DNA of 64,000 nucleotides from Acidobacteriota bacterium (GTDB lineage Bacteria > Acidobacteriota > Terriglobia > Bryobacterales > Bryobacteraceae), in assembly GCA_017307505.1 (NCBI GenBank), contig JAFKEE010000036.1:1-64000 (forward strand), in the 5' to 3' direction. A model generated the notes under the pieces. It was not told the origin of the DNA. It made no database searches and was given only the letters and a program-made list of their open reading frames with translations. The position numbers and the translations under genes are program-made. Shown piece after piece: positions 1-64,000 of the stretch; position 1 is the first letter of the stretch, and each line of letters opens with the position of its first letter.

Positions 1-327
1 AGAAACTGACGAGAGGTAAGCTCCATATGGGGTTGGCTCGTGGTATCCGGTTTGTTTGGCGACAACAGTTTACTGCGGCCGACCCCATTCCCCCTAACGT
101 AATTTCCTCAATTCCTTTAGTTTCAACGCGGAGTTTTGCAAGAGCCTCGCTGTGACCGAATTTTGGAAAGTCAGAAATCGAGCCTATGCGGGAGATGTGG
201 CTGTCGAGTGGGGGAGGGGAATGTTCGGACTTCGGACCAGGGCGGTGCCTCCGGTCGCGCTCTTGGTGGATGGTCACTGCATCGGCCCCGTGTAATGCCG
301 GTAGCCAGCGGCGCTACACTTTGTGGC
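1..327. other. Left-edge non-coding stretch
   Basis: No gene is recognisable here. An open frame runs from a TTG at 136 into the next gene, but its first 64 codons have no signal-peptide or domain character, so I treat it as 5' flank. No tRNA, terminator hairpin or repeat was seen. Confidence 0.4.
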
Positions 328-1068
328 ATGGTGACTCGCCTTCTGGTTGCCGGCTTGTGGCTGTTGGCTCCTGCCGCCACCCCAGCGGATGAGGTGGTCC
401 AGTGTATGAGGGTGAGTTCCAGGCCTGTTGATGCCAAGCCGGGGAGAGGTATCGGAGAGATTTATGATTTTACCGTCGAGAATCAATGCGATAAGGACGT
501 CGTTGCGTTCACAATAGCCGTGAGGCGTCCTTTTGATGGCGAGATGTACACGACGGATGCGTGGCCGCTCGATCTCGCGCTTCGTGGCAACGACTTGTCT
601 CAACTCGATTTCGACGCTCCCGAGCCTGGTGAGGTCTTCAAGACGGGCAGTCGTAGCGAGTATCGAAGAAATCCCGTGCATCCACTCGGCGAGCACGACA
701 GTGCGGCTATTACTGCCGCTGTGTTTGTCGATGGCAGCACCTCTGGCCAGTTGCCCGACGTCCAGTTCTTAGCTCGGCAGAGGTGTAGCGTGCTCGATGG
801 CTTCCTGCGTATCCAAGGAGATCTGGAAGCAACGCGAGACTTCGACCAGGCCAAGTACTACTGGAATCAGACCGCCCTCCAAGCTGACAATACAAACCGG
901 TCGCCCAGCGTGGTGGTCGCGCGTGGCTTCCACGCAGCTACCAGGAGATTTCTGAAGACGGCGGATGCGGCGGCGTGGGCGGCTTATCACGATGAGAAGA
1001 TGCAGTGGGTGTCGAGCCATATTGCCAGCATCCGTGAAGTGAAGAAGAAGTTCGGCTATAACGACTGA
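328..1068 (+). CDS. Secreted protein of unknown function
   Basis: A 246-aa product. I chose ATG 328 because it gives a typical signal peptide (MVTRLLVAGLWLLAPAA, cleavage near residue 20); ATG 295 or TTG 136 are in-frame alternatives, and none has a clear Shine-Dalgarno. The mature protein has an early beta-rich segment (YDFTVENQCDKDVVAFTI) that reads like an immunoglobulin-type domain handling the protein's own export or adhesion, and a charged helical C-terminus. No family was recognised. It lies alone, followed by about 390 bp without genes. The location is inferred to be periplasmic or outside the cell. Confidence 0.6.
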   Translation: MVTRLLVAGLWLLAPAATPADEVVQCMRVSSRPVDAKPGRGIGEIYDFTVENQCDKDVVAFTIAVRRPFDGEMYTTDAWPLDLALRGNDLSQLDFDAPEPGEVFKTGSRSEYRRNPVHPLGEHDSAAITAAVFVDGSTSGQLPDVQFLARQRCSVLDGFLRIQGDLEATRDFDQAKYYWNQTALQADNTNRSPSVVVARGFHAATRRFLKTADAAAWAAYHDEKMQWVSSHIASIREVKKKFGYND

Positions 1069-1462
1069 GATCACCGAATCCGAAAGACGCCCGCCAGCAA
1101 AGGACCTCGTGACCAAAGGTTGTGGCATGGGATCAAGTTCCGCACAAAAACTGGACCACGAAGAGCACGGCGGCAGGCTGAGGATATATTCGAGGGGATT
1201 GCACGTCGGGCTCCTTATCGAGCGTGTTGTGAGCGCTACGCAAACCTTTCAATTCCCCACAAGTTCAAGAGAGGTCCAATCACATCCAGGTGATTGCCGT
1301 GCCGCACGACATGCCGGTCCAGGCCGAAGTGAGGCAATGAGTGCACGGCTGGTAGGCGCAGTATCTGAACGCTCGCCGAGGCGGCGACGTAGGGCACGGT
1401 CCGTGAGGGGAGGACGGCTCACCTGCAGGCTGCCCGATTCTGTTCAGGAGAGTTGATTCTGC
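1069..1462. other. Intergenic region without a convincing gene
   Basis: A 115-codon frame (1109-1456, +) is open here but has an arginine-rich, low-complexity composition typical of a spurious frame in GC-rich DNA. A different plus frame around 1145-1285 looks faintly protein-like but is closed by a stop. It may be decayed coding DNA. Nothing could be named. Confidence 0.3.
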
Positions 1463-2626
1463 TCAGCGCGTGTACTCGTACACACGCTTCCCGGTCTTGT
1501 CGATGTAGGCGTAGCTACCCTGCTGTTCATATATGGAATTTGGGGATAGCTTGACGTGGGCAAGGCCGTGGAAGAAGCGGCTGGCCAGGACAAAAGACCC
1601 GGGGATGACCTGCTTGCCGGTGGTGTCTACGTAGATGTAGCGGTCGTCAGGGGTTCTGATCACAGTCAGGCCTTCCGAGAAGGGTTCCGCGTGGTGGTAG
1701 TCGACGCGGATTTTGAGGGTTCCAGTCTTGTCGATGAAGCCACTGTCCTTCCCATTCGATACAAGGGCCAGGCCATCGGAGAAGGAATGCACCGCTTCGA
1801 AGGCCGGGTAGATCTCATACGCGCCCTGGCGATTCAGGAAGCCCCATTGGTCGCCGGAGCGGACTGCGGCCAATCCTTCGTGGAAGGCCATCGCGCCCTC
1901 GAATTGGGAAGAGATTGCTTTACGGCCGGTTTTGTCGATGAACATCCACTGGCAGTGTCCGGCCGGGGAGGCCTTCCAGCCCGAGTCGTTGCTAGTCCCG
2001 GGGGCTACAGTGGGTGACCACGCGATACAGGGGTCGGCGGCGTCATATTTCACGTAGGAGCAAGGTCCATCGACCACTACCCGTGCCAGGCCACTCTCAA
2101 AGGCAGTTCCGGCTGCGAACCGAGGAGCGATGACAAATTCTCCGGTGTGGTCGATGTAGCCGAGCTTGCCTTCCACTTCCACGGCGGCAAGCCCTTCCGA
2201 AAAGTCGCTGACCACGCCTTTTGGATAAGACGGAAACTTCGGCGGGATCACGAACTTGCCGGACCGGTCAATGTAGCCCCACGAGGAATCGGAAGTTTCC
2301 ATGGCCGCGGCCAAGCCTTCTGAGAAATTCCAGATGCGATAGAAGTGGTTGTCCAGGATCTTCTTCCCTTTTGTGTCGACAAAAGGGCCGTCTGAAATCC
2401 CAAGTGACAGCATTCCGTCGTAGAAAGCCTGGCCTTCCTCACTCACAACTGGAAGGGTCGGCGGGATCACAACACGCCCCTTTTCGTCGATGTATCCGGC
2501 GCGACCACTCTTGATGATGCGAAAGAGCGGGTCGGCGGAATTGGTGATGGGCATCCAGATCAAAGTGACCGATTCGCAACCATAGGCGATGGTGATCAGA
2601 AGACAGAAGAGGGCCAGTCTCCGCAT
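1463..2626 (-). CDS. WG-repeat protein, probable lipoprotein
   Basis: A 387-aa protein made almost wholly of WG repeats (pattern GYIDxxGxxVIPPxF). Eight copies can be read, for example GYIDEKGRVVIPP, WGYIDRSGKFVIPP, LGYIDHTGEFVIAP, WGFLNRQGAYEIYP and YAYIDKTGKRV. The N-terminus (MRRLALFCLLITIAYGC) is a signal peptide ending in a lipobox-like AYGC, so Cys17 may be lipidated. The -3 position is Ala rather than Leu, so this is not certain. WG repeats form extracytoplasmic beta structures of unknown ligand. It is divergent from the esterase gene at 2813, with about 186 bp between. Confidence 0.85.
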   Translation of the reverse strand: MRRLALFCLLITIAYGCESVTLIWMPITNSADPLFRIIKSGRAGYIDEKGRVVIPPTLPVVSEEGQAFYDGMLSLGISDGPFVDTKGKKILDNHFYRIWNFSEGLAAAMETSDSSWGYIDRSGKFVIPPKFPSYPKGVVSDFSEGLAAVEVEGKLGYIDHTGEFVIAPRFAAGTAFESGLARVVVDGPCSYVKYDAADPCIAWSPTVAPGTSNDSGWKASPAGHCQWMFIDKTGRKAISSQFEGAMAFHEGLAAVRSGDQWGFLNRQGAYEIYPAFEAVHSFSDGLALVSNGKDSGFIDKTGTLKIRVDYHHAEPFSEGLTVIRTPDDRYIYVDTTGKQVIPGSFVLASRFFHGLAHVKLSPNSIYEQQGSYAYIDKTGKRVYEYTR

Positions 2627-2812
2627 AGGGTAATTCTATATTCGCCCGGACTGGAAGCCGCGACGGGCATGGAGAACCAGTATTGCCGGCCTGTCCAGGC
2701 ATCGTTGTCTGTCGCATTCCGTGCCGCAAGCTCAGGGATCCAAGCTCATCGGGGGCCTGCAACCGGGAAAATGAACCGATACACTAGGTGCTGCCGATTC
2801 CGGGAGTCCACG

Positions 2813-4966
2813 ATGCCTAGCCGCCCCTTCTGCCTGCCCCGCTCACTGTCCCTGTTGTTCGCTGCTTCGATGATATTCGCAGTGAATGGCCAATCGCCTG
2901 AACCGAAGAACTGGGCCGCCGCCGAGGACCATCGCAATATGATGGAGCAGCTTGGGATCAAGGCTCTGCGGCCAGGACCGAGCGGCAACGAGAACGCTCC
3001 GAATCACGCGAATTACGACGAAGGTGCTGCTAATCCTTTTCCGGATTATCCGGCCATTCTGACGCTGAAGAATGGACAGCCGGTCACGACGGCGGAGGTG
3101 TGGTGGAAACAGCGGCGGCCGGAGATCGTGGAAGACTTTGACCGCGAGGTGCTGGGCCGGGTTCCTGCTGTCGTTCCGAAGATCACCTGGACCGTCACCA
3201 AGACGGTGAACGATATGGTGGGACCCTATCCCGTGGTTGCGAAGGAACTCACCGGCCGTGCGGATAACAGCTTGTGCCCTTCGATCAGCGTGGAGATCCA
3301 GATGGTGGTGGTGACTCCGGCCTGGACGAAGAAGCCGGTGCCGGTGATGATGATGTTCGGCCGGGCGGCATTGCCCTCCACGCCGTTGCCTGCGGCGATG
3401 GCGCGATTTGCAGCCATGGCCGGGACGGATCCACCCTCGACGATGCAGTTGATCGCCTCCGGTTGGGGCTACGCGATGCTGAATCCGGGCAGCGTGCAGG
3501 CCGACAATGGCGCGGGCCTGACCAAAGGCATCATCGGGTTGGTCAACAAGGGCCAACCCAGGAAGCCGGACGATTGGGGCGCACTGCGGGCCTGGGGTTG
3601 GGGCGCTTCGCGCGGCTTGGATTATCTGGAGACGGATCCAGCCGTCGATGCGAAGCATGTAGGGATTGAGGGCGTTTCTCGCTACGGGAAAGCGGCCCTG
3701 GTCACTATGGCTTACGATTCGCGGTTTGCTGTGGTGCTGGTGGGCTCCTCTGGCGAAGGCGGAGCCAAGCCGCACCGCCGGAACTTCGGCGAGGCCGTGG
3801 AGAACCTGACGGGCTCCGGCGAATACCATTGGATGGCCGGCAACTTCCTGAAGTATGGGGCGGCGGAAGCCACGTTTGGGAGCAAGAACGCAGGCGACAT
3901 TCCGGTGGACTCTCACCAGTTGATTGCCCTGTGTGCGCCGCGGCTCACCTTTGTCAGCTATGGCATTCCCGAGAAGGGCGACGCCAAGTGGCTCGACCAG
4001 CAGGGCAGCTTCATGGCTACAGTGGCTGCGGGTGCGGTGTTCCGGTTGCTTGGAGTGAAAGATCTTGGGGTGGCCGGGGATTACCGGACCGCCAAAATGC
4101 CAGGGGTGAATGTGAGCCTGCTGGACGGGCAACTGGCGTGGCGGCAGCACGACGGCGGCCACACGGACGGCCCGAACTGGAAGTACTTCATCCCCTGGGC
4201 GAGCAAGTTCATTTCCTACGTGGGCGAGCCGGCTCCGCCGATCGCGGCGGATGTGGCGGCGCCGCGCCTGGACGCGAATTCGATCGTGGCGCATGGACAA
4301 CTGGTGGAGAAGGCCAAGAAGGGCCGCATCGACATCTATTTCGAAGGCGATTCGATTACGCGGCGGTGGGGCGCCACGGACTATCCGGAGTTCCTGGCGA
4401 ACTGGAAGAGGAATTTCTCCGGTTGGAACGCGGCCGACTTTGGGTGGGGCGGTGACCGGACCCAGAACATCCTCTGGCGGCTCAACAACGGCGAACTGGA
4501 AGGGGTGAATCCGAAGGTCGTGGTGTTGATGGCCGGCACGAACAACATCGGTTCGAGAACGGTGCCGGGCTCGGAAGCTGCGGTGATCGCCGATGTCACC
4601 AAGGGCCTGCAGGCTGTCGTGGAGGCGATCCGAAGCAAGGCGCCGAACGCAACGATCCTCGTCACCGGGATCTTCCCGCGCAACGACAATATGGCGGCGA
4701 TGCCGGTGATCAACGGGATTAACGTGAATCTGGCTAAGCTGGCCGACGGCGCCAAAGTCCGGTATCTGAGCATCAACGACAAGCTCGCCGACAGCAAGGG
4801 TGTGCTGAAGCCGGGCATGATGAGCCCGGACAAACTGCACCCGGTGGAGCGGGCCTATCAGGTCTGGGCCGACGCTTTGAAGCCGATGTTTCAGGAGTTG
4901 CTGGGTGCGCCCGCGCAGGAGGATCTGGCTCCGCCACCCACGGGCGATCCCAGCGCACGCAGGTAA
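2813..4966 (+). CDS. Two-domain esterase: CE15 glucuronoyl esterase fused to SGNH hydrolase
   Basis: A 717-aa exported enzyme starting at ATG 2813, which gives a clean signal peptide (MPSRPFCLPRSLSLLFAAS...NGQ); a longer frame upstream lacks one. Residues about 60-470 match CE15: the nucleophile motif GVSRYGKAAL holds Ser289, followed by GEGGAKPHRR, the CAPRL segment and HDGGHTDGPNW with the catalytic-His region (His446/His450). Residues about 500-700 are an SGNH hydrolase: FEGDSITRRWG (Ser514), GWGGDRT, GTNN (575-578) and DKLHP with Asp673/His676. CE15 enzymes cut the ester between lignin and 4-O-methyl-glucuronoyl xylan; the SGNH half probably removes acetyl groups. A terminator follows at 4995. 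Confidence 0.9.
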   Translation: MPSRPFCLPRSLSLLFAASMIFAVNGQSPEPKNWAAAEDHRNMMEQLGIKALRPGPSGNENAPNHANYDEGAANPFPDYPAILTLKNGQPVTTAEVWWKQRRPEIVEDFDREVLGRVPAVVPKITWTVTKTVNDMVGPYPVVAKELTGRADNSLCPSISVEIQMVVVTPAWTKKPVPVMMMFGRAALPSTPLPAAMARFAAMAGTDPPSTMQLIASGWGYAMLNPGSVQADNGAGLTKGIIGLVNKGQPRKPDDWGALRAWGWGASRGLDYLETDPAVDAKHVGIEGVSRYGKAALVTMAYDSRFAVVLVGSSGEGGAKPHRRNFGEAVENLTGSGEYHWMAGNFLKYGAAEATFGSKNAGDIPVDSHQLIALCAPRLTFVSYGIPEKGDAKWLDQQGSFMATVAAGAVFRLLGVKDLGVAGDYRTAKMPGVNVSLLDGQLAWRQHDGGHTDGPNWKYFIPWASKFISYVGEPAPPIAADVAAPRLDANSIVAHGQLVEKAKKGRIDIYFEGDSITRRWGATDYPEFLANWKRNFSGWNAADFGWGGDRTQNILWRLNNGELEGVNPKVVVLMAGTNNIGSRTVPGSEAAVIADVTKGLQAVVEAIRSKAPNATILVTGIFPRNDNMAAMPVINGINVNLAKLADGAKVRYLSINDKLADSKGVLKPGMMSPDKLHPVERAYQVWADALKPMFQELLGAPAQEDLAPPPTGDPSARR

Positions 4967-4994
4967 AGGCCCCAGCGGGCCGGAGTAGTTTGAC

Positions 4995-5030
4995 GAGCAC
5001 GGTGTACCGGCAGGCCACCGTGCTCTTTTT
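4995..5030 (+). terminator. Rho-independent terminator after the CE15-SGNH gene
   Basis: Perfect 10-bp stem GAGCACGGTG (4995-5004) / CACCGTGCTC (5016-5025), 11-nt loop, then TTTTT. It lies 28 bp after the stop codon. Confidence 0.85.
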
Positions 5031-5053
5031 GTTTGCGGATTCGTGCCGGGGCG

Positions 5054-5191
5054 CTACGCGCCGGCGTAGGAGAGCCACACGAGTCCGCCGAGGCCGATCA
5101 GGACCATGTAGAGTCCCGGCAAAAGACCGGTCCACAGTTCCCATCGCAGAGGATGCGGATTGCGGCGGGCGCTGCTGCGTGTGGGCTTCAT
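5054..5191 (-). CDS. 45-aa single-pass membrane protein, coupled to the gene before it
   Basis: The ATG at 5191 overlaps the stop of the preceding gene (ATGA, 5188-5191), a standard translational-coupling arrangement, which is the main reason to believe so short a frame. The product has a basic N-terminus (MKPTRSSARRNPHPLRW) and one hydrophobic helix (residues about 21-43, rich in Leu and Gly), so it should sit in the inner membrane with its basic end in the cytoplasm. No family was recognised. It is the third gene of a minus-strand cluster that starts with a Fur-type domain protein at 5778. Confidence 0.65.
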   Translation of the reverse strand: MKPTRSSARRNPHPLRWELWTGLLPGLYMVLIGLGGLVWLSYAGA

Positions 5192-5436
5192 AGCCCTTCC
5201 AGTCCCGGCGGCATGCTGCCCGGTAGTTGGTGGGGCGCGTTCATCCGACGGCTGTGCAACAGAAGTTCGAACTGGGCCGCACTGGTATTGAGCAACGCGG
5301 TGAGTTGCATATAGGCCTCCGGAGTCAGGGTGAGGCTGACCGGCCCGACACTCAGGTGCAGGTTGCCGCATCCGCCACAGTCATAGATCCGGCCAAAGCC
5401 CGGGATCTCCGCCAGAACATATGCATCCGCTTCCAT
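5188..5436 (-). CDS. Small CxxC-H protein, unknown function
   Basis: An 82-aa protein. I chose ATG 5436 because GAGAGG lies 7 nt upstream; a TTG nine codons earlier is the alternative. Residues 20-27 read CGGCGNLH, a Cys-x2-Cys-x3-His group that could bind zinc or iron, followed by a beta/helix stretch (LSVGPVSLTLTPEAYMQLTALL). I recall similar CGNxHLxxGxxxL sequences in small bacterial proteins but cannot name a family. It lies between a Fur-family metal-domain gene and a tiny membrane-protein gene, so a role in metal handling is an inference from neighbours only. Confidence 0.65.
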   Translation of the reverse strand: MEADAYVLAEIPGFGRIYDCGGCGNLHLSVGPVSLTLTPEAYMQLTALLNTSAAQFELLLHSRRMNAPHQLPGSMPPGLEGL

Positions 5437-5541
5437 GTTTCCGCCTCTCTTGTAAATGGCCAACGGCCTGCTCCAACGATGTCCGTACCAGTGACTGGGC
5501 GAACCTGGGCTTCTGGTGCGGAAAAGATGCCCCGCGGAGGT

Positions 5542-5778
5542 TCAGTGCTGGTTCGCCGACTGCCGGATCCGACAGGAGCGGCAGTGCCCTGTCGCCCCCA
5601 GGCGCACAGCCTGGATGGAGTAACCCGTCGTGCGGGCAATCTCGTCCCTGACTACAGCAAACAGGGGGCTGGCAAACTCCTCGACACGGCCGCAGCCCAA
5701 ACACTCCACATGGATGCGATCGGTCCGCGTCTGTTGTTTAGCGGGGTACGCCGTTTTGCCGGTTTCCGTGGGTCCCAT
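5542..5778 (-). CDS. Fur-family protein reduced to the C-terminal metal-binding/dimer domain
   Basis: The 78-aa product aligns by eye with the second half of Fur/Zur/PerR proteins: HVECLGCGRVEEF (as in HLICxxCGKVIEF), a helix with RDEIARTTGYSI, then GHCRSCR. Both structural-zinc Cys pairs are present (Cys26/Cys29 and Cys66/Cys69), as is the His at Cys minus 3 (His23). The winged-helix DNA-binding half (about 80 aa) is absent. An in-frame TAA lies about 24 codons upstream with no ATG, GTG or TTG between, and the other frames upstream show no winged helix. It heads the cluster with the CxxC protein and the membrane peptide. It could be a metal sensor, a decoy dimer partner for a full Fur protein, or a relic. 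Confidence 0.7.
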   Translation of the reverse strand: MGPTETGKTAYPAKQQTRTDRIHVECLGCGRVEEFASPLFAVVRDEIARTTGYSIQAVRLGATGHCRSCRIRQSANQH

Positions 5779-6114
5779 GGGGTTCAGTTCGCTCGCTGAG
5801 AGCGCGCCGGAGTCCCCAGTCCAGTCTCTCTCCGCTCCAGATTACTAGGGCGGCCTGAATGAGTCAATACATATTTGCAAATGAATTGCAGATTCTGGAG
5901 TGGAAGCGATGATGGGAGCATACTGATTCCAAGGGATCATTCCCGAAGGCGAGGCGACGCCGGACGGAGCCAGATTCTCTGTGAATTGCGGGAAAATGAC
6001 GTATGTCTCCATTCGCTTTGGCGGAGGCCACCAACTCGCAGGGTAGAGACAGCATGGCATCTCCAATGCAAATCGTTTGCTTCTGCTCCCGGTATGGGCC
6101 TCGCTGGAAGCCGC
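5779..6114. promoter_or_regulatory. Region upstream of the Fur-domain cluster
   Basis: About 340 bp between two minus-strand genes. On the minus strand TTGACT (5867-5862) is followed 15-17 nt later by weak -10 candidates (AGTAAT or TAATCT). Directly upstream is a perfect 10-bp palindrome ATTTGCAAAT (5873-5882), AT-rich against the local background and well placed for an activator or metalloregulator. No gene was found here. The promoter assignment is tentative. Confidence 0.35.
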
Positions 6115-8466
6115 TCAGCGCAGGTATCGCTCCAGCCAGGCATAGATGCGCTTCCACACGTCTTCGATATTGGCGGGCGATTCGAGGACGTGCCCTTCAC
6201 CCCAGTAGCGGACGAAGTCGGCGGGTTTGTTCTGACGGTAGAGGGCCGTGAAGAACTCCTCGCCCTGCTGGATGGGCACGTAGTCCAGGTCCCCTTGGAC
6301 GATGAGAACCGGCGTAGTGACGCGGTCGGCCTGGGTGATGGGGCTGTTGCGGAGGTAGCGCTCGAGGTCCTGCGAGGGCGGGCCACCCATGCGGTCCTGG
6401 CCGGATTCAAGGAGCGGCATGTGGAGCAGGCGGTCGCGGGCGAATTCTGCATAGCGGTGGCGTGGATCCAACTGGCCGTAGAGGCTCACCAGATTGCAGA
6501 AGCCACCCAGGGCGATGGCCGCCTGGAAGCGCTGGGACTGCGTGACCATCGCGTAGGTGCTGTAGCCGCCGTAGCTGTGGCCCATCACAGCCAGGCGCCG
6601 CGGATCGGTGAATCCGAGCTCGATGGCTTTGTCCACAGCAGGCAGAACGGCTTTCGGGATGTCGAGATAGGGGTCGCTGGGCTGGCCTTCGGGGGCGAGG
6701 GGCATGCTGGGCATCACCACGACATAGCCGCGCGCGGCCAGAAGTTGCAGGTTGAAGACACCGGATGAGTTCAAGGGGACCCAGAAGGGCGGGGGCTCGG
6801 GCCCAAAGGTGAGACCGCCATAGAGCCAGAAGACTGTGGGATAGGGTTTGCCCTTCTCATAGCCGGGCGGGCGGAGGCACCAGGCAATCAGCGGCTTGCC
6901 GTCGGCGCCGGAGTACTCGTACTTCTCGAGAGTTCCAGAGGCAATCTGCTCCAGGAACTGATTCGCAGCTTGGAGGCGGCGGGGTAGCGCCGCACCTGGC
7001 TTGGAGGCCCAAAGGAAAGAGCCGCCCGGCGTCACGTCCTTGAATAACACCGTCGTCGACGAGGCGGAAAAGTCGGCGAACTGGGCGGTGGGACTCGGCG
7101 CTTCCATGGGAAGGAATGATCGCTGCCGGGTGTCGATCACATAGAACCGCCGGGCGGCCGTGACGATGAGAGTATCCGTGGAGGAGCCATCGGTGGGCCA
7201 AACGATGCCGTCGATGCGGGGTGAGGCGTTCGATTCGTTCAGGGGCTCAAAGGACGCGGACCCTTTGCGCATGATCCAGAGCCGGCCGTCGGCCACCGCA
7301 GCCAATTCCTTTAAAGAGCCGAACTGGACGAGCGTGGACGGTGGCCGGGTCATGGACACTGTCAGGTTGGCCGGCGCTGGACCTCCGACGACAAGCCAAT
7401 CCGCACGTCCGTTCGTGCGAGCCTGCACGAGCAATCGTCCGTCGGGAGTCCACTGCGCACCGCGTGCGGAGGTGATGATTCCTTCGTAGCCAGGAACAGG
7501 GCGAAGAGAGCCGCCTTCGATGTCAAAGCGCGAGACGCGCGGTCCTTCGGGCGTATTGGCCACATAGGCCAGGGCGCTACCGGAGGGCGACCAGCGCACA
7601 GACCCCGGGATCACATCATTGGAGGAGGAACCAGCTATGGGCAGGCGCCGGCCCTGGGCGTCCACCACAACGAGGCTGTACTTGGAAGGGTTGCGGTTGG
7701 GCAGCACACGGCCTGGTTCGGGCTGAAGGATGCCAGTGAGTTCTAGCATGGCCACATGACGGCCGTCCGGTGAGGGCGTGAGATTGGTGAAGTTTCCGGA
7801 CTGGAGTTGCGTGACGGCGCCGTTGGCGAGATCGAACTGGAGCAGGCGGCCCTGCGGGCGTCCGGTCATGTCGAGTGGTGCTCCGCTGTGAAGGACGCTG
7901 GCAGTGCTCACGCGGCCGGCCCAGGCCAGCGGCCAGACACGCATGGCTTCCTCGGGCGCCTGGGTCTCGAGCGAATAGACTGCGGACTGTCGGCCTGGCG
8001 GCGGCGTGGCGCAAAGCAGTTTCGCCGGGCCGATCCAGACCGGCCGCGCAACCTCCACGGTTTCGCCGGCAGCGAGGCGCAGGGCTCCCGTGGCACGGGT
8101 CCATACCCAGAGCCGGACCTTGTTCCCGCGCGTGGACAGCATCGCCAGACGCCGGCCATCGGGCGACCATACAGGCTGGAAGAAGCCCGAGCCATCCGCA
8201 GCGCCGTCGGTGATGGGTCGTGGCGGGCCGCTGAGCGGCGCGATCCAGATGTCGGCACGGTCATTGCCACTCATGAAGTCGCGCATCGAGTTGGCCGCCG
8301 AGGTGCGGGCCCGGATGCGAACGAAGGCGAAGAGCTGCCCGTCGGGCGACGCCGCCGATTCGCCAAACTGCTCGATGCGGAGGACATCCTTTGGAGTGAG
8401 CGGCCTGAGAGCGGGAGCCGCCTGCAAGGCCAGGAGGAAAGGAACGGGAATCCAGCGGAGGGACAT
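6115..8466 (-). CDS. Secreted prolyl-oligopeptidase-family (S9) peptidase
   Basis: A 783-aa product with a signal peptide (MSLRWIPVPFLLALQAAPA). The middle part carries TolB/WD-like beta-propeller repeats (SPDGRRLAM, SPDGRHVAM, TPDGRLLVQ), as expected for the S9 propeller lid. The C-terminal alpha/beta-hydrolase domain has all three catalytic residues: Ser631 in GHSYGGY, Asp728 in GDLDYVP and His759 in GEGHVLESP. Such enzymes trim short peptides outside the cytoplasm. It is divergent from the LRR gene at 8681 and appears monocistronic. Confidence 0.92.
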   Translation of the reverse strand: MSLRWIPVPFLLALQAAPALRPLTPKDVLRIEQFGESAASPDGQLFAFVRIRARTSAANSMRDFMSGNDRADIWIAPLSGPPRPITDGAADGSGFFQPVWSPDGRRLAMLSTRGNKVRLWVWTRATGALRLAAGETVEVARPVWIGPAKLLCATPPPGRQSAVYSLETQAPEEAMRVWPLAWAGRVSTASVLHSGAPLDMTGRPQGRLLQFDLANGAVTQLQSGNFTNLTPSPDGRHVAMLELTGILQPEPGRVLPNRNPSKYSLVVVDAQGRRLPIAGSSSNDVIPGSVRWSPSGSALAYVANTPEGPRVSRFDIEGGSLRPVPGYEGIITSARGAQWTPDGRLLVQARTNGRADWLVVGGPAPANLTVSMTRPPSTLVQFGSLKELAAVADGRLWIMRKGSASFEPLNESNASPRIDGIVWPTDGSSTDTLIVTAARRFYVIDTRQRSFLPMEAPSPTAQFADFSASSTTVLFKDVTPGGSFLWASKPGAALPRRLQAANQFLEQIASGTLEKYEYSGADGKPLIAWCLRPPGYEKGKPYPTVFWLYGGLTFGPEPPPFWVPLNSSGVFNLQLLAARGYVVVMPSMPLAPEGQPSDPYLDIPKAVLPAVDKAIELGFTDPRRLAVMGHSYGGYSTYAMVTQSQRFQAAIALGGFCNLVSLYGQLDPRHRYAEFARDRLLHMPLLESGQDRMGGPPSQDLERYLRNSPITQADRVTTPVLIVQGDLDYVPIQQGEEFFTALYRQNKPADFVRYWGEGHVLESPANIEDVWKRIYAWLERYLR

Positions 8467-8511
8467 GCGCGACTATCAGCATACTTGCCGGCGTCAGCGC
8501 GCGCGTGGGTA

Positions 8512-8539
8512 TTGACACCAAATTCGATCCTGTGAGAAT
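8512..8539 (+). promoter_or_regulatory. Candidate sigma-70 promoter upstream of the LRR gene
   Basis: TTGACA (8512-8517), 16-nt spacer, GAGAAT (8534-8539). The -35 is perfect and the -10 matches four of six. It would give a leader of about 140 nt before ATG 8681. Confidence 0.35.
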
Positions 8540-8680
8540 CTGCTGCCAGCGCGCCGAGGGGCGCCTCCTTTCCGCGGCAAGGGAGCCTGCTCCCACCCTA
8601 TTGCGTGTGCACAATTCACGGACCTTTCATTCCGGCCCTGAATTAAGCGGAATCCGGGCATAGACGGAAGGAAGGTTTCC

Positions 8681-10639
8681 ATGCAGCGAAAGCTCACCTC
8701 AACCACCTCGCTCGAGAATCTCAAGCGGGCAGCGAAGCGCTGGCTGAAAGCCCTGCGCGAAGACGATGCGAATGCGCGCGAACGGTTCCTACAGGCCTAC
8801 CCGAAAGGCCCGGCGGCTCCGGTACTGCGCGATGTGCAGCATGCGCTGGCGCGCGAGTACGGCCAGGCAAGCTGGAAGGATCTGAAACTGGCACTGGAGG
8901 AGCGCGGCCCGGTGGTGGCGGCGCCTCCGTCGCTGGCAAGCCAGGAGTCTTACACACAAGCCGCCGAAGATTTCGTCCAGGCCTTTGATGGCGACGAGGC
9001 GGCCTTGCAGCGCCTGAATGGGCACTACGGCCGGACCTTCTCCCAGGGTGACGTACGGGCGGAGGCCTGGCGGCGTGTTTATGCGCTTCGACAGCGTTCG
9101 TCGAAGGTCCCGAAGAATTATCTGGCGCTGGATGAGGCTCGGGTCGTGGTGGCTCAGGATGCGGGATTCGGCAATTGGGACGCTCTGCTGGAGGCCGTGG
9201 CGACGGGTGCTCCGCCTTCGGTGGAGGCGTTCGAGGTCGACGCGAAGGAGAATCGCATCGCACCGCGGCGCCGGATGAACCGGAGCGAGTGGGAGGGTTT
9301 TGTCGGCGTCATGAAGGAGCAGCAGATCCCCGCTGTGGACGCGGGCGGACTGATGGCGGATGAGGTTCTGGCTCGCATTGCGGAGCTGGGCCATGTCACC
9401 CGGCTGAACCTCGGCGGGTCCCGTGAACTGACCGACGACGGCCTGCTGCAGCTGGCGCGCATGCCGCAACTGGAGTACCTGAACCTGAGCGAGTATCCGG
9501 GCGGCAAACTGACCGATCGGGGCCTGGAGGTGCTGCGTCATCTGCCGAATCTGAAGACGTTCGAGATGACTTGGCAGGCCGGGATCAGTGATGCAGGCGT
9601 GTCGAACCTGCGGTTTTGCGAGCAGTTGGAAGTGGTGGACCTGATGGGCTCCCCCACCGGCGACGGAGCCATTGAAGCACTTCAGGGGAAAGCGAAGCTG
9701 CGGCGCTTCAGCACCGGGCGGCTTGTGACCGATGCGGGCCTGCCGCTGCTGCAGAACTTTCCGCTGTTGAAGAGATGGCGCGGTCCCAGGATCCCGCCGG
9801 GCGACAGCCCATCCCGGGAGAAGGGGGTGAAGTTGCTCATTGACGGTCCGTTCACAAACGCAGGACTGGCGGGACTGGCGGGCCTGGAAGGAGTCTTTGA
9901 GCTCGACCTCTTCTGGCACGTCAGCGGGATCACTCCCGACGGCATGGCCCACTTGACCCAAATGCCGAATCTCAGCGTACTCGGCTGCGATGGAGAGCTC
10001 AGTTGTGACCAGGCCATGCCGCACATCGCGGCCATTCCGAATCTGCGGCGCCTGCGCATCCAGGAATCGACGGCGACGGACTTGGGCTTTGAGGCGTTGA
10101 GCCGGTCTCAGTCTCTAGAAGGGATCTGGGGCCGGGTTTGCGAGCATTTCGGCAGCCGCGGCTTCCTGGCATTCTCCCGCATGCCCTCTCTGCGCAGCCT
10201 GGGTATCGGTCTCGCCAAAGTGGGCGACCATGCGCTGTCGAGCCTGCCGCAGTTCCCCGCCCTGCGGGAGCTCACCCCAATCGGGCTGCTGGACGACGGC
10301 TTCCGCCATGTCGGACGCTGCGTCAACCTGGAGAAGTTGACCTGCATGTACTGCCGGGATACCACGGACGTCGCTACAGGCCACGTCGCGGATCTGTCTA
10401 TCAAGCACTACTATGCGGGTTTGACCAAGATTACCGATCGCAGCCTGGAGATCCTGGGCGGCATGCCTACGCTGGAGCAGGTGGAGCTGTACGAATGCCT
10501 GACCGTGACGGACGCGGGGCTGGTGTTCCTGGCGGGTCTGCCGAACCTGCGTGAAGTTCACCTGGATGGGTTGCCGGGGGTCACCCTGGCCGGCACGCGG
10601 GTCTTCCCCAAACGGGTGCGCGTCGCCTATACCACCTGA
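8681..10639 (+). CDS. Cytoplasmic leucine-rich-repeat protein with helical N-terminal module
   Basis: A 652-aa product starting at ATG 8681 behind a GGAAGG Shine-Dalgarno. There is no signal peptide or membrane helix. Residues 1-180 hold two related helical units, each ending with an aspartate/glutamate-rich helix and a W-containing motif (YGQASWKDLK; FGNWDALLEAV). I know this type of N-terminus from acidobacterial ankyrin-like proteins. From about residue 215 on there are many LRRs of the F-box/RNI-like type (LTDDGLLQLARMPQLEYLNLS, LTDRGLEVLRHLPNLKTFEM, ITDRSLEILGGMPTLEQVEL). It probably acts as a protein-binding scaffold; the partner is unknown. Confidence 0.85.
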   Translation: MQRKLTSTTSLENLKRAAKRWLKALREDDANARERFLQAYPKGPAAPVLRDVQHALAREYGQASWKDLKLALEERGPVVAAPPSLASQESYTQAAEDFVQAFDGDEAALQRLNGHYGRTFSQGDVRAEAWRRVYALRQRSSKVPKNYLALDEARVVVAQDAGFGNWDALLEAVATGAPPSVEAFEVDAKENRIAPRRRMNRSEWEGFVGVMKEQQIPAVDAGGLMADEVLARIAELGHVTRLNLGGSRELTDDGLLQLARMPQLEYLNLSEYPGGKLTDRGLEVLRHLPNLKTFEMTWQAGISDAGVSNLRFCEQLEVVDLMGSPTGDGAIEALQGKAKLRRFSTGRLVTDAGLPLLQNFPLLKRWRGPRIPPGDSPSREKGVKLLIDGPFTNAGLAGLAGLEGVFELDLFWHVSGITPDGMAHLTQMPNLSVLGCDGELSCDQAMPHIAAIPNLRRLRIQESTATDLGFEALSRSQSLEGIWGRVCEHFGSRGFLAFSRMPSLRSLGIGLAKVGDHALSSLPQFPALRELTPIGLLDDGFRHVGRCVNLEKLTCMYCRDTTDVATGHVADLSIKHYYAGLTKITDRSLEILGGMPTLEQVELYECLTVTDAGLVFLAGLPNLREVHLDGLPGVTLAGTRVFPKRVRVAYTT

Positions 10640-10716
10640 GGAGCGACGGCACGGCGGGTGGCGGACATCGGAGAATGGAGGAGCAAGCTGTCAAAAACTC
10701 CAGGAGGAACTGATCC

Positions 10717-11577
10717 ATGTCCGCTCCCGCCACGTTGCAGGTTTCCTGCGTCCAGATGCACTGGGCGACCCCGTTGGAAGCAAACCTGCGTGCGACGTTG
10801 AAATACATCCGGGCTGCCGCTGAGGCAGGCAGCCGGGTGGTGCTGTTCCCGGAGGCCCACCTCACCAGCTACTACTTTCCTTACCTGGTGAACCTGGACC
10901 AGAAGGCCGTGCTGGATGCGCTGGCGCAGACGCAGAAGGCCGCGAAGGAGTCTGGTGTGTGGGTGATCGCCGGCACGATCCAGAAGACGCATGACCGCTT
11001 CCTGAATCTCGCCCATGTGATCTCGCCGGACGGAGCGATCACGCACGAATACGCAAAGGTCCATATGGCCGGCAGAGATGAGAAGCAGTATTGCCGGGGC
11101 GGCAACAAGCTGGCGCTGTTCGAGATCGATGGCGTGCTCTGTACGCTGGTGATCTGTCGCGACGGTCGCCATCCCGAGTTGTACCGGATCCCGGCCATGG
11201 CCGGGGCGCAGATCCTGTTTCACCCGTCGTGCAGCTCCGATGAGATTGAGGCCGTGTGCTGGAAGCGGACCTCGGGCCGCGCGCAGCAACCGGTGGGTCC
11301 GAATTCGAAGATCTTCCATTGTGTGGCGAATACCATTGGCCAGTCGCCGGACGGGCTGCAGACCTCCAGTGGGATGTCCTTCATTCGCGAGCCCAATGGG
11401 ATCCCTTTGGCCGAGGCGGGCTATTACCAGGAAGAGATGATCACCTCCGTGCTGGATCTGGCGCGGGCTGACCGCGGGTATGTGCTGGATAGCCTGGAGA
11501 ATCCTCCGTTCCTGAAGGAGCATTGGGAGCGGATGATCGCCGAGGTGCGGCTGCGGGCGGATGTGAAGCCGGAATAG
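10717..11577 (+). CDS. Carbon-nitrogen hydrolase (nitrilase superfamily)
   Basis: A 286-aa product with AGGAGG 9 nt before ATG 10717. It carries the Glu-Lys-Cys triad of the nitrilase superfamily: Glu46 in LFPEAH, Lys114 in YAKVHM and Cys147 in VICRDGRHPE. Length and layout fit the single-domain amidase branch (deaminated glutathione amidase or carbamoylputrescine amidase-like); the CRDGRHPE form of the nucleophile motif does not let me name the substrate. It is cytoplasmic. It is followed by a tandem heptamer repeat three bases after its stop. Confidence 0.88.
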   Translation: MSAPATLQVSCVQMHWATPLEANLRATLKYIRAAAEAGSRVVLFPEAHLTSYYFPYLVNLDQKAVLDALAQTQKAAKESGVWVIAGTIQKTHDRFLNLAHVISPDGAITHEYAKVHMAGRDEKQYCRGGNKLALFEIDGVLCTLVICRDGRHPELYRIPAMAGAQILFHPSCSSDEIEAVCWKRTSGRAQQPVGPNSKIFHCVANTIGQSPDGLQTSSGMSFIREPNGIPLAEAGYYQEEMITSVLDLARADRGYVLDSLENPPFLKEHWERMIAEVRLRADVKPE

Positions 11578-11579
11578 AG

Positions 11580-11642
11580 AGCTCGCAGCTCGAAGCTCGC
11601 AGCTCGCGGCTTTCAGCTGTCAGCTTTCAGCTTTCAGCTCTT
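11580..11642. repeat. Tandem heptamer array (AGCTNNC), nine copies
   Basis: Nine heptamers run in perfect 7-nt register: AGCTCGC, AGCTCGA, AGCTCGC, AGCTCGC, GGCTTTC, AGCTGTC, AGCTTTC, AGCTTTC, AGCTCTT. The array is followed by a TAGCGCT...TAAT core (about 11645-11659) that also occurs beside the second array near 29114-29126. It is non-coding and starts three bases after a stop codon. Confidence 0.85.
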
Positions 11643-11680
11643 AGTTAGCGCTGTTAATAGGGCCGGGCCAGCTGCGGCAC

Positions 11681-11711
11681 ATGAGATCTCAGGTTTATCT
11701 TGAGATCTCAT
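11681..11711. promoter_or_regulatory. Perfect inverted repeat before the MOSC gene
   Basis: ATGAGATCTCA (11681-11691), 9-nt spacer, TGAGATCTCAT (11701-11711). Each arm also contains the self-palindrome TGAGATCTCA, so the element is both a hairpin and two 10-bp palindromic sites two helical turns apart. There is no T-run, so an operator is more likely than a terminator. Confidence 0.5.
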
Positions 11712-11818
11712 GGTGGCCGGCTCCGGCCTTATCTCGCAACTTGTTGATTTCACGGCGCAGGCCGTTTGGCTCGTGGTTTGCATTACCGCTCCGGGTCTGC
11801 AGAGAGTGAGGCAAAACG

Positions 11819-12460
11819 ATGCAAGTCCAGGAGATCTGGCGGTACCCGGTGAAGTCGATGGCGGGAGAACGAATGCTCGCGGCGGAATTCGGGCCGGGCG
11901 GGATTGCGGGTGACCGGGTGATTCAGGTTCGCAACGGACAGGGCCGGATCTATACGGCCCGTACACGGCCGAAGCTGCTGCGGCACCGGGCGACTACTGC
12001 ATCGGACGGGGCTGTCCTGGTTGACGGGCTGCCCTGGCAGTCTGAGGAGGCCCGGCAGGCGGCGGAGGCTGCTGCCGGCATCGGCGCCCATCTGGTGCGG
12101 AGCGATGCTGACGACCGCTTCGACATCCTCCCCTTGTTGGTGGCCACCGATGGGATGCTGCAAGCCGTCGGCGTGGATACGCGGCGATTCCGGCCGAACC
12201 TGGTGATCAGCGGTGTGCCGGGATTGGCGGAGAGGGAATGGGAGGGGGCCGGGTTGCGAATCGGCTCCGTCGTCATCGGAATGGAAGATCTGCGCGGGCG
12301 TTGTATCATGACGACCTATAATCCCGACACGGGCGCACAGGACCTGAATGTGCTGCGTCGAATTCAGCGGGATTTCCAGGGCGTGTTGGGTTTGAATAGC
12401 TATGTCATCCAGCCTGGCCGAATCACCGAGGGCGACGAGGTGGAGTTGATCCGGCCATGA
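11819..12460 (+). CDS. MOSC-domain protein
   Basis: A 213-aa product with GAGG 7 nt before ATG 11819. The N-terminus RYPVKSMAGE is the MOSC N-terminal beta-barrel signature; the C-terminal MOSC domain carries the Cys in LRGRCIMTTYNPDT and the closing LNSYVIQPGRITEGDEV. MOSC proteins carry or transfer sulfur to molybdenum cofactor enzymes or reduce N-hydroxylated compounds, using a conserved Cys. It overlaps the DUF429 gene by 4 bp (ATGA), so the two are probably co-translated. Confidence 0.9.
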   Translation: MQVQEIWRYPVKSMAGERMLAAEFGPGGIAGDRVIQVRNGQGRIYTARTRPKLLRHRATTASDGAVLVDGLPWQSEEARQAAEAAAGIGAHLVRSDADDRFDILPLLVATDGMLQAVGVDTRRFRPNLVISGVPGLAEREWEGAGLRIGSVVIGMEDLRGRCIMTTYNPDTGAQDLNVLRRIQRDFQGVLGLNSYVIQPGRITEGDEVELIRP

Positions 12461-13179
12461 GCGTCTTTATCGGGGTGGACCTGGGCTGGTACGGGAAGCC
12501 AAGCGGACTGGCTTCCGTGGTCCCCGACGGCCCGGGCCTGCGTCTCCGAAACGTCGCGCGACTGGAAGAACCGGAGGCGATTCTGGACTGGATCGGCGCC
12601 GAGATGCAGGACGACGACGGCGTTGTGGGTGTCGACGCGCCGACAGTCATTACGCGGCAGACTGGGATTCGGGACGCGGAACGCGAACTAAACAAAGATT
12701 TCCGACGGTTTCACGCGGGCTGCCACGCTGCGAATCTGGGGTTGCCGTTCGCTCCGCTCGTCCTCGCCTTCAGCCGCCGGTTGGCCGAGTCAGGGTTTCG
12801 TCACGGGGCGGAGCTCGAAGCGCAGGCACGGGGCCGGTTCCAGATTGAGATTCATCCGCATGCGGCATCGGTCCGGTTGTTTGGCCTGGAGAGGATCGTG
12901 AAGTACAAACGCGGAAGGCGGGCGGATCGGTCCGCCGAACTGGCGCGTCTGCGCGGCCTGATGCTGTCGAAGCTGCCGGGGCTGGATCCGCCGCTGTCGC
13001 TGACGCTCCCGGAGATTCCTGAGAAGGGTCCGACGAAACCGGTGGAGGATCAGATCGATGCCGTGCTGTGCGCCTACATCGCAGCGCACTGGTGGTGGTG
13101 GGGCCGGGCGCGGAATACGGTGTACGGGTCCGAGGAAGAGGGGTTTATCGTGGTGCCGGGGCGGCGAAAGTGCCCCTAA
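12457..13179 (+). CDS. DUF429 family protein (predicted RNase H-like nuclease)
   Basis: A 240-aa cytoplasmic protein whose ATG overlaps the MOSC stop. The N-terminal IGVDLGWYGKPSGLA is the RNase H-fold beta-strand with Asp8, and GVDAPTVI plus the late PVEDQIDAVLCAYIA acidic motif complete the DUF429 pattern. The fold suggests a metal-dependent nuclease, but activity is unproven for the family. Translational coupling to a MOSC protein is not a pairing I know. Confidence 0.85.
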   Translation: MSVFIGVDLGWYGKPSGLASVVPDGPGLRLRNVARLEEPEAILDWIGAEMQDDDGVVGVDAPTVITRQTGIRDAERELNKDFRRFHAGCHAANLGLPFAPLVLAFSRRLAESGFRHGAELEAQARGRFQIEIHPHAASVRLFGLERIVKYKRGRRADRSAELARLRGLMLSKLPGLDPPLSLTLPEIPEKGPTKPVEDQIDAVLCAYIAAHWWWWGRARNTVYGSEEEGFIVVPGRRKCP

Positions 13180-13186
13180 AAAGGGA

Positions 13187-13214
13187 GAACGGCGCAACCG
13201 AAGCTGCGCCGTTC
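13187..13214. terminator. Hairpin between convergent DUF429 and P5CDH genes
   Basis: Perfect 10-bp stem GAACGGCGCA / TGCGCCGTTC with an 8-nt loop. There is no T-tract on the plus side, so termination is likely but not certain. Confidence 0.5.
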
Positions 13215-13293
13215 GCCACGTGGATCGGAATTGACCCTGTGTCTGTTACTTGATGGTCCCCTTCTCATCGGGGTCACCATCAGTATAGCTCCA

Positions 13294-14847
13294 CTAACTC
13301 ATCTTCTGCGCAATGCTCTTGGCCTGGACGAACCAGAGCAGGTAGTCCGGGCCGCCGGCCTTGGAATCGGTGCCGGACATGTTGAAGCCACCGAAGGGGT
13401 GGGCTCCCACCATGGCTCCGGTGCACTTGCGGTTGATGTAGAGATTGCCGACGAAGAATTGCTCCTTCGCCTTGGCGATCTTCTCCGGATTGTTCGTGTA
13501 GACCGCCCCGGTCAAGCCATAGTCCGTCGCATTTGCCAACTCCAGCGCATGATCGAAATCACGCGCCTTGGTCACACCCAGGACAGGTCCGAAGATCTCT
13601 TCCTGGAAGATCCGCGACTTTACGTCGATGTCGGCAATGACCGTTGGCGCCACGAAGTAGCCGTCGCCCGGCAGGCGTTCACCGCCCGTCAGCACCCGGC
13701 CTTCCTGCTTGCCGACTTCGGCGTACGCAAGAATCGACTTCATCGACCGCTCGTTGATGACAGGACCCATGTAGTAGGCCGGATCGTCCGACGGACCAAC
13801 TTTGATGTCCTTCACCTTCGCGACGAGCTTTTCCAGAAACGAATCGTACAGCTTTTCGCTCACGATGGCGCGCGAGCAGGCCGAGCACTTCTGGCCCTGA
13901 TAGCCGTAAGCGCTCCACAGCACACCCTGCACAGCCGCATCGAGATCGGCTTCCTCGTCGACGATGATGCCGTCTTTGCCGCCCATTTCGGCGATGACAC
14001 GCTTGATCCAGATCTGGCCGGGCGCCGTCCTGGCTGCCAGCTCGTTGATGCGCAGACCCACTTCGCGCGAACCGGTGAACGAAATGAAGCGTGTCCGCGG
14101 GTGCGTGATGAGCAGGTCGCCCACTTCGGCGCCGCTGCCCACCATCAGCGTAAAGCTGTGCGGAGGGAAGCCGGCCTCGTCGAGCACCTCAGCGAACTTG
14201 GCGGCGATAGTCGGCGTATCGGAGGACGGCTTCACCACGACGGTGTTGCCGGTAACCAGCGCGGCCGTCGTCATGCCGACCAGAATCGCGAGCGGGAAGT
14301 TCCACGGCGGGATCACGATGCCCACGCCCAGCGGCAGGTAGCGCATTTCGTCGTGCTCGCCAGGCAACTGCACCAGCGATTCAGGCGACGCGAGACGTTC
14401 CGCCAGCAGGGCATAGTAATCGCAGAAGTCGATGGCTTCGCTGACATCGGCCTCCGCTTCGGCCCAGCTCTTGCCGGCTTCGTAGACAAGCCAGGCGTCG
14501 AACTCGAGCTTACGACGGCGGAGAATGGCCGATGCCTTGCGAAGGCTGGCGATCCGGTCGGCCGCAGGTACGGCCGCCCAGACCGGGAAATAGGCGTCAG
14601 CCACGGCGATGGCCTGATTGGCCAGATCGGGCGTGGCTTTATGATGAAGGCCCACCACCTCGCCGGGCTTCGACGGGTTGATGGACTTCAGCAGGTCGCC
14701 GGTGCGGTGGTGCGTATCGCCAATCCGGAGGTCATATTCTTTTCCGAATTCGGCGCGGACCGCCGCGAGAGCCGCACGCATAGGCTCGGCATTTTCGGGT
14801 TTCGAAAAGTCGGCGTACGGCTCGTTCCTGAAATCACAAAGACGCAT
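13294..14847 (-). CDS. pruA: L-glutamate gamma-semialdehyde (1-pyrroline-5-carboxylate) dehydrogenase
   Basis: A 517-aa product, the usual length of single-domain P5C dehydrogenase. The catalytic Cys321 lies in GYQGQKCSACSR, and FTGSREVGLRI, KPSSDTPTI, EEIFGPVLGV and GNLYINRKCTGAMVGAHPFGGFNMSGT match the Thermus-type enzyme closely. It oxidises glutamate semialdehyde to glutamate with NAD+, the last step of proline breakdown. No proline dehydrogenase gene is in the window. It is the second gene after the YtxH protein, 5 bp downstream. Confidence 0.95.
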   Translation of the reverse strand: MRLCDFRNEPYADFSKPENAEPMRAALAAVRAEFGKEYDLRIGDTHHRTGDLLKSINPSKPGEVVGLHHKATPDLANQAIAVADAYFPVWAAVPAADRIASLRKASAILRRRKLEFDAWLVYEAGKSWAEAEADVSEAIDFCDYYALLAERLASPESLVQLPGEHDEMRYLPLGVGIVIPPWNFPLAILVGMTTAALVTGNTVVVKPSSDTPTIAAKFAEVLDEAGFPPHSFTLMVGSGAEVGDLLITHPRTRFISFTGSREVGLRINELAARTAPGQIWIKRVIAEMGGKDGIIVDEEADLDAAVQGVLWSAYGYQGQKCSACSRAIVSEKLYDSFLEKLVAKVKDIKVGPSDDPAYYMGPVINERSMKSILAYAEVGKQEGRVLTGGERLPGDGYFVAPTVIADIDVKSRIFQEEIFGPVLGVTKARDFDHALELANATDYGLTGAVYTNNPEKIAKAKEQFFVGNLYINRKCTGAMVGAHPFGGFNMSGTDSKAGGPDYLLWFVQAKSIAQKMS

Positions 14848-14852
14848 GAGAC

Positions 14853-15125
14853 TCAGCCTTCCACAAGTTTTTTGCCGCGATCGATCATGTCAGCAGCTTC
14901 GTCAGCGAGTCGGCGGCCCTTCTCGTAGAGATCTTTTCCTTTTTCGGCCAGGTCACGGCCGGTGTCGGCCAGGGAATCGCGTCCGCGTTCCGCCGCGCGG
15001 CCGATGCGGCGGCGCGTCACGCGACCCGATGAAGGAGCAAACAACAGGGCGATGGTGGCGCCCACGGCGACGCCGGCTACAAACCACAGAGCCTTGCCCG
15101 AATTTTCTTCGATTTCCGAATACAT
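14853..15125 (-). CDS. YtxH-domain membrane-anchored helical protein
   Basis: A 90-aa product starting at ATG 15125, which has GGAGG 10 nt upstream; an earlier ATG at 15149 is less well placed. After a short acidic N-terminus there is one membrane helix (LWFVAGVAVGATIALLFAP) followed by the YtxH signature APSSGRVTRRRI, then an amphipathic helix with apolipophorin-like repeats (DLAEKGKDLYEKGRRLADEAADMIDRGKK). YtxH proteins are linked to stress in Bacillus, without a known activity. Its operon mate pruA begins 5 bp after its stop. Confidence 0.85.
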   Translation of the reverse strand: MYSEIEENSGKALWFVAGVAVGATIALLFAPSSGRVTRRRIGRAAERGRDSLADTGRDLAEKGKDLYEKGRRLADEAADMIDRGKKLVEG

Positions 15126-15206
15126 GGAAAATGTGCCTCCGACCGCCATTGTAGCGCCCGCCCGGCTAAGTGCGCCTTATCCGCGTAGAATGAAGGCGGA
15201 GGCCTT

Positions 15207-15464
15207 ATGAGTGATTCCAGCATCCCCACCCCGGACGTGAACCTCGTACCCCTGACGGAGGGCGGCTTGGAGCTTGAGCTCTCCGAGATGGAGTGCCTCT
15301 CCATCAAGACCCTGCTCGAAGCCAACGACATCCAGGTGGTCGTTCAAGGCGCGAGCCAGATGCCAAACCTGCCGTACGAGATTCTGGTTCCGGCCAACCA
15401 GCTGCAGGAAGCTGTGCGCGTCGTTCGCGATGCCCAGCAGACAGGCGTCGAAGTCTCGGAGTGA
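15207..15464 (+). CDS. DUF2007-type small protein
   Basis: An 85-aa product behind GGAGG (spacing 4). The core LVPLTEGGLELELSEMECLSIKTLLEANDIQVVVQG followed by ILVPANQLQEAVRVVRDA is the DUF2007 (putative prokaryotic signal-transducing) pattern, a small alpha/beta fold related to ACT/PII-like modules. The function is unknown. It ends 3 bp before the stop of the convergent comEC gene. Confidence 0.8.
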   Translation: MSDSSIPTPDVNLVPLTEGGLELELSEMECLSIKTLLEANDIQVVVQGASQMPNLPYEILVPANQLQEAVRVVRDAQQTGVEVSE

Positions 15465-15467
15465 CAG

Positions 15468-17906
15468 TCAGTAGAGATCCAGCAGCCGCCATTCCGGCTG
15501 CTCCCACCGCGCTTTGCCGACAGTAATATAGCGGCCATCGCTGCGAACCGTCACCAATCCGTCCTGGTCCGTCCGCAGGATCAGCGCGTGATGTGTGTTT
15601 AGCTCGTCGATCACGCGGGGATGCGGCAGCCCGTACATGTTGCCGGTCCCGGCGGAGACCAGCGCCACCGCCGGCTTCAGAGTGTCGAGCCAGGCATCGC
15701 TGGACGAACGCTTGCTGCCATGATGGGCGACTTTCAGAACATCGATGCGGCTGAGGCCGGCCTCCTCCAGCAGGCGCCGTTCTACGCCTTGTTCGATGTC
15801 CCCGGTCAGAAGGAACGAGTGTCGGCCGTGCTGGAGCCGGAAGACGAGCGAATCATTGTTTTGCGGACGTCCGGTCCATCGTTGCTCGCGGGCGGGCGCC
15901 AGGGTCTGCCAGCGCACGCCGCCCAGATCCACTTCGTCCCCCTGCTTCAGCGCCCGGATCCTGGTTCCACAGCGCCGGGCCGTCTGTTCGAGGCTTCGCC
16001 AGACCCTGGCATCGGGCGTGAAGCTGGTCCACAGCTCCCGCGGACGGAAGTTCTCGAGCAAAGCCGCCACGCCGCCACAATGGTCGTCATGAAGATGGCT
16101 GACGGCGATCAGGTCCAGCCGCCGGATGCCGCGCGACCACAGATAAGGCGACACAACATCCTCGCCGACATCCATCTGAGGTGCAGTGCGGCGCCCGAAT
16201 TGCGGAAAGCCGCCGCCATCCATCAGGGCCAGTTCCCCTGTGGGCAGGCTGAGCAGCAGGCTTTCCCCCTGCCCGACATCGATGGCAGTGAGTTCCAGGT
16301 CGCCAGGATGTTGTTGCGGAGGAAACGGGTGCCAGATCAGCAGGGAGAGGAATACGGTGCAGAGTCCTACGGACAGCCAGCGTGAGGGCCATCGTGCAGC
16401 CAGGGAAATTAGACTCGCAGTCAGGGCAAGAGACAACCACAGTGGCGGATCGGCGATGCGCCAGGCCGGCTCGTGCAGGGCGTGCCAGGCCGCGATGGCC
16501 TGAGATCGATCCAGAAGCCAACCAGCGACAGCCGCGGGCCAGCGCCACCCGGTAAACACGGCGGCGAATCCAATGGGCACAGCGGCTGACACCACCGGCA
16601 CGGCCAGTACGTTGGCCGTGAGCCCCGTGGCCGACAGCCTGTGAAAGTAAAGCGCCATGGGCAACGCCAACCCCACCTGGACAGCCGCCGAAAGCCGGAG
16701 CGCATCCCAAAGGAAGTGGCCTAGCCGGACGGTTCCGCGCATCGTCCCCAGGCAAAGGCGCAGCGGCACCCGGAAGAGCAAGTGGAGAGTCTCCGCCACC
16801 AGGCGGCGCTCCAGTTGCGCTTCCGCGCCGGCAGGCGACTCCAACAAAGTCAGGGTTGGATGAGGCAGGAACCCTCCGATTGCGGCGACGGCCAGAAATG
16901 ACAGCTGGAAGCTGGCATCGAACAACTGCCCGGGGTCGACGGCGAGAAAGACCAGGGCCACGGCGGCCAGCAGGTTCAGAATCTGCGTGCGGCGATATAG
17001 TAGGGCGCCTGCGGCAAAAAGAGTGAAGCCCGCCGCGGAGCGCAGAACGGGCGCGTCACCACCGGCCACAAGAGAATAGAGCCAGGCGATGAATACGGAG
17101 GTGACAAGCACGGTCCGGCTGCCATAGCCGAAGAACCGCCGCCACAGCAGCAGGATTCCGCAGACCAGGGTAATGTGGCTGCCCGAAATGACCAGGGCAT
17201 GGTAGGTGCCGGTGCGGCGGAAGTCTTCAATCCATGCTTTGCGGATTCCGCTCTTGTCTCCCAGGAGAAGACCCCGCATCATGGCGCTGCGGTAGCCATC
17301 GTCCGGATAGAGACTGTCGACGCGGGCCAGCGCCGACGCCCGCAGCCGCTCCAGACCACGGCGCCACACGCTGCCGCACTCACCAGGCAGAACCTCGCTG
17401 CGCTTGTTCCTGCCAATGGATCCCGACCAGTAGATCTGCCGCCGCGCCATCCACGCCTCCAGGTCGAACGCGCCCGGATTGTGAAACCCATGTACGGGCC
17501 GCAGGCTGGCTTCCACCTGAACGCGGCGTCCATAGACAAACTCCCCGGCCTTGGATGCAGTGCTGATTCGGGCCCGCACCCCCGGTTGCAGCTCGAGCGT
17601 GAACTGATGGCGGTCACCGCTGGCAACGGCCGGCTCCACGACACAGCCGCTCAACAAAGGTCCTTCCGGGATGCGCGGCACAGGCGGAGGCTGATTCCAG
17701 AGCGCGTCGAGTCCACCCAGCGCCAGCAGCGAGAGCCCCGTAGCGGTCCAGCGGAGCCACCGCCAATGGCGTCGATGCCCGAAGAGGGCGAGAAGACCGA
17801 ATCCGCCTGCGCACACAGCCAGTTCGGCCCGGCCGAAGTCGGCGAGACGCACCAGGACGATGCCAGCGGCGAAGGCAACCGCGGGCGCGACCAGCGGATT
17901 TTTCAT
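15468..17906 (-). CDS. comEC: ComEC/Rec2 DNA-uptake channel protein
   Basis: The 812-aa length fits full ComEC. The order is: two N-terminal helices and an OB-like segment (residues about 30-200), the Competence transmembrane domain with GDKSGIRKAWIEDFRRTGTYHALVISGSHI (a classical ComEC motif), multiple helices, and a C-terminal metallo-beta-lactamase-type domain with SHLHDDHCGG (His604, His606, Asp607, Asp608, His609) and KVAHHGSKRSS. ComEC carries single-stranded DNA across the inner membrane in natural transformation; the C-terminal domain may degrade the other strand. No other competence gene is in the window. Confidence 0.93.
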   Translation of the reverse strand: MKNPLVAPAVAFAAGIVLVRLADFGRAELAVCAGGFGLLALFGHRRHWRWLRWTATGLSLLALGGLDALWNQPPPVPRIPEGPLLSGCVVEPAVASGDRHQFTLELQPGVRARISTASKAGEFVYGRRVQVEASLRPVHGFHNPGAFDLEAWMARRQIYWSGSIGRNKRSEVLPGECGSVWRRGLERLRASALARVDSLYPDDGYRSAMMRGLLLGDKSGIRKAWIEDFRRTGTYHALVISGSHITLVCGILLLWRRFFGYGSRTVLVTSVFIAWLYSLVAGGDAPVLRSAAGFTLFAAGALLYRRTQILNLLAAVALVFLAVDPGQLFDASFQLSFLAVAAIGGFLPHPTLTLLESPAGAEAQLERRLVAETLHLLFRVPLRLCLGTMRGTVRLGHFLWDALRLSAAVQVGLALPMALYFHRLSATGLTANVLAVPVVSAAVPIGFAAVFTGWRWPAAVAGWLLDRSQAIAAWHALHEPAWRIADPPLWLSLALTASLISLAARWPSRWLSVGLCTVFLSLLIWHPFPPQQHPGDLELTAIDVGQGESLLLSLPTGELALMDGGGFPQFGRRTAPQMDVGEDVVSPYLWSRGIRRLDLIAVSHLHDDHCGGVAALLENFRPRELWTSFTPDARVWRSLEQTARRCGTRIRALKQGDEVDLGGVRWQTLAPAREQRWTGRPQNNDSLVFRLQHGRHSFLLTGDIEQGVERRLLEEAGLSRIDVLKVAHHGSKRSSSDAWLDTLKPAVALVSAGTGNMYGLPHPRVIDELNTHHALILRTDQDGLVTVRSDGRYITVGKARWEQPEWRLLDLY

Positions 17907-17950
17907 CTACGAAAGTAGTGGCTGAGGGGAGTGGGGATTCTCAGCGGAGG

Positions 17951-18124
17951 TCAGGATTCCGAGTCGTCGAGCTCGAGCTTCTTGTGCCGGGGGTCCCTCA
18001 TGACCTTGGGCGTAATGATTCGGGCAGGTTTCACGCCACCTACAGCCTGACGCGCCCGGCGGCGTGCCTGGAGAGAGCGATCCTCTTTAATTTCCAACGG
18101 TTTAGGTCTTTTCATGGCATCCAT
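17951..18124 (-). CDS. Small basic protein, unknown
   Basis: A 57-aa frame from ATG 18124 (ATG 18115 or TTG 18172 also possible). It is rich in Lys/Arg with an acidic end (KLELDDSES). The codon use looks real, but there is no strong Shine-Dalgarno. It is divergent from tatA, and its 5' side runs into the tatA promoter. It could be a nucleic-acid or ribosome-associated peptide; this is only suggested by composition. Confidence 0.45.
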   Translation of the reverse strand: MDAMKRPKPLEIKEDRSLQARRRARQAVGGVKPARIITPKVMRDPRHKKLELDDSES

Positions 18125-18152
18125 AAGAGAGGTAGCGCGACCGGAGCCGTGC

Positions 18153-18182
18153 TTGACGCCCGTTTTCCCCAATACCTACAAT
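18153..18182 (+). promoter_or_regulatory. Sigma-70 type promoter of tatA
   Basis: TTGACG (18153-18158), 18-nt spacer, TACAAT (18177-18182), both five of six to consensus. The predicted start near 18189 gives a leader of about 15 nt with AAGGAGG directly before the GTG start at 18204. Confidence 0.7.
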
Positions 18183-18203
18183 GTTAGAGGATAAGGAGGC
18201 CCT

Positions 18204-18374
18204 GTGCGTTCCATTGGCCCTATGGAGTTGGTTATTATTCTGGCGGTCGCCGTCCTGCTGTTTGGCGGCAAGAAGATCCCGGAATTGGCGAAAGGCCTCG
18301 GAGAGGGGATCAAGAACTTCAAGCATGCCTTGAAGGAAGAAGAATCGAAGCCCGAAGAGAAGAAGCAGGCTTAG
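18204..18374 (+). CDS. tatA: Twin-arginine translocase subunit TatA
   Basis: A 56-aa product with a GTG start at 18204 behind AAGGAGG. The sequence is a textbook TatA/E: a short periplasmic N-terminus, a membrane helix ([16 protein letters not shown]), then the [18 protein letters not shown] amphipathic helix including the LGEGIKNFK motif, then a Glu/Lys-rich tail. TatA builds the pore that exports folded, RR-signal proteins. The Tat-signal oxidoreductase at 34928 is a possible client. No tatB or tatC is nearby, so the gene stands alone with its own promoter and terminator. Confidence 0.93.
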
Positions 18375-18452
18375 GCCCGCGCTTCGCGCTTGCCCTCTTC
18401 CGGAACACCGCCCGCACTTTGAGCGGCGATCCTATCTAAGTCTCCCTAGATG

Positions 18453-18485
18453 AAAAGCCCCGGTCCCAACGGATGCGGGGCTTTT
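18453..18485. terminator. Terminator after tatA
   Basis: Perfect 10-bp stem AAAAGCCCCG (18453-18462) / CGGGGCTTTT (18476-18485) with a 13-nt loop. The A and T runs at its ends make it usable in both directions, and it lies about 80 bp after tatA. Confidence 0.85.
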
Positions 18486-18538
18486 CCAGTTTCCGGCAAC
18501 CGGCATCGGCCCGGTTCGCCCTATCCTTGCGGACCTAA

Positions 18539-18585
18539 GCAAGAGCCCCGCCATCCTGATTGCGCAGGACGCGGGGCTTCGTTGC
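18539..18585 (-). terminator. Terminator after the HU gene
   Basis: GCAAGAGCCCCGC (18539-18551) pairs with GCGGGGCTTCGTTGC (18571-18585) with minor mismatch; a second short stem (CCTG/CAGG) lies in the loop. It lies about 37 bp after the HU stop on the minus strand. The U-tract is weak. Confidence 0.6.
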
Positions 18586-18621
18586 GAATGGAAATGAATG
18601 AATCCAGCTTCGGACCGGAGA

Positions 18622-18948
18622 CTACGCCTTCTTCTTGGCGGCCTTCGGCTTCGGCGCCGGAACGATGGCATCCTTCAGGGACTTCGCCAGCGTGAGCTTC
18701 ACGACCTTCTTAGCCGGAATCTTGATGGTGGCGCCGGTGGCAGGATTGCGGCCGGTCCGGGCCTTGCGCTCCACTTTCTTCAGGCGGCCGATGCCAGGCA
18801 ACACACACAGGCCAACCTTCTTCGTCTGGGCAATGGCGATCTCGACGTACTTGTCGAGAACGGCCTTCGCCTGCTTGTTGGAAATCCCGGTTGCGGTGGC
18901 GATCTCCTTCACCAACTGAGTCTGCGTCAATTTCTTTACTTCGGCCAT
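18622..18948 (-). CDS. HU-family DNA-binding protein
   Basis: A 108-aa product from ATG 18948, which has AAAGGAG 5 nt upstream; a longer frame exists but lacks HU homology. The HU fold is visible: two N-terminal helices (LTQTQLVKEIATATGISNKQAKAVLDKYVEI), the beta saddle (LPGIGRLKKVERKAR) and the DNA-contact arm GRNPATGATIKIPAKK with the conserved RNPATG and intercalating Pro. A Lys/Ala/Pro-rich tail (PKPKAAKKKA) extends it about 15 residues beyond the usual 90, as in actinobacterial and acidobacterial HU variants. It is a nucleoid protein and bends DNA. Confidence 0.95.
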   Translation of the reverse strand: MAEVKKLTQTQLVKEIATATGISNKQAKAVLDKYVEIAIAQTKKVGLCVLPGIGRLKKVERKARTGRNPATGATIKIPAKKVVKLTLAKSLKDAIVPAPKPKAAKKKA

Positions 18949-19268
18949 AACGACTCCTTTGACATCTCCGATCGTTGTCGCGGCCGTAACAGGCCGTCGG
19001 GAGGAGGATCGGAAGCTAAAAACAAAACCGATCGATTTTGTTCGAAGGTCTCGTTTGCAGATCAATCATAAGGGATGGCCGCGCGCGCTGTAAAGGCCCT
19101 TGGAGCCAGAAAGCCCTATTTTCCGGGCTTTTTTGAGCGGAGATGGGCCCGGAGGCCGAAAAAGTGGGCTTTTGACACTGTGATGGCCCGCCTGCGAGAC
19201 CTTCACTGGGAAGTAGGGAATACGAAGATGCTGCTGCGGACATCTATCATTGAGGGAGAAGGAAAGTG
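18949..19268. other. HU leader/divergent region with hairpins
   Basis: About 320 bp between divergent genes. It contains an inverted repeat AACAAAA (19021-19027) / TTTTGTT (19036-19042) in the HU leader, and an intrinsic-terminator-like hairpin at 19110-19134. No protein gene was found. A short RNA ending at that terminator is conceivable. Confidence 0.4.
19110..19134 (+). terminator. Short terminator-like hairpin with no gene before it on the plus strand
   Basis: AAAGCCC (19110-19116) / GGGCTTT (19125-19131), 8-nt loop, followed by more T (six T in all). The nearest plus-strand gene upstream, tatA, already has its own terminator about 630 bp away. Confidence 0.6.
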
Positions 19269-20429
19269 ATGTTCCACGGGCGGATTGGCCTGATTGTGTT
19301 GTGGGCGGCTGTTCCGCTGCTCGCTCAGCTTGAGCTCGATCCCGCGTCGGAGCAGGGGCGCAAGGCCGTTGTGGCCTTCGATTCCTTCTGGAAGGATCCC
19401 CAGGCAGGCAAGCTGGCCTGTACCATCACCCACTTCAATCCTTCGCTCGACTACGGCCTTCGCATCTGGACCGGCTTCCAGGTGGCGATTCCCGCCGCTG
19501 AGTTCGACGGCACGGCCGATCGCGCTTCCGCCATTGTGTTCCGTGTGACTCCACTCCAGGGCAAGGCACAGCCGGCCTATCTCTGGCTGCCCTTCGAGGT
19601 GCCCGCCAAGTTTCCCGAGGGTGCAAATCTCAAGAAGGTGGAGTTGCGCATGGGCGGCGGATTCTACGTCGGACAGGGCAAGTACTCAGTCGAGTGGCTG
19701 CTGGCCGACAGCAAGGGGCGCCGCTGCAAAGCTTCCTGGAAGCTGACGGCAAATTTAAAGGATGTTTCACCCACAGTGCCGCAGGGCACTGTTCGGGCAC
19801 TCGGCAACGAGATCTGGCCGGGCTTCCCGGCTCCGGCGCCAGGCGCTAAGCAATCCCACGCCACCATCTTTCTGCATGCCGCGCCAGTGTGGCCCCGGCG
19901 CGTGGTGACGAAGCTTTCCCCCTGGGATCGCCAGATCCTTCTCAGCAGCTTGAATTCCCTGCTGCGCGATGCCAACTTCACTTCGGCCTCTGTCGTAGTG
20001 TTCGACCTTCAGCGCCGCAGCATCATCTATCGGGAAGCGTCTTTCGACCGCCGTGGCATGCGCCGGCTCATCCGCCAGCTGGCGGCCGTGGACCTGAGTA
20101 CGATTGACATGGCCACCCTGAAGAACGGACCGTCCCCGAAGGACTTCCTGGAAGACATGCTGCGCAAAGAGCTGAAGGAGCCCAGGCAAAGCGACGCTTT
20201 TGTTTTTATAGGACCAACGTGGCGAGCAGGTCCCAAGCTGCCGCCCATCGATCCTGCACTAAGGGAGTCGTTGCCCAGAACGTGGTTCCTGGCCTTCACG
20301 CCGCCAGCCTATCCCAGCGATGGAGACTCAGTGACCAGCCTGGTGAAATCGGCCCGGGGCAAGGTGGTGCCCATCTACCGTCCATCCGACCTGGCGGACG
20401 GGATCCGGTCGCTGAACGCGCGGCAGTGA
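19269..20429 (+). CDS. Secreted protein of unknown function, VWA-like C-terminal part
   Basis: A 386-aa product from ATG 19269 with AAGGA at spacing 5 (a GTG three bases earlier is also possible). The signal peptide is MFHGRIGLIVLWAAVPLLAQ. Residues about 25-165 look like a beta-sandwich domain. From about residue 195 the text (ILLSSLNSLLRDANFTSASVVVFDLQRR...AFVFIGPTWRAG) has the alternating strand/helix pattern of von Willebrand A-like domains found in acidobacterial secreted proteins, but without a clear MIDAS motif. It is followed 21 bp later by the phosphodiesterase-like gene, probably as an operon. Confidence 0.65.
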   Translation: MFHGRIGLIVLWAAVPLLAQLELDPASEQGRKAVVAFDSFWKDPQAGKLACTITHFNPSLDYGLRIWTGFQVAIPAAEFDGTADRASAIVFRVTPLQGKAQPAYLWLPFEVPAKFPEGANLKKVELRMGGGFYVGQGKYSVEWLLADSKGRRCKASWKLTANLKDVSPTVPQGTVRALGNEIWPGFPAPAPGAKQSHATIFLHAAPVWPRRVVTKLSPWDRQILLSSLNSLLRDANFTSASVVVFDLQRRSIIYREASFDRRGMRRLIRQLAAVDLSTIDMATLKNGPSPKDFLEDMLRKELKEPRQSDAFVFIGPTWRAGPKLPPIDPALRESLPRTWFLAFTPPAYPSDGDSVTSLVKSARGKVVPIYRPSDLADGIRSLNARQ

Positions 20430-20450
20430 CGGCCTCTGGCGGGTACGGAT

Positions 20451-21326
20451 ATGATGCCCAGTATGCGTCTAGCCCTGGTACTCCTGACGGTGATGGCCGC
20501 CTACGGCCAACGGCATGTCATTGTGGTCGGCGTGGACGGCCTCGGCGCCGAAATGCTGCGGGAAGCGGCTCCACCGCAGATCCAGGGCTTGATGAAGCGA
20601 GGCGCGTGGACGCTGCGGGCGCGCGGCGTGCTGCCTACCGTCAGCAGCCCCAACTGGGCCTCAATGATCATGGGGGCCGTGCCCGAACTCCACGGTGTGA
20701 CATCGAACGACTGGCAGCCCGACAAGTTCGACATCGCGCCTGCCTGCAAGGATGCGAACGGCCGCTTTCCCACAATCTTCGGGCTCCTGCACGAGAAACG
20801 CCCCGAACTGCGCATGGCCGTGTTCCACGACTGGAAGGACTTCGGCCGTCTGATCGAACCCGGAGTAGTGCCAGTGCTGCGCCACGTGAAAGGCAGCCCG
20901 CAGGCGATGCAGGCCGCCATCGAGTACTGGAAAGCCGCGAAGCCGGATCTGCTCTTCATCCATTTGGATGATGTTGACCACGCCGGACACGATCACGGCT
21001 GGTCGGGCCCCGAGTACCGGAAAGCGGTGGACATGGTCGGGGGGTTGTTGGACTCGCTACATACCGCGATCCGGGAAACCGGCACGGCGGACAGCACCTT
21101 CCTCTTATTCACGGCAGACCATGGAGGCACGGAGAAGAGCCACGGCCATCCTACGCAACGGGATCTCGAGATCCCCTGGATCCTGACCGGACCCGGGGTG
21201 CCGGCCGGGCGGGAGATTCGTTCGCTGGTCCGCACCATCGATACCGCGGCCACCCTCGCGGCGATCTTCGGCGTGGCGCCCTCTCCCTGCTGGACCGGCA
21301 AAGCAGTCGCTGAAGCGCTGCGCTAA
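20451..21326 (+). CDS. Alkaline-phosphatase-superfamily phosphodiesterase, exported
   Basis: A 291-aa product with a signal peptide (MRLALVLLTVMAAYG after a four-residue lead). It has the type I phosphodiesterase/NPP pattern: GVDGLG with Asp29, a nucleophile region PTVSSPNWASM with Ser65 in place of the usual Thr, DDVDHAGHDHG, and FTADHGG for the two-metal site. These enzymes cleave phosphodiester or phosphomonoester bonds in the periplasm. It is compact, lacking the long insertions of eukaryotic NPPs. It ends 3 bp before the stop of the convergent gene at 21330. Confidence 0.88.
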   Translation: MMPSMRLALVLLTVMAAYGQRHVIVVGVDGLGAEMLREAAPPQIQGLMKRGAWTLRARGVLPTVSSPNWASMIMGAVPELHGVTSNDWQPDKFDIAPACKDANGRFPTIFGLLHEKRPELRMAVFHDWKDFGRLIEPGVVPVLRHVKGSPQAMQAAIEYWKAAKPDLLFIHLDDVDHAGHDHGWSGPEYRKAVDMVGGLLDSLHTAIRETGTADSTFLLFTADHGGTEKSHGHPTQRDLEIPWILTGPGVPAGREIRSLVRTIDTAATLAAIFGVAPSPCWTGKAVAEALR

Positions 21327-21329
21327 GCC

Positions 21330-22799
21330 TCACCAGGTGCCCATGCGCAGCACCATGGAAACGGTGAAGGCGAGGCCGTTGTTGTAGTCGCGCCCATTGG
21401 CGGGCGGCAGCCACGATCGCTTGTACTCCAGATTCGCCAGGCGCAGTGCGATGGCCGGATTCACCCGCAGATCCACACCGCCACCGGCGGCCATCGAGAA
21501 GCCGTTCGCTTCGTATTCCTTCGTGTACAGATCGTGCAGCGAGACTTCCGGCTCGCCCTTTTCCTGAGCGGCCTTCTCTACCGCCTCTTTGAGCGCCGGG
21601 AACATCTCTTCCTGCGAGACCTTCATGCCCCCTACCAGAACGTGAAAGTAGGGGCTCCAACGGCCCGTCGGATTGGGGTTCCAGCGCGGACCTGCATAGA
21701 AGCTGAGCGTATCGCCGCTGAGGTTCTGCGGCAGTCCGCTCAGTTTGCAGCCATGCACCTGGGTGACAAGCTGCCAGTTCGGGGTCATGCGGAATGCCGC
21801 TTCTCCGCCGCCGCCCATGCACGGCCCGGTACCGCCGCTGCCGAAGTAGAACTGCGGCTGCGCGGACAGGCTGAACTCAAAGGACGACACACCCATTTCG
21901 CCCTCTAATTCCGGAGGAGCATCGGGAGGAACGCCCGAGATGCGGCCTGCGCGCAGCTCGCGAACATACTCCGAATGCATCGGGGACCACAGACCCGGGC
22001 GATCGTCGCGAACCCACGGCACCTTGAATCGCAGCATGTTCGCCAGCGACCGGGAAGGGTTCAGAACCCCACGGACAAACACCATGGCGTAAGGATTGTC
22101 CCACTTCGCTTCCAGCTTTTTGATGATGAAGCGGTCAATGGCATCTTCACCAATCATCCAGCCGGTTCCGACAAATGGCGTAATCACATGGTCGACCAGA
22201 CCCTGTTGAGGCCATTGGTTCTGAACTTTGCCGATGGAGGCTTCGCTGAGCGGCCCGGCTTCAAACTGAAAGCTGTAAGCAGCTGAAAACGCGGCGGCCC
22301 GCAGCCGGCTCTTCCAGTAGTGGCGATTGGCGCCGAACTCCGCGTCCAGGTATTTTCCATCGTTCTGGGCCCAGATGAAGCCCGAAACCGCACCCTGCAT
22401 GGGGTGGCCTACATAGTTGACATAGAAGGGGTCGCCGTCAGCCCAACCGTGCAGATTGCCCGAAGCCGCCAGCCAGCCTGAGAAGAACGGACCTTTCATG
22501 CCCGCGCGCGTACCCGGTTCCGTCATCAGGCGAAAGGAGTGCTCGATGCCCAGAAACAGCGCCGATTGCTTGAAAACTCCACCCCAGTTCACGCCTTCCT
22601 GGCGGCTGGGCTGAATCCATGGCTCCCGCGGCAGGGATTGGACCGGACGAATGAAGGCAGGCGGCAAAACGGGGAGTGTCGGTACTGCGTCCCCCCCGGT
22701 TTCCTCCAGATTCACGGGCTCAATCACGGATTGAGCCTCCAGCGCCCCAGTACTGACGGCGGCTAATGTGCACCAGAATAAGGTGCGCACGAAACGCAT
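21330..22799 (-). CDS. Probable outer-membrane beta-barrel protein, unknown
   Basis: A 489-aa product from ATG 22799, chosen because it gives a signal peptide (MRFVRTLFWCTLAAVSTGALEAQS); the open frame extends 50 codons further up without merit. After a Pro-rich linker there is a region with YVNYVGHPMQGAVSGFI and helical stretches, then alternating amphipathic strands in the last 200 residues ending in a terminal aromatic (Trp) as outer-membrane proteins do. I cannot name the family. The start lies 67 bp from the divergent FG-GAP gene. Confidence 0.65.
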   Translation of the reverse strand: MRFVRTLFWCTLAAVSTGALEAQSVIEPVNLEETGGDAVPTLPVLPPAFIRPVQSLPREPWIQPSRQEGVNWGGVFKQSALFLGIEHSFRLMTEPGTRAGMKGPFFSGWLAASGNLHGWADGDPFYVNYVGHPMQGAVSGFIWAQNDGKYLDAEFGANRHYWKSRLRAAAFSAAYSFQFEAGPLSEASIGKVQNQWPQQGLVDHVITPFVGTGWMIGEDAIDRFIIKKLEAKWDNPYAMVFVRGVLNPSRSLANMLRFKVPWVRDDRPGLWSPMHSEYVRELRAGRISGVPPDAPPELEGEMGVSSFEFSLSAQPQFYFGSGGTGPCMGGGGEAAFRMTPNWQLVTQVHGCKLSGLPQNLSGDTLSFYAGPRWNPNPTGRWSPYFHVLVGGMKVSQEEMFPALKEAVEKAAQEKGEPEVSLHDLYTKEYEANGFSMAAGGGVDLRVNPAIALRLANLEYKRSWLPPANGRDYNNGLAFTVSMVLRMGTW

Positions 22800-22866
22800 A
22801 GTATCTATTATCACAGAGAACTCTTTGTGCAAAGGATGTGTCCCGCGGAAGCGGGGTTTCATTGAC

Positions 22867-24009
22867 ATGACTAGACACTTGTATCCACTGCTCCTGGCGC
22901 TGCCCCTGCTCGGTGGCGATTTGCCGTCTTTCCGGACCCACGTGGTCACCAGCGGCCTGAAGATGGGCTACCAGCTGGTTTCCGTGGACCTGAATGGCGA
23001 CGGCAAAAAGGACCTGATCGCCGTGGACGAACGCGCGACGGAACTGGCCTGGTTTGAGAACCCGACGTGGGAGCGGCATGTCATGGCCAGCAATGCCCCG
23101 CGCCCCATCAACGTCGACTGCTTCGACTACGACGGCGATCATGTTCCGGAATGCGTCGTGGCCACACACTTCGAAACCAGCCCGGAGAAGAGCCTCGGCG
23201 ATGTTTACATCCTGAAGAGCGGCAAGGATGTCCGGCAGCCCTGGACCATGCGGGAACTCGACCGCATTCCCACCGCCCATCGCCTGCGTTGGATCGACTG
23301 GAACGGCGACGGCAAAAAGGTCCTCCTGCTGTCACCCCTGGTGGGCCTGACCGCCAGACCGCCGCTCTACGAAGGGCAGACGCCCGTCTACCTGTACCGC
23401 CCGGATGCCTGGAAGCGCGAAACGGTGACGGCAGAACTGCACGGCATCGTCCATGCCATTGCCCCCGTGGATTGGACCACGCACGGCCAGCGGCTGATTA
23501 CGGCCAGCTTCGACGGCCTCCGGCTGTTTGAGCCTGCGAAAGGCGGCAGTTGGAAGTGGACGGAACTCAGCAAGGGCGATACACGCAAATGCCCGGAATG
23601 CGGCAGCAGCGAAGTGCGCCTCGGCAAATTGGGCAAACAGCGGTTCATCACAGCGATCGAACCCTGGCACGGCAATCAGGTGGTAGTCTATCTGCCGCGT
23701 GGAAAGTCATGGAAACGCGTCGTGATCGAGGACGGCATGATCAACGCGCATGCCCTGGCCGTGGGCGATCTGGACGGCGACGGACGGGATGAGATCGTCT
23801 CGGGCTTCCGCGGCAAAGGGTTCCGCCTCTCCGTTTACCAGTCCGAGGACAAAGAGGGCGAGCACTGGAAACGGACCATCCTCGACGACGGAGGCATCGC
23901 CGGCGCCGACTGCAAAATTGAAGACTTCACAGGCGATGGAAAAGCGGATATCGTCTGCATTGGGGCTTCCACAGCAAACATCAAGCTGTACGAGAACCTT
24001 CGGAGGTGA
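22867..24009 (+). CDS. FG-GAP/VCBS repeat beta-propeller protein, exported
   Basis: A 380-aa product from ATG 22867 with a short signal peptide (MTRHLYPLLLALPLLGG). Calcium-loop FG-GAP repeats are spread over the length: DLNGDGKKDLIAV, DYDGDHVPECVVA, DWNGDGKKVLLL, DLDGDGRDEIVS and DFTGDGKADIVC, as in an integrin-like propeller. An unusual CPECGSS pair of Cys in mid-protein could bind zinc or form a disulfide. The stop at 24009 overlaps the Shine-Dalgarno of the lipase gene that follows, so they should be co-transcribed. Confidence 0.85.
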   Translation: MTRHLYPLLLALPLLGGDLPSFRTHVVTSGLKMGYQLVSVDLNGDGKKDLIAVDERATELAWFENPTWERHVMASNAPRPINVDCFDYDGDHVPECVVATHFETSPEKSLGDVYILKSGKDVRQPWTMRELDRIPTAHRLRWIDWNGDGKKVLLLSPLVGLTARPPLYEGQTPVYLYRPDAWKRETVTAELHGIVHAIAPVDWTTHGQRLITASFDGLRLFEPAKGGSWKWTELSKGDTRKCPECGSSEVRLGKLGKQRFITAIEPWHGNQVVVYLPRGKSWKRVVIEDGMINAHALAVGDLDGDGRDEIVSGFRGKGFRLSVYQSEDKEGEHWKRTILDDGGIAGADCKIEDFTGDGKADIVCIGASTANIKLYENLRR

Positions 24010-24011
24010 GT

Positions 24012-25430
24012 ATGGTCATTGTCTTTGTGCACGGCTGGAGCGTGCGCAATACCAACACGTACGGGCAACTGCCCCTACGCCTCAAAAAGAGCTTCAAAGC
24101 GGCCGGGAAACAGATTCAGGTAGAGAACATCTACCTGGGCCAGTATGTGAGCTTCGACGACCAGGTAACGGTTGACGACATCGCCAGGGCATTCGATTGC
24201 GCACTGCGGGAGAAGCTCTATGACTCCGCAACGAAGCAATGGAAGAAATTCGCCTGCATCACGCATTCCACCGGCGGGCCGGTCGCGCGGATGTGGATGG
24301 AGCTCTACTACGGCGCGGGCAAACTGGTGGAGTGCCCCATGTCCCACCTGGTCATGCTGGCCCCGGCCAATCACGGCTCGGCGCTCGCTCAACTGGGCAA
24401 GAGCCGCCTGAGCCGCATTAAGAGCTTCTTTGAAGGAGTCGAGCCCGGCCAGCGCGTGCTGGACTGGCTGGAACTCGGCAGCGAGCTCAGCTGGAATCTG
24501 AACACGAATTGGCTGGATTACGACTGCCGGGCCGCCGCCTGCTGGGTGTTCACCCTCACCGGCCAGCGCATCGACCGGAGTCTGTACGACCACCTCAACA
24601 GCTACACCGGTGAACAGGGCTCAGACGGCGTGGTCCGCGTCGCGGCAGCCAACATGAACACCAAACTGCTGACCTTTGAACAGAAGGGCCGCAAGCTCCA
24701 GTTCATCGGGCAGAAGCAGACCACGGCCACCGGCTTGGGCGTACTGCCCGGCCGTTCCCACTCCGGCCGCGACATGGGGATCATCGCCAGCGTGCGCGGT
24801 ACCGGCGACCACCCTACTCTGGAGTGGGTCACACGCTGCCTGTCGGTGTCGGATGTCACCGCCTACGATGCCGTCTGCAAAGACCTCGACGCCCTCACCG
24901 CCCAAACCCAGAAGGACGAGAGGATCGAAGAGGTCAAAGGCCTCCTGCGTACTGTCAAGTACCAGACAGACCGCTACGTCATGCTCGTCTTCCGCCTGAA
25001 GAACGATCGCGGCGACTACCTCTCAGACTACGATTTGCTGCTCACCGCAGGCCCCAACTATTCGCCCGACGACCTGCCCGAAGGCTTCTTCGTCGACCGC
25101 CAGAGGAACCAGCGCAATCCGGGCAAGCTCACTTACTACCTGAACTACGACGCAATGGCCAAGCTGAAAGGCAAGACCGCTGAGGGGCGTCTGGGGTTCA
25201 AGATTCTGGCTCGTCCCGTAAAGGGAGGACTGGTCTACTACGAAGTGGCTGAGTTTCAGTCCGACGTGGGGGGCGTTACCAGCATTCTGCAGCCCAACGC
25301 GACGGTCATGATCGACATCACCCTCAATCGCAACGTGGATGCTCGGGTCTTCCGGTTCACCGAGAATCTACCCACAGGCGATCAGGGTGAAGAGATCAGC
25401 GGCGTCCCCACCGGTCAGACCGTCCCGTAA
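24012..25430 (+). CDS. Lipase-like alpha/beta hydrolase
   Basis: A 472-aa product. I chose ATG 24012 because GGAGGTGA sits immediately upstream; GTG 24006 is the alternative. It lacks a signal peptide. Residues 1-250 form a lipase fold of the PGAP1/lactonising-lipase kind: HGWSV (oxyanion loop), THSTGGPVARMW with Ser86, APANHGSAL, and SDGVVRV resembling the lipase catalytic-Asp motif; the His may be in RSHSGRDMG. A beta-rich C-terminal domain (about 300-460) ends with a strand carrying TVMIDITLNRN. The substrate is unknown; an ester lipid is plausible. The last base abuts the stop of the convergent kinase gene. Confidence 0.8.
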   Translation: MVIVFVHGWSVRNTNTYGQLPLRLKKSFKAAGKQIQVENIYLGQYVSFDDQVTVDDIARAFDCALREKLYDSATKQWKKFACITHSTGGPVARMWMELYYGAGKLVECPMSHLVMLAPANHGSALAQLGKSRLSRIKSFFEGVEPGQRVLDWLELGSELSWNLNTNWLDYDCRAAACWVFTLTGQRIDRSLYDHLNSYTGEQGSDGVVRVAAANMNTKLLTFEQKGRKLQFIGQKQTTATGLGVLPGRSHSGRDMGIIASVRGTGDHPTLEWVTRCLSVSDVTAYDAVCKDLDALTAQTQKDERIEEVKGLLRTVKYQTDRYVMLVFRLKNDRGDYLSDYDLLLTAGPNYSPDDLPEGFFVDRQRNQRNPGKLTYYLNYDAMAKLKGKTAEGRLGFKILARPVKGGLVYYEVAEFQSDVGGVTSILQPNATVMIDITLNRNVDARVFRFTENLPTGDQGEEISGVPTGQTVP

Positions 25431-28058
25431 CTACTCAGTTGGAATTGCCTGCAGGCAGCGGGCCAGGCGATCGGGTTCGCCCTGGTCCGTTGCCCCCAGT
25501 TTGCCATCCTGCTGCAGTTGTTTGGCGAGGTCCAGTGCGCGCTGGTAGGAGCCGCGCGCCTCGCGCCAGTTGTGATTCGCGGCGTAAATCTCAGCCATCG
25601 CGGCCAGGGCCTTGAGCAGGTTCAACTGGTAGCGGCCCGCCTCGGCGTTCGACCGTACGATCTGCTGAAACGCATCGGCTGACTGTTTCAGATGCGTCAG
25701 CGCCTCGATGGGACGGTGGGCGCGCGAGAGCAGGACGCCCAACAGGGAGTTCGTAATCGCCACGTCCTCCTGGCTGCGCTGGCTGCTGGGACTGCGGGCC
25801 AGCAGCGCCGATTTCAAAGCCAGTCCGCGGCGCAGGCTTGCTTCAGCGCCCGCGATGTTGCCCAACTTCTCCAGCACTACGCCGATCTGGTCGCATTTCA
25901 CACCCAGGTCGCGGCTCACCTCGAAGTTCGCCGGATCATCCTGCGCCAGACGCTCCGAGATCTCCGCGCTCTTCAAACTCATGGCCAGCGAATCCTTGTA
26001 TTCGCCGGTCTCGATCAGCATGACGCCCATTCTCTGGTAGATGTTGCCCACTTCCCGCAGCGCCGTGGGGCTGTTCGGATTTGCGGCCAGGATCTCCAGC
26101 CGGATCACCAGCGCCTTCTCGTAAACCGATCTTGCCTCCGCATAGCGGCCCAGGTTCGTTTCATTCGGGCTGCCCAGCGAGTCGGCAATCCGCACCAGAT
26201 CCATGGAGATCTGCCGCCGCAGCCCTTCGTCGCTGGGGCTGCGAGCCAACAGCGCCTCTCGAATCGCCAGCGCCTTGCGGTTCCAGTCGATCGCATCCTG
26301 CGGCTTGCCGGCGATCTTCTGGTTGTCGCCCAGCACCCTGTATGTGGAAGCCAGGTCCGATTGGATCGCGGCGTTCTCCGGATCCTTGACGTTGAGCGCC
26401 TCCCGGATTTCCAGCGCCTTGCCCAGGTGATGCGATGCGTTGAATGCATCCCCCGTGCCGTCAAACATCTCGCTCACCCGCTGGTGCGCCGATGCCAGGT
26501 TCAACTGGGAAAGCTGCCCTGGCATCGCGTTCGCCAGTTTGTAGCGGATCTCCAGCTCCTTGCGTGCGCTGTTCAGGGCACCGGCGATATCGCCGATGTT
26601 GGGATAACCGACCCGGAACTGCACCTCGCCGATCTTGTGGTACGCCTCGGCCAGCTCCGACTGCAGAGTCAGGTCATTGCCCGCCTCACTGGCCAGTTTG
26701 TCCAGATAGGTCAACGCACGCCGCACCAGCAGCATGCGCGCCGGCGTCGAGCCGGGCAGGTCCCGGATGGCGTCACTGATCTCGAACAGGATGCTGTGCG
26801 CCAGCTCGCGCGTGTCTCGAAATCGCTCCTCGGCCCTCGCCTTTTGATTCTGCGTGGACAGGACGCCCCACATCAGCGTGATGCCCAGCAGAAACACCAC
26901 GGTGACGCCGAAGCGGTGGCGGCCCGCGAACTTCCAGCCGCGATAGCGCAACGTGTCGTTCCGTGCCCGCACCGGCCGGCCGCCCAGCACCCGGCGCAGG
27001 TCGTCCGTGAGCTGCTCCACTGAGGCGTAGCGCCGGTTGGGATCCTTGCGCAGAGCCATCAGGATGATCCAGTCCAGGTCGCCGCGCAGCAGCTTGCTCA
27101 GCCGCTTGGGACTCTCCTCCGCCTGCGGGCCCCCGTGCTTCAGCACCGCCACGCTGGGGCGCTGCGGATCGGCCAGGCAAATGGAGTTCAGCAGCTCCGG
27201 CAGCGGCTGCTCGGCGCGGCGCGAAGGATGCTGCCCGGTCAACAGTTCATAGAGCACCACCCCCAGCGAATAAACATCGCTACTGGTGGTGATCGGCTCG
27301 CCGCTCACCTGCTCCGGGCTGGCATAGGCAGGGGTCATGGGCTGCAAGCCCATGGTCTGCGAATGGAAGCTGCCGTCCAGGCAGGCCAGCAGGTTTTTGG
27401 CGATGCCGAAATCCATCAGCTTCACCTCGCCGTCTTCCGACACCAGGATGTTGCTGGGCTTCAGGTCGCGATGGACAATCAGGAACCGGTGGGCGTGCTG
27501 AACGGCCGCGCAGGCCTTCAGAAACAGCATCAGCCGCTGGCGCAGCGACAGGTTGTGCGCATTGGCATACTCGTCGATGGGCCGCGCATCGCGGATGTAC
27601 TCCATGACGAAATACGGCAGACCCGCGGTGGTCACCCCGCCGTCCAACAGGCGGCAGATGTTGGGGTGATCCAGATTGGCGAGAATCTGACGCTCGTTCT
27701 GAAACCGGTGCAGCAGCTCTTCGCTGTCCTGGCTGATGTTCAACACCTTGATCGCGACGCGCTTGTGGTACTGGTCGTCGTCGCGCATCGCGACATACAC
27801 CACACCCATGCCGCCGCGGCCAAGTTCGCGTTCGATCCGGTACGGGCCCACCCGGCCGCCCGTGCGCGGAATGTCCGAAGAGTCAGGCGACTTCGCGTCC
27901 GCGGTATTGAACTTGCGGTCAAACAGAGCCCCGGCGAGTTGACGCAGGTCCGCATCGGAGCCGCACGCTGCATCGAGAAATGCGGCGCGGTCCGGCAGCG
28001 GAGCAGCCTCCTCGGTGTTGAGGCGCGCCAGAATCTCTTCCAGGCTTAGCTTGGGCAT
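25431..28058 (-). CDS. Membrane Ser/Thr protein kinase with TPR sensor tail
   Basis: An 875-aa product. Residues about 70-350 are a complete Hanks-type kinase: GRGGMGVVY P-loop, VAIKVL lysine, HRDLKPSN catalytic loop, DFGIAK and the activation/APE-like segment YASPEQ. One membrane helix (FGVTVVFLLGITLMWGVL) follows near residue 385, then a long extracytoplasmic region of TPR-like helical repeats to the end. This PknB-plus-TPR plan is common in Acidobacteria and Planctomycetes. The N-terminal 60 residues are a helical lead. The downstream targets are unknown. Its TAG stop touches the TAA of the lipase gene. Confidence 0.93.
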   Translation of the reverse strand: MPKLSLEEILARLNTEEAAPLPDRAAFLDAACGSDADLRQLAGALFDRKFNTADAKSPDSSDIPRTGGRVGPYRIERELGRGGMGVVYVAMRDDDQYHKRVAIKVLNISQDSEELLHRFQNERQILANLDHPNICRLLDGGVTTAGLPYFVMEYIRDARPIDEYANAHNLSLRQRLMLFLKACAAVQHAHRFLIVHRDLKPSNILVSEDGEVKLMDFGIAKNLLACLDGSFHSQTMGLQPMTPAYASPEQVSGEPITTSSDVYSLGVVLYELLTGQHPSRRAEQPLPELLNSICLADPQRPSVAVLKHGGPQAEESPKRLSKLLRGDLDWIILMALRKDPNRRYASVEQLTDDLRRVLGGRPVRARNDTLRYRGWKFAGRHRFGVTVVFLLGITLMWGVLSTQNQKARAEERFRDTRELAHSILFEISDAIRDLPGSTPARMLLVRRALTYLDKLASEAGNDLTLQSELAEAYHKIGEVQFRVGYPNIGDIAGALNSARKELEIRYKLANAMPGQLSQLNLASAHQRVSEMFDGTGDAFNASHHLGKALEIREALNVKDPENAAIQSDLASTYRVLGDNQKIAGKPQDAIDWNRKALAIREALLARSPSDEGLRRQISMDLVRIADSLGSPNETNLGRYAEARSVYEKALVIRLEILAANPNSPTALREVGNIYQRMGVMLIETGEYKDSLAMSLKSAEISERLAQDDPANFEVSRDLGVKCDQIGVVLEKLGNIAGAEASLRRGLALKSALLARSPSSQRSQEDVAITNSLLGVLLSRAHRPIEALTHLKQSADAFQQIVRSNAEAGRYQLNLLKALAAMAEIYAANHNWREARGSYQRALDLAKQLQQDGKLGATDQGEPDRLARCLQAIPTE

Positions 28059-28166
28059 AATTCGGCCTGATTCCCGGAGGACCGTACTCCGGTTATCGAG
28101 AGTATCGGCGGCGCCTCCACACGGCGATAGAGCAAGCGATACGATAGTGGCTCAGCAAGGACACCT

Positions 28167-29069
28167 ATGACGATGCGCATTTTCACTGTGTTTCTGGCCA
28201 TCGCCAGTACTTCCGTTTATGCCGCCGAACCACAGCCCGAGAAGATCTGGCCCAAGAGCGCACCCGGCGAAAAGGGCGACATCGGCCCGGAGGCGGACAC
28301 CACGAAAGCCGACGGAGCGCTCGTCGCCGGCCGCCGCGTCATCCGCCTCGGCAACGTAAGTGAGCCAACCATCACGATTTACCCGGCTCCGAAGAACCGC
28401 AACTCCGGCGCGGCCGTAGTCGTGTTTCCGGGCGGCGGCTACAACATCCTCGCGCTCGACCTGGAAGGCACAGAGGTCTGCGAATGGCTCAACTCCATCG
28501 GAGTCACGGGCGTCCTGTTGAAATACCGCGTACCCGCCCGCAAAGACGGTCCCCGCTGGGCCGCTCCTCTCCAGGACGCCCAGCGCGCCATGGGCATCGT
28601 GCGCTCGCGGGCGGTCGATCTACAAATCGACCCGAAGAAGATCGGCGTTCTCGGCTTCTCCGCTGGAGGCCACCTGGCCGCCCTCGCCAGCAATCAGTAC
28701 GAGCGCCGTAGTTACGACGCCCTCGATGCCGCCGACCAGGTGAGCAGCCGGCCCGACTTCGCCATCTTGATCTACCCGGCTTACCTGGCAGTCAAGGAGC
28801 AGGGCGACAAACTGGCCGAGGAGACACCCGTCACCGCGAACACTCCGCCCTCCTTCCTGGTGCAAACGGAAGACGATGGGGTGCGAGTCGAAAACAGCCT
28901 CGTGTACTACCAGGCGTTGAAGAACGCCAAAGTCCCCGCCGAAATGCACATCTTCGCCAAGGGCGGACATGGCTACGGCCTGCGCCCCACGGAACTGCCG
29001 GTGACGCAGTGGCCGAAAATGGCGGAAACCTGGATGCGGGGCCTGGGGCTCCTTCCGGCGGTGAAGTAG
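28167..29069 (+). CDS. Secreted acetyl-esterase-like alpha/beta hydrolase
   Basis: A 300-aa product with AAGGA at spacing 6 and a signal peptide (MRIFTVFLAIASTSVYA). It has FPGGGYNILA (the HGGG-like oxyanion loop), GFSAGGH nucleophile, QTEDDGVRVENS with the acid residue and GGHGYGLR with the catalytic His. This is the BD-FAE/acetylxylan-esterase type of hydrolase common in polysaccharide-degrading bacteria. It is divergent from the kinase gene and followed by a heptamer repeat. Confidence 0.88.
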   Translation: MTMRIFTVFLAIASTSVYAAEPQPEKIWPKSAPGEKGDIGPEADTTKADGALVAGRRVIRLGNVSEPTITIYPAPKNRNSGAAVVVFPGGGYNILALDLEGTEVCEWLNSIGVTGVLLKYRVPARKDGPRWAAPLQDAQRAMGIVRSRAVDLQIDPKKIGVLGFSAGGHLAALASNQYERRSYDALDAADQVSSRPDFAILIYPAYLAVKEQGDKLAEETPVTANTPPSFLVQTEDDGVRVENSLVYYQALKNAKVPAEMHIFAKGGHGYGLRPTELPVTQWPKMAETWMRGLGLLPAVK

Positions 29070-29078
29070 CGGGGAAGT

Positions 29079-29221
29079 AGCTATCAGCCATCAGCTTTCA
29101 GCGATCAGCTTCTGGGATAGCGCTTAATCAGCCCCGTTCTCACGCAGCGGCAGCCCCAGCCCGGCAGATCCGCAATCCCCGGGTCCGAAAGCTGAAAGCT
29201 GATAGCTGACAGCTGATAGCT
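29079..29221. repeat. Inverted pair of heptamer arrays (AGCTNNC) around a 73-bp core
   Basis: The left array at 29079-29113 reads AGCTATC, AGCCATC, AGCTTTC, AGCGATC, AGCTTCT. The right array at 29187-29221 reads GAAAGCT, GAAAGCT, GATAGCT, GACAGCT, GATAGCT, the reverse complement of the same family. The core starts with ATAGCGCTTAATCAG, matching the core next to the array at 11580. It fills the gap between two convergent genes and could fold into a long hairpin. Confidence 0.85.
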
Positions 29222-29225
29222 CTCT

Positions 29226-30440
29226 TCAGTACGGACTGATCGAATGCGGCGCCAGCTCTGCGCTGCGTCCCAGCAACTTCTCCACGTCCTTGCGCAGCGG
29301 CCCCACCGCCTTGCCGAAAATCATCTTGTACGCCTGGCAGAAGTAGTCGAGATCCTCAAACTGCCGGTGCATGCCGTGCCGCGTCTTGGGGCATCCGCCG
29401 TGACAGATCGTCTGGTACTCGCACACCTGGCACTCGGGGTGCGCCAGCGTCTTCTTCACCGCGAACGAGTAGCGCTTCTGCCGCCGGGCGATCTCCGGGA
29501 ACGAGTCGATGTTCACATTGCCCAGCTTCCACGACGACTCAACGAAAAAGTCGCACGGATACACATCGCCGTTATACTCCACCACGACATAGCTGTCGCA
29601 GGTCTCGTGCATCGTACAACTGCCCGGCTTCTGGCCGGCGATGGCCTCCGCCAGATTGTCGAAAAACCGCACCCGGGTCCTGCGCCGCTCCGGCCACCAC
29701 AGGTCGAATATCTCGCACATGAACTGCCCATACTCCTGAGGAGTAATCGTGAAGGGAAATGGCTTACCGTCGGCATCGAACTCAGCCAGCGGGATGAACT
29801 GCATGTAGTCGATCCCCAACGAACGGTAGAACTTATAGATCTCCCGCGGCTTGTGCACGTTCGCCTGGCTCACCACGCACAGCACGTTGAAGTCGACTTT
29901 CTCCTTCTGCAGCACTTCGACGCCACGCATCACGTTCTTCCACGTGCCGTGACCCGCCTTGTTGAAGCGGTAGAGGTCGTTCACTTCTTCCGGACCGTCC
30001 AGCGAGATGCCGATCAGGAACTTGTACTCCCGGAAAAGCTGGCCCCAGTCTTTGTCGAGCAAGACGCCATTCGTCTGCAGCGCATTCGATACCGACTGAC
30101 CGTTGCGGCCATGCCGCTGCTGCAGATCCACCAGCTTCTGGAAGAAGGGCAGCCCGGCCAGTGTCGGCTCCCCACCCTGGAAAGCGAATGTCGACGCCGG
30201 ATAGGAGTAAAACAGGTAGTTGTCCACCAGCCTCTCCAGCGTATCGTTGGTCATCAGACGCGCCGGTAGTTCTTTGTAGGGATCCGCGTCCCGGTCGAGA
30301 TAGAAGCAATAGGAGCAATCCAGGTTGCAGACCGCCGAGGCCGGCTTGATCAGCAGCGAAGTGATCCGCGGAGCCTGCCCCTGAATGGACGCCGTCGAAT
30401 AGCTGTCGTTCACGATCGCAAAGGGATTCCCAGGCGTCAT
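29226..30440 (-). CDS. Anaerobic sulfatase-maturating radical SAM enzyme
   Basis: A 404-aa product from ATG 30440. The radical SAM cluster motif CNLDCSYC gives Cys38, Cys42 and Cys45. The C-terminal SPASM part has CTMHETCDSYVVVEYNGDVYPCDFF and CQVCEYQTICHGGCPK for two auxiliary 4Fe-4S clusters. PASAVCNLDCSYCFYLDR is diagnostic of anSME, which oxidises a Cys or Ser of sulfatases to formylglycine. No sulfatase gene is in the window. The start lies only 19 bp from that of the divergent repair gene. Confidence 0.93.
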   Translation of the reverse strand: MTPGNPFAIVNDSYSTASIQGQAPRITSLLIKPASAVCNLDCSYCFYLDRDADPYKELPARLMTNDTLERLVDNYLFYSYPASTFAFQGGEPTLAGLPFFQKLVDLQQRHGRNGQSVSNALQTNGVLLDKDWGQLFREYKFLIGISLDGPEEVNDLYRFNKAGHGTWKNVMRGVEVLQKEKVDFNVLCVVSQANVHKPREIYKFYRSLGIDYMQFIPLAEFDADGKPFPFTITPQEYGQFMCEIFDLWWPERRRTRVRFFDNLAEAIAGQKPGSCTMHETCDSYVVVEYNGDVYPCDFFVESSWKLGNVNIDSFPEIARRQKRYSFAVKKTLAHPECQVCEYQTICHGGCPKTRHGMHRQFEDLDYFCQAYKMIFGKAVGPLRKDVEKLLGRSAELAPHSISPY

Positions 30441-30459
30441 ATGCTCGGAGTGTATCACT

Positions 30460-31194
30460 ATGACCCCGGACGCCCTCTCGGCCCAGATCCACGAGCGCAT
30501 GCTGGCCCTTTCCGATGCCGGCTTCGCCGCCGGGCAGAGGCGCTTTTTCCAGCACGAAGTCGATACCTACGGCGTGCGCACTCAGGCTCTGAACGGGGTC
30601 GTTCGAGAGGTCTACTCCACCATCAAGGGCTGGCCGCTGGCGGAGCGAAACACCCTCATGAACCGCCTTTGGAAGACCGGCAAGCTGGAGTCCGGTGTCC
30701 TCGCCTGTCACGTCTACCGGCGCTTCGCCCGCCAGTGCACGGCCTGTGAGTTCAAGCTCTTCGAGCGCTGGCTCGACCGCTACGTCCACAACTGGGCCCA
30801 CACCGATGGGATCTCCTCCTGGCTGCTCGCTGCCTGCATCGAAAACGAGCCAGGCCTCCGGTTCTCCCTCAAGCCCTGGACCGTCTCCCCCAACCGCTGG
30901 AAACGCCGCGCCTCCGCCGTTGCCCTGCTCCAGGAGGCCAAAGCCGGCCGCCACACGGACTACATCTTGGAGATTGCCGCCCGCTTGCTGCCCGACCGCG
31001 ATGACATGGTGGAGAAGGGCGTCGGCTGGCTGCTGAAGGAATCCTACCCCGCGCGGCCCGCCGCAACGCATGCTTTCCTCATGGAGAACCGCGAAGCCGC
31101 CACCCGCCTCACGCTCCGCTACGCGGCGGAGAAGATGACGGTGCACCATCGGCAATTGCTGCTCGCATCTCATCGATCAGCGAGTCGATCGTGA
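30460..31194 (+). CDS. DNA alkylation repair protein (AlkD-like)
   Basis: A 244-aa product with GGAG 9 nt before ATG 30460. The alpha-helical HEAT-like layout and the motifs RYVHNWAHTDGIS, SPNRWKRRASAVALL and VEKGVGWLLKE follow the AlkD family, which excises alkylated bases without flipping them. The C-terminal 28 codons overlap the end of the antisense histidine kinase gene. The start codon is 19 bp from the divergent maturase start. Confidence 0.9.
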   Translation: MTPDALSAQIHERMLALSDAGFAAGQRRFFQHEVDTYGVRTQALNGVVREVYSTIKGWPLAERNTLMNRLWKTGKLESGVLACHVYRRFARQCTACEFKLFERWLDRYVHNWAHTDGISSWLLAACIENEPGLRFSLKPWTVSPNRWKRRASAVALLQEAKAGRHTDYILEIAARLLPDRDDMVEKGVGWLLKESYPARPAATHAFLMENREAATRLTLRYAAEKMTVHHRQLLLASHRSASRS

Positions 31195-33607
31195 ACGGTT
31201 TGGGAATGAACCGGCCGGGCAGCGCCTCCAGCCGTGTTTCGTGGCTGTAGCCCGACATGAACAATACCGGAAATTCCGGCTTGAGGGCCCGCATCCGCGT
31301 CACCATCTCCACGCCCGTCATGCCCGGCATGACAACATCCGATAAAACCAGGTCGAAGGCACGGCTGGCGAATAATTCCAGGGCTTCGGCGCCGGACCCG
31401 GCCGGCTGCACGTGAAATCCGGAACGTTCCAGCGCCGTGGCCAGAAACTCCCGCACGGCCTGTTCGTCCTCCACCAGCAGGACCCGCGCCCCGGCGCCGG
31501 CCTCCGCCGCAATGGCCTCGGGCCCGTCCGCCGCAGCGGCCGCGCCGCTCCGGGCCGGGAAGTAGATCAGGAACTGCGTCCCCTGACCGGGCTCGCTCCG
31601 TACCTGGATAGCTCCCTGGTTCTGACGGACGATGCCGTATACCGTGGCCAGCCCCAGTCCTGTGCCGCGTCCCGTCTCCTTGGTGGTGAAAAAGGGCTCG
31701 AAGATCTTGGGCAGAAGCTCGCTGGCGATGCCCTCGCCGGAATCGCGGAACTCCAGAGTCACATGGGCGCCCGGCAGCACTCCTGCCAACTCGCCCGCCT
31801 GGCCGCTCTCAAGCCGGGAGACGAAGGTTTTGATGGCAATCCGCCCGCCGGCCGGCATCGCGTCCTTCGCGTTCGCCGCCAGATTCACCAGGATCTGCGA
31901 AATCTGGCTCGGATCAGCCAGAATCACGGGCAACTCGAACGCCGGTTGGAAATCCACCTCGATCCGCGCGCCCAGCAGGGGCGGCAGCAGTTGCAGGGTC
32001 TCCCGGATCTCGGCATTGAGATCCAGCAGCCTGGGCTGCGTCATTTGCCGGCGGCTGAAGGTGAGCAACTGGCGCGTCAACTCGGCGGCCCGTTCGGCGG
32101 CCTTGCGCACCTGGTCCAGGGAAGCGGCCGGTGACTGCCCGCGGGCACATTGATTGCTGGCTATCTCGTTGAACCCCAGAATCGCGGTCAACAGGTTGTT
32201 GAAGTCGTGGGCCACTCCGCCCGCCAGCCGGCCCACCGCCTCCATCTTGCTGGTTTGGCGGATCTGCTCCTCCATCTCCCTGCGCTGGCGGATGTCCTCC
32301 AGCAGCACGATGCAGTAGTCCGGCGAGCCATCCGGCTTGAGCGCGATGGAGACCCGCGCGCGGGCCCAAACCGCCTCGCCGTTCTTGGCCACAAAAGCCC
32401 GCTCAAAATCGTGGTGGCGCGCCTCGCCGATCACCAGGTCGAAAGCCCGCTGCCGCGCGACTCCATGCTCCTTCGGATCCACGATGTCCAGATAGTTCAT
32501 CCCGCGCAGTTCTTCCCACGCATAGCCGAAGATGTCGCAGAACTTGGCGTTCGCCAGGATGAACTTGCCGGTAGGCGAGACGTGCGCAATACCCAGCGGA
32601 GCCTCGGCGAACGTCGTCCGGAACCGCCGCTCCATCTCGTCCACTTCCCTTACCCGCCGGCTGGCTTCGCGCTGCAGATCTCGATTCCACCTCCAGGCCA
32701 GGACGATGCCGCCGCCGCATAAGGCCAGGATGAGAAACATCGTCACGCGGCTCATCAGCGTCCACAGCATGCTGAGCACCAGCAGATTGCGCCCGATCCG
32801 CTCAGCAGAGCCGGAGTGAAATGTCGCCTCCATGCGCTGCCACATCATGTCGGTGACGCCGAAGGTGATCACCGCCAGAATGACGGCTCCGGCCAGCACG
32901 CCCGTGAAAACGCTGCGGGACGAAACGCGTTCCCGCGTCAGGGCTCCGAAATTCTGCGCCTTCCAGCGCTCTACCGCGGCGGACCAGAACCGAAGGATGA
33001 CGGCAGCCAGCCCGGCATCCACCAGCGCCCCCAGCCACCATGCCTCCCAGTGCGCCAGCGTCACCTGGGCCTGCGAATCGTTCAGCTGGCTGAGAAAGAA
33101 CGAGCCCGAAGAGGCCACCAGCGTGCACAGCAACGCGCTCATGCAATACCCCAGCCGGGCCGCGAGATTGCGTAACTGGTAAGGGAGACCCGTAAGCCGG
33201 TAGACAATGGCCAGGATGGTCAGTGCGGACGCGTCAGTGAGAATGAACGGGGCCAGCCAGTACGTCGGCAGGTGCGCTGACAGGCCCATGCCCAGGCATC
33301 CCGCAATCACTGGCAGCACGGCATACTCCAGCCCGAACCAGAACAGGATGACAATGCCCAGGACCAGGGGAGGATGCAGCGCGACACGCCATTCGACGGC
33401 AGCCACGCGATTGAACGGCATGCTGGTGACGTTCAGTCCATACAGCCAGCACAGGAGCGTGAGAACGAGACACCCCGCCATCAGAAGCAGGGCGGGCCTT
33501 TGGCGCCACAGGCCGCATTGAAGCAGCATCCACGCGGGAATGGGCGTCCAACTGCCCTGCCCCGCGGGATCCGGCTTGCTGGCGGACTCAGGCTCGGAAT
33601 GACTCAC
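31109..33607 (-). CDS. Hybrid histidine kinase with MASE1-like membrane domain, PAS and receiver
   Basis: An 832-aa product. Residues about 25-310 hold roughly eight membrane helices in a MASE1-like sensor. Then come a PAS domain ([19 protein letters not shown]), the H-box [15 protein letters not shown]- and G-boxes ([29 protein letters not shown]), and a C-terminal receiver ([20 protein letters not shown] with phospho-Asp, FMSGYS). No partner regulator is adjacent. A hairpin at 33640 precedes the gene. Its last 28 codons overlap the repair gene tail to tail. Confidence 0.93.
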
Positions 33608-33639
33608 AACGATTCAATCGGCTTCTTCGCAGGATTCTG

Positions 33640-33672
33640 CACACCAGGACGCAATCCTGGCGTCCTGGTGTG
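33640..33672 (-). terminator. Strong hairpin between Gfo/Idh and histidine kinase genes
   Basis: Perfect 12-bp stem CACACCAGGACG (33640-33651) / CGTCCTGGTGTG (33661-33672) with a 9-nt loop. The loop contains a further CCTGG. There is no T-run, so it may be an operator for the kinase gene rather than a terminator. Confidence 0.5.
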
Positions 33673-33713
33673 CCGTCGGGATCATAATACTCGAAGACGC
33701 CGGCGTTCGTTGA

Positions 33714-34928
33714 CTAAAGTGGAAGAATCTCTTCCCGCAGCGGATCGAAGTTCAGCCGCCGCTTCTGCACATAGCTGATATTGCCCAGGTGCGAAGCCAT
33801 GGCCGACCTGTGGCCCGTATACACGTCGCAGTTCGGACGCTGCCGCGTCTTGCAGCACTCCAGGAAGTTCTTCACGTGGTCGAGCGTGAAGTCGTAGTTC
33901 GGACCCATCACTTCCACCGGCTTCGCGCCCCGCTCGGCGCTGGTGTATTCATACCGCCGCCGGTCGATGTAGAGCTTGCCCTTCGTACCGCAGAACTCGA
34001 TACCCTCGCCGCGGATGCCCGGCGCCAGGGTGGCTTCGAATGTTGCCGTGAATTCGTTGCCGTATTCCAGCAGGACGTTGATCGTATCCGGAGCCGTCCG
34101 CCCATCTTTGTAGCAGTACACCCCGCCGGCAGCCACGCCGGAGGTCGGCGCATCCGTCCCCATGAACATGTGGACCACATCGATCCAGTGCGTCATCAGG
34201 TCCGTCACCTGCCCGCCGCCGAAGTCGAGATACGCGCGCCAGTTCCAGAACTGCTGCGGATCCCAGTCGCGCCATTTCACCGGACCCAGGAAGCGCGCCC
34301 AGTCCAGGTTAGAAGGCAGCGTCGCCAGCGATGGCGGAGCCTTCCGCAGGTGGTAGCCGTTCCCGTACCACCAGGTGCGGACCAGCGAGATCTTGCCCAG
34401 CACGCCCTCATCGATGTACTTCTTCTTGGCTTCGATGTAATGTGCCCCCGAGCGCTGCTGCAGGCCCACCTGGCACACTCGGTTGTTCACCCGCGCCGCC
34501 TTCACAATCAGCGGGCCTTCTTCCATCCGCAGCGTCAGCGGCTTCTCGACGTACACGTCCTTGCCCGCGTTCAACGCGTCAATGGCGACAGTTGAGTGCC
34601 AGTGGTCGGGTGTGGCGATCAATACCGCGTCGATGCCCTTCTCTTCCAGCAACTGGCGGTGATCTTTGAACCCTTTCGCGCCAGGCGCCAGTTTCTGTGC
34701 CCGGTCGATCATCTCGGCATACACGTCGCAGGCCGCTACCAGGTTTGTTTGGCCCGTCTTCAGGAAGTTGCTCATCACGCCGCGGCCGCGCTCGCCGGCG
34801 CCGATGAGGCCCATGTTGATCTTGTCGTTGGCGCCCAGGATCCGGGAATAGGAGAGAGCCGACCAGGCAATCGCAGCCTGACCGGCAGAGCGCAGAAACG
34901 CTCGCCGCGCGTGAGTCTGACTTGGCAT
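33714..34928 (-). CDS. Tat-exported Gfo/Idh/MocA-family oxidoreductase
   Basis: A 404-aa product. The N-terminus HARRAFLRSAGQAAIAW is a twin-arginine signal (Arg8-Arg9). The Rossmann motif GLIGAGERGRG, DHWHSTVAIDALNAGKDVYVEKPL and the HWIDVVHMFMG motif place it in the Gfo/Idh/MocA family; the exported branch with RR signals is typical of Planctomycetes, Bacteroidetes and Acidobacteria, and acts on sugars or sugar alcohols. The cofactor is presumably NAD(P) bound before export. TATAAT lies six bases before the ATG, consistent with a leaderless message. Confidence 0.92.
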   Translation of the reverse strand: MPSQTHARRAFLRSAGQAAIAWSALSYSRILGANDKINMGLIGAGERGRGVMSNFLKTGQTNLVAACDVYAEMIDRAQKLAPGAKGFKDHRQLLEEKGIDAVLIATPDHWHSTVAIDALNAGKDVYVEKPLTLRMEEGPLIVKAARVNNRVCQVGLQQRSGAHYIEAKKKYIDEGVLGKISLVRTWWYGNGYHLRKAPPSLATLPSNLDWARFLGPVKWRDWDPQQFWNWRAYLDFGGGQVTDLMTHWIDVVHMFMGTDAPTSGVAAGGVYCYKDGRTAPDTINVLLEYGNEFTATFEATLAPGIRGEGIEFCGTKGKLYIDRRRYEYTSAERGAKPVEVMGPNYDFTLDHVKNFLECCKTRQRPNCDVYTGHRSAMASHLGNISYVQKRRLNFDPLREEILPL

Positions 34929-34934
34929 GGAGGA

Positions 34935-34940
34935 ATTATA
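34935..34940 (-). promoter_or_regulatory. Consensus -10 element placing transcription start at the ATG of the Gfo/Idh gene
   Basis: TATAAT on the minus strand, then TCCTCC, then ATG. With the usual -10 position the first transcribed base is the A of the ATG. There is no good -35, and no Shine-Dalgarno. Confidence 0.5.
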
Positions 34941-35129
34941 TCGCCGGAGCGCTCATTCCGGTGGAGCGATCTGCGCGTTTGTTCACGCAAATTTGTAATC
35001 GGTTCACGGAAACCGCCGCTAAGTCCTGGTGTGGATTCCGGCGGGGTTCGGCCTCCAACGAAAGATACTCCCTTGAACGGTACACCCCGCCCTGGCGCGC
35101 CTGTGCCCTGAACCGGCCGCCCACTCCGA

Positions 35130-35135
35130 TACAAT
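35130..35135 (+). promoter_or_regulatory. Candidate -10 element of the sialate O-acetylesterase gene
   Basis: TACAAT, with a poor -35 (CTGAAC) 16 nt upstream. The implied leader is about 15 nt and carries CGGAGAA before ATG 35157. Confidence 0.4.
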
Positions 35136-35156
35136 CATCCTTCGGAGAATCCCCTA

Positions 35157-36584
35157 ATGCGCATCCTGCTGTCCTGTCTACTCCTGGCCGTACCCTTGGC
35201 CGCCCAGACGCTCCAGATCACGAAGGGAGCCGCCGAATACCAGGTCTACCAGCGCGGACCCGGCAACACCGCCACCATCCGCGTGGAAGGCTCCGCCCAG
35301 GGCGCAGCCGGAAAACCGGTGGAAGCCCGCCTGGTCGCCGCGGGTCTCCCCGCGAAAGATCTCGATTGGAAAGCCGCCGGGAAGGCCACCGCCTCCTCCT
35401 TCACCGCTGAACTGGCCAATGTCCCCACCGGCGGGCCCTACCGTCTGGAACTGCGCGTGGCCGGCGGACCCGTCACGGCTGTCTCCAATCTCCTCGTCGG
35501 TGATCTCTGGCTTCTCGCCGGCCAATCCAACATGGAGGGCGTCGGCAATCTCGAGAACACGCCTCTGCCCAGCGCTCAGGTCAACTCTCTGGATATGACC
35601 GACATCTGGGTCACCGCCACCGACCCCCTGCACCGCCTGCCCGATTCGAACGATCGCGTGCACTGGCGCCTCAACGCCCAGCGCCAGCCCGAGAAACTGG
35701 AAGGCGAAGCCCTGGCCAAGTGGATCGCCAACCGGAAGAAGGGCGCCGGCCCCGGACTGCCGTTCGCGCTCGAAATGGTCCGCCGCACCGGGGTGCCCAT
35801 CGGCCTCATTCCCTGCGCGCATGGCGGAACGTCGATGGAGCAGTGGAACCCCGCCCTCAAGGATAAGGGCGGCGACTCCCTCTATGGCGGCATGGTGCGC
35901 CGCTTCCAACTGGCCGGCGGCAAAATCAAGGGACTCTTGTGGTACCAGGGTGAATCCGACGCCTCACCAGCCGCGGCACCGCTCTTTGCAGAGAAGTTTA
36001 CAAACCTGATCGCCGCCATTCGCAAGGACTTCAACCAGCCTGACCTGCCCTTCTACTATGTCCAGATCGGCCGCCACACCAACCTGACCAACCAGAATGA
36101 GTGGAACCAGATCCAGGACCTGCAGCTCAAGCTCGAATCGAAGATCCCCAACGTCGGTATGGTCACCTGCGTCGACTGTGAACTCGACGACGGCATCCAC
36201 GTCGGCACTTCAGACCAGCCGCTCCTGGGCCACCGCCTCGCCAACCTCGCGACGGGCGAAACCCGCAGGGGGCCCCGGCCGGTTTCGGCCCGGGCAAAGG
36301 ACGGCATCATCCGGGTCGAGTTTGCGGAAGTGAATGGCCGCCTGAAACACGCCGGCCGGCTCTATGGCTTCAGCGTCCATGACGCCGCGGGCGCTTTCGT
36401 TCCAGCCATTTACCGCCAGCGGGTCAGCGCCGATGACGCCAACGTGGTGGAATTGCTGTTCGGCGGCAAACTGCCGGAGGGAGCCACGCTCCGTTATGGT
36501 GTGGGCCGGGACCCCTACGTCAACCTTAGGGATGAGGCCGGCATGGCCGCTCCGGCCTTCGGGCCGATGCCGATTTTACAATGA
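35157..36584 (+). CDS. Secreted sialate O-acetylesterase-type SGNH hydrolase
   Basis: A 475-aa product with a signal peptide (MRILLSCLLLAVPLAAQ). The catalytic block LLAGQSNMEGVG gives Ser124; PCAHGGTSMEQW and LLWYQGESDA are the other sialate O-acetylesterase signatures, and DDGIHVG may carry the catalytic His. Residues 20-110 form a beta-sandwich lead. The enzyme removes acetyl groups from sialic acids or xylan. It is divergent from the Tat oxidoreductase and overlaps the convergent epimerase gene by 9 bp. Confidence 0.9.
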   Translation: MRILLSCLLLAVPLAAQTLQITKGAAEYQVYQRGPGNTATIRVEGSAQGAAGKPVEARLVAAGLPAKDLDWKAAGKATASSFTAELANVPTGGPYRLELRVAGGPVTAVSNLLVGDLWLLAGQSNMEGVGNLENTPLPSAQVNSLDMTDIWVTATDPLHRLPDSNDRVHWRLNAQRQPEKLEGEALAKWIANRKKGAGPGLPFALEMVRRTGVPIGLIPCAHGGTSMEQWNPALKDKGGDSLYGGMVRRFQLAGGKIKGLLWYQGESDASPAAAPLFAEKFTNLIAAIRKDFNQPDLPFYYVQIGRHTNLTNQNEWNQIQDLQLKLESKIPNVGMVTCVDCELDDGIHVGTSDQPLLGHRLANLATGETRRGPRPVSARAKDGIIRVEFAEVNGRLKHAGRLYGFSVHDAAGAFVPAIYRQRVSADDANVVELLFGGKLPEGATLRYGVGRDPYVNLRDEAGMAAPAFGPMPILQ

Positions 36585-37232
36585 CTTAAGCCACTGGGCA
36601 GTGGACGCCAGATCCGCTGCCTTGCACATCAGGGAGCCGGGGACCAGCCCATCGGCCCCGGATGCCCGCAGCAAAGGAGCCGTCTCCTGACGAATGCCCC
36701 CATCGGCCACCAGCCGGATGGGGGTTTCGTCAATCAGGGACTTCATCGCCGTCACCCGGTCACAGGCCCGCTCGTCCAACGCGCAGCCCTTCACTCCCAT
36801 GGCGGTACCCATCAGAACGATGGTATCCACCTTTGTTTTGAATGGCCTGACCAGCTCGAGGGGCGTGTCCAGCTCCAGCGATATGCCTGCTGCGATGCCG
36901 CGGGCCTGCAGCCGCTCCAGCACCTGCCAGACGCGTTTGCCGATCTCAATGGGCACCGTTACCCGGTCGACGCCCGCATCCAGGAAGGAGTCCAGCAGAT
37001 CCATGGGCCGCGTCGCCATGAGGTGAAGATGCAGAGGGACGCGCGTCAGTTCGCGAAGCCGTGCCACGAGGTCAGGAAAGAACAGCAGCGATGGCGCGTA
37101 GTGGCCATCGCAGGCGTCCAGGTGAAAGGAATCCGCAAACGGCTCCAACCGGGCCATTTCCTGCTGCAGGTTGGCCAGGTCCGCGGACCACAGCGAGACA
37201 TCCAGCCAAAACTTCTCCGTCAAAGACCCCAT
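36576..37232 (-). CDS. Ribulose-phosphate 3-epimerase family protein
   Basis: A 218-aa product, the normal RPE length. It has FHLDACDGHYAP (His37, Asp39 and Asp42, matching the HxDxxDGHF metal/catalytic motif), LHLHLMATRP (His70), and VADGGIRQE with the second Asp. The N-terminal VSLWSAD replaces the usual PSILSAD. Its closest function is D-ribulose-5-phosphate 3-epimerase or the related allulose-6-phosphate epimerase. Its start is 20 bp from the divergent parvulin gene. Confidence 0.88.
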   Translation of the reverse strand: MGSLTEKFWLDVSLWSADLANLQQEMARLEPFADSFHLDACDGHYAPSLLFFPDLVARLRELTRVPLHLHLMATRPMDLLDSFLDAGVDRVTVPIEIGKRVWQVLERLQARGIAAGISLELDTPLELVRPFKTKVDTIVLMGTAMGVKGCALDERACDRVTAMKSLIDETPIRLVADGGIRQETAPLLRASGADGLVPGSLMCKAADLASTAQWLKSL

Positions 37233-37252
37233 GCTACATTCAAAGTATCACG

Positions 37253-38179
37253 ATGAAGTGTTTGCCCCTCTTTGCCACGATTTTCTGCGGAGTTTTGTTC
37301 GCCCAGGCCCCTGCCGCCGAACCCAAACCCGCGCCGCCTGCTGAGGCTGCCCCCTCTCTGAAGGATGACAATGTTGTCGTCGTCATCGAGGGCAAAGAGT
37401 GGAAGCGATCAGACCTGGAACTGTTCATCAAGGCAATGCGGGACACCAGCATCCCCCAGCAGTTCTACGGTGACAAGCGCGGCTTTCTCCGGGTCTTCGC
37501 GAGAATGATCAGTCTTGCTACGGAAGCCGAAAAGCAGGGACTGGACAAAGTGGAACCTCACCGCTCGCGGTTGATGTACAACCGTGACCTGTACCTGGCT
37601 CAAATCTTTCTGGCTGCGAAACAGAACTCCATCCAGGTCCTGCCGGCTGAACAGAAGGCCTATTACGAAGCCCACCAGAAGGACTATTCCAAAGCCAAAG
37701 TGAAGGTCATCTACCTCGCTTTCAACGATGCTCCCCTGGCTTCATCCGACCCCAAGGCGAAAAAGCCGAAAACCAGCGCCGAAGCCGAGAAGTTGGCCAA
37801 TCAGGTGATACAATTAGCACGCGGCGGGGCGGATTTCGCGCAGTTGGTACAGAAATACTCTGACGACGCCGATTCCAAGGCCAAGAACGGCGATTTCCCG
37901 GTCATCCAACCGGGGGACAATTCTTTGCCAACCCAGATCAAGTCTGCAGTTTTCGCCCTGAAGCCGGGCCAGGTTTCCGATGCTGTACGCCAGACCGGTG
38001 GGTTCTGGATCTTTCGTCTGGAAGAGTTTGTCACCTCGTCCTTCGATGAAGTTCGCGATGACATCTACCTGACGATTCAAAGGGAGCGTTTTCAGCAGTG
38101 GATGGACGGCATGCAGAAGAGCCTCGACGTCCAGTTCAAAGACGACAAGTACTTGGACTACAAGTCTCCGATCGAGTAG
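37253..38179 (+). CDS. Exported parvulin-type peptidyl-prolyl isomerase
   Basis: A 308-aa product from ATG 37253 with a signal peptide (MKCLPLFATIFCGVLFAQ) and a Pro/Ala-rich linker. Residues about 50-150 are the SurA-like helical chaperone arm, and residues about 155-265 the rotamase domain (KVKVIYLAF, GADFAQLVQKYSDD, NGDFPVIQPGD, VFALKPGQVSDAV). SurA/PrsA proteins help outer-membrane and periplasmic proteins to fold. The 3' end overlaps the HExxH gene in another frame. Confidence 0.9.
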   Translation: MKCLPLFATIFCGVLFAQAPAAEPKPAPPAEAAPSLKDDNVVVVIEGKEWKRSDLELFIKAMRDTSIPQQFYGDKRGFLRVFARMISLATEAEKQGLDKVEPHRSRLMYNRDLYLAQIFLAAKQNSIQVLPAEQKAYYEAHQKDYSKAKVKVIYLAFNDAPLASSDPKAKKPKTSAEAEKLANQVIQLARGGADFAQLVQKYSDDADSKAKNGDFPVIQPGDNSLPTQIKSAVFALKPGQVSDAVRQTGGFWIFRLEEFVTSSFDEVRDDIYLTIQRERFQQWMDGMQKSLDVQFKDDKYLDYKSPIE

Positions 38180-38718
38180 CCAAACAGCTTCTCCGTCTCC
38201 CTCATTTCGAGGGCAAACCGGTTAACATCATCTGGCAGCATGAGTTGAGAGCCTACCGCGGCCGCCTTCACTCCGGTGAGGGTCCCGGCGAGCAGGTGCA
38301 CGCCGCCAGTTTTTTGCGCAGGCGGGAATTGGTGCTCGATACCTCCCTGAAGCGCGATTCCGTGGAACTGGCTCGAATCCTCACACACGAGATCTTTCAC
38401 TTTGTCTGGTGGCGGCTGGGCAATCGCACCCGTCTCGACTGGCAGGCACTCCTCGAAGAGGAGTTCGCCCGTGGCGCGACGGGGGAACTCGGCTGGTCCG
38501 CAGAGGCCCGCAAAAAGCGCCTCAGCCTCGAGGACCGCCATGACCGGACTCGATTGTGGCGCGACTACGTTTGTGAGAGTTTCTGCGATACCGCCGCCTG
38601 GATTTACAGCGGGGTGAATGAACACGAAGAGTTTACACTCAAAGCCCGCTTCCGCACGGCCCGGCGAAACTGGTTCGAACAACTTACCAGTCACCACGGC
38701 GGCGCGCTGCGCATCTAG
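38098..38718 (+). CDS. HExxH putative metallopeptidase-like protein
   Basis: A 206-aa frame from GTG 38098 (AGGGAG 11 nt upstream) that overlaps the parvulin gene by 82 bp; no ATG or GTG start lies between there and the first recognisable residues, while a TTG at codon 50 is possible. THEIFHF gives His97, Glu98 and His101, and downstream ESFCDTAAW gives Glu160 and Asp164, the spacing of a gluzincin-type zinc site. There is no signal peptide. The family was not recognised. It appears to be a small cytoplasmic zinc-peptidase or a relative of one. Confidence 0.65.
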   Translation: MDGRHAEEPRRPVQRRQVLGLQVSDRVAKQLLRLPHFEGKPVNIIWQHELRAYRGRLHSGEGPGEQVHAASFLRRRELVLDTSLKRDSVELARILTHEIFHFVWWRLGNRTRLDWQALLEEEFARGATGELGWSAEARKKRLSLEDRHDRTRLWRDYVCESFCDTAAWIYSGVNEHEEFTLKARFRTARRNWFEQLTSHHGGALRI

Positions 38719-38748
38719 TTGGTAGAATCGCCGTTAGGACCCTACCGA

Positions 38749-39285
38749 ATGACATCTTCCTGGAAGCGAAGCGCCGCCACGCTCGCAGTTTTCGTAGTCA
38801 CCATGGCGGGTTGCGCTTCCCAGGCTCAAAAGGGTCTGGAAAAGCCGCCCAGCACGAAACCATCCGCCAGCCGCAATGCGGCCCCCGACTTTACTCTGAA
38901 GGACGTGGACGGCAAGCCCGTCAAACTGGCCGATTACAAAGGCAAGGTGGTTCTCCTGAACTTCTGGGCCACCTGGTGCGGCCCGTGCAAGATCGAGATC
39001 CCGTGGTTCATCGAGTTTCAGAAAACCTATAAAGATAAAGGCTTTACTGTGATCGGCGTGGCACTGGACGACGAAGGCTGGGAGGCCGTGAAACCGTACA
39101 TCGCCGACAAGCAGGTGAACTATCCCGTCGTCACCGGTGACTCCGTCGTGGAGCAGAAGTACGGCGGCATCGACGCCCTGCCCACCACCTTCCTCATCGA
39201 CAAGGAAGGGCGCATCGCCAACACACACGTCGGCCTGGTCAGCAGAAAAGAGTATGAGAGCGACATCAATGAACTACTTCAGTAG
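38749..39285 (+). CDS. TlpA/ResA-type thioredoxin lipoprotein
   Basis: A 178-aa product from ATG 38749. The signal peptide ends in the lipobox VTMAGC (Cys22), so it is probably a lipoprotein held in the periplasm. The thioredoxin fold has ATWCGPC (Cys77, Cys80), cis-Pro in ALPTTFLID, and GVALDDEG typical of the TlpA/ResA group. It reduces disulfides, for example for cytochrome c maturation. It overlaps the DsbD-alpha gene by 17 bp, suggesting an electron-transfer pair. Confidence 0.93.
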   Translation: MTSSWKRSAATLAVFVVTMAGCASQAQKGLEKPPSTKPSASRNAAPDFTLKDVDGKPVKLADYKGKVVLLNFWATWCGPCKIEIPWFIEFQKTYKDKGFTVIGVALDDEGWEAVKPYIADKQVNYPVVTGDSVVEQKYGGIDALPTTFLIDKEGRIANTHVGLVSRKEYESDINELLQ

Positions 39286-39742
39286 AATCGCCGGACTCGC
39301 GCTGGCCGCCGCCACCGCCGCTTTCGCACAGGCGCCTTCTACCGGTGTGCTCACCGTCACCGAACCGGCCAAGCTGATCGTAAAGCGCACGGAGAACCCG
39401 GCCTTCGAACTGAAAGTCTCCCTCCGCCCCGGGTATCACGCAAACTCCAATATCCCTACCGAGGAGTACCTGATTCCCTTCAAGCTCACCTGGGAGCCGG
39501 GCCCCCTCGAAGTGGCAGAGATCGTGTACCCCAAGGCCAAGATGGAGAAGTACGAGTTCACCGATAAGCCCATCTCGGTCTTCGGCGGCGATTTTTCAGT
39601 TGTCACGAAATTCAAACGGGCCGCCAATCCGGCTCTCGGACCCGGCTACATCACTGGCAAGCTCCGCTATCAGGCCTGCAATGACAAGATGTGCCTGCCG
39701 CCCAAGAGCGTCGAAATCAAACTGCCCGTTCTGATGCAGTGA
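39269..39742 (+). CDS. Stand-alone DsbD alpha-type periplasmic thiol domain
   Basis: A 157-aa product with a signal peptide (MNYFSRIAGLALAAATAAFAQ). The domain matches DsbD N-terminal (alpha) sequences: RPGYHANS, KLTWEPGP and YQACNDKMCLPP, with the redox pair Cys137/Cys142 (Cys-x4-Cys, one shorter than in E. coli). The membrane and gamma domains of full DsbD are missing. It overlaps the TlpA-like gene before it and the heptosyltransferase-like gene after it (GTGA, 4 bp), so the three are one transcript. Confidence 0.85.
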   Translation: MNYFSRIAGLALAAATAAFAQAPSTGVLTVTEPAKLIVKRTENPAFELKVSLRPGYHANSNIPTEEYLIPFKLTWEPGPLEVAEIVYPKAKMEKYEFTDKPISVFGGDFSVVTKFKRAANPALGPGYITGKLRYQACNDKMCLPPKSVEIKLPVLMQ

Positions 39743-40536
39743 GCCGCCGGCTGATCCTCCGCCCGGGCGCCATCGGCGACACCATCGTCTGCCTGCCCGC
39801 CCTGCAGCACCTCTGTACGGATGCCACAGAGCTCTGGGCGCCATCGGTCAACCTGCCGCTCCTCAGTCACTTAGGGACAACCAGGCCCCTCGTGTCCACG
39901 GGCATCGACGCCCTCCATCTGGCCCCAGCCACACTCGACCGTCTGCGGCAGTTCGACGAAATCGTCTCCTGGTATGGCTCCAACCGGGAGGATTTCCGCG
40001 CCCAGGTCGCGCATCTGCCCTTCCGCTTCTTCCCCGCCCTGCCACCCTCCGGCATGAAGATGCATGCCGTGGACTACTACCTGGATCAGGTCGGCGCCCC
40101 TTTGGGCGGAATGCCCCGTTTGCCCATCGCGCATCGGCCCCACGGCTTCGCGGTGATTCACCCCTTCTCCGGTGGAAAATCCAAGAACTGGCCGCTGAGC
40201 CGCTTCCAGGAGGTGGCCCAACTCCTGCCGCTGCCGGTCCAGTGGTGCGCCGGACCCGACGAGTCCCTCGACGAGGCCATCCGTTTCAATGATTTAGGGG
40301 ATTTGGCCCAATGGCTCGCCACGGCCAGCCTCTACATCGGGAACGACAGCGGAATCTCTCACCTGGCTGCCGCCTGCGGAGTCCCCGTCGTGGCGATCTT
40401 CGGACCCACCAACCCCGCGGTCTGGGCGCCGCGCGGCCCGCACGTCCGCATCGCCGAGTGGGATTGGCCGCCGGAACGCGTCGCGGCCGAGGCCGCCGCG
40501 CTCCTTACTGCTTCGGCTGGAACCCGATCCCGGTGA
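39739..40536 (+). CDS. Glycosyltransferase family 9 (heptosyltransferase-like)
   Basis: A 265-aa product, start GTG 39739 overlapping the stop of the preceding gene. LRPGAIGDTIVCLPAL is the GT9 N-terminal motif; IHPFSGGKSKNWPLSRF and the YIGNDSGISHLAAACGVPVVAIFGPTNP motif are the ADP-heptose-binding GT9 hallmarks. It is shorter than E. coli WaaF/WaaC (about 350 aa). It adds a heptose or similar sugar to LPS core on the cytoplasmic face. It overlaps the convergent membrane glycosyltransferase gene by 32 bp. Confidence 0.88.
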   Translation: MSRRLILRPGAIGDTIVCLPALQHLCTDATELWAPSVNLPLLSHLGTTRPLVSTGIDALHLAPATLDRLRQFDEIVSWYGSNREDFRAQVAHLPFRFFPALPPSGMKMHAVDYYLDQVGAPLGGMPRLPIAHRPHGFAVIHPFSGGKSKNWPLSRFQEVAQLLPLPVQWCAGPDESLDEAIRFNDLGDLAQWLATASLYIGNDSGISHLAAACGVPVVAIFGPTNPAVWAPRGPHVRIAEWDWPPERVAAEAAALLTASAGTRSR

Positions 40537-42313
40537 GGATCATGCCTAAACGGCGGTTGTCGCCGGCCGGGCTGAACTCCTGATCGATGCTCAAGGTCAC
40601 GGTCGCCGTATCGCCAGGTACAGTCAACGGACCCGTCTCCAACGTGTAGCTATCCGGCTTAGGAACGGTCTGCTTTGCGACTTCCACTCCATTCAACGAC
40701 ATCACAAGGGTTCGGCCCGGTGCCGGATCCGGAATGTACACCTTGGCCACCAGGGGCTGAGCCGTCTCCGGCGGTTTCAACAGGAAGACTGCCCGCCCGC
40801 TCATCCAGCGCCACTCCTGGTTCTCCAGTTTGTACACTCCGCTCACCAGTTGATGCTCGGCCGCGGTGGTCGACATGGGCAGCCACGACAACTCCGGCTT
40901 CTTCTCTACAATCAATGATTTCGTGACGATATCCACAGGCGCGGTACTAATGTCGAAAGGCCATAGGCCGAATGCCACGCTGGAATAGCCCGACCGCGAG
41001 CCCAGGCCCACCAGCCGCAACGGCAGCGTCGGCCGGATCTCGGTCCGCATCTGCTCCACCAGTTGCCCGCCGCCCGTGGTGAACGGAATCTGGTCCGACA
41101 ACTGGCTGCCGATCAGGATATCGCCCGGACGCAGGGTCTGCCCGCGTACCACCGTCAATGCCCCTTCGGCTTCCGTATAGAATCGCAAGCCCCACTCGCT
41201 GTTCACCCAAACCCGGTGGTTGGCGGTGTCCTTCATCGCCGCTGCCGCGAACTTCCGGTAACCGTCCCAATGCTGGTAGTTCACCCAGGCCAGCCCCAGC
41301 CCCAACGCCAGCTGAAGTCCGAAGATGGACCACAGCAGCCGCGGCCTCGCGGCATAGTACCTCGCCACCAGAATCGCGAACGGAGCCGACAGCGGCAGCA
41401 GGTATCGTGCTGACCCGGCAAAGAACAGCACCAGTGCCGCCACATAGAAGATCCCAACCCACGCACTCAGGAAACGGTCGCGGCTGCGCAAAAGCGCCCA
41501 TAACCCCAGCGGAGTGAACATGACCGCCAGGTGCCCGGTGAGCCCGATGGCGCTGCGCACCTTCATCTCGCTGCTTTGGAACTTATATGTTTGAAAATGC
41601 TGGCCCAGGACCAGGGCCGGATACTGTCCGCTGGTGATCCGCTCAAACCCCTGGTAGCCCACAAACCCAAGTACCGGCACGGTCAGCAGCCACCAGTTCC
41701 GCTTCAGGGTGCCCTGCTGCCAGAAGTACAGGCCCAGGATCGGGATCAACACAACCGACTGGTAGGCAATCAGGGAACAGGCAGCCAGCGCCAGGCCGGC
41801 GGTCTTCGGACGGTCATAAACGACCAAAGCCACCGTCAATACCCAGAAGGCGAGAAACGGCAGGTCCGACTCCAGGGACGTCGCGTTCACCAGGAACGCC
41901 GGAACAGCGCAGAAGAGTAAGGTCGCCTCCACGGCCCGCTCCGGCACAAACCGGCGGGCCAGCGCCAGCATGGAGAGCGCCGCCGTCAATGCCAGAAGAA
42001 AGTAAGCGGCGTGAAACGGAACCTCGCGAATGTCCCCCACCAGCGCCAGAATGCCGGCCAGCAGAAACGCGTCCCCCGGAGGGTGCGAGTGGCCCCGCAT
42101 GTCCATGGGAATACCCAGGAATACGTACTTCGCGTGGTGAGGATGCAGCGGATCGATTTGCGCGTGCTGCGCGGCCGCCAGGTAGTAATAGTCGTCGCCC
42201 TGGATCGCCTGATTCCAGAACGGCAGGCTCACCAGCAGGACAAACAGGCCGACGAGGAGTGCTTGCTTCCGCAAGTAATCAGTGTACCCCCGCTCAGCGC
42301 AGGACCGGTGCAT
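40505..42313 (-). CDS. Membrane glycosyltransferase of the GT39/PMT type
   Basis: A 602-aa polytopic protein (about ten membrane helices up to residue 345, then a soluble C-terminal domain). The first loop has the acidic pair GDDYYYLAAA and the segment MRGHSHPPGDAFLL, typical of Dol-P-Man-type mannosyltransferases that use polyprenyl-phosphate sugars. The C-terminal 250 residues form a beta-rich extracytoplasmic domain. The ATG overlaps the stop of the upstream esterase by 20 bp. It may modify exported proteins or cell-surface glycans. Confidence 0.8.
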   Translation of the reverse strand: MHRSCAERGYTDYLRKQALLVGLFVLLVSLPFWNQAIQGDDYYYLAAAQHAQIDPLHPHHAKYVFLGIPMDMRGHSHPPGDAFLLAGILALVGDIREVPFHAAYFLLALTAALSMLALARRFVPERAVEATLLFCAVPAFLVNATSLESDLPFLAFWVLTVALVVYDRPKTAGLALAACSLIAYQSVVLIPILGLYFWQQGTLKRNWWLLTVPVLGFVGYQGFERITSGQYPALVLGQHFQTYKFQSSEMKVRSAIGLTGHLAVMFTPLGLWALLRSRDRFLSAWVGIFYVAALVLFFAGSARYLLPLSAPFAILVARYYAARPRLLWSIFGLQLALGLGLAWVNYQHWDGYRKFAAAAMKDTANHRVWVNSEWGLRFYTEAEGALTVVRGQTLRPGDILIGSQLSDQIPFTTGGGQLVEQMRTEIRPTLPLRLVGLGSRSGYSSVAFGLWPFDISTAPVDIVTKSLIVEKKPELSWLPMSTTAAEHQLVSGVYKLENQEWRWMSGRAVFLLKPPETAQPLVAKVYIPDPAPGRTLVMSLNGVEVAKQTVPKPDSYTLETGPLTVPGDTATVTLSIDQEFSPAGDNRRLGMILTGIGFQPKQ

Positions 42314-44108
42314 TCAGCCACGGTCCAAACGCCTTGAGGACGGGCCAACCCTCCGGCCGCTCATAGAGTTGGACGAAGGCCCGGGGATACTCCACGGCGG
42401 GCGAACGCGCACCCGTGGGGGTCCGCGGGTCCACCAGCCACATCGGCCGCGGTGCGATCAGCTTGACCAGGTCCGGCAGATCGAAGTCGAGCAGCACGCC
42501 GGGAATAGTGATCTCTGCCAGATTCGAATACAGGTGGCTTTGTGTGCACACAAACCAGCTGGTCACGGTGTCTTCGGCCATCACCCGGGCAACCCGCGGC
42601 TCCAATGCGGCAAACAGCAAAGCCGCTACACCGGAAGCCCCCTTGCCCCACACGGAGATATTCTCGGGATCCACCTCCGGATCGGCTGCCAGGTCATAGA
42701 AAGCACTGGTCAACTCACTCACTCGCCAGCTCAGCAGGGACCGTCCGTTCAACCACTCTTTGGCGGCAGCCTGGTACGCCGGGCTGTATCCACCAGATCC
42801 GCCCTGGGGAAGTGGAGAATTCACGACACGTAGGACGTAGCCCGCGGCTCGCAATTCCGCCAGATCCGCCTCGGGCACACCGGTCGCGACCAGCCCGGGC
42901 CGGATACCGCGCGGAGACGTCCGGTCGACGAGTTGCAGCGGTGCCGGCGCGATCCGCTGCAGAATCAACTGCCGCAGTTGCTGCGGATTCGCGGCGGCCA
43001 GAGCCCGCCGCTTGGGATAGATCTGCTGGGCCAGCGCCCGGTTCATGGTGAACACGGTCTCCGTGCCGAATGTCGGCGCCAGTTGCCCGGTCGGGGTCAC
43101 CCACAGCACGCTCTCCGGCTCGGTATCGGCCGGCTCCTCGTGGACCTCGGCATCAACGCCCTTCAAGTGCTTGTCCAGAAAGCGGTAAGCCGCCTCGCGC
43201 CGCGGCTGCGACCAGCCATGCGTATCGTCGAACTCAAAGAAAGCGACCCGCCCGGGCGCGTCGATGGACTCGTAGTAGCGCGCCGCCGCCTCGTAGGTCG
43301 CCCGGGCTCCGGCGATGGGAAAAAAATCCCGCGTGGCCGAGGTGATCAGGAACGGCTTCGGCGCGAAACTCTTAATGAAATCAACGAAATCCAGGCCCAT
43401 GCTGAGGAAGCCAGGCAGAACCTGCTCGGCGTCCTGCGGACCCGGCCCTGCCAGCAATTCCCGCCACCGCGTGATGTAGCAGGACGAGACCGCCGCCGCC
43501 AGCCTGGGCTCGAACACGGCCAGATAGGCCGCCTGGGTCCCGCCGCCGGAGTTCCCCGCCACGGCGATCCGGGCCGGATCCACCTCCTGGCGGGTCAGCA
43601 GGTAATCCACGGCGCGGATCCCGTCCCAGACGAAGTAGCGGGCAATGGAGGTGCCGGTCAACAGGCATTGCACACCGGCCGTAATATGCTCATTCACCCC
43701 TGGCCCCACACGGGAAAGCCCCAACTCCGGATCGAAATACTCCAGCCGCTCGCCCTGCCCGGGTGGATCATAGGCCAGCACCACATAGCCGCGCCGGGCC
43801 AACGTGATCCACATCTTCTGGTATGCGGGGTACGCCTTGCCGCTGTCCGAATGCCCGGCCACGCCCAGCACGGCCGGAAACGGCCCGGCCGAGGTCGTGG
43901 GTACATACAAATTGGCAGTCACGCGGAAGCCGGGCAGCGACTCGAACAGCAGCTTCTCCACTCGGTAGCCCTGCCGCTCCAACTTGCCCGTCACCCGGGC
44001 GTTCAGGTCCGCCCGGACCTGCGGCAGCCCGCCCATCGACTGCTCCATCTTCGCTTTGATATCGCCCGGCGGCTGCAGCAGGGCGAGCAGCATTACGAAA
44101 GAGGTCAT
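42294..44108 (-). CDS. Secreted double alpha/beta-hydrolase (acetylxylan-esterase-like)
   Basis: A 604-aa product from ATG 44108, chosen because it gives a hydrophobic signal (MTSFVMLLALLQPPG). Residues about 30-360 have the AXE/CocE-type fold: DPPGQGER, nucleophile GNSGGGTQAAY, and a catalytic His in DDTHGWSQPRR. The second half (about 380-600) looks like another hydrolase fold with the nucleophile region degenerate (WGKGASGVAALL). A polysaccharide deacetylase role is likely. The gene has 220 bp of divergent spacer before the HPF gene. Confidence 0.82.
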   Translation of the reverse strand: MTSFVMLLALLQPPGDIKAKMEQSMGGLPQVRADLNARVTGKLERQGYRVEKLLFESLPGFRVTANLYVPTTSAGPFPAVLGVAGHSDSGKAYPAYQKMWITLARRGYVVLAYDPPGQGERLEYFDPELGLSRVGPGVNEHITAGVQCLLTGTSIARYFVWDGIRAVDYLLTRQEVDPARIAVAGNSGGGTQAAYLAVFEPRLAAAVSSCYITRWRELLAGPGPQDAEQVLPGFLSMGLDFVDFIKSFAPKPFLITSATRDFFPIAGARATYEAAARYYESIDAPGRVAFFEFDDTHGWSQPRREAAYRFLDKHLKGVDAEVHEEPADTEPESVLWVTPTGQLAPTFGTETVFTMNRALAQQIYPKRRALAAANPQQLRQLILQRIAPAPLQLVDRTSPRGIRPGLVATGVPEADLAELRAAGYVLRVVNSPLPQGGSGGYSPAYQAAAKEWLNGRSLLSWRVSELTSAFYDLAADPEVDPENISVWGKGASGVAALLFAALEPRVARVMAEDTVTSWFVCTQSHLYSNLAEITIPGVLLDFDLPDLVKLIAPRPMWLVDPRTPTGARSPAVEYPRAFVQLYERPEGWPVLKAFGPWLNAPVLR

Positions 44109-44328
44109 CGTGCCGGAATTGTAGCTCATCCCCATATGGGAGGCGATTCCTGGAATCCCCATTGAAGGACAGGTATTTCCTGTCGATGAGTACTGACGGA
44201 AATGGCACTGAGGCAGTATGTGTTGCCCCAAAAGGACCACCAATTCGTGAGAAATCTCGCTATCTCATTGATTCCTGGTATAGATCGAATGGCCCGGTGA
44301 TTGCCATTAGAAAGGGCAGGAGGCACTA

Positions 44329-44697
44329 ATGAATCTGTCGATCAGGACACACGGCATTGAGTTGACTGATGAACTGCAGCAGTATGTTGAGCGGCGGATC
44401 GGATTTGCCCTGGACCGCTATGAGACCCGGTTGTCTGAGGTGGTCGTCTACCTGGACGATGTGAATGGTCCGAAGGGCGGGGTGGACAAGCTCTGCCAGA
44501 TTACGGCCGACCTGCCCGGACTGGAACGCGTCAAGATCCTGGAGCAGGACGCGACATTTGCCGGCGCCGTCGATGGCGCGGCGCGGCGTCTGGGTTACCG
44601 CATCCATCAGGTTTTGCGGCGCAGGAGACCGGAAGATGCCCAGCATCGGATGCATCGCCGCGCAGCGCGCCTCGAGACCGTGGGAGGTGCCGTTTGA
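44329..44697 (+). CDS. hpf: Ribosome hibernation promoting factor (HPF/YfiA), short form
   Basis: A 122-aa product behind AGGAGG (6 nt). The S30AE domain is clear: MNLSIRTHGIELTDELQQYVERRIGFALDRYETRLSEVVVYLDDVNGPKGG... with its basic C-terminal helix (HQVLRRRR). It has the short form without the C-terminal dimerisation domain. HPF binds the small ribosomal subunit and shuts translation down in stress. It overlaps the degenerate receiver gene by 4 bp. Confidence 0.9.
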   Translation: MNLSIRTHGIELTDELQQYVERRIGFALDRYETRLSEVVVYLDDVNGPKGGVDKLCQITADLPGLERVKILEQDATFAGAVDGAARRLGYRIHQVLRRRRPEDAQHRMHRRAARLETVGGAV

Positions 44698-45089
44698 GCT
44701 GGCCGTTCAATCCACCGCTTCTGGTGGTCAGCGAGGATCGCGTACTACGTGGAGAACTGGCACGGGTTCTGACCAAACAGAGTTGGGATGTCCTGTGCTT
44801 CGCCGATTGGGAACATGCCGCAGCGGAACTGCCTCAGGCCGCGGGTGGCATCCTGGTGACAGATCATTCCTGGAACAAGGCCGTCAAAGCTGCCGCCCAG
44901 TTGGATCCGCCCGCTCTGGTCGTAGCCGTCTGCGATGGTCCGCGGCAAATCAACGAGGCCAAGGAGGCCGGCGTCTACGACACGATTGTAAGGCCGTTTG
45001 AGGCGATGGAGCCCGCCTGGACCGTCGCCTGCGCCTGGCATTTCGCCTCATGTCAGGCAGAAGCGCGGTCCCAGTGTGACGCCGCCTGA
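44694..45089 (+). CDS. Degenerate receiver-domain protein
   Basis: A 131-aa product with TTG start 44694 overlapping the HPF stop; GGAGGT lies 6 nt upstream. The fold is that of a response-regulator receiver: LLVVSED (acidic pair Glu14, Asp15), LVTDHSW with phospho-site Asp57, and VRPFE near residue 100. The switch Thr/Ser is Cys80, and the universal Lys is Arg100. It has no output domain. It may be a pseudo-receiver that binds a partner without phosphorylation. It is linked to HPF and lies before an NtrB/NtrC pair. Confidence 0.75.
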   Translation: MSWPFNPPLLVVSEDRVLRGELARVLTKQSWDVLCFADWEHAAAELPQAAGGILVTDHSWNKAVKAAAQLDPPALVVAVCDGPRQINEAKEAGVYDTIVRPFEAMEPAWTVACAWHFASCQAEARSQCDAA

Positions 45090-45177
45090 ACCTGTTTTCT
45101 TCCGCCCGAGCCGTGACGCCGGCCTCCTTCCTCTCCCCGGCGGTCACGGCGAATGGCCAGATTTTGGAACTGAAGCA

Positions 45178-45206
45178 TGGGCCGCCAGCGGAGGCGGCCC
45201 AATTTT
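45178..45206 (+). terminator. Terminator between the HPF operon and the two-component operon
   Basis: Perfect 9-bp stem TGGGCCGCC (45178-45186) / GGCGGCCCA (45193-45201), 6-nt loop, followed by TTTTT. Confidence 0.85.
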
Positions 45207-45272
45207 TGTGTAGTGCGAAAACTGCTCTCAATCCGGACCATCCCATGGGCACAATATAGGGAAGTATCGTCC

Positions 45273-46304
45273 ATGGTCACCGACACTCGCTATGTATGGG
45301 TGCAGCGCTCGGCTGTGGTCCTGGCCGCCTTTTCGATTGCGGCTCTGCAGGCCACGGTCCCACTGGAACGCGTGAATTGGCATTTCGTCCTGCCGCGGCT
45401 CTTCTATGTCGCCATCCTGTTCTCGGCTGTGCATGACGGCTGGCGCGGCGGCCTCATCACTGCCGGGCTGTGCAGCGGCCTCATCCTCTCACTGAAACAG
45501 ACCGACACCGTGCTGCACCATGTCATGGAAAGTGTGGTCTTCTGCTTTGTCGGTACGGGTACGGGCATCCTCACAGAGCGGCTGAACGCGGCCTACCAGA
45601 AGATCCAGGAAACTTCGGAAGCGATGAAGCGCGCGGAACGTCTGTCTGCCATCGGCCAACTCTCCGCCGGCCTGGCCCATGAGATCCGCAATCCCCTGGC
45701 CAGCATCGCCGGGGCGGCGCAAATCCTGGGCCGCGCTCCGGGCCTCGACGAGAAGCAGTCGCGCTGCGTCACCATCATCGGCCAGGAGTGCACCCGCCTC
45801 GACCGCCTGCTCACCACCTTCCTCAACTTCGCCCGGCCTCGTCCGCCCAAGATGGGCCAGGCGGCCCTCGAGCCTCTGCTGGAAAACGTCGCCGCCCTGG
45901 CGGAGCACCGCGTCGGCCGCCGCGGCATCACCATCGAGCGCCGCCAGCAGGGTAAGATCCCCTCGCTCTACTGCGACTCAGAGCAATTGGAACAGGTATT
46001 GCTGAACCTGCTCATCAATGCCGTGGAAGCCAGCCCCGATGGCGCCACTGTCATTCTGGAAGCCGGTGCCGACCGCCGGAACGTCTGGATCCGGGTGCGT
46101 GACGAAGGCTCCGGCGTTGCCCCCGGCGATATCGACAAATTGTTCGATCCATTTTTCACAACCAAGGAGAACGGAACAGGCCTCGGCCTGCCCGTGGCCC
46201 ACCAGATCGTGGGCCAGATGCACGGCTGGCTGGACGCGCGCCGCAATCCCGGAAAAGGGATGACCTTTAGCGTCCATCTGCCACTGCAACGAAAGGGAGT
46301 ATGA
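45273..46304 (+). CDS. Membrane histidine kinase of the NtrB/ZraS type
   Basis: A 343-aa product from ATG 45273 with AGGGAAG upstream. Three to four membrane helices (residues about 10-100) lack a large periplasmic loop. Then come a short coiled coil and the HisKA H-box GLAHEIRNPLAS with His136, and the ATPase boxes LINAVEASPDG, DEGSGVAPGD and GTGLGLPVAHQIV. The small sensor suggests detection inside or near the membrane. It overlaps the following sigma-54 activator gene by 4 bp (ATGA). Confidence 0.92.
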   Translation: MVTDTRYVWVQRSAVVLAAFSIAALQATVPLERVNWHFVLPRLFYVAILFSAVHDGWRGGLITAGLCSGLILSLKQTDTVLHHVMESVVFCFVGTGTGILTERLNAAYQKIQETSEAMKRAERLSAIGQLSAGLAHEIRNPLASIAGAAQILGRAPGLDEKQSRCVTIIGQECTRLDRLLTTFLNFARPRPPKMGQAALEPLLENVAALAEHRVGRRGITIERRQQGKIPSLYCDSEQLEQVLLNLLINAVEASPDGATVILEAGADRRNVWIRVRDEGSGVAPGDIDKLFDPFFTTKENGTGLGLPVAHQIVGQMHGWLDARRNPGKGMTFSVHLPLQRKGV

Positions 46305-47698
46305 CTGCACAAAGCATTCTGTTGGTGGACGACGATGAGAACCTGCGCTGGGTCGTCCAAACCCAGTTGGAAGACGCAGGCTATTCCGTCAAAACCGCCG
46401 GAACCGGCGAGGAGGCGCTTTCCCTCATCGCCAACGACCCGCCCGCGCTGGTGATCACCGACCTGCGGATGCCCGGCCTCTCCGGCCTTGACCTCCTCCG
46501 CCACTTGCGCGAATCGAACCCCGATCTGCCCGTGGTGATCATCACCGCCTTTGGCACCATTCAGAACGCGGTCGAGGCCGTGAAATCCGGCGCCTACGAC
46601 TACCTCACGAAACCCATCGATTTCGAGGAACTCAACCTGCTGGTCCGCCGCGCGCTGGAGCACTCCCGCCTCGTGGAAGAGGTTCGCACCCTGCGCACCA
46701 ACCTCGACCGCAAATATGGCTTCGAGAGCATCATCGGCCAGTCCGAGACTCTGCTCACCGTTCTCGACATGGCCGCCCGCGCCGCCCAGACCAACTCCAC
46801 CATTCTGATCCGCGCCGAGACCGGCACCGGCAAGGAGCTGCTCGCCCGCGCGATCCACCAGAACAGCCCCCGCAAGGAACGTGCTTTCGTCACGATCAAC
46901 TGCGGCGCCATCCCGCGCGACCTGCTGGAAAGCGAACTTTTCGGACACGTGAAAGGGTCCTTCACCGGCGCCGTTTCGCACCAGCAGGGCAAAGTCGAAC
47001 TGGCCAGCGGCGGCACCCTTTTCCTCGACGAAATCGGCGAACTGCCCATGGAAGTGCAGGCCAAACTGCTGCGCCTCATCCAGCAGGGCGAGATCGAGAA
47101 GGTCGGCGCCGCGTCTGTCAGCCGCGTGGACGTCCGCATCATCGCCGCCACCCATCGCAACCTGCAGGCCATGATTGAGGATGCCGCCTTCCGCGAAGAC
47201 CTCTACTACCGTCTGGCCGTCATCCCGCTGGAACTGCCCCCTCTGCGCGAGCGCGCTGAAGACATTCCGGAACTGGTTCAGAACTTCTTCCTGAAGTCGA
47301 AGGAGAAGGTCGGACGCCCGGATCTCACGCTCCCCAGCCGCCTGATCCCGTTCTTCCAGAGCTATCGCTGGCCCGGCAACATTCGCGAACTGGAGAACAT
47401 CGTCGAGCGCATCGTCGTCCTCAGCCGTGGCAACACGATCACGGAAGAGGATCTGCCGGAGATGATCCGCAAGGCCCGCCCTGCCGCTGCGGCGGTCAGC
47501 CTCGACCTGCCCGCCCAGGGCCTCAGCCTCGACTCAGTAGAGAAGGAACTCATCGTGAAGGCGCTGGAGATGTCGAACTGGAATCAGACGCACGCCGCGC
47601 GTTATCTCGACATCAGCCGCAAGACGCTCATCTACCGCATGGAGAAACACGGCATCCGGCGCAAGGGCTCCGACGCCGGACCAGCTGAACGAACCTGA
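46301..47698 (+). CDS. Sigma-54-dependent response regulator (NtrC family)
   Basis: A 465-aa product. The receiver has phospho-Asp54 (VITDLRMPG). The central AAA+ domain has Walker A AETGTGKE (172-179), the sigma-54 contact loop reading GSFTGA (219-224) rather than GAFTGA, and Walker B FLDEIG (241-246). The C-terminal Fis-type helix-turn-helix has NQTHAARYLDISRKTLIYRM. It activates sigma-54 promoters upon phosphorylation by the co-transcribed kinase. The targets are not evident in the window. Confidence 0.93.
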   Translation: MTAQSILLVDDDENLRWVVQTQLEDAGYSVKTAGTGEEALSLIANDPPALVITDLRMPGLSGLDLLRHLRESNPDLPVVIITAFGTIQNAVEAVKSGAYDYLTKPIDFEELNLLVRRALEHSRLVEEVRTLRTNLDRKYGFESIIGQSETLLTVLDMAARAAQTNSTILIRAETGTGKELLARAIHQNSPRKERAFVTINCGAIPRDLLESELFGHVKGSFTGAVSHQQGKVELASGGTLFLDEIGELPMEVQAKLLRLIQQGEIEKVGAASVSRVDVRIIAATHRNLQAMIEDAAFREDLYYRLAVIPLELPPLRERAEDIPELVQNFFLKSKEKVGRPDLTLPSRLIPFFQSYRWPGNIRELENIVERIVVLSRGNTITEEDLPEMIRKARPAAAAVSLDLPAQGLSLDSVEKELIVKALEMSNWNQTHAARYLDISRKTLIYRMEKHGIRRKGSDAGPAERT

Positions 47699-47702
47699 CG
47701 CG

Positions 47703-47721
47703 GCGCCCCACCCTGGGGCGC
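47703..47721 (+). terminator. GC-rich hairpin after the NtrC-type gene
   Basis: GCGCCCC / GGGGCGC with a 5-nt loop, 5 bp after the stop codon. The T-tract is weak. Confidence 0.5.
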
Positions 47722-47747
47722 GGCTCTATTACGGTAAAAGAGACCCT

Positions 47748-48530
47748 ATGATCTCTAAATACCTAATCCTGTTCTGTGCGCCCGTGCTGCTGGCGGCCGA
47801 TCTGCCCAAAGCCGACCTCCACATCCACCTCCACGGCGAAGAGCCCAATGCGCCGGAAATGAAGCCAGCGGACGCCGCGCTGCTCGCCCGCAAAATGGGG
47901 GTCCGCTTCGGGATCCTCGCGGAGGGCGGCTGCCGCGGCGACATTCACGACAATAAGACGCTGGGCGAGTTCCTGGGAGAAGTCCGGGACCAGCCGCTGT
48001 GGCGCGGCCTCCAGGTCTACGGTTTTGACTGGGCGAACTGTCTCTCCGCCGACCTGCGCGGGCAGCTCGACTACATCGTTGCCGACGCTCTCGTCTTCCC
48101 CGACAAGAGCGGCAAGAGCATCTGGCTTTGGCTGCCAAACATCGAGGTCGGCGAAGCTCAGGACTTCATGGAGCGTTACGTCGCCTTCAACGAGAAAGTC
48201 CTCTCACAGCCGATCCAGATCTGGGCCAACCCCACCTACATCCCCGAAAAGCTGAAGACGCAATACGACGCTCTGTGGACCCCTGCCCGCATGGACCGGC
48301 TGATCCAGGCCGCCGTGCGCAACCATGTCGCCATCGAGATCAATGCGCACTTTCAGGTGCCGAGTGCCGCCTTCATCCGCCGCGCCAAGGCAGCCGGCGC
48401 CAAGTTCTCCTTCGGCTCCAACAGCCACGTCAAGGGCATGGGTGAGATCGACTACTGCCTGCGCATCGCCGAGCAGTGCGGCCTGACCGCAGCCGACATC
48501 TACGTGCCAGCCCGCCGGTTGGCCCGCTAA
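47748..48530 (+). CDS. PHP-like metal-dependent hydrolase, exported
   Basis: A 260-aa product with a short signal peptide (MISKYLILFCAPVLLA). The mature N-terminus KADLHIHLHGE and the late GSNSHVKGMG resemble the metal-binding motifs of the PHP/TIM-barrel hydrolases (DxHxH and GSDSH). Between them is EINAHF, another likely metal site. The substrate is unknown. A strong terminator follows. Confidence 0.7.
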   Translation: MISKYLILFCAPVLLAADLPKADLHIHLHGEEPNAPEMKPADAALLARKMGVRFGILAEGGCRGDIHDNKTLGEFLGEVRDQPLWRGLQVYGFDWANCLSADLRGQLDYIVADALVFPDKSGKSIWLWLPNIEVGEAQDFMERYVAFNEKVLSQPIQIWANPTYIPEKLKTQYDALWTPARMDRLIQAAVRNHVAIEINAHFQVPSAAFIRRAKAAGAKFSFGSNSHVKGMGEIDYCLRIAEQCGLTAADIYVPARRLAR

Positions 48531-48533
48531 CGC

Positions 48534-48570
48534 AGAACGGGCCGGAAGCTCTCGCCTCGGCCCGTTCTTC
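48534..48570. terminator. Terminator between convergent PHP-like and SDR genes
   Basis: Perfect 11-bp stem AGAACGGGCCG (48534-48544) / CGGCCCGTTCT (48558-48568), 13-nt loop, T-rich on the plus side. Confidence 0.85.
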
Positions 48571-48588
48571 TCAACCCTGGAATGGAAA

Positions 48589-49359
48589 CTAGATCGTCAT
48601 CGCCATGTAGCCGCCGTCGACACGCATGATCGAGCCCGTCACGAAGCTCGACGCCTTGTCGGAAGCCAGGTACACGGCCGCGCCCACCAACTCCGAAGCC
48701 TCGCCAAAGCGGTTCATCGGCGTGTGCTTCATGATGGACGCCACGCGCTCATCCGTCAGCAGCTTGCGGTTCTGCTCAGCCGGGAAGAAGCCCGGCAGGA
48801 TCGCGTTGACGCGCACGCCCTGCGTCGCCCATTCACGCGCCAGGAACTGCGTCACCTGGTTCACGCCGCCCTTGGCGACCGAGTAGGTGAACACCTTCGA
48901 CAGCGGCGGCCCGGAGGAAGCCGACGAGATGTTGATGACGGAGCCGCCCTTGCCCGGCTGCACCATGTGCTGGCCGAAGACCTGGCAGGCCAGGAAGACG
49001 CTGGTGAGGTCGACATCCAGAATGCGGTGCCACTCCTCTTCCGTGATCTCGAAGAACGGCGTGCCCGAGTTGATACCGGCCGCGTTCACCAGAATCTCGA
49101 CATGGCCCAGTTCCGCCAGAATCGCGTCCAGCGCGGCCTGCAGATCGGCCTTCTTGGTGGCATCGACTTTCACGCCGATGGCCCGGCGGCCCAGGTCGCG
49201 AACCTGCGCGGCCCGCGCATTCGCCGCGTCCAGATTGAAATCGAGGATGGCGATGTCGGCGCCGGCACGGGCCAGGCCCAGGGCCATTTCACCGGCCAAC
49301 ACGCCGCCGCCGCCTACAATGGCGGCTACTTTCCCGGAAAGGTCAAAAAGATCGGACAT
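48589..49359 (-). CDS. SDR-family dehydrogenase, sugar-acid type
   Basis: A 256-aa product from ATG 49359 with GAGG 7 nt upstream. The Rossmann motif is GGGGVLAGEMA (residues about 16-26), the catalytic YSVAKGG (Tyr and Lys) and NAAGINSGT are SDR signatures. The triple-Gly start and VNAILPGFFPAEQNRKLL are characteristic of the SDR used as D-mannonate oxidoreductase in some bacteria; substrate specificity is not proven. It lies 55 bp after the TonB-receptor stop on the same strand. Confidence 0.85.
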   Translation of the reverse strand: MSDLFDLSGKVAAIVGGGGVLAGEMALGLARAGADIAILDFNLDAANARAAQVRDLGRRAIGVKVDATKKADLQAALDAILAELGHVEILVNAAGINSGTPFFEITEEEWHRILDVDLTSVFLACQVFGQHMVQPGKGGSVINISSASSGPPLSKVFTYSVAKGGVNQVTQFLAREWATQGVRVNAILPGFFPAEQNRKLLTDERVASIMKHTPMNRFGEASELVGAAVYLASDKASSFVTGSIMRVDGGYMAMTI

Positions 49360-49414
49360 TCTCAAACCTCAACTTTTCTGTGCTGTGGATAGCGTATCGC
49401 AGCCGGAGGGAGGG

Positions 49415-52408
49415 TTAAAAGCGCAGGCGCAGCACAAGCTGGACCGAGCGCGAGCCACCCGACTGGAACACCGGAGCCAGACCGCTGCCCGGACTGCCGG
49501 TCCCCAACATCAGGTTCAGCATCGAAGTCGATTGCCCGAACAGCGGGCTCGCCAGCGTTCTCACCGGATCACCGAAGTTCGGGTGATTCAGCAGATTGAA
49601 TGCCTCGGCCCGCATCTCCAACGTCTGGCGGCTAGTCAACCGGAAATCCCGCCGCACCGCCAGGTCCATCTGCGACATCCCGAAACCGGCAATCGCATTC
49701 CGTCCAAGATTACCCTGCACGTTGGGCGACGGGCTCTGGAACGCCGCCGGATTCAGCCGCCGTCCGCCTGGCGAGCCGGCATCCCGCACCCATACCGGCA
49801 CGCCCGGCAGCAGGTTTGGCCGGAAGGCATTGGAGAAGCTCAGCCCCATCGCGTACTCCTGGTTCACCACAGTGATGGGGAATCCGGTGCGTGCCCGGTA
49901 GATGCCGTCAAAGGTCACCCCGCGCGCGAACCGCGGCGCGAAGGTGAACGCGGCGGTGAAGGAATGGCGGACATCAAAATCTGAGGATCCTCTGTTGCTG
50001 CTGCCCGCCGTGGCGGAGTTCACCAGGAACAGCGCCGCGTCACTCGAACTGTCGTCGATGGAGTGCGCCCACGAGTAGGACACATGGGCCTGGAGCGAGC
50101 GCGCCATCCTGCGCCGGTACTGGACCAGCAGCGCCCGGTAATCCGATGAAGCGTGATTCGTGGAAAGCACTGAGCGAACAAGCTCGTTGCCATCCTGCGT
50201 GCCGTACTCGCGGCGCACCAGCCACTGCCCCTTGGCGACGACATAGCTCGCTGAAAGCAGGTGGTTTAGCCCAAGGGCCCGCTCCACCGAGATGTTCCCC
50301 TGCTGCACCCGTGGCAGCCGCACGTTGTTGTCGAAGCCGTACTGCAGGATGGTTGTGAACGGCGCCGACGCCCCGCTGGTGAACTGCTCCATGTTCAGCG
50401 GACCGCCGTTAACGAGATCCGTCGCCAGGCTCAGGCTCGAATCGTAGTAGGCTCCATAAGCGGCCCGGACCACCATCTGCCCGGCTTTGTCCGGCCGCCA
50501 CGCCAGGCCGGCCCTCGGCGCGATGTTGGTGTAGCGCATCGGCCAGATCGCAGCGCTCGGGCTCGTATCGGGTTTGCCGCCGAACGGGTTCTGAGTCAGA
50601 TCCCGCGTAGTCGGCGCCGGAGCCAGTTCCCAGCGCACGCCCACCGTAAACGTCAGGGCGCGATGGATCCGCCAGGTGTCCTGGACAAACAGCGAGGATT
50701 CCAGCAGGCGCCCAGCGCGGTTCTGCTGCGTGGAGGATGCCGTCCACAGGTTGCGGCTCTCCACCAGGTCCGCCAGGCTCTCGGCGATGATGCTGAAGCT
50801 GCCGTCGACATCCTGGCGCGAGGGATCCAACCGGCGGAAATCGCCGCCAAAACGGAGCTGGTGTGCGCCATGGATCACATAGGCACTGGGCACGATCTGC
50901 CACTGGGACTGGCGCTGCACGCTCTCCGCGCCGGAAAGCGTCTGGCCCACCCCGGCAATCGAGAACCGGTAGAGGTAGTTGCAGGCGCTCTTGGTCGGCA
51001 GGAACGTCGTGGCCACCGCGCTCATGGAACAGCCGTCGGAATCCGTCGGATCCGCGGGCCGCCACACCGAATGGGCCTCGATCCGCGCAAAGTTCATCCT
51101 CACGTCGAAGACCGCATCGGGCCTCGGCCGGAAATTGGCCGCCCAGGTCAGATTGCGGGATGTGATGCTGAGGTCGCTGATCTGGGAACTGCCAAACCGG
51201 CTGGAAGAGGGCGCCTCCTGAAATCTGGCGAAGAGGGTGATCTTCGGCGTCAGCGCATGGTCGAGCCGCGCGCTGCCGTTATCTGACCGCGCCGGACGGC
51301 TGATGCGCCCCGTCCACTCCCCCACGTTCTGGTCGAAATTCCGCCCGTTGGGCAGCGGGAACAGTTCCAGCACCGGCCGTACCCAGTTCTGCACCTTTCC
51401 CCGCAACTGGGCCGTAGGCACGGCCTGCATCCAGGATGTCGGCTGCAGCAGCCTCAGCCCTTCGTAGTTCAGATAGAAGAAGGTGCGGTCGCGCAGCACC
51501 GGGCCGCCCAACGCCGCGCTGAAGTCATTCACCCGTAATGGCGTCCGGCCCTCGCCCGGTTCGTTGCTGAACCAGTCGTTGGCAGCCAGCTTCTCGTGGC
51601 GGAAGAACTCTGTCAGCGCGCCGCGGTATTCGTTGGAGCCGGATCGGCTGCTGAGCGACACCTGCGCACCGGGATAGCGCCCGAACTCCGAACCGGTGGA
51701 GGAAGTCTGCACGACGAACTCGTTCAGGGAATCGAGGGCGATGATGCCCGACAACCCGCCGATCGCCGTCATCGACGGCAGCGTCCCCCCTGTGGTCTGC
51801 GCGGGGAGTCCGCCTCCGATCACGCTCGAGTTCGCGCTGACGCCGTCCACCGAGAATCCATGCGTATTGGGCCGCTGGCCGTTGGTGGTGAACTGTCCGG
51901 CCTCGCCCCTGGTCGCCGGCGTCACGATCGTCCCCGGAGCCAGTTCCAGCAGGCTCAGGATGCCCCGCCCGTTCAGCGGCAGGTTATCAATGGGTTGGCG
52001 GCCGATCAGTGTGCTGACCGAGGTCTCCTCACGGCTGAGGCCGCCCGGCGTGTCCTCCACCGTGATCGTCTCCTGCATGCTCCCAATCTGCAGGCTGAAA
52101 TCGACCCGGGCCGCCAAGGCCACATCCAATTTCACGCCAAAGCGGACCAGGGTGCGGAAGCCATCTTTCCTGACCATCACTTTGTACTGGCCGGGCTGCA
52201 GGGCCGCCACCAGGTAAGTGCCGTCGGAGTGAGTCATGGTCACCCGCCGGAAACCCGTATCCTCGCTGGAGACGCTGACAATGGCGCCAGGAACGGCGGC
52301 GCCCGAGGGATCTGTAATCTGCCCGGAGAGATGCGTCAGGGTTTGCGCCGCCAGGGGCACAGCTATGAAACAAAAGGCAAACAAAGCGGGCACCGGGCAA
52401 GGTCGCAT
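49415..52408 (-). CDS. Oar-like TonB-dependent receptor (sigma-factor operon)
   Basis: A 997-aa product with a signal peptide (MRPCPVPALFAFCFIAVPLAAQ). Residues about 25-115 are a carboxypeptidase-regulatory-like beta-sandwich (GQITDPSGAAVPGAIVSV), then a plug (LPLNGRGILSLLELAPG, FSVDGVSAN), then an outer-membrane barrel ending in LVLRLRF with terminal Phe. There is no STN signalling domain. The gene follows an ECF sigma factor and its anti-sigma protein by 15 bp, so it is likely their target. It imports a large oligomer, the identity of which is unknown. Confidence 0.92.
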   Translation of the reverse strand: MRPCPVPALFAFCFIAVPLAAQTLTHLSGQITDPSGAAVPGAIVSVSSEDTGFRRVTMTHSDGTYLVAALQPGQYKVMVRKDGFRTLVRFGVKLDVALAARVDFSLQIGSMQETITVEDTPGGLSREETSVSTLIGRQPIDNLPLNGRGILSLLELAPGTIVTPATRGEAGQFTTNGQRPNTHGFSVDGVSANSSVIGGGLPAQTTGGTLPSMTAIGGLSGIIALDSLNEFVVQTSSTGSEFGRYPGAQVSLSSRSGSNEYRGALTEFFRHEKLAANDWFSNEPGEGRTPLRVNDFSAALGGPVLRDRTFFYLNYEGLRLLQPTSWMQAVPTAQLRGKVQNWVRPVLELFPLPNGRNFDQNVGEWTGRISRPARSDNGSARLDHALTPKITLFARFQEAPSSSRFGSSQISDLSITSRNLTWAANFRPRPDAVFDVRMNFARIEAHSVWRPADPTDSDGCSMSAVATTFLPTKSACNYLYRFSIAGVGQTLSGAESVQRQSQWQIVPSAYVIHGAHQLRFGGDFRRLDPSRQDVDGSFSIIAESLADLVESRNLWTASSTQQNRAGRLLESSLFVQDTWRIHRALTFTVGVRWELAPAPTTRDLTQNPFGGKPDTSPSAAIWPMRYTNIAPRAGLAWRPDKAGQMVVRAAYGAYYDSSLSLATDLVNGGPLNMEQFTSGASAPFTTILQYGFDNNVRLPRVQQGNISVERALGLNHLLSASYVVAKGQWLVRREYGTQDGNELVRSVLSTNHASSDYRALLVQYRRRMARSLQAHVSYSWAHSIDDSSSDAALFLVNSATAGSSNRGSSDFDVRHSFTAAFTFAPRFARGVTFDGIYRARTGFPITVVNQEYAMGLSFSNAFRPNLLPGVPVWVRDAGSPGGRRLNPAAFQSPSPNVQGNLGRNAIAGFGMSQMDLAVRRDFRLTSRQTLEMRAEAFNLLNHPNFGDPVRTLASPLFGQSTSMLNLMLGTGSPGSGLAPVFQSGGSRSVQLVLRLRF

Positions 52409-52423
52409 GGCAGACGGACTTTT

Positions 52424-54133
52424 CTACTGCACCTCCCGGGCCATCTTCTCGTAGCTTTCAGCCTGGACCAGCAGGTCGGCCAGCCGGACCAGCAGGTCAC
52501 CCGGAATCATCTCCGCCGGGCGCGCCGCCGGTGTCGCGGCCAGGGTTCCGGCCAGCAGCAGATCCACCTGCCGGCTCGTGTTGAACAGCTGTTCGGTGGC
52601 GCTTTGCCAGGACCCGCCGGCCAGGGCCGCCGGTGACCGGGCATCCACCTTCGGTGCCACCTTTCGCAGCGCCGGACCCAGTATCTTCTGCAGCGTAGCC
52701 GCCTGGGCCAGAACCGCCGCCGCATGATCGTGACGCAAGGCCGCCAGCAGCACCCGTTCCTCTCCGGTCATGCCTGATTCTATATTTGTAGGATATCGCT
52801 CAGCCAGGCGCCGCAGCGCATGCATGCGAGCCATTAGGTCGTCGCTTGAGGCAAGCGCCCGGTCCGCCACGCTCATGAAGGCCGATCGTCCGCCCAGCGC
52901 CGCTTCCAACCGTCCCTGCAATTGCTCGATCTCCGGCGTCGGGTTACTCGAATTCGACAAATGTCGTTCCTGCTGGGCAGTGCTTGGAGCAACGGCGTCG
53001 TTGAACTGCAGGTGGACGCGCGGAAGCGAATCCAGGGCGGCGTGCAATTCCTGCCGCCGCTCAGCCGGAACACCGATGCCGGTCACATCCACCGTCGCAC
53101 CATTGAGAGTCACTTCGAGGGGCTGGTCCAGGTCAGCGCCGATCCCCCGCAGCGCTTTAAAAACAAGGAGTTCGTCCTGCAGTGTCGCGGGTTGAACCAA
53201 CGCCCCCGGCGCGGCTGGGAGCGCATTGGAACGCATCGCGTCGGCCGGATTTACTATAGATGTAGATCCAAGCGCTGGTTGTTGCTCTGTCTCCACAGCC
53301 TGGATCTCGATCAGCTCGTGGTTGCGAAACTCCAGCAACCCGGACGTGGGTTCCAGATCGGAAGCCCGCAGGGTGAGGGAGGCCGCGAGCAGCTCGCCGG
53401 AGTCCGTGGTCGTCCGGATCCGATGGTACCGGTTCTCGGGAACAGCTGCGTCCAGCGTCGACGTCAATTCGTCGTGCCTGGACGGCAGCTGCGACCGCCA
53501 GCGCTGAAACGTCCTGGCGCTGAGCGGATCGTCCCAATCGTAATTCGCCTGGCGGAACAGCGCCTCAATTGGCTCCAGCTCTTTATTCTGTGCAGGTTGC
53601 AACCGGGCCCCAATCACGCGGGTCAGCGTCGCGCTCTTCGTCTTGATCCGGACCCGGCGCACTTTGGCTGGCTTCGATTCCGCCGACGCCACCGCGCGCC
53701 GCAGCAGGCTCGCCGCCTGCACCGCCGGCAGTTGCCAGGACTGCCAGACCAAAAGGGCGATCAGCGTAGTAGCGATCGCCGCATAGGAAGTCCGCCGGAT
53801 CGTCCAGGCGGCCGCCATCCAATCGGAGAAGCGGGCGAACCACGATCGCGCCGCCGCCTGCTCTTCGATTCTGTCGAATTCTCTATAAATGTCGAACCAC
53901 GGCTGTGGCGGCGCCGGATAGGCTTCCTTCAGCACCACTTCCCGGTACTGGACACACTCATTGACCGCGCGCTGCGTCTCTTCCAGTGCCGACCGGCATT
54001 GCCAGCAGGCCGCCAGGTGAGCGCGCATCTTCTTCTCCTCCCGGGCGGTGATCTCACCGTCCGCGAAACGAAGCCATTCGCCATCACTGGGGTGGCCGCT
54101 CGTATACTTTGAGCGGTCGTTGACACTACTCAT
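52424..54133 (-). CDS. Anti-sigma factor with zinc-finger and long extracytoplasmic domain
   Basis: A 569-aa product. The N-terminal zinc-finger motif of the zf-HC2 type has His39-x3-Cys43-x2-Cys46 (HLAACWQC). A membrane helix follows at about residues 116-135 (AAIATTLIALLVWQSW). The remaining 430 residues are extracytoplasmic, beta- and helix-rich and unrecognised; they are much longer than in standard anti-sigma factors. It overlaps the sigma gene by 8 bp, the usual coupling. Confidence 0.88.
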   Translation of the reverse strand: MSSVNDRSKYTSGHPSDGEWLRFADGEITAREEKKMRAHLAACWQCRSALEETQRAVNECVQYREVVLKEAYPAPPQPWFDIYREFDRIEEQAAARSWFARFSDWMAAAWTIRRTSYAAIATTLIALLVWQSWQLPAVQAASLLRRAVASAESKPAKVRRVRIKTKSATLTRVIGARLQPAQNKELEPIEALFRQANYDWDDPLSARTFQRWRSQLPSRHDELTSTLDAAVPENRYHRIRTTTDSGELLAASLTLRASDLEPTSGLLEFRNHELIEIQAVETEQQPALGSTSIVNPADAMRSNALPAAPGALVQPATLQDELLVFKALRGIGADLDQPLEVTLNGATVDVTGIGVPAERRQELHAALDSLPRVHLQFNDAVAPSTAQQERHLSNSSNPTPEIEQLQGRLEAALGGRSAFMSVADRALASSDDLMARMHALRRLAERYPTNIESGMTGEERVLLAALRHDHAAAVLAQAATLQKILGPALRKVAPKVDARSPAALAGGSWQSATEQLFNTSRQVDLLLAGTLAATPAARPAEMIPGDLLVRLADLLVQAESYEKMAREVQ

Positions 54134-54680
54134 GCCGCACCTTCTTCAGCCGGGCGATTGCACGCCGTAAAAACTCACTCACCGTCGACGGACTGATGCC
54201 CAAAATGGCACCGATTTCCGGGTAGCGCAGGCCTTCCATCCTGAGATGCAGGCACCGCTTCTGCTGCTCTGACAATCCTTTCAAAGCCTCGTGCACCCGG
54301 CGCATCTGCTCCCGTTCGAGTAATCCGCGCTCCGGATTCAATGCCGGATCCGCCAGATTCAGCCCGAGATCGGGATCATACACCGCCCGGGCATTCTCCT
54401 TGGCCCGTACCCTGAGCCCTAAATTATGGGCAACACGGAAGATCCAAGCTCTGTCATTACGAATCTCCTCACCCTTCCGCAACGTTGTGTAGAGGCGCAG
54501 AAACACCTCCTGCGCCACTTCCTGGGCCTGGGGTGGGTGCAAGCCAAGGGTCATCAGGTAGCGGTACACGTCGTCGCGAGCCTCTTCAAACAACTTGGCC
54601 ACCCGGCTCTGCATCGCCGGTGTGGATGGTGTGGATGACAAGATCCCTGCCCACTCTTCTCTGAATGCGTCGGAACCCAT
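54126..54680 (-). CDS. ECF-type RNA polymerase sigma factor
   Basis: A 184-aa product from ATG 54680 (a TTG at 54743 and an ATG at 54614 are alternatives; no strong Shine-Dalgarno decides). Region 2 has EARDDVYRYLMTLGLHPPQAQEVAQEVFLRLYTTL with DRAWIFRVAHNL; region 4 has YPEIGAILGISPSTVSEFLRRAIARL. It controls its own operon and probably the downstream receptor. Because the anti-sigma holds the signal domain, the inducer would act outside the membrane. Confidence 0.92.
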   Translation of the reverse strand: MGSDAFREEWAGILSSTPSTPAMQSRVAKLFEEARDDVYRYLMTLGLHPPQAQEVAQEVFLRLYTTLRKGEEIRNDRAWIFRVAHNLGLRVRAKENARAVYDPDLGLNLADPALNPERGLLEREQMRRVHEALKGLSEQQKRCLHLRMEGLRYPEIGAILGISPSTVSEFLRRAIARLKKVRHE

Positions 54681-54888
54681 TTCAGTCTGACCCGCGGGAG
54701 CAATTTCCAGACCTGTGCCGCCCTGCCGCAGTGTCACCTTCAAAGACCGTCGACTGCGTCACTCTACTACACCGCCTGTGAAAAAATGCCTCGCTTCCGG
54801 CAGGTTAAGTTTTTTTCGCCGGCCTGTAGTCGAATTGGCTGCCTTCCGGGTCATTGAAACAGGAAATCTTGCGCGAACAGGAGCATTG

Positions 54889-55917
54889 ATGCGACTGGAT
54901 TCGGTTACCGTCACCATCGTCACCTATAACAGCGCCCGTGTCATCGAGCGCTGTCTGGACTGTGTCCTGGCTCAGGACTACGGTTCTCTCGACGTCGTGG
55001 TGGTGGACAACGCCTCAAAGGATGCCACCCGGCACATCCTGGCCGGCTATGAGGGCCGCATACGCGTGATCTACAACCCCAGGAACACTGGCTTCTGCGC
55101 CGGCCAGAACCTGGCGATCCGCGCGAGCCGCTCCGATTGGGTGCTGACGCTCAATCCTGATGTCTTCCTTCTGCCGGACTTCGTGAGTCAACTGGTGGAG
55201 GCTGCCCGCATCGACCGCAAGGTCGGCACCGTTTGCGGGCGCCTTTTGCGGATCCAGTCCGACGGCTCGCCGCTGCACGAACGCCGCATCGATTCCGCCG
55301 GTATCTTCTTTACCTGCACCGCGCGGCACTTTGATCGCGGCTGGAATGAGCCGGACGACGGACGTTACCGGCAAACGGAGTACGTTTTCGGCGCCTGCGC
55401 CGCCGCCGCCCTCTACCGCCGCAAGATGATTCTCGACATCGCCCAGGCGGATGGCTTCTTCGATCCGGACTTTTTCTCCTATCGCGAAGACGCCGACGTG
55501 GCCTGGCGCGCACAGCTTCTCGGCTGGCGCTGCCTCTACGTCCACACCGCCGAGTCGTATCACGTCCGCCGCATGCTGCCCGGCGACCGCCACAGCGTAC
55601 CGGCGGTCCTCAACATGCATTCTGTGAAGAACCGGTTCCTCATGCGCGTGAAGAACATGACCGGCGACCTCTATTGCAGAATCTGGTTCCCGACCACTGC
55701 GCGCGACGTTCTCATCATCGGGGGGTGTCTCTTCTACGAGCCCACATCCCTCTCCGCCTTCTGGCACACACTCAAGTCCCTGCGCCGCGCGGTGAATAAG
55801 CGGCGCGACATCATGGCCCGGCGGCGGGTCACCGATGAGTATCTGGCCGGCTGGTTCCAGCAGCACGCCACGGCCCAACCGGTGCCGGAAGCGGCTGTTT
55901 CCGAGGTCTATCGATAA
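54889..55917 (+). CDS. Family 2 glycosyltransferase
   Basis: A 342-aa product from ATG 54889 with AGGAG 6 nt upstream. It has the GT-A fold motifs of rhamnosyltransferase-like GT2 enzymes: TIVTYNSARVIERCL, VVVVDNASKD, NPRNTGFCAGQNLAI, the NPD metal-binding variant of DxD in LTLNPDVFL, and SYREDADVAWRAQLLG as the acceptor motif. It is a soluble cytoplasmic enzyme that probably adds a sugar to a polysaccharide or LPS precursor. Confidence 0.93.
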   Translation: MRLDSVTVTIVTYNSARVIERCLDCVLAQDYGSLDVVVVDNASKDATRHILAGYEGRIRVIYNPRNTGFCAGQNLAIRASRSDWVLTLNPDVFLLPDFVSQLVEAARIDRKVGTVCGRLLRIQSDGSPLHERRIDSAGIFFTCTARHFDRGWNEPDDGRYRQTEYVFGACAAAALYRRKMILDIAQADGFFDPDFFSYREDADVAWRAQLLGWRCLYVHTAESYHVRRMLPGDRHSVPAVLNMHSVKNRFLMRVKNMTGDLYCRIWFPTTARDVLIIGGCLFYEPTSLSAFWHTLKSLRRAVNKRRDIMARRRVTDEYLAGWFQQHATAQPVPEAAVSEVYR

Positions 55918-55955
55918 CGGAATATTGCAGTGCCGCTCCCGCGGCCCCCACAATC

Positions 55956-56022
55956 AAGCCCGCCCCGCAGTTTCCCCGCACCCCCTGTCACCGGCGGGGG
56001 GCCCCCGGGAAGGGGCGGGCTT
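55956..56022. terminator. Long inverted repeat across the convergent GT2/TPR junction
   Basis: AAGCCCGCCCC (55956-55966) / GGGGCGGGCTT (56012-56022), 11 bp, loop of 45 nt that includes more GC-rich structure. The right arm lies inside the TPR gene's C-terminal codons. Confidence 0.45.
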
Positions 56023-57010
56023 GGGGGGACTCCATGATCGTCGGGTTTTCCCTTCGCAGGCGCAGCGACAACAACTTCTCCGCCGTCGCCTTCTCCTCCT
56101 CGCCCAGCCGGAAGTAGACCTGCGACAGGAACAGGTGCGGCTGCGGGTGGGTCGGACTCATCCGCGCGCAGCCATCCAGCGCTTCTTTGGCCTCCTGATT
56201 GCGATCCAGCCCCATCAGCGCCTTCGCCAGCGCGACACAGGCCGAAACATAATCCGGCCTTAACTTCAGCGCGGTCCGCAACGGCTCCACCGCCTGCTCA
56301 TACTGCTCGTCCAGCAGCATCAGGCTGCCGTAGAAGTAAAACGGCTCTTCGTAGGACGGGTCCTGGCTCATCGCCTTGCGCAGATAGGGCAGGCTCTCGT
56401 CGCGCAAGCCGGCTTTCTGCAACTGGAAGCCGTATTCGAAGTTGGCGCGCGCTGAATTGGGGAACCGCTCGGCCGCCTGCTTGGTCAAATTCAGCGTCTC
56501 CGGATCGCGCGCCTCGAAACAGGCCTTGATCGCCACAAACCAGGGCTCCGGCGCATCGCCCCGCAGTTCGACCGCCTGCCTTCCCACCGCACACGCCTCT
56601 TTGTAGTAGTACCCGTTCGAATACTCCACCGACATGATCTGCATCAGCTTGTAGTTCTTCGGCTGCACTGCCAGCGCCGTCTTCCAGGCGCGCAGCGCAT
56701 CCTCCCGACGGTCCAGCTTCAGGCAGGTGGTGCCCAGCAGATACCGCGAGTTGAAGTCGTCGGGCTTGGCCTGGGCCGCCTTCTTCAACCAACTTTCCGC
56801 CTCGGCGAACTGCCCCATGGAATAACGCATGAAGCCCAGGTTGAACAGAGAGGGAAAATGGTTGGGAGCAGCCTGCAAGGCCTGTTTCCAGAGCGCCTCC
56901 GCCTCGTCATAACGCTTCTGCATCGCCAGCTGCTGGGCTCGGTCGGAGAGTGCGTCGGGTCCGGCCTGCAGCCACAACGCCATCGCCGTCACCGCCAGCA
57001 GGCCTGTCAT
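55988..57010 (-). CDS. TPR protein coupled to the CRTAC1 gene
   Basis: A 340-aa product from ATG 57010, which overlaps the CRTAC1 stop (ATGA). The signal-like N-terminus MTGLLAVTAMALWLQAG is followed by about seven TPR repeats (for example RYDEAEALWKQALQAAPNHFPSLFNLGFM, QFAEAESWLKKAAQAKPDDFNSRYLLG). It probably acts as a periplasmic scaffold for its operon mate; CRTAC1-TPR pairs recur in Acidobacteria. Confidence 0.85.
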   Translation of the reverse strand: MTGLLAVTAMALWLQAGPDALSDRAQQLAMQKRYDEAEALWKQALQAAPNHFPSLFNLGFMRYSMGQFAEAESWLKKAAQAKPDDFNSRYLLGTTCLKLDRREDALRAWKTALAVQPKNYKLMQIMSVEYSNGYYYKEACAVGRQAVELRGDAPEPWFVAIKACFEARDPETLNLTKQAAERFPNSARANFEYGFQLQKAGLRDESLPYLRKAMSQDPSYEEPFYFYGSLMLLDEQYEQAVEPLRTALKLRPDYVSACVALAKALMGLDRNQEAKEALDGCARMSPTHPQPHLFLSQVYFRLGEEEKATAEKLLSLRLRRENPTIMESPQARPFPGAPRR

Positions 57011-58800
57011 CGCGGCAGCTCCTGCCGGGCCGCCTGCCCGGATCCCTCCACCAGCAGATACAGAGCATCCGCCTTTAGGCCTGGAAACTGCTCGCTCTTC
57101 CCGCTGGGCCACTGCACGGTGATGCGATCCACCTGGGCCGCCGCCCCCAGCCCGAAATGCAGCCGCAAATCGTTGTGCGATAGAAAACTCGACTGACTCA
57201 GCACTGCGTCCGCCTGCACTCGTCCCGCCGCTTCGACTGTCACCACCGCCCCAATCGCGTCGCGGTTCGACTGCACACCGCGCAGCCGCAGTTTCACCCA
57301 GTGGTTCGCCGACTTCAGTTCGTTCCGCAGCAACGAGGGCGCCTCGTGCATGTTCATCACCAGCACGTCCATCGCGCCATCGTTGTCGAAATCGCCCAGC
57401 GCCATGCCCCGACTGGAGTGCTCCGCCGAAATGCCAGGGCCGGACATCTCAGACACATCCTCAAACCGCCCGCCACCGAGATTGCGGTAGACCAGCCGCG
57501 CACGCTGGTAGTGCTCCCGCGCGTCGATCTGCGCCACCTCGGGATAGACGTGGCCGCTCACCTGGACGATGTCCTTCCACCCATCATTGTCCAGGTCGGC
57601 GAACCCCGTACCCCATAACACATGGTCGGGATTGACGGCCAGGCCCGCTCGCAGGCACACATCGCCGAACAGACCCTTGCCGAGGTTGCGGTAGAGGTTC
57701 GGATAGTCGCCCGTGAAGTTGGTCTTCAGAATGTCGATGCGCCCGTCATTGTCGAAGTCGCCCACGGAAAGCCCCATGCCCGCCTGCTCGGACCCGTTGT
57801 CGTTGTAGGCCAGGCCGGTCTCCGTGCCGATATCCCGAAACGTGCCGTTCTTCTGGTTGTGGAACAGAATGCTCGGCGTCGAGTCGCAGGCAATGTACAG
57901 ATCCGGCCAGCCGTCACCATCGAAGTCAGTGGCCACGGCCGTGAAGGCGTAGAACCCTTTTACCGCGCTGATGCCGGAGGGCACCGATACGTCCTCAAAC
58001 GTGCCGTCGCCCTTGTTGTGATAGAGAGCCAGTGAGCCGAAGGGCAGACCGCGCGGCCCGCAATAAACCGGACTCCCTTTCCACATGCAGAACGGATAAG
58101 CCCCCGGCAGCGGGCTCTTCTCGATCTGGAAATTCAGATAGCGTGTCACCAGCAGGTCCAGATGGCCGTCCCGGTCGTAGTCGACAAAGGTGCAGCCGGT
58201 GCTCCACTCTTTCCCGCTGCCGCCGGTGCCGCTACGCGCCGTGACATCGCTGAATGTCCCATCTCCGTTGTTCCGCTGCAGCAGGTTCTTCCCGAAGTAG
58301 GTGACGTAGAGATCCGTGTGCCCGTCGTTGTCGAAATCCCCGGCGCAGACACCATTGCCCCAGCCCGACTGGTCCAGCTTGGCGCTCTTGGTCACATCGG
58401 CGAACTGGCCCTTCCCTTTGTTCTGGAAGAGGTGGTTCGTCGGAGCCGCTCCGGCTGGAAAGCCTTCGAGCTTCGATCCATTCACCAGGAACACGTCCAG
58501 CAGCCCGTCGCCGTTGTAATCGAAGAACGCCACGCCCGCCCCATTGGCTTCGATGACGTACTTCTTTTTCTGCGGATGCCCGTAGGTGTATTGCATCCGC
58601 AAGCCGGCCTGGGCGGCCACATCGGTGAAGGTCACGGGCCAGGGGCGTCCGGAGGGTTTCGGCCGTGGCAGCGCTGTCGCCCCGCCGCTGATCATGCCCT
58701 GACCGGTTTGGCCAGGCGCGGTTTGCCCCTTCTCCGGCAGTGGCAGGACAGCCAGCATGCACAGCACCGGCAGCAGTACGGTTGGAGGAGTTCGTTTCAC
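57007..58800 (-). CDS. CRTAC1-family protein with FG-GAP repeats and ASPIC/UnbV domain
   Basis: A 597-aa product with a signal peptide (MKRTPPTVLLPVLCMLAVLPLPEKG). Seven calcium-loop FG-GAP repeats are visible (DYNGDGLLDVF, DFDNDGHTDLY, DYDRDGHLDLL, DFDGDGWPDLY, DFDNDGRIDIL, DLDNDGWKDIV, DFDNDGAMDVL), then an ASPIC/UnbV domain (RDAIGAVVTVEAAG...LHFGLGAAAQVDRITVQWPSG). The function of the family is unknown; binding of glycans or proteins outside the cell is likely. It lies 54 bp after the LacI gene on the same strand. Confidence 0.92.
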   Translation of the reverse strand: MKRTPPTVLLPVLCMLAVLPLPEKGQTAPGQTGQGMISGGATALPRPKPSGRPWPVTFTDVAAQAGLRMQYTYGHPQKKKYVIEANGAGVAFFDYNGDGLLDVFLVNGSKLEGFPAGAAPTNHLFQNKGKGQFADVTKSAKLDQSGWGNGVCAGDFDNDGHTDLYVTYFGKNLLQRNNGDGTFSDVTARSGTGGSGKEWSTGCTFVDYDRDGHLDLLVTRYLNFQIEKSPLPGAYPFCMWKGSPVYCGPRGLPFGSLALYHNKGDGTFEDVSVPSGISAVKGFYAFTAVATDFDGDGWPDLYIACDSTPSILFHNQKNGTFRDIGTETGLAYNDNGSEQAGMGLSVGDFDNDGRIDILKTNFTGDYPNLYRNLGKGLFGDVCLRAGLAVNPDHVLWGTGFADLDNDGWKDIVQVSGHVYPEVAQIDAREHYQRARLVYRNLGGGRFEDVSEMSGPGISAEHSSRGMALGDFDNDGAMDVLVMNMHEAPSLLRNELKSANHWVKLRLRGVQSNRDAIGAVVTVEAAGRVQADAVLSQSSFLSHNDLRLHFGLGAAAQVDRITVQWPSGKSEQFPGLKADALYLLVEGSGQAARQELPR

Positions 58801-58854
58801 GCGTGCTCGTAGGCTCAGTCTCGCATCATATCGGACCGCGCCCGCCCCACGCCG

Positions 58855-59922
58855 CTATTTCGTCGGCGCCGGACCGGACGAATGCCGCACCAACAGCTTG
58901 GGGGCGAACGTACGGATGTGCGTTTCTCCACCATCCGATTCGGCGATGGCTTTCATCAACAACTCCGCCGCGGCGCGCCCCATCTCCTGGTTGGGCCACC
59001 ACACGGTGGTCAGGAATGGATTCGGGTTATGATCGCCCTCAATGCTGCCCGCGCCCACCACCGAGATGTCCTCGGGGACCCGGAAGCCGGCCTCGCGGCA
59101 GGCCCGTACGGCGCCGATCGCCAGCGGGTCGTTCGCCGCAAACACGGCCGTCGGCCGCGGCTTCAGCTGCAGGAGCTTCCGCATGGAGACGTAGCCGTTC
59201 TGATTGCTGAAATCCTTCCCGATCATCCACTCCTTGTCGACCGGTAAGCCGTGCGCCTTCATCGCCGATAAGTAGCCGCGCCTGCGCAGCACGGCCGGTG
59301 TCACCGGCGGGCCCTGGATATGCGCGATCAGCCGGTGCCCCATGTCGATGAGGTGGTTGGTGGCAATTTCGCCGACCTCCAGATCGTCGACGAGCACGGA
59401 GCTGAACCGGCGGTTGGGAAAGAACCGGTCCACCAGCACGAAGGGGATGCCCGCATCCTCCAGTTCGGCGAAGGGCCGTTCGGTTTTCGAGTCCTGAACG
59501 GAAGCGATGATCAGGCCGTCGGCACGCGTCCCGATCAGCATGTGGATCTCGGCCCGCTCTTTCTCGGCGTCGCCGCGCGAGTGGCAGAGCAGAAGGTCGA
59601 ACCCCGTTTTGTCCACAATCTCTTCCACGCCGCAGGTTACCTCTGCAAAATAAGTGTGCGAGATTTCAGGGATGAGAACGCCGATGATCGACGAGCGGCG
59701 GGTCACCAGGCTGCGCGCCCAGCGGTTCGGCACGTAGCCGAGCTCCTTGGCGCACTTCAGGACTTCCTGCTTGGTCTTCTCGCTGATCTGTTCGCTGCCG
59801 GTGAAGGCGCGAGAGACCGTCATCGCTGACAGACCCATGGCTTTCGCGATGTCTGAGAGCGTGACGCCGGTCTTCTGGACCGGCTTCTTCTCACTCGATT
59901 TTCCTGATTTCCGTTCGCCCAT
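58855..59922 (-). CDS. LacI-family transcriptional regulator
   Basis: A 355-aa product from ATG 59922 (a GTG 12 codons upstream is possible). It has the LacI helix-turn-helix TLSDIAKAMGLSAMTVSRAFTG, hinge ELGYVPNRWARSL, and the periplasmic-binding-protein-like ligand domain (IGVLIPEISHTYFAEV, DGLIIASVQDS, FVLVDRFFPNRRFSSV, AVFAANDPLAIGAVRA). The effector is probably a sugar. It is divergent from the second TonB receptor; a palindrome lies in the spacer. Confidence 0.95.
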   Translation of the reverse strand: MGERKSGKSSEKKPVQKTGVTLSDIAKAMGLSAMTVSRAFTGSEQISEKTKQEVLKCAKELGYVPNRWARSLVTRRSSIIGVLIPEISHTYFAEVTCGVEEIVDKTGFDLLLCHSRGDAEKERAEIHMLIGTRADGLIIASVQDSKTERPFAELEDAGIPFVLVDRFFPNRRFSSVLVDDLEVGEIATNHLIDMGHRLIAHIQGPPVTPAVLRRRGYLSAMKAHGLPVDKEWMIGKDFSNQNGYVSMRKLLQLKPRPTAVFAANDPLAIGAVRACREAGFRVPEDISVVGAGSIEGDHNPNPFLTTVWWPNQEMGRAAAELLMKAIAESDGGETHIRTFAPKLLVRHSSGPAPTK

Positions 59923-60057
59923 CGTGTTGACCGCCCGGCGGCGCGTTTCCGATTCCACCCGCCTGCGGCCCGTGCGAGGTGCTCCGGGTCCGGTTCTGGA
60001 AACGCTTACCTGTCCGACAGATTATCGCAAAGGCACAACAAAGTGGTGTGAAACCGC

Positions 60058-60086
60058 TTGCGCCCGAAACCCAGTCGATATAGAAT
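60058..60086 (+). promoter_or_regulatory. Promoter of the second TonB-receptor gene
   Basis: TTGCGC (60058-60063), 17-nt spacer, TAGAAT (60081-60086). The predicted transcription start near 60093 is followed by a palindrome at 60106-60115. Confidence 0.65.
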
Positions 60087-60105
60087 TACCCAAACTGACT
60101 CGTTA

Positions 60106-60115
60106 GCGTTAACGC
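60106..60115. promoter_or_regulatory. Candidate LacI-type operator
   Basis: Perfect 10-bp palindrome GCGTTAACGC just downstream of the predicted start, flanked by GTTA on the left. It lies in the divergent region of the LacI gene and its probable target; LacI operators are palindromes of this size but usually centre on CG, while this centres on TTAA. Confidence 0.5.
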
Positions 60116-60144
60116 GTCTGGATGACAATCAGGAGGTCTCCGTT

Positions 60145-63100
60145 ATGACCATCAGACACAGTTGGGTGTGCCTCAGGTTATTCTTACTCGCAGTCACCCT
60201 CTGCGCCGTTCTGCCACTTTCCGCTCAATCTACTAATGCGTCTATCGTCGGAATCGTCACCGACGCGTCTGGAGGCGCTGTTCCGAATGCAACCGTTACC
60301 GCTACCAACACAGGTACCGGCGTCAACCGTGTGGTGACTACCAACGACTCCGGTGCATTCACTCTCGCCCCCCTCATCCCCGGCCCGTACGAAGTGAAGG
60401 TCACAAATTCCGGCTTCAAAACGAAGGTCCAGTCGAATATCACGCTGGAAACCGGTGCAACGCTCAAGATCGACATTCAGCTCGAAGTCGGCCAGGTGAG
60501 TGAGCGCATCGAAGTCACTGCAGCCGCCCCCATGATGCAGACCCAGGAAGCCTCCGTGGCCAGCGTGGTGAACACCTCGCAACTGGAACGCATCCCCGTC
60601 AACGGGCGCAATTTCACCCGCCTCATCGTCATGATGCCTGGCACCAGCGACATCGCCCCGAACCAGTCCAAGGGCGGCCAGGCCGGCCTCCAGATGGTCT
60701 CGGTCAACGGCCAGCGCCAGCAGGACAGCAACTACACCATCGACGGTGTCGACAACAACATGATGTACATGAGTTCCGGCGTAGGCGCTCCGCCCATGGA
60801 CGCCATCCAGGAATTCCGCGTCGCCACCAACAACTCCGCTGAGTACGGCCGCAGCGCCGGCGCCAACGTCAACCTGTCCATCAAGTCCGGAACCCGCGAC
60901 CTCCACGGAAGCGTTTACGAGTACTTCCGCAACGACAAACTCGACGCCAACGACTGGTTCCGCAATGCCCAGGCACAGGCCAACCCGTCCACTCAGGCTA
61001 CCCGCGTACCCTTCCGCCAGAATCAGTATGGCGTCGCCGTCGGCGGCCCCGTCATGATTCCGAAAGTCTACAACGGCCGGGAAAAGACGTTCTGGTTCGC
61101 CAGTTGGGAAGGCTATCGCCGCCGCCGCGGCAATACCACCATCAGTTCCACGCCAATCGCCTCCTGGCGTACGGGCGACTTCTCCAGCTTCAACAAGCAG
61201 ATCTACGATCCCCTCACCGGCGTTCAGACTCCCAACGGCATTGTCCGCCAGCCCTTTGCCGGGAACATCATCCCGCAGGCTCGCATCAACCCCGGCATGA
61301 AGTTCCTCACCGATACTTACCTGCCCATGCCGAATGCCGCAGGTCAGACAAACAACTACGTCATGACGGATCCCACCGCCAACGACCGCGACATTCTCGT
61401 GCTGCGAGGTGACCACACCCTGGGTTCGAAGGACACCTTCTTCGCACGCTACATGCGCCAGCGCGTCGGTGAGAACGCCCCTTCCAACTTCTCCACGGTT
61501 CGTGTCAACTCCGTCCGCATCGACTCCGACAATTTCGGCGTCGGCTGGAACCACATCTTCGGGCCCACCACCGTCCTCGAAGTGAAGTACGGCTACAACC
61601 ATCCCAACAACCCCGGTTGCGACCAGTTCAAGAACGGTCTGAAGCGCGGCGACGTCCTCGCCAAAGCCGGCATCAAGATGTTCGACAGCAACGCCCTTTG
61701 CGACGTAATGCCGAACTTCAGCGCCGACGGCCTGTTCGGCACCTTCGCCGGCGGCGGCGGTGAGACGATCATCGACACCGACCATCAGTACGAAGCCAAG
61801 CTCTCCAAGATGATCGGCCGGCACTCCATCAAATTCGGCGCTCAGTACATGCGCCGCGCCATGGATGCCTTCTTCGCCAACCCCACCAACGGTAGCGCCA
61901 ACTTCTGGGCCAGCATGACCAATACGGCCGCTGATCCCAGCGCCGGCAACTCCTATGCCACGGCACTGCTCGGTTACCCCTCCGCCATCGCCCGCGGCGT
62001 CGGCATCCCCAACGCCCAGGGCCGGCAGAACTCTTACTCGGCCTTCGCTCAGGACGACTGGCGCGTCACCGACAAACTCACCATCAACCTCGGCGTTCGC
62101 TGGGAAGGCTTCAACCGCCCCTACGACGCCCAGGATGCGCTCGGCAACCTGCTCGTCACTCGCGAGAACGGCCAGGACAAAGCACAACTCATGTGGGCCG
62201 GTATCAATCCGCTGACCGACCCCGTCACCGGCCGCACCGGGGAAGGTCCCCGCACCTTCGGCTACGGCCGCACCCTCATGAAGAACCGCTGGATGAACTT
62301 CGCCCCGCGCGTCGGCATCGCCTATCAGGCGAATCAGAAGACCGTCGTCCGACTCGCCTTCGGCATCTTCTTCAACAGCACCTTCATGCAGGAACTGAAC
62401 GACCTCCGCAAGTTCTGGCCCTACCTGCCCCAACAGGTCTTCAGCCCGAACAACACGGGCGCCGTACCCGATACCTCGATCTCCGACGCCGGCCCGTCTT
62501 TCAACAGCACGCAGGCCCTCGGCGGCTGGCCGCAGGATCCCAACAACCGCACGCCTTACTCCCAACAGTGGAATATCTTCGTGCAGCGTGAACTCATGCA
62601 GGACGTCACCCTCGACGTCGGCTATGTCGGTTCCGCCAATCGGAATCAGGTCGGTTATGTCGGCTGGAACAACGCGCTCAAGCCCGTCGCGGCTGGCGTG
62701 GCCAACCCCCGCCGCTTCGCCGCCTCCGGCTTCACCGGCAATCTCGATGGCGGGAGCAACGTCTTCGCCTCCGAGTACAACGCCATGGAAGTGAAGCTCA
62801 CCAAACGCTTCAGCAAGGGCCTCTCCGTCCTCGGCAACTACACCTGGGGCAAGGTCATGGACGACCAGTCGTCCCTGCCCGAAGCCAAGTATCAGGACAT
62901 GTTCAACCGCCGCGCCGATTGGTCACCCGCCAGCTACGACCTGCGCCACGCCTTCAAAGTCGGCTACGTCTATGACCTGCCGTTCGGCAAAGGCCGCATG
63001 ATCGGCGCCAGCTGGAACCGCTTCGCCGATTCCCTTCTCGGCGGCTGGGCTCTGGAAGGCATCGTTCAGGTGCAGACCGGACGCCCCCTCAACGTGACCT

Positions 63101-63477
63101 CCGGCCAGGACACCGCCCATACCGGCAAGTACATCGGCCGCGCCGATGTCAGCGGAGTCCCCATCCTCCCCATGGCACAGCGCTCCATCTACCGCTGGTT
63201 CAACACCGACGCATTCACCATGCCGGTCAACGCCTACGGCAACTCCGGAGCCAACACCCTCCGCGCCGACGGCAAGGTCGTGGCGGACATCTCGGTCGCC
63301 AAGAAGTTCAAGTTCTTCGAACGGCAGTCCCTCGAATTCCGCGGTGAATTCTACAACCTGCCCAACGTGATCAACTTCGGTAACCCGGACACCAACCGCA
63401 GCTCGGCGACGTTCGGCAGGATCACCAGTGCGGGCGCTGCCCGTCAGGTGCAGTTCGCCCTACGCTACGCGTTTTAG
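60145..63477 (+). CDS. Oar-like TonB-dependent receptor (LacI-regulated)
   Basis: A 1110-aa product from ATG 60145 with AGGAGG at spacing 8 and a signal peptide (MTIRHSWVCLRLFLLAVTLCAVLPLSAQ). Residues about 32-115 are a carboxypeptidase-regulatory-like domain (VTDASGGAVPNATVTATNTGTG); the plug has IPVNGRNFTRLIVMMPG, YTIDGVDNNMMY and FRVATNNSAEYGRSAGANVN; the barrel ends in QFALRYAF with terminal Phe. It is the probable target of the divergent LacI repressor. A strong terminator follows. Confidence 0.93.
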   Translation: MTIRHSWVCLRLFLLAVTLCAVLPLSAQSTNASIVGIVTDASGGAVPNATVTATNTGTGVNRVVTTNDSGAFTLAPLIPGPYEVKVTNSGFKTKVQSNITLETGATLKIDIQLEVGQVSERIEVTAAAPMMQTQEASVASVVNTSQLERIPVNGRNFTRLIVMMPGTSDIAPNQSKGGQAGLQMVSVNGQRQQDSNYTIDGVDNNMMYMSSGVGAPPMDAIQEFRVATNNSAEYGRSAGANVNLSIKSGTRDLHGSVYEYFRNDKLDANDWFRNAQAQANPSTQATRVPFRQNQYGVAVGGPVMIPKVYNGREKTFWFASWEGYRRRRGNTTISSTPIASWRTGDFSSFNKQIYDPLTGVQTPNGIVRQPFAGNIIPQARINPGMKFLTDTYLPMPNAAGQTNNYVMTDPTANDRDILVLRGDHTLGSKDTFFARYMRQRVGENAPSNFSTVRVNSVRIDSDNFGVGWNHIFGPTTVLEVKYGYNHPNNPGCDQFKNGLKRGDVLAKAGIKMFDSNALCDVMPNFSADGLFGTFAGGGGETIIDTDHQYEAKLSKMIGRHSIKFGAQYMRRAMDAFFANPTNGSANFWASMTNTAADPSAGNSYATALLGYPSAIARGVGIPNAQGRQNSYSAFAQDDWRVTDKLTINLGVRWEGFNRPYDAQDALGNLLVTRENGQDKAQLMWAGINPLTDPVTGRTGEGPRTFGYGRTLMKNRWMNFAPRVGIAYQANQKTVVRLAFGIFFNSTFMQELNDLRKFWPYLPQQVFSPNNTGAVPDTSISDAGPSFNSTQALGGWPQDPNNRTPYSQQWNIFVQRELMQDVTLDVGYVGSANRNQVGYVGWNNALKPVAAGVANPRRFAASGFTGNLDGGSNVFASEYNAMEVKLTKRFSKGLSVLGNYTWGKVMDDQSSLPEAKYQDMFNRRADWSPASYDLRHAFKVGYVYDLPFGKGRMIGASWNRFADSLLGGWALEGIVQVQTGRPLNVTSGQDTAHTGKYIGRADVSGVPILPMAQRSIYRWFNTDAFTMPVNAYGNSGANTLRADGKVVADISVAKKFKFFERQSLEFRGEFYNLPNVINFGNPDTNRSSATFGRITSAGAARQVQFALRYAF

Positions 63478-63498
63478 CCTCACCTCCAGAGGCCCCTA

Positions 63499-63538
63499 CG
63501 CCCCGCCGCACCAACCGTGCGGCGGGGCGTTTTTTTTT
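63499..63538 (+). terminator. Strong terminator after the second TonB-receptor gene
   Basis: Perfect 13-bp stem CGCCCCGCCGCAC (63499-63511) / GTGCGGCGGGGCG (63517-63529), 5-nt loop, then nine T (63530-63538). The convergent symporter's stop codon overlaps the end of the T-run. Confidence 0.95.
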
Positions 63539-64000
63539 ACCAGACCAGTGCGTAGAGCAGGACAAACGTCAACGCAACGACAACCGACAACACCCGGTAA
63601 TCCGCCAGGCCCCGGCCGCCGGCATTCCCCTCGAACGACTCGCTCCACCTCGACCACACCAGCGGCTCCGCCTCCGCCTTCAATGCCTCCGGAAACGCTT
63701 TCGACGCCGCCACCAGCACCACACAGCACACCAGGAACATCCCGAACGCCGTCAGCATGAAATCCTTCACCCCGTGCCCGGAAAAGTCCAGCACGAACAT
63801 CCCCGCCCCGAACACCGCACCCGACGTCATCGTGATGTACGCACCTTTGGCCGACGCCCTCCGCCAGAACACGCCGATCAGGAACACCGCCGTGATAGGC
63901 GGAGAAACATACGACACCAGCCGCACCAGTCCGTCGTAGATCGTGTTGTAGTGGCTGAGCAGAGGCGACCACACAATCGCCAGCACCGTCGCCACGACCG
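63537..64000 (-). CDS. Sodium:solute symporter family transporter, 3' part (runs off the window)
   Basis: The visible 154 C-terminal residues hold three or four membrane helices (AVFLIGVFWRRASAKGAYITMTSG, DFMLTAFGMFLVCCVVLVAAS, LSVVVALTFVLLYALVW). The GVFWRRASAKGA motif is typical of the SSS family (SglT/PutP type), and the linker with SWSEFEG-like acidic segments fits sugar carriers. The 5' end lies beyond 64000. Its position beside a LacI-regulated receptor suggests uptake of the same sugar. Confidence 0.85.
   Translation of the reverse strand, partial: VVATVLAIVWSPLLSHYNTIYDGLVRLVSYVSPPITAVFLIGVFWRRASAKGAYITMTSGAVFGAGMFVLDFSGHGVKDFMLTAFGMFLVCCVVLVAASKAFPEALKAEAEPLVWSRWSESFEGNAGGRGLADYRVLSVVVALTFVLLYALVW

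Follow-up and report, generated by a model that had tools for sequence, protein, structure and literature searches.

Fur proteins have been studied as two-domain sensors. According to section 6 of PMC11353095, the regulatory metal site of Fur is made of a histidine and a glutamate of the DNA-binding half, two histidines of strand β3 and one glutamate of strand β4. The respective roles of this site and of the cysteine site have recently been re-examined for E. coli Fur, and the passages of that study that deal with the cysteine site report that Zn or a [2Fe–2S] cluster bound there is necessary and sufficient for dimerization, and that the H90A substitution has no effect on the binding of Zn or [2Fe–2S] at this site (PMC12538065). 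Among the papers listed in searches of the open-licence PMC literature, none describes in its title or abstract opening a Fur protein devoid of the winged helix. The protein considered here is a Fur dimerization half that is kept by selection.

It is encoded in a stretch of 64,000 nucleotides (positions 1 to 64,000 of contig JAFKEE010000036.1, from an Acidobacteriota bacterium of the Bryobacteraceae), which we call the window; the genome of the window is denoted G000. The genes A, B and C and their surroundings are as follows.

Positions 5542–5778, minus strand: gene A, 78 aa, a stand-alone Fur C-terminal (dimerization) domain whose residues 1–16 form a low-confidence tail.
Positions 5437–5541, minus strand: gap of 105 nt separating A from B; in G005, TonB-receptor and Kelch/DUF4198 genes occupy this place.
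Positions 5188–5436, minus strand: gene B, 82 aa, with a CGGCGNLH motif (C-x2-C-x3-H).
Positions 5054–5191, minus strand: gene C, 45 aa, with a single hydrophobic segment (identified by eye).
Positions 6115–8466, minus strand: S9-type peptidase gene flanking A-B-C.
Positions 2669–4966, plus strand: glucuronoyl-esterase/GDSL gene flanking A-B-C on the other side.

The three open reading frames listed in a first-pass annotation of this DNA were recovered at the same positions, all on the minus strand, and B and C, which it had described as translationally coupled, share a 4-nt ATGA overlap between the stop of B and the start of C. A codon-pair model, whose training set consists of the window and the fetched loci, calls A, B and C in the window with scores of 14.7, 34.7 (B as a longer form of 91 aa) and 20.5, respectively. 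In the flanking plus-strand gene (2669–4966), glucuronoyl-esterase-like and GDSL lipase domains are fused in a single open reading frame. On the plus strand, a strong hairpin with a run of T residues behind it lies at 4995–5025 (−21.3 kcal/mol, z −2.97); it is likely the terminator of this gene, which faces the A-B-C operon, and it was not reported by the terminator scan.

The product of A matches the Pfam FUR profile (PF01475) with 25.3 bits (cut-off 23.1), over profile positions 65–118 of 121 only, and the nearest solved chains in a sequence search of the PDB are those of Fur and PerR, matched over their C-terminal parts. The AlphaFold single-chain model of the 78-aa protein predicts the Fur C-terminal fold, strand–strand–helix–strand–helix, from residue 21, mostly with pLDDT >90. 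The 50 Foldseek matches listed for this model are all Fur-family proteins by title; 7 of them have E <0.001, and the best is 9a4a_B, by title a chain of a YlaN–Fur model. All this agrees with the earlier description of A as the metal/dimer half of Fur and nothing else.

The structural Cys4 site, which consists of two CxxC pairs, is present in A as it had been described (Cys26/29 and Cys66/69). Its four cysteines are invariant across an alignment of 25 rows, and the site is intact in the four proteins that are reduced to the C-terminal domain (hereafter CTD-only), those of G000, G005, G006 and G051. As for the regulatory site, the claim that the conserved histidine is kept holds for His23, and Glu34 is also retained, but the other regulatory position on β3 is Arg21. 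The His-x-His motif of β3 is found in the 19 full-length proteins compared, in an alignment from which rows L152, L056:2709, L139 and L140 were dropped. None of the four CTD-only proteins has it intact: A reads Arg-x-His in G000, G005 and G006, and the protein of G051 reads His-x-Arg, while both regulatory ligands of the DNA-binding half are missing with that domain. Since the CTD-only proteins lack one regulatory histidine although they keep Cys4, A is unlikely to be a Fur-type metal sensor, and the proposal of a metal sensor in the first-pass annotation is weakened, all the more so as the ligands of the lost half would be needed. Occupancy of the cysteine site is reported to suffice for pairing in E. 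coli Fur, so A should have what is required for pairing, without what is required for sensing or DNA binding. A would thereby separate the role of the Cys4 site (pairing, Zn/[2Fe–2S]) from that of the regulatory site (sensing for DNA binding).

The preservation of Cys4 in the four CTD-only proteins, alongside a decaying regulatory site, also speaks for a different function, in which A would be a stand-alone Zn- or [2Fe–2S]-binding homodimer, working with B and C and not touching any full-length Fur (for example as a protein that reports iron or cluster status). The Fur proteins of E. coli and H. influenzae are reported to bind a [2Fe–2S] cluster, which is in favor of this idea. We consider it rather unlikely, and come back to it below with the gene context.

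Among 101 genomes, the short form of A is found with high identity in G006 (90%) and G005 (63%), which belong to the same genus. The occurrence of the same short open reading frame in these two genomes (2 and 3 contigs) led us to reject a frameshift or an assembly error. As the first-pass annotation had argued, A is not a frameshifted gene: when full-length winged helices are compared by tblastn with the 336 nt upstream of A, in any frame, only noise is obtained (best E 0.27), as it is upstream of A in its relatives (best E 0.11 in G005, 0.13 in G006 and 0.91 in G051), whereas the true frameshift of G245 shows a winged helix. The control searches gave best E values of 2e-58 for an intact locus and 5e-43 for the frame-shifted one.

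The domain of A is under strong purifying selection. The dN/dS ratio of A (Nei–Gojobori) is 0.084 between G000 and G006, and 0.154 in comparisons with G005, for which dS is about 2 and near saturation. When the G000/G006 comparison is split, dN/dS is 0.043 for the domain (4.5 nonsynonymous changes over 136.7 sites versus 22.5 synonymous changes over 46.3 sites, dS 0.78) and 0.43 for the N-terminal tail, which shows that the domain is the part that selection retains. The codon-pair model gives scores of −1.5, −3.5 and −9.0 to A in G006, G005 and G051, respectively, and A is not called in these genomes. It is important to note that, of 16 full-length relatives, 9 also score below zero over the same domain. 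Codon usage is therefore uninformative here, and it is homology and dN/dS that identify A as a gene. The reading of A as a pseudogene was set aside, being disfavored by dN/dS, with codon usage neutral.

It may still be argued that A is a disappearing relic, kept only through recent common descent. The winged helix and the operator are gone, the receptor and Kelch genes are also gone in G000 and G006, related loci have decayed, have a replaced 3′ end or are frame-shifted (G102, G207:C28 and G245, respectively), and the codon score of A is below zero in three of the four genomes. We find this improbable: a domain dN/dS of 0.043 at a dS of 0.78 goes against it, as does the likeness of the promoter region and its box in three genomes (see below), and the codon score is equally low in the 9 of 16 full-length relatives mentioned above.

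A profile built from A and its relatives detects, in 237 genomes of the family, a subfamily of 23 loci in 21 genomes, with scores of at least 78 bits, ordinary Fur proteins scoring at most 64 bits. Sixteen members are full-length, four are CTD-only (G000, G005, G006, G051) and three are broken; four late start calls were rechecked. Fur domains without a winged helix, which the first-pass annotation had advised looking for, are thus present in related genomes. The broken members are frame-shifted (G245, L140), have an internal deletion (G102, L139) or a replaced 3′ end (G207:C28, L132), and since they are broken in such different ways, this local repressor seems to have been lost often.

The winged helix is present in the full-length relatives, whether they come from other genera or from the same genus (G007), which indicates that A is a derived truncation. 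The first-pass annotation had noted that a winged helix in relatives would make A a local truncation; such a helix does exist in the full-length subfamily, G007 included, but it is absent from the two orthologues of A (G005 and G006), and A is under purifying selection. We are highly confident in this anatomy and origin of A.

In a class-wide search of 399 genomes (E 1e-17 or better), the scores of the subfamily grade into those of other Fur proteins with no clear gap, and frames shorter than 110 aa are found in G000, G005 and G006 only; G814 has a frame of 119 aa, close to the start of its contig. Among the best 80 of 424 relatives from named genomes, a scan that may omit records of the window's own genome or of near genomes, the winged helix is lacking only on the contig of G051; another relative is cut by a contig end. 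G010:C119 resembles the G051 type; it is cut by a contig end, its frame ends differently from that of G051, and it was left out of the counts. A proper is thus limited to three genomes, plus G051 and perhaps G010:C119. To explain the CTD-only genes, the tree (built without the L132 row) requires two changes, and 0% of 200 bootstrap trees give one, although the bootstrap is not settled; in an AU test based on 54 columns, with 18 of 23 inner branches open, a single origin is not rejected (p 0.33). Two independent truncations, one in G000/G005/G006 and one in G051, are the favored scenario on these alignments.

A TonB-receptor-type gene adjoins 10 of the 16 full-length members, as judged by BLAST to reference proteins. 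The eight neighbors that were tested (in G007, G010, G016, G208, G222, G240, G239 and G036) all have Pfam TonB/outer-membrane-barrel domains, and a ninth, in G106, is a fragment of 265 aa with the plug and carboxypeptidase-regulatory domains only. A would be the surviving dimerization half of a local Fur-family repressor that was dedicated to a metal-uptake operon with a TonB receptor.

The full-length genes have a palindrome of their own. TGCGA-N5-TCGCA lies near the start in 16 of 20 full-length leaders (18 of 20 when mixed half-sites are included), versus a mean of 0.035 over 200 shuffles; the 20 leaders are those of the 16 members of the family, three from other families and the frame-shifted G245, and each spans 350 nt upstream and 130 nt of the gene. 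On the contrary, none of the four CTD-only leaders has it. Across 13 genomes that bear a full-length gene, the exact form, TGCGAC-N3-GTCGCA, has 13 sites (7 for the control pattern), which is little overall excess, with 10 of these 13 sites located at the subfamily gene. The four CTD-only genomes have 6 sites (control 3), none of them at A, and the four sites inspected are within called genes; a single site (control 5) is present in 12 genomes that have neither a full-length nor a CTD-only gene. The full-length protein therefore looks like a local autoregulator in terms of sequence, and the presence of this palindrome at the subfamily gene and its absence at A suggest that the lineage of A has lost the reader and the site together.

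Another palindrome precedes A.

Positions 5876–5890, minus strand: palindrome TGCAATTCATTTGCA (TGCAA-N5-TTGCA), an iron-Fur-type box that lies 97 nt ahead of the start codon (ATG) of A.
Positions 5839–5867, minus strand: promoter TTGACT (5867–5862), 17 nt, TAATCT (5844–5839), read by eye.

The box is 8 nt upstream of the −35 hexamer, a layout that is shared by G005 and G006. The promoter scan of this stretch reported no promoter at its threshold, and a scan of the window alone for the box with two mismatches gave 3 matches versus a shuffle mean of 1.21, which is not significant. In a comparison of leaders, TGCAA-N5-TTGCA is found in 11 of 28 (those of A, of the full-length genes and of the first B loci, the 20 phylum-wide B loci L144–L163 being excluded), versus a shuffled mean of 0.007. 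It precedes A in three of the four CTD-only leaders (G000, G005 and G006, not G051), 4 of the 20 full-length genes, and four B/TonB or B loci (G036, G047, G012 and G065). The perfect palindrome is present neither in the 20 phylum-wide B loci (L144–L163) nor in L066. At the scale of whole genomes, 36 sites are found in six genomes versus 8 for the control, and a stricter form gives 15 sites versus 2 in 32 other genomes, including genomes without the subfamily.

In G000, four of the eight box sites are 20–212 nt before a gene, the other four being intragenic or unclearly placed. The genes so preceded are A, a ferritin-like (Dps-like) gene, a gene whose product is a TonB-type outer-membrane protein, and a TonB-receptor gene with PKHD-hydroxylase and PepSY genes behind it. 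These neighbors look iron-related, which is why we read the palindrome as an iron-Fur box and set aside a nickel regulator, which the likeness to the Nur-type box had brought up. The TGCAA-N5-TTGCA sites would make up an iron-Fur regulon, and A would be under iron control, its box being presumably bound by the iron Fur.

The geometry of the promoters was compared by aligning 24 box sites, with hexamers assigned by eye. The box lies within the spacer between TTGAC-type −35 and −10 elements at a large TonB-type gene of G000, G005 and G006. It is 8 nt upstream of TTGAC at A (in three genomes), at the full-length genes of G036 and G007, at the TonB-B cluster of G036, and also at sites that precede PepSY genes in G005 and G006. 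The remaining aligned sites have neither placement clearly; loci L053, L054, L059, L060, L055, L187 and L189 illustrate the two placements. It may be that these correspond to activation and repression through the same box, and the position of the box 8 nt upstream of the −35 element at A implies that the protein bound there could activate as well as repress. The TonB-type outer-membrane gene with the box in its spacer (L181, L184 and L190, in G000, G006 and G005, respectively) adjoins VgrG-like and PAAR genes, neighbors that resemble a type VI-like spike and were tested with Pfam in G000 only.

The first-pass annotation suggested that conservation of the three-gene order should be looked for. 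The order is intact in G000 and G006, with A, B and C side by side, but two genes interrupt it in G005, and no other case was found. The order in G005 is A, TonB receptor (799 aa), Kelch/DUF4198 (523 aa, the DUF4198 match being below the Pfam cut-off), B and C, with successive intergenic gaps of 57, 81, 18 and −4 nt. Related arrangements are a row of full-length Fur, B, TonB and Kelch genes in G239 and a TonB, B, Kelch and CbiX cluster in G036. The receptor and the Kelch protein have no match at E 1e-20 in G000 and G006, which suggests that A, B and C have outlived their former operon partners; B and C would then be co-oriented helpers remaining from the receptor operon. The persistence of A in G000 and G006, without a full-length subfamily member, a receptor or a Kelch relative, is compatible with the stand-alone homodimer described above, but many genomes have B without A, which counts against it.

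Across the phylum, 28 of 396 genomes have a member of the B family (E 0.001). In its 27 members aligned, the first cysteine and one glycine are invariant and the histidine is nearly so, and the dN/dS of B between G000 and G006 is 0.031. The model of B has four strands and a long helix, and Foldseek finds nothing at E <0.001 in the PDB; the best plausible match, 2it9, an uncharacterised Prochlorococcus protein, was discarded as too weak (probability 0.90, E 1.4). In the 20 B loci examined, a TonB-receptor-type gene is close by in 8 (BLAST), and a gene for an S4 ribosomal-protein-like protein lies within about 3 kb in 6 (L145, L147, L150, L152, L153 and L155). The Pfam domain was confirmed for two of them, and no cysteine is present in the first 45 residues of these S4-like proteins. 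Cys-free paralogues of ribosomal proteins often belong to metal-starvation regulons, and the S4-like genes near B could fit a zinc control.

C has strong matches only in G000, G005 and G006. Weak matches occur in a further 29 of the 237 genomes (E 6e-4 to 0.047); chance would give about 12 at 0.05, and scores of this kind are inflated by hydrophobic segments. C looks restricted to the genus. Its dN/dS is 0.198 between G000 and G006, and up to 0.37 in comparisons with G005. The first-pass annotation proposed that A, B and C form a metal sensor or carrier acting at the membrane, in favor of which are the co-directional genes, the B/C overlap, the hydrophobic segment of C, the conserved Cys/His motif of B and the TonB-receptor-type genes near 8 of 20 B loci. 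However, A has only remnants of the Fur sensing site, C is credible in three genomes only, and in G005 two genes stand between A and B, so that there is little chance that this proposal is correct.

Instead, we favor the idea that A acts on Fur. Since A has no DNA-binding domain, its effect should come via protein contact, and we infer that A is most likely a Zn- or [2Fe–2S]-binding pairing protein under iron control, which perhaps pairs with the Fur of the cell. Upon iron shortage, the general Fur would change its hold on the box and A would be made; A would then bind Zn or a [2Fe–2S] cluster at its four cysteines, dimerize, and pair with or titrate a full-length Fur of the cell, as an anti-Fur or the dominant-negative partner already envisaged in the first-pass annotation. 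G000 encodes three full-length Fur-family proteins (C59, C32 and C74); C59 shares 29% identity with A, and neither of the other two matches A at E 0.01. As this genome has no full-length member of the subfamily of A, a partner could only be a distant Fur.

That A is the surviving half of a local repressor, now a Fur-pairing protein, is the best overall explanation that we can offer, and we put it forward tentatively. The mechanism in which A would antagonize Fur by hetero-pairing is possible, and we rank it first; the stand-alone Cys4 homodimer comes next. A more specific scenario is that the repressor was remodeled in place, its DNA-binding half and operator being lost and its pairing half being recruited to antagonize the global Fur, under iron regulation and without contact with DNA; this is doubtful in our opinion, and it may have happened twice (in G000/G005/G006 and in G051). 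If it were true, A would be a natural dominant-negative Fur, with a positive feedback under iron shortage. A would also be a natural case of a repressor turned into a modulator that acts by protein contact, with the loss of the operator visible in the genomes.

Regarding known systems, 4 of 27 members of the B family match DUF6686 (PF20391) weakly around the Cys/His motif (best E 0.0048); three of the matches have scores of 11.7, 15.7 and 17.3 bits, below the cut-off of 23.9, and the B of the window has no match. The box upstream of A has the half-sites and the spacing of the Nur box of Streptomyces coelicolor, whose proposed consensus is tTGCaa-N5-ttGCAA (PMC3919588), but the neighbors of the box in G000, which are ferritin-like, PKHD-hydroxylase and PepSY genes, suggest that iron is a better candidate than nickel. 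A resembles the proteins of the Fur family (Fur, PerR, Zur, Nur; PF01475) by its dimerization fold, its four structural cysteines, Glu34 and one regulatory histidine. It differs from them in that the winged helix and its ligands are absent, a β3 histidine is replaced by an arginine and the palindrome of the subfamily is missing. Last, A would be similar to Fpa (YlaN), the Fur antagonist of Bacillus and Staphylococcus covered in the review PMC13343841, should the antagonist model be right, with the difference that A is itself a Fur domain.
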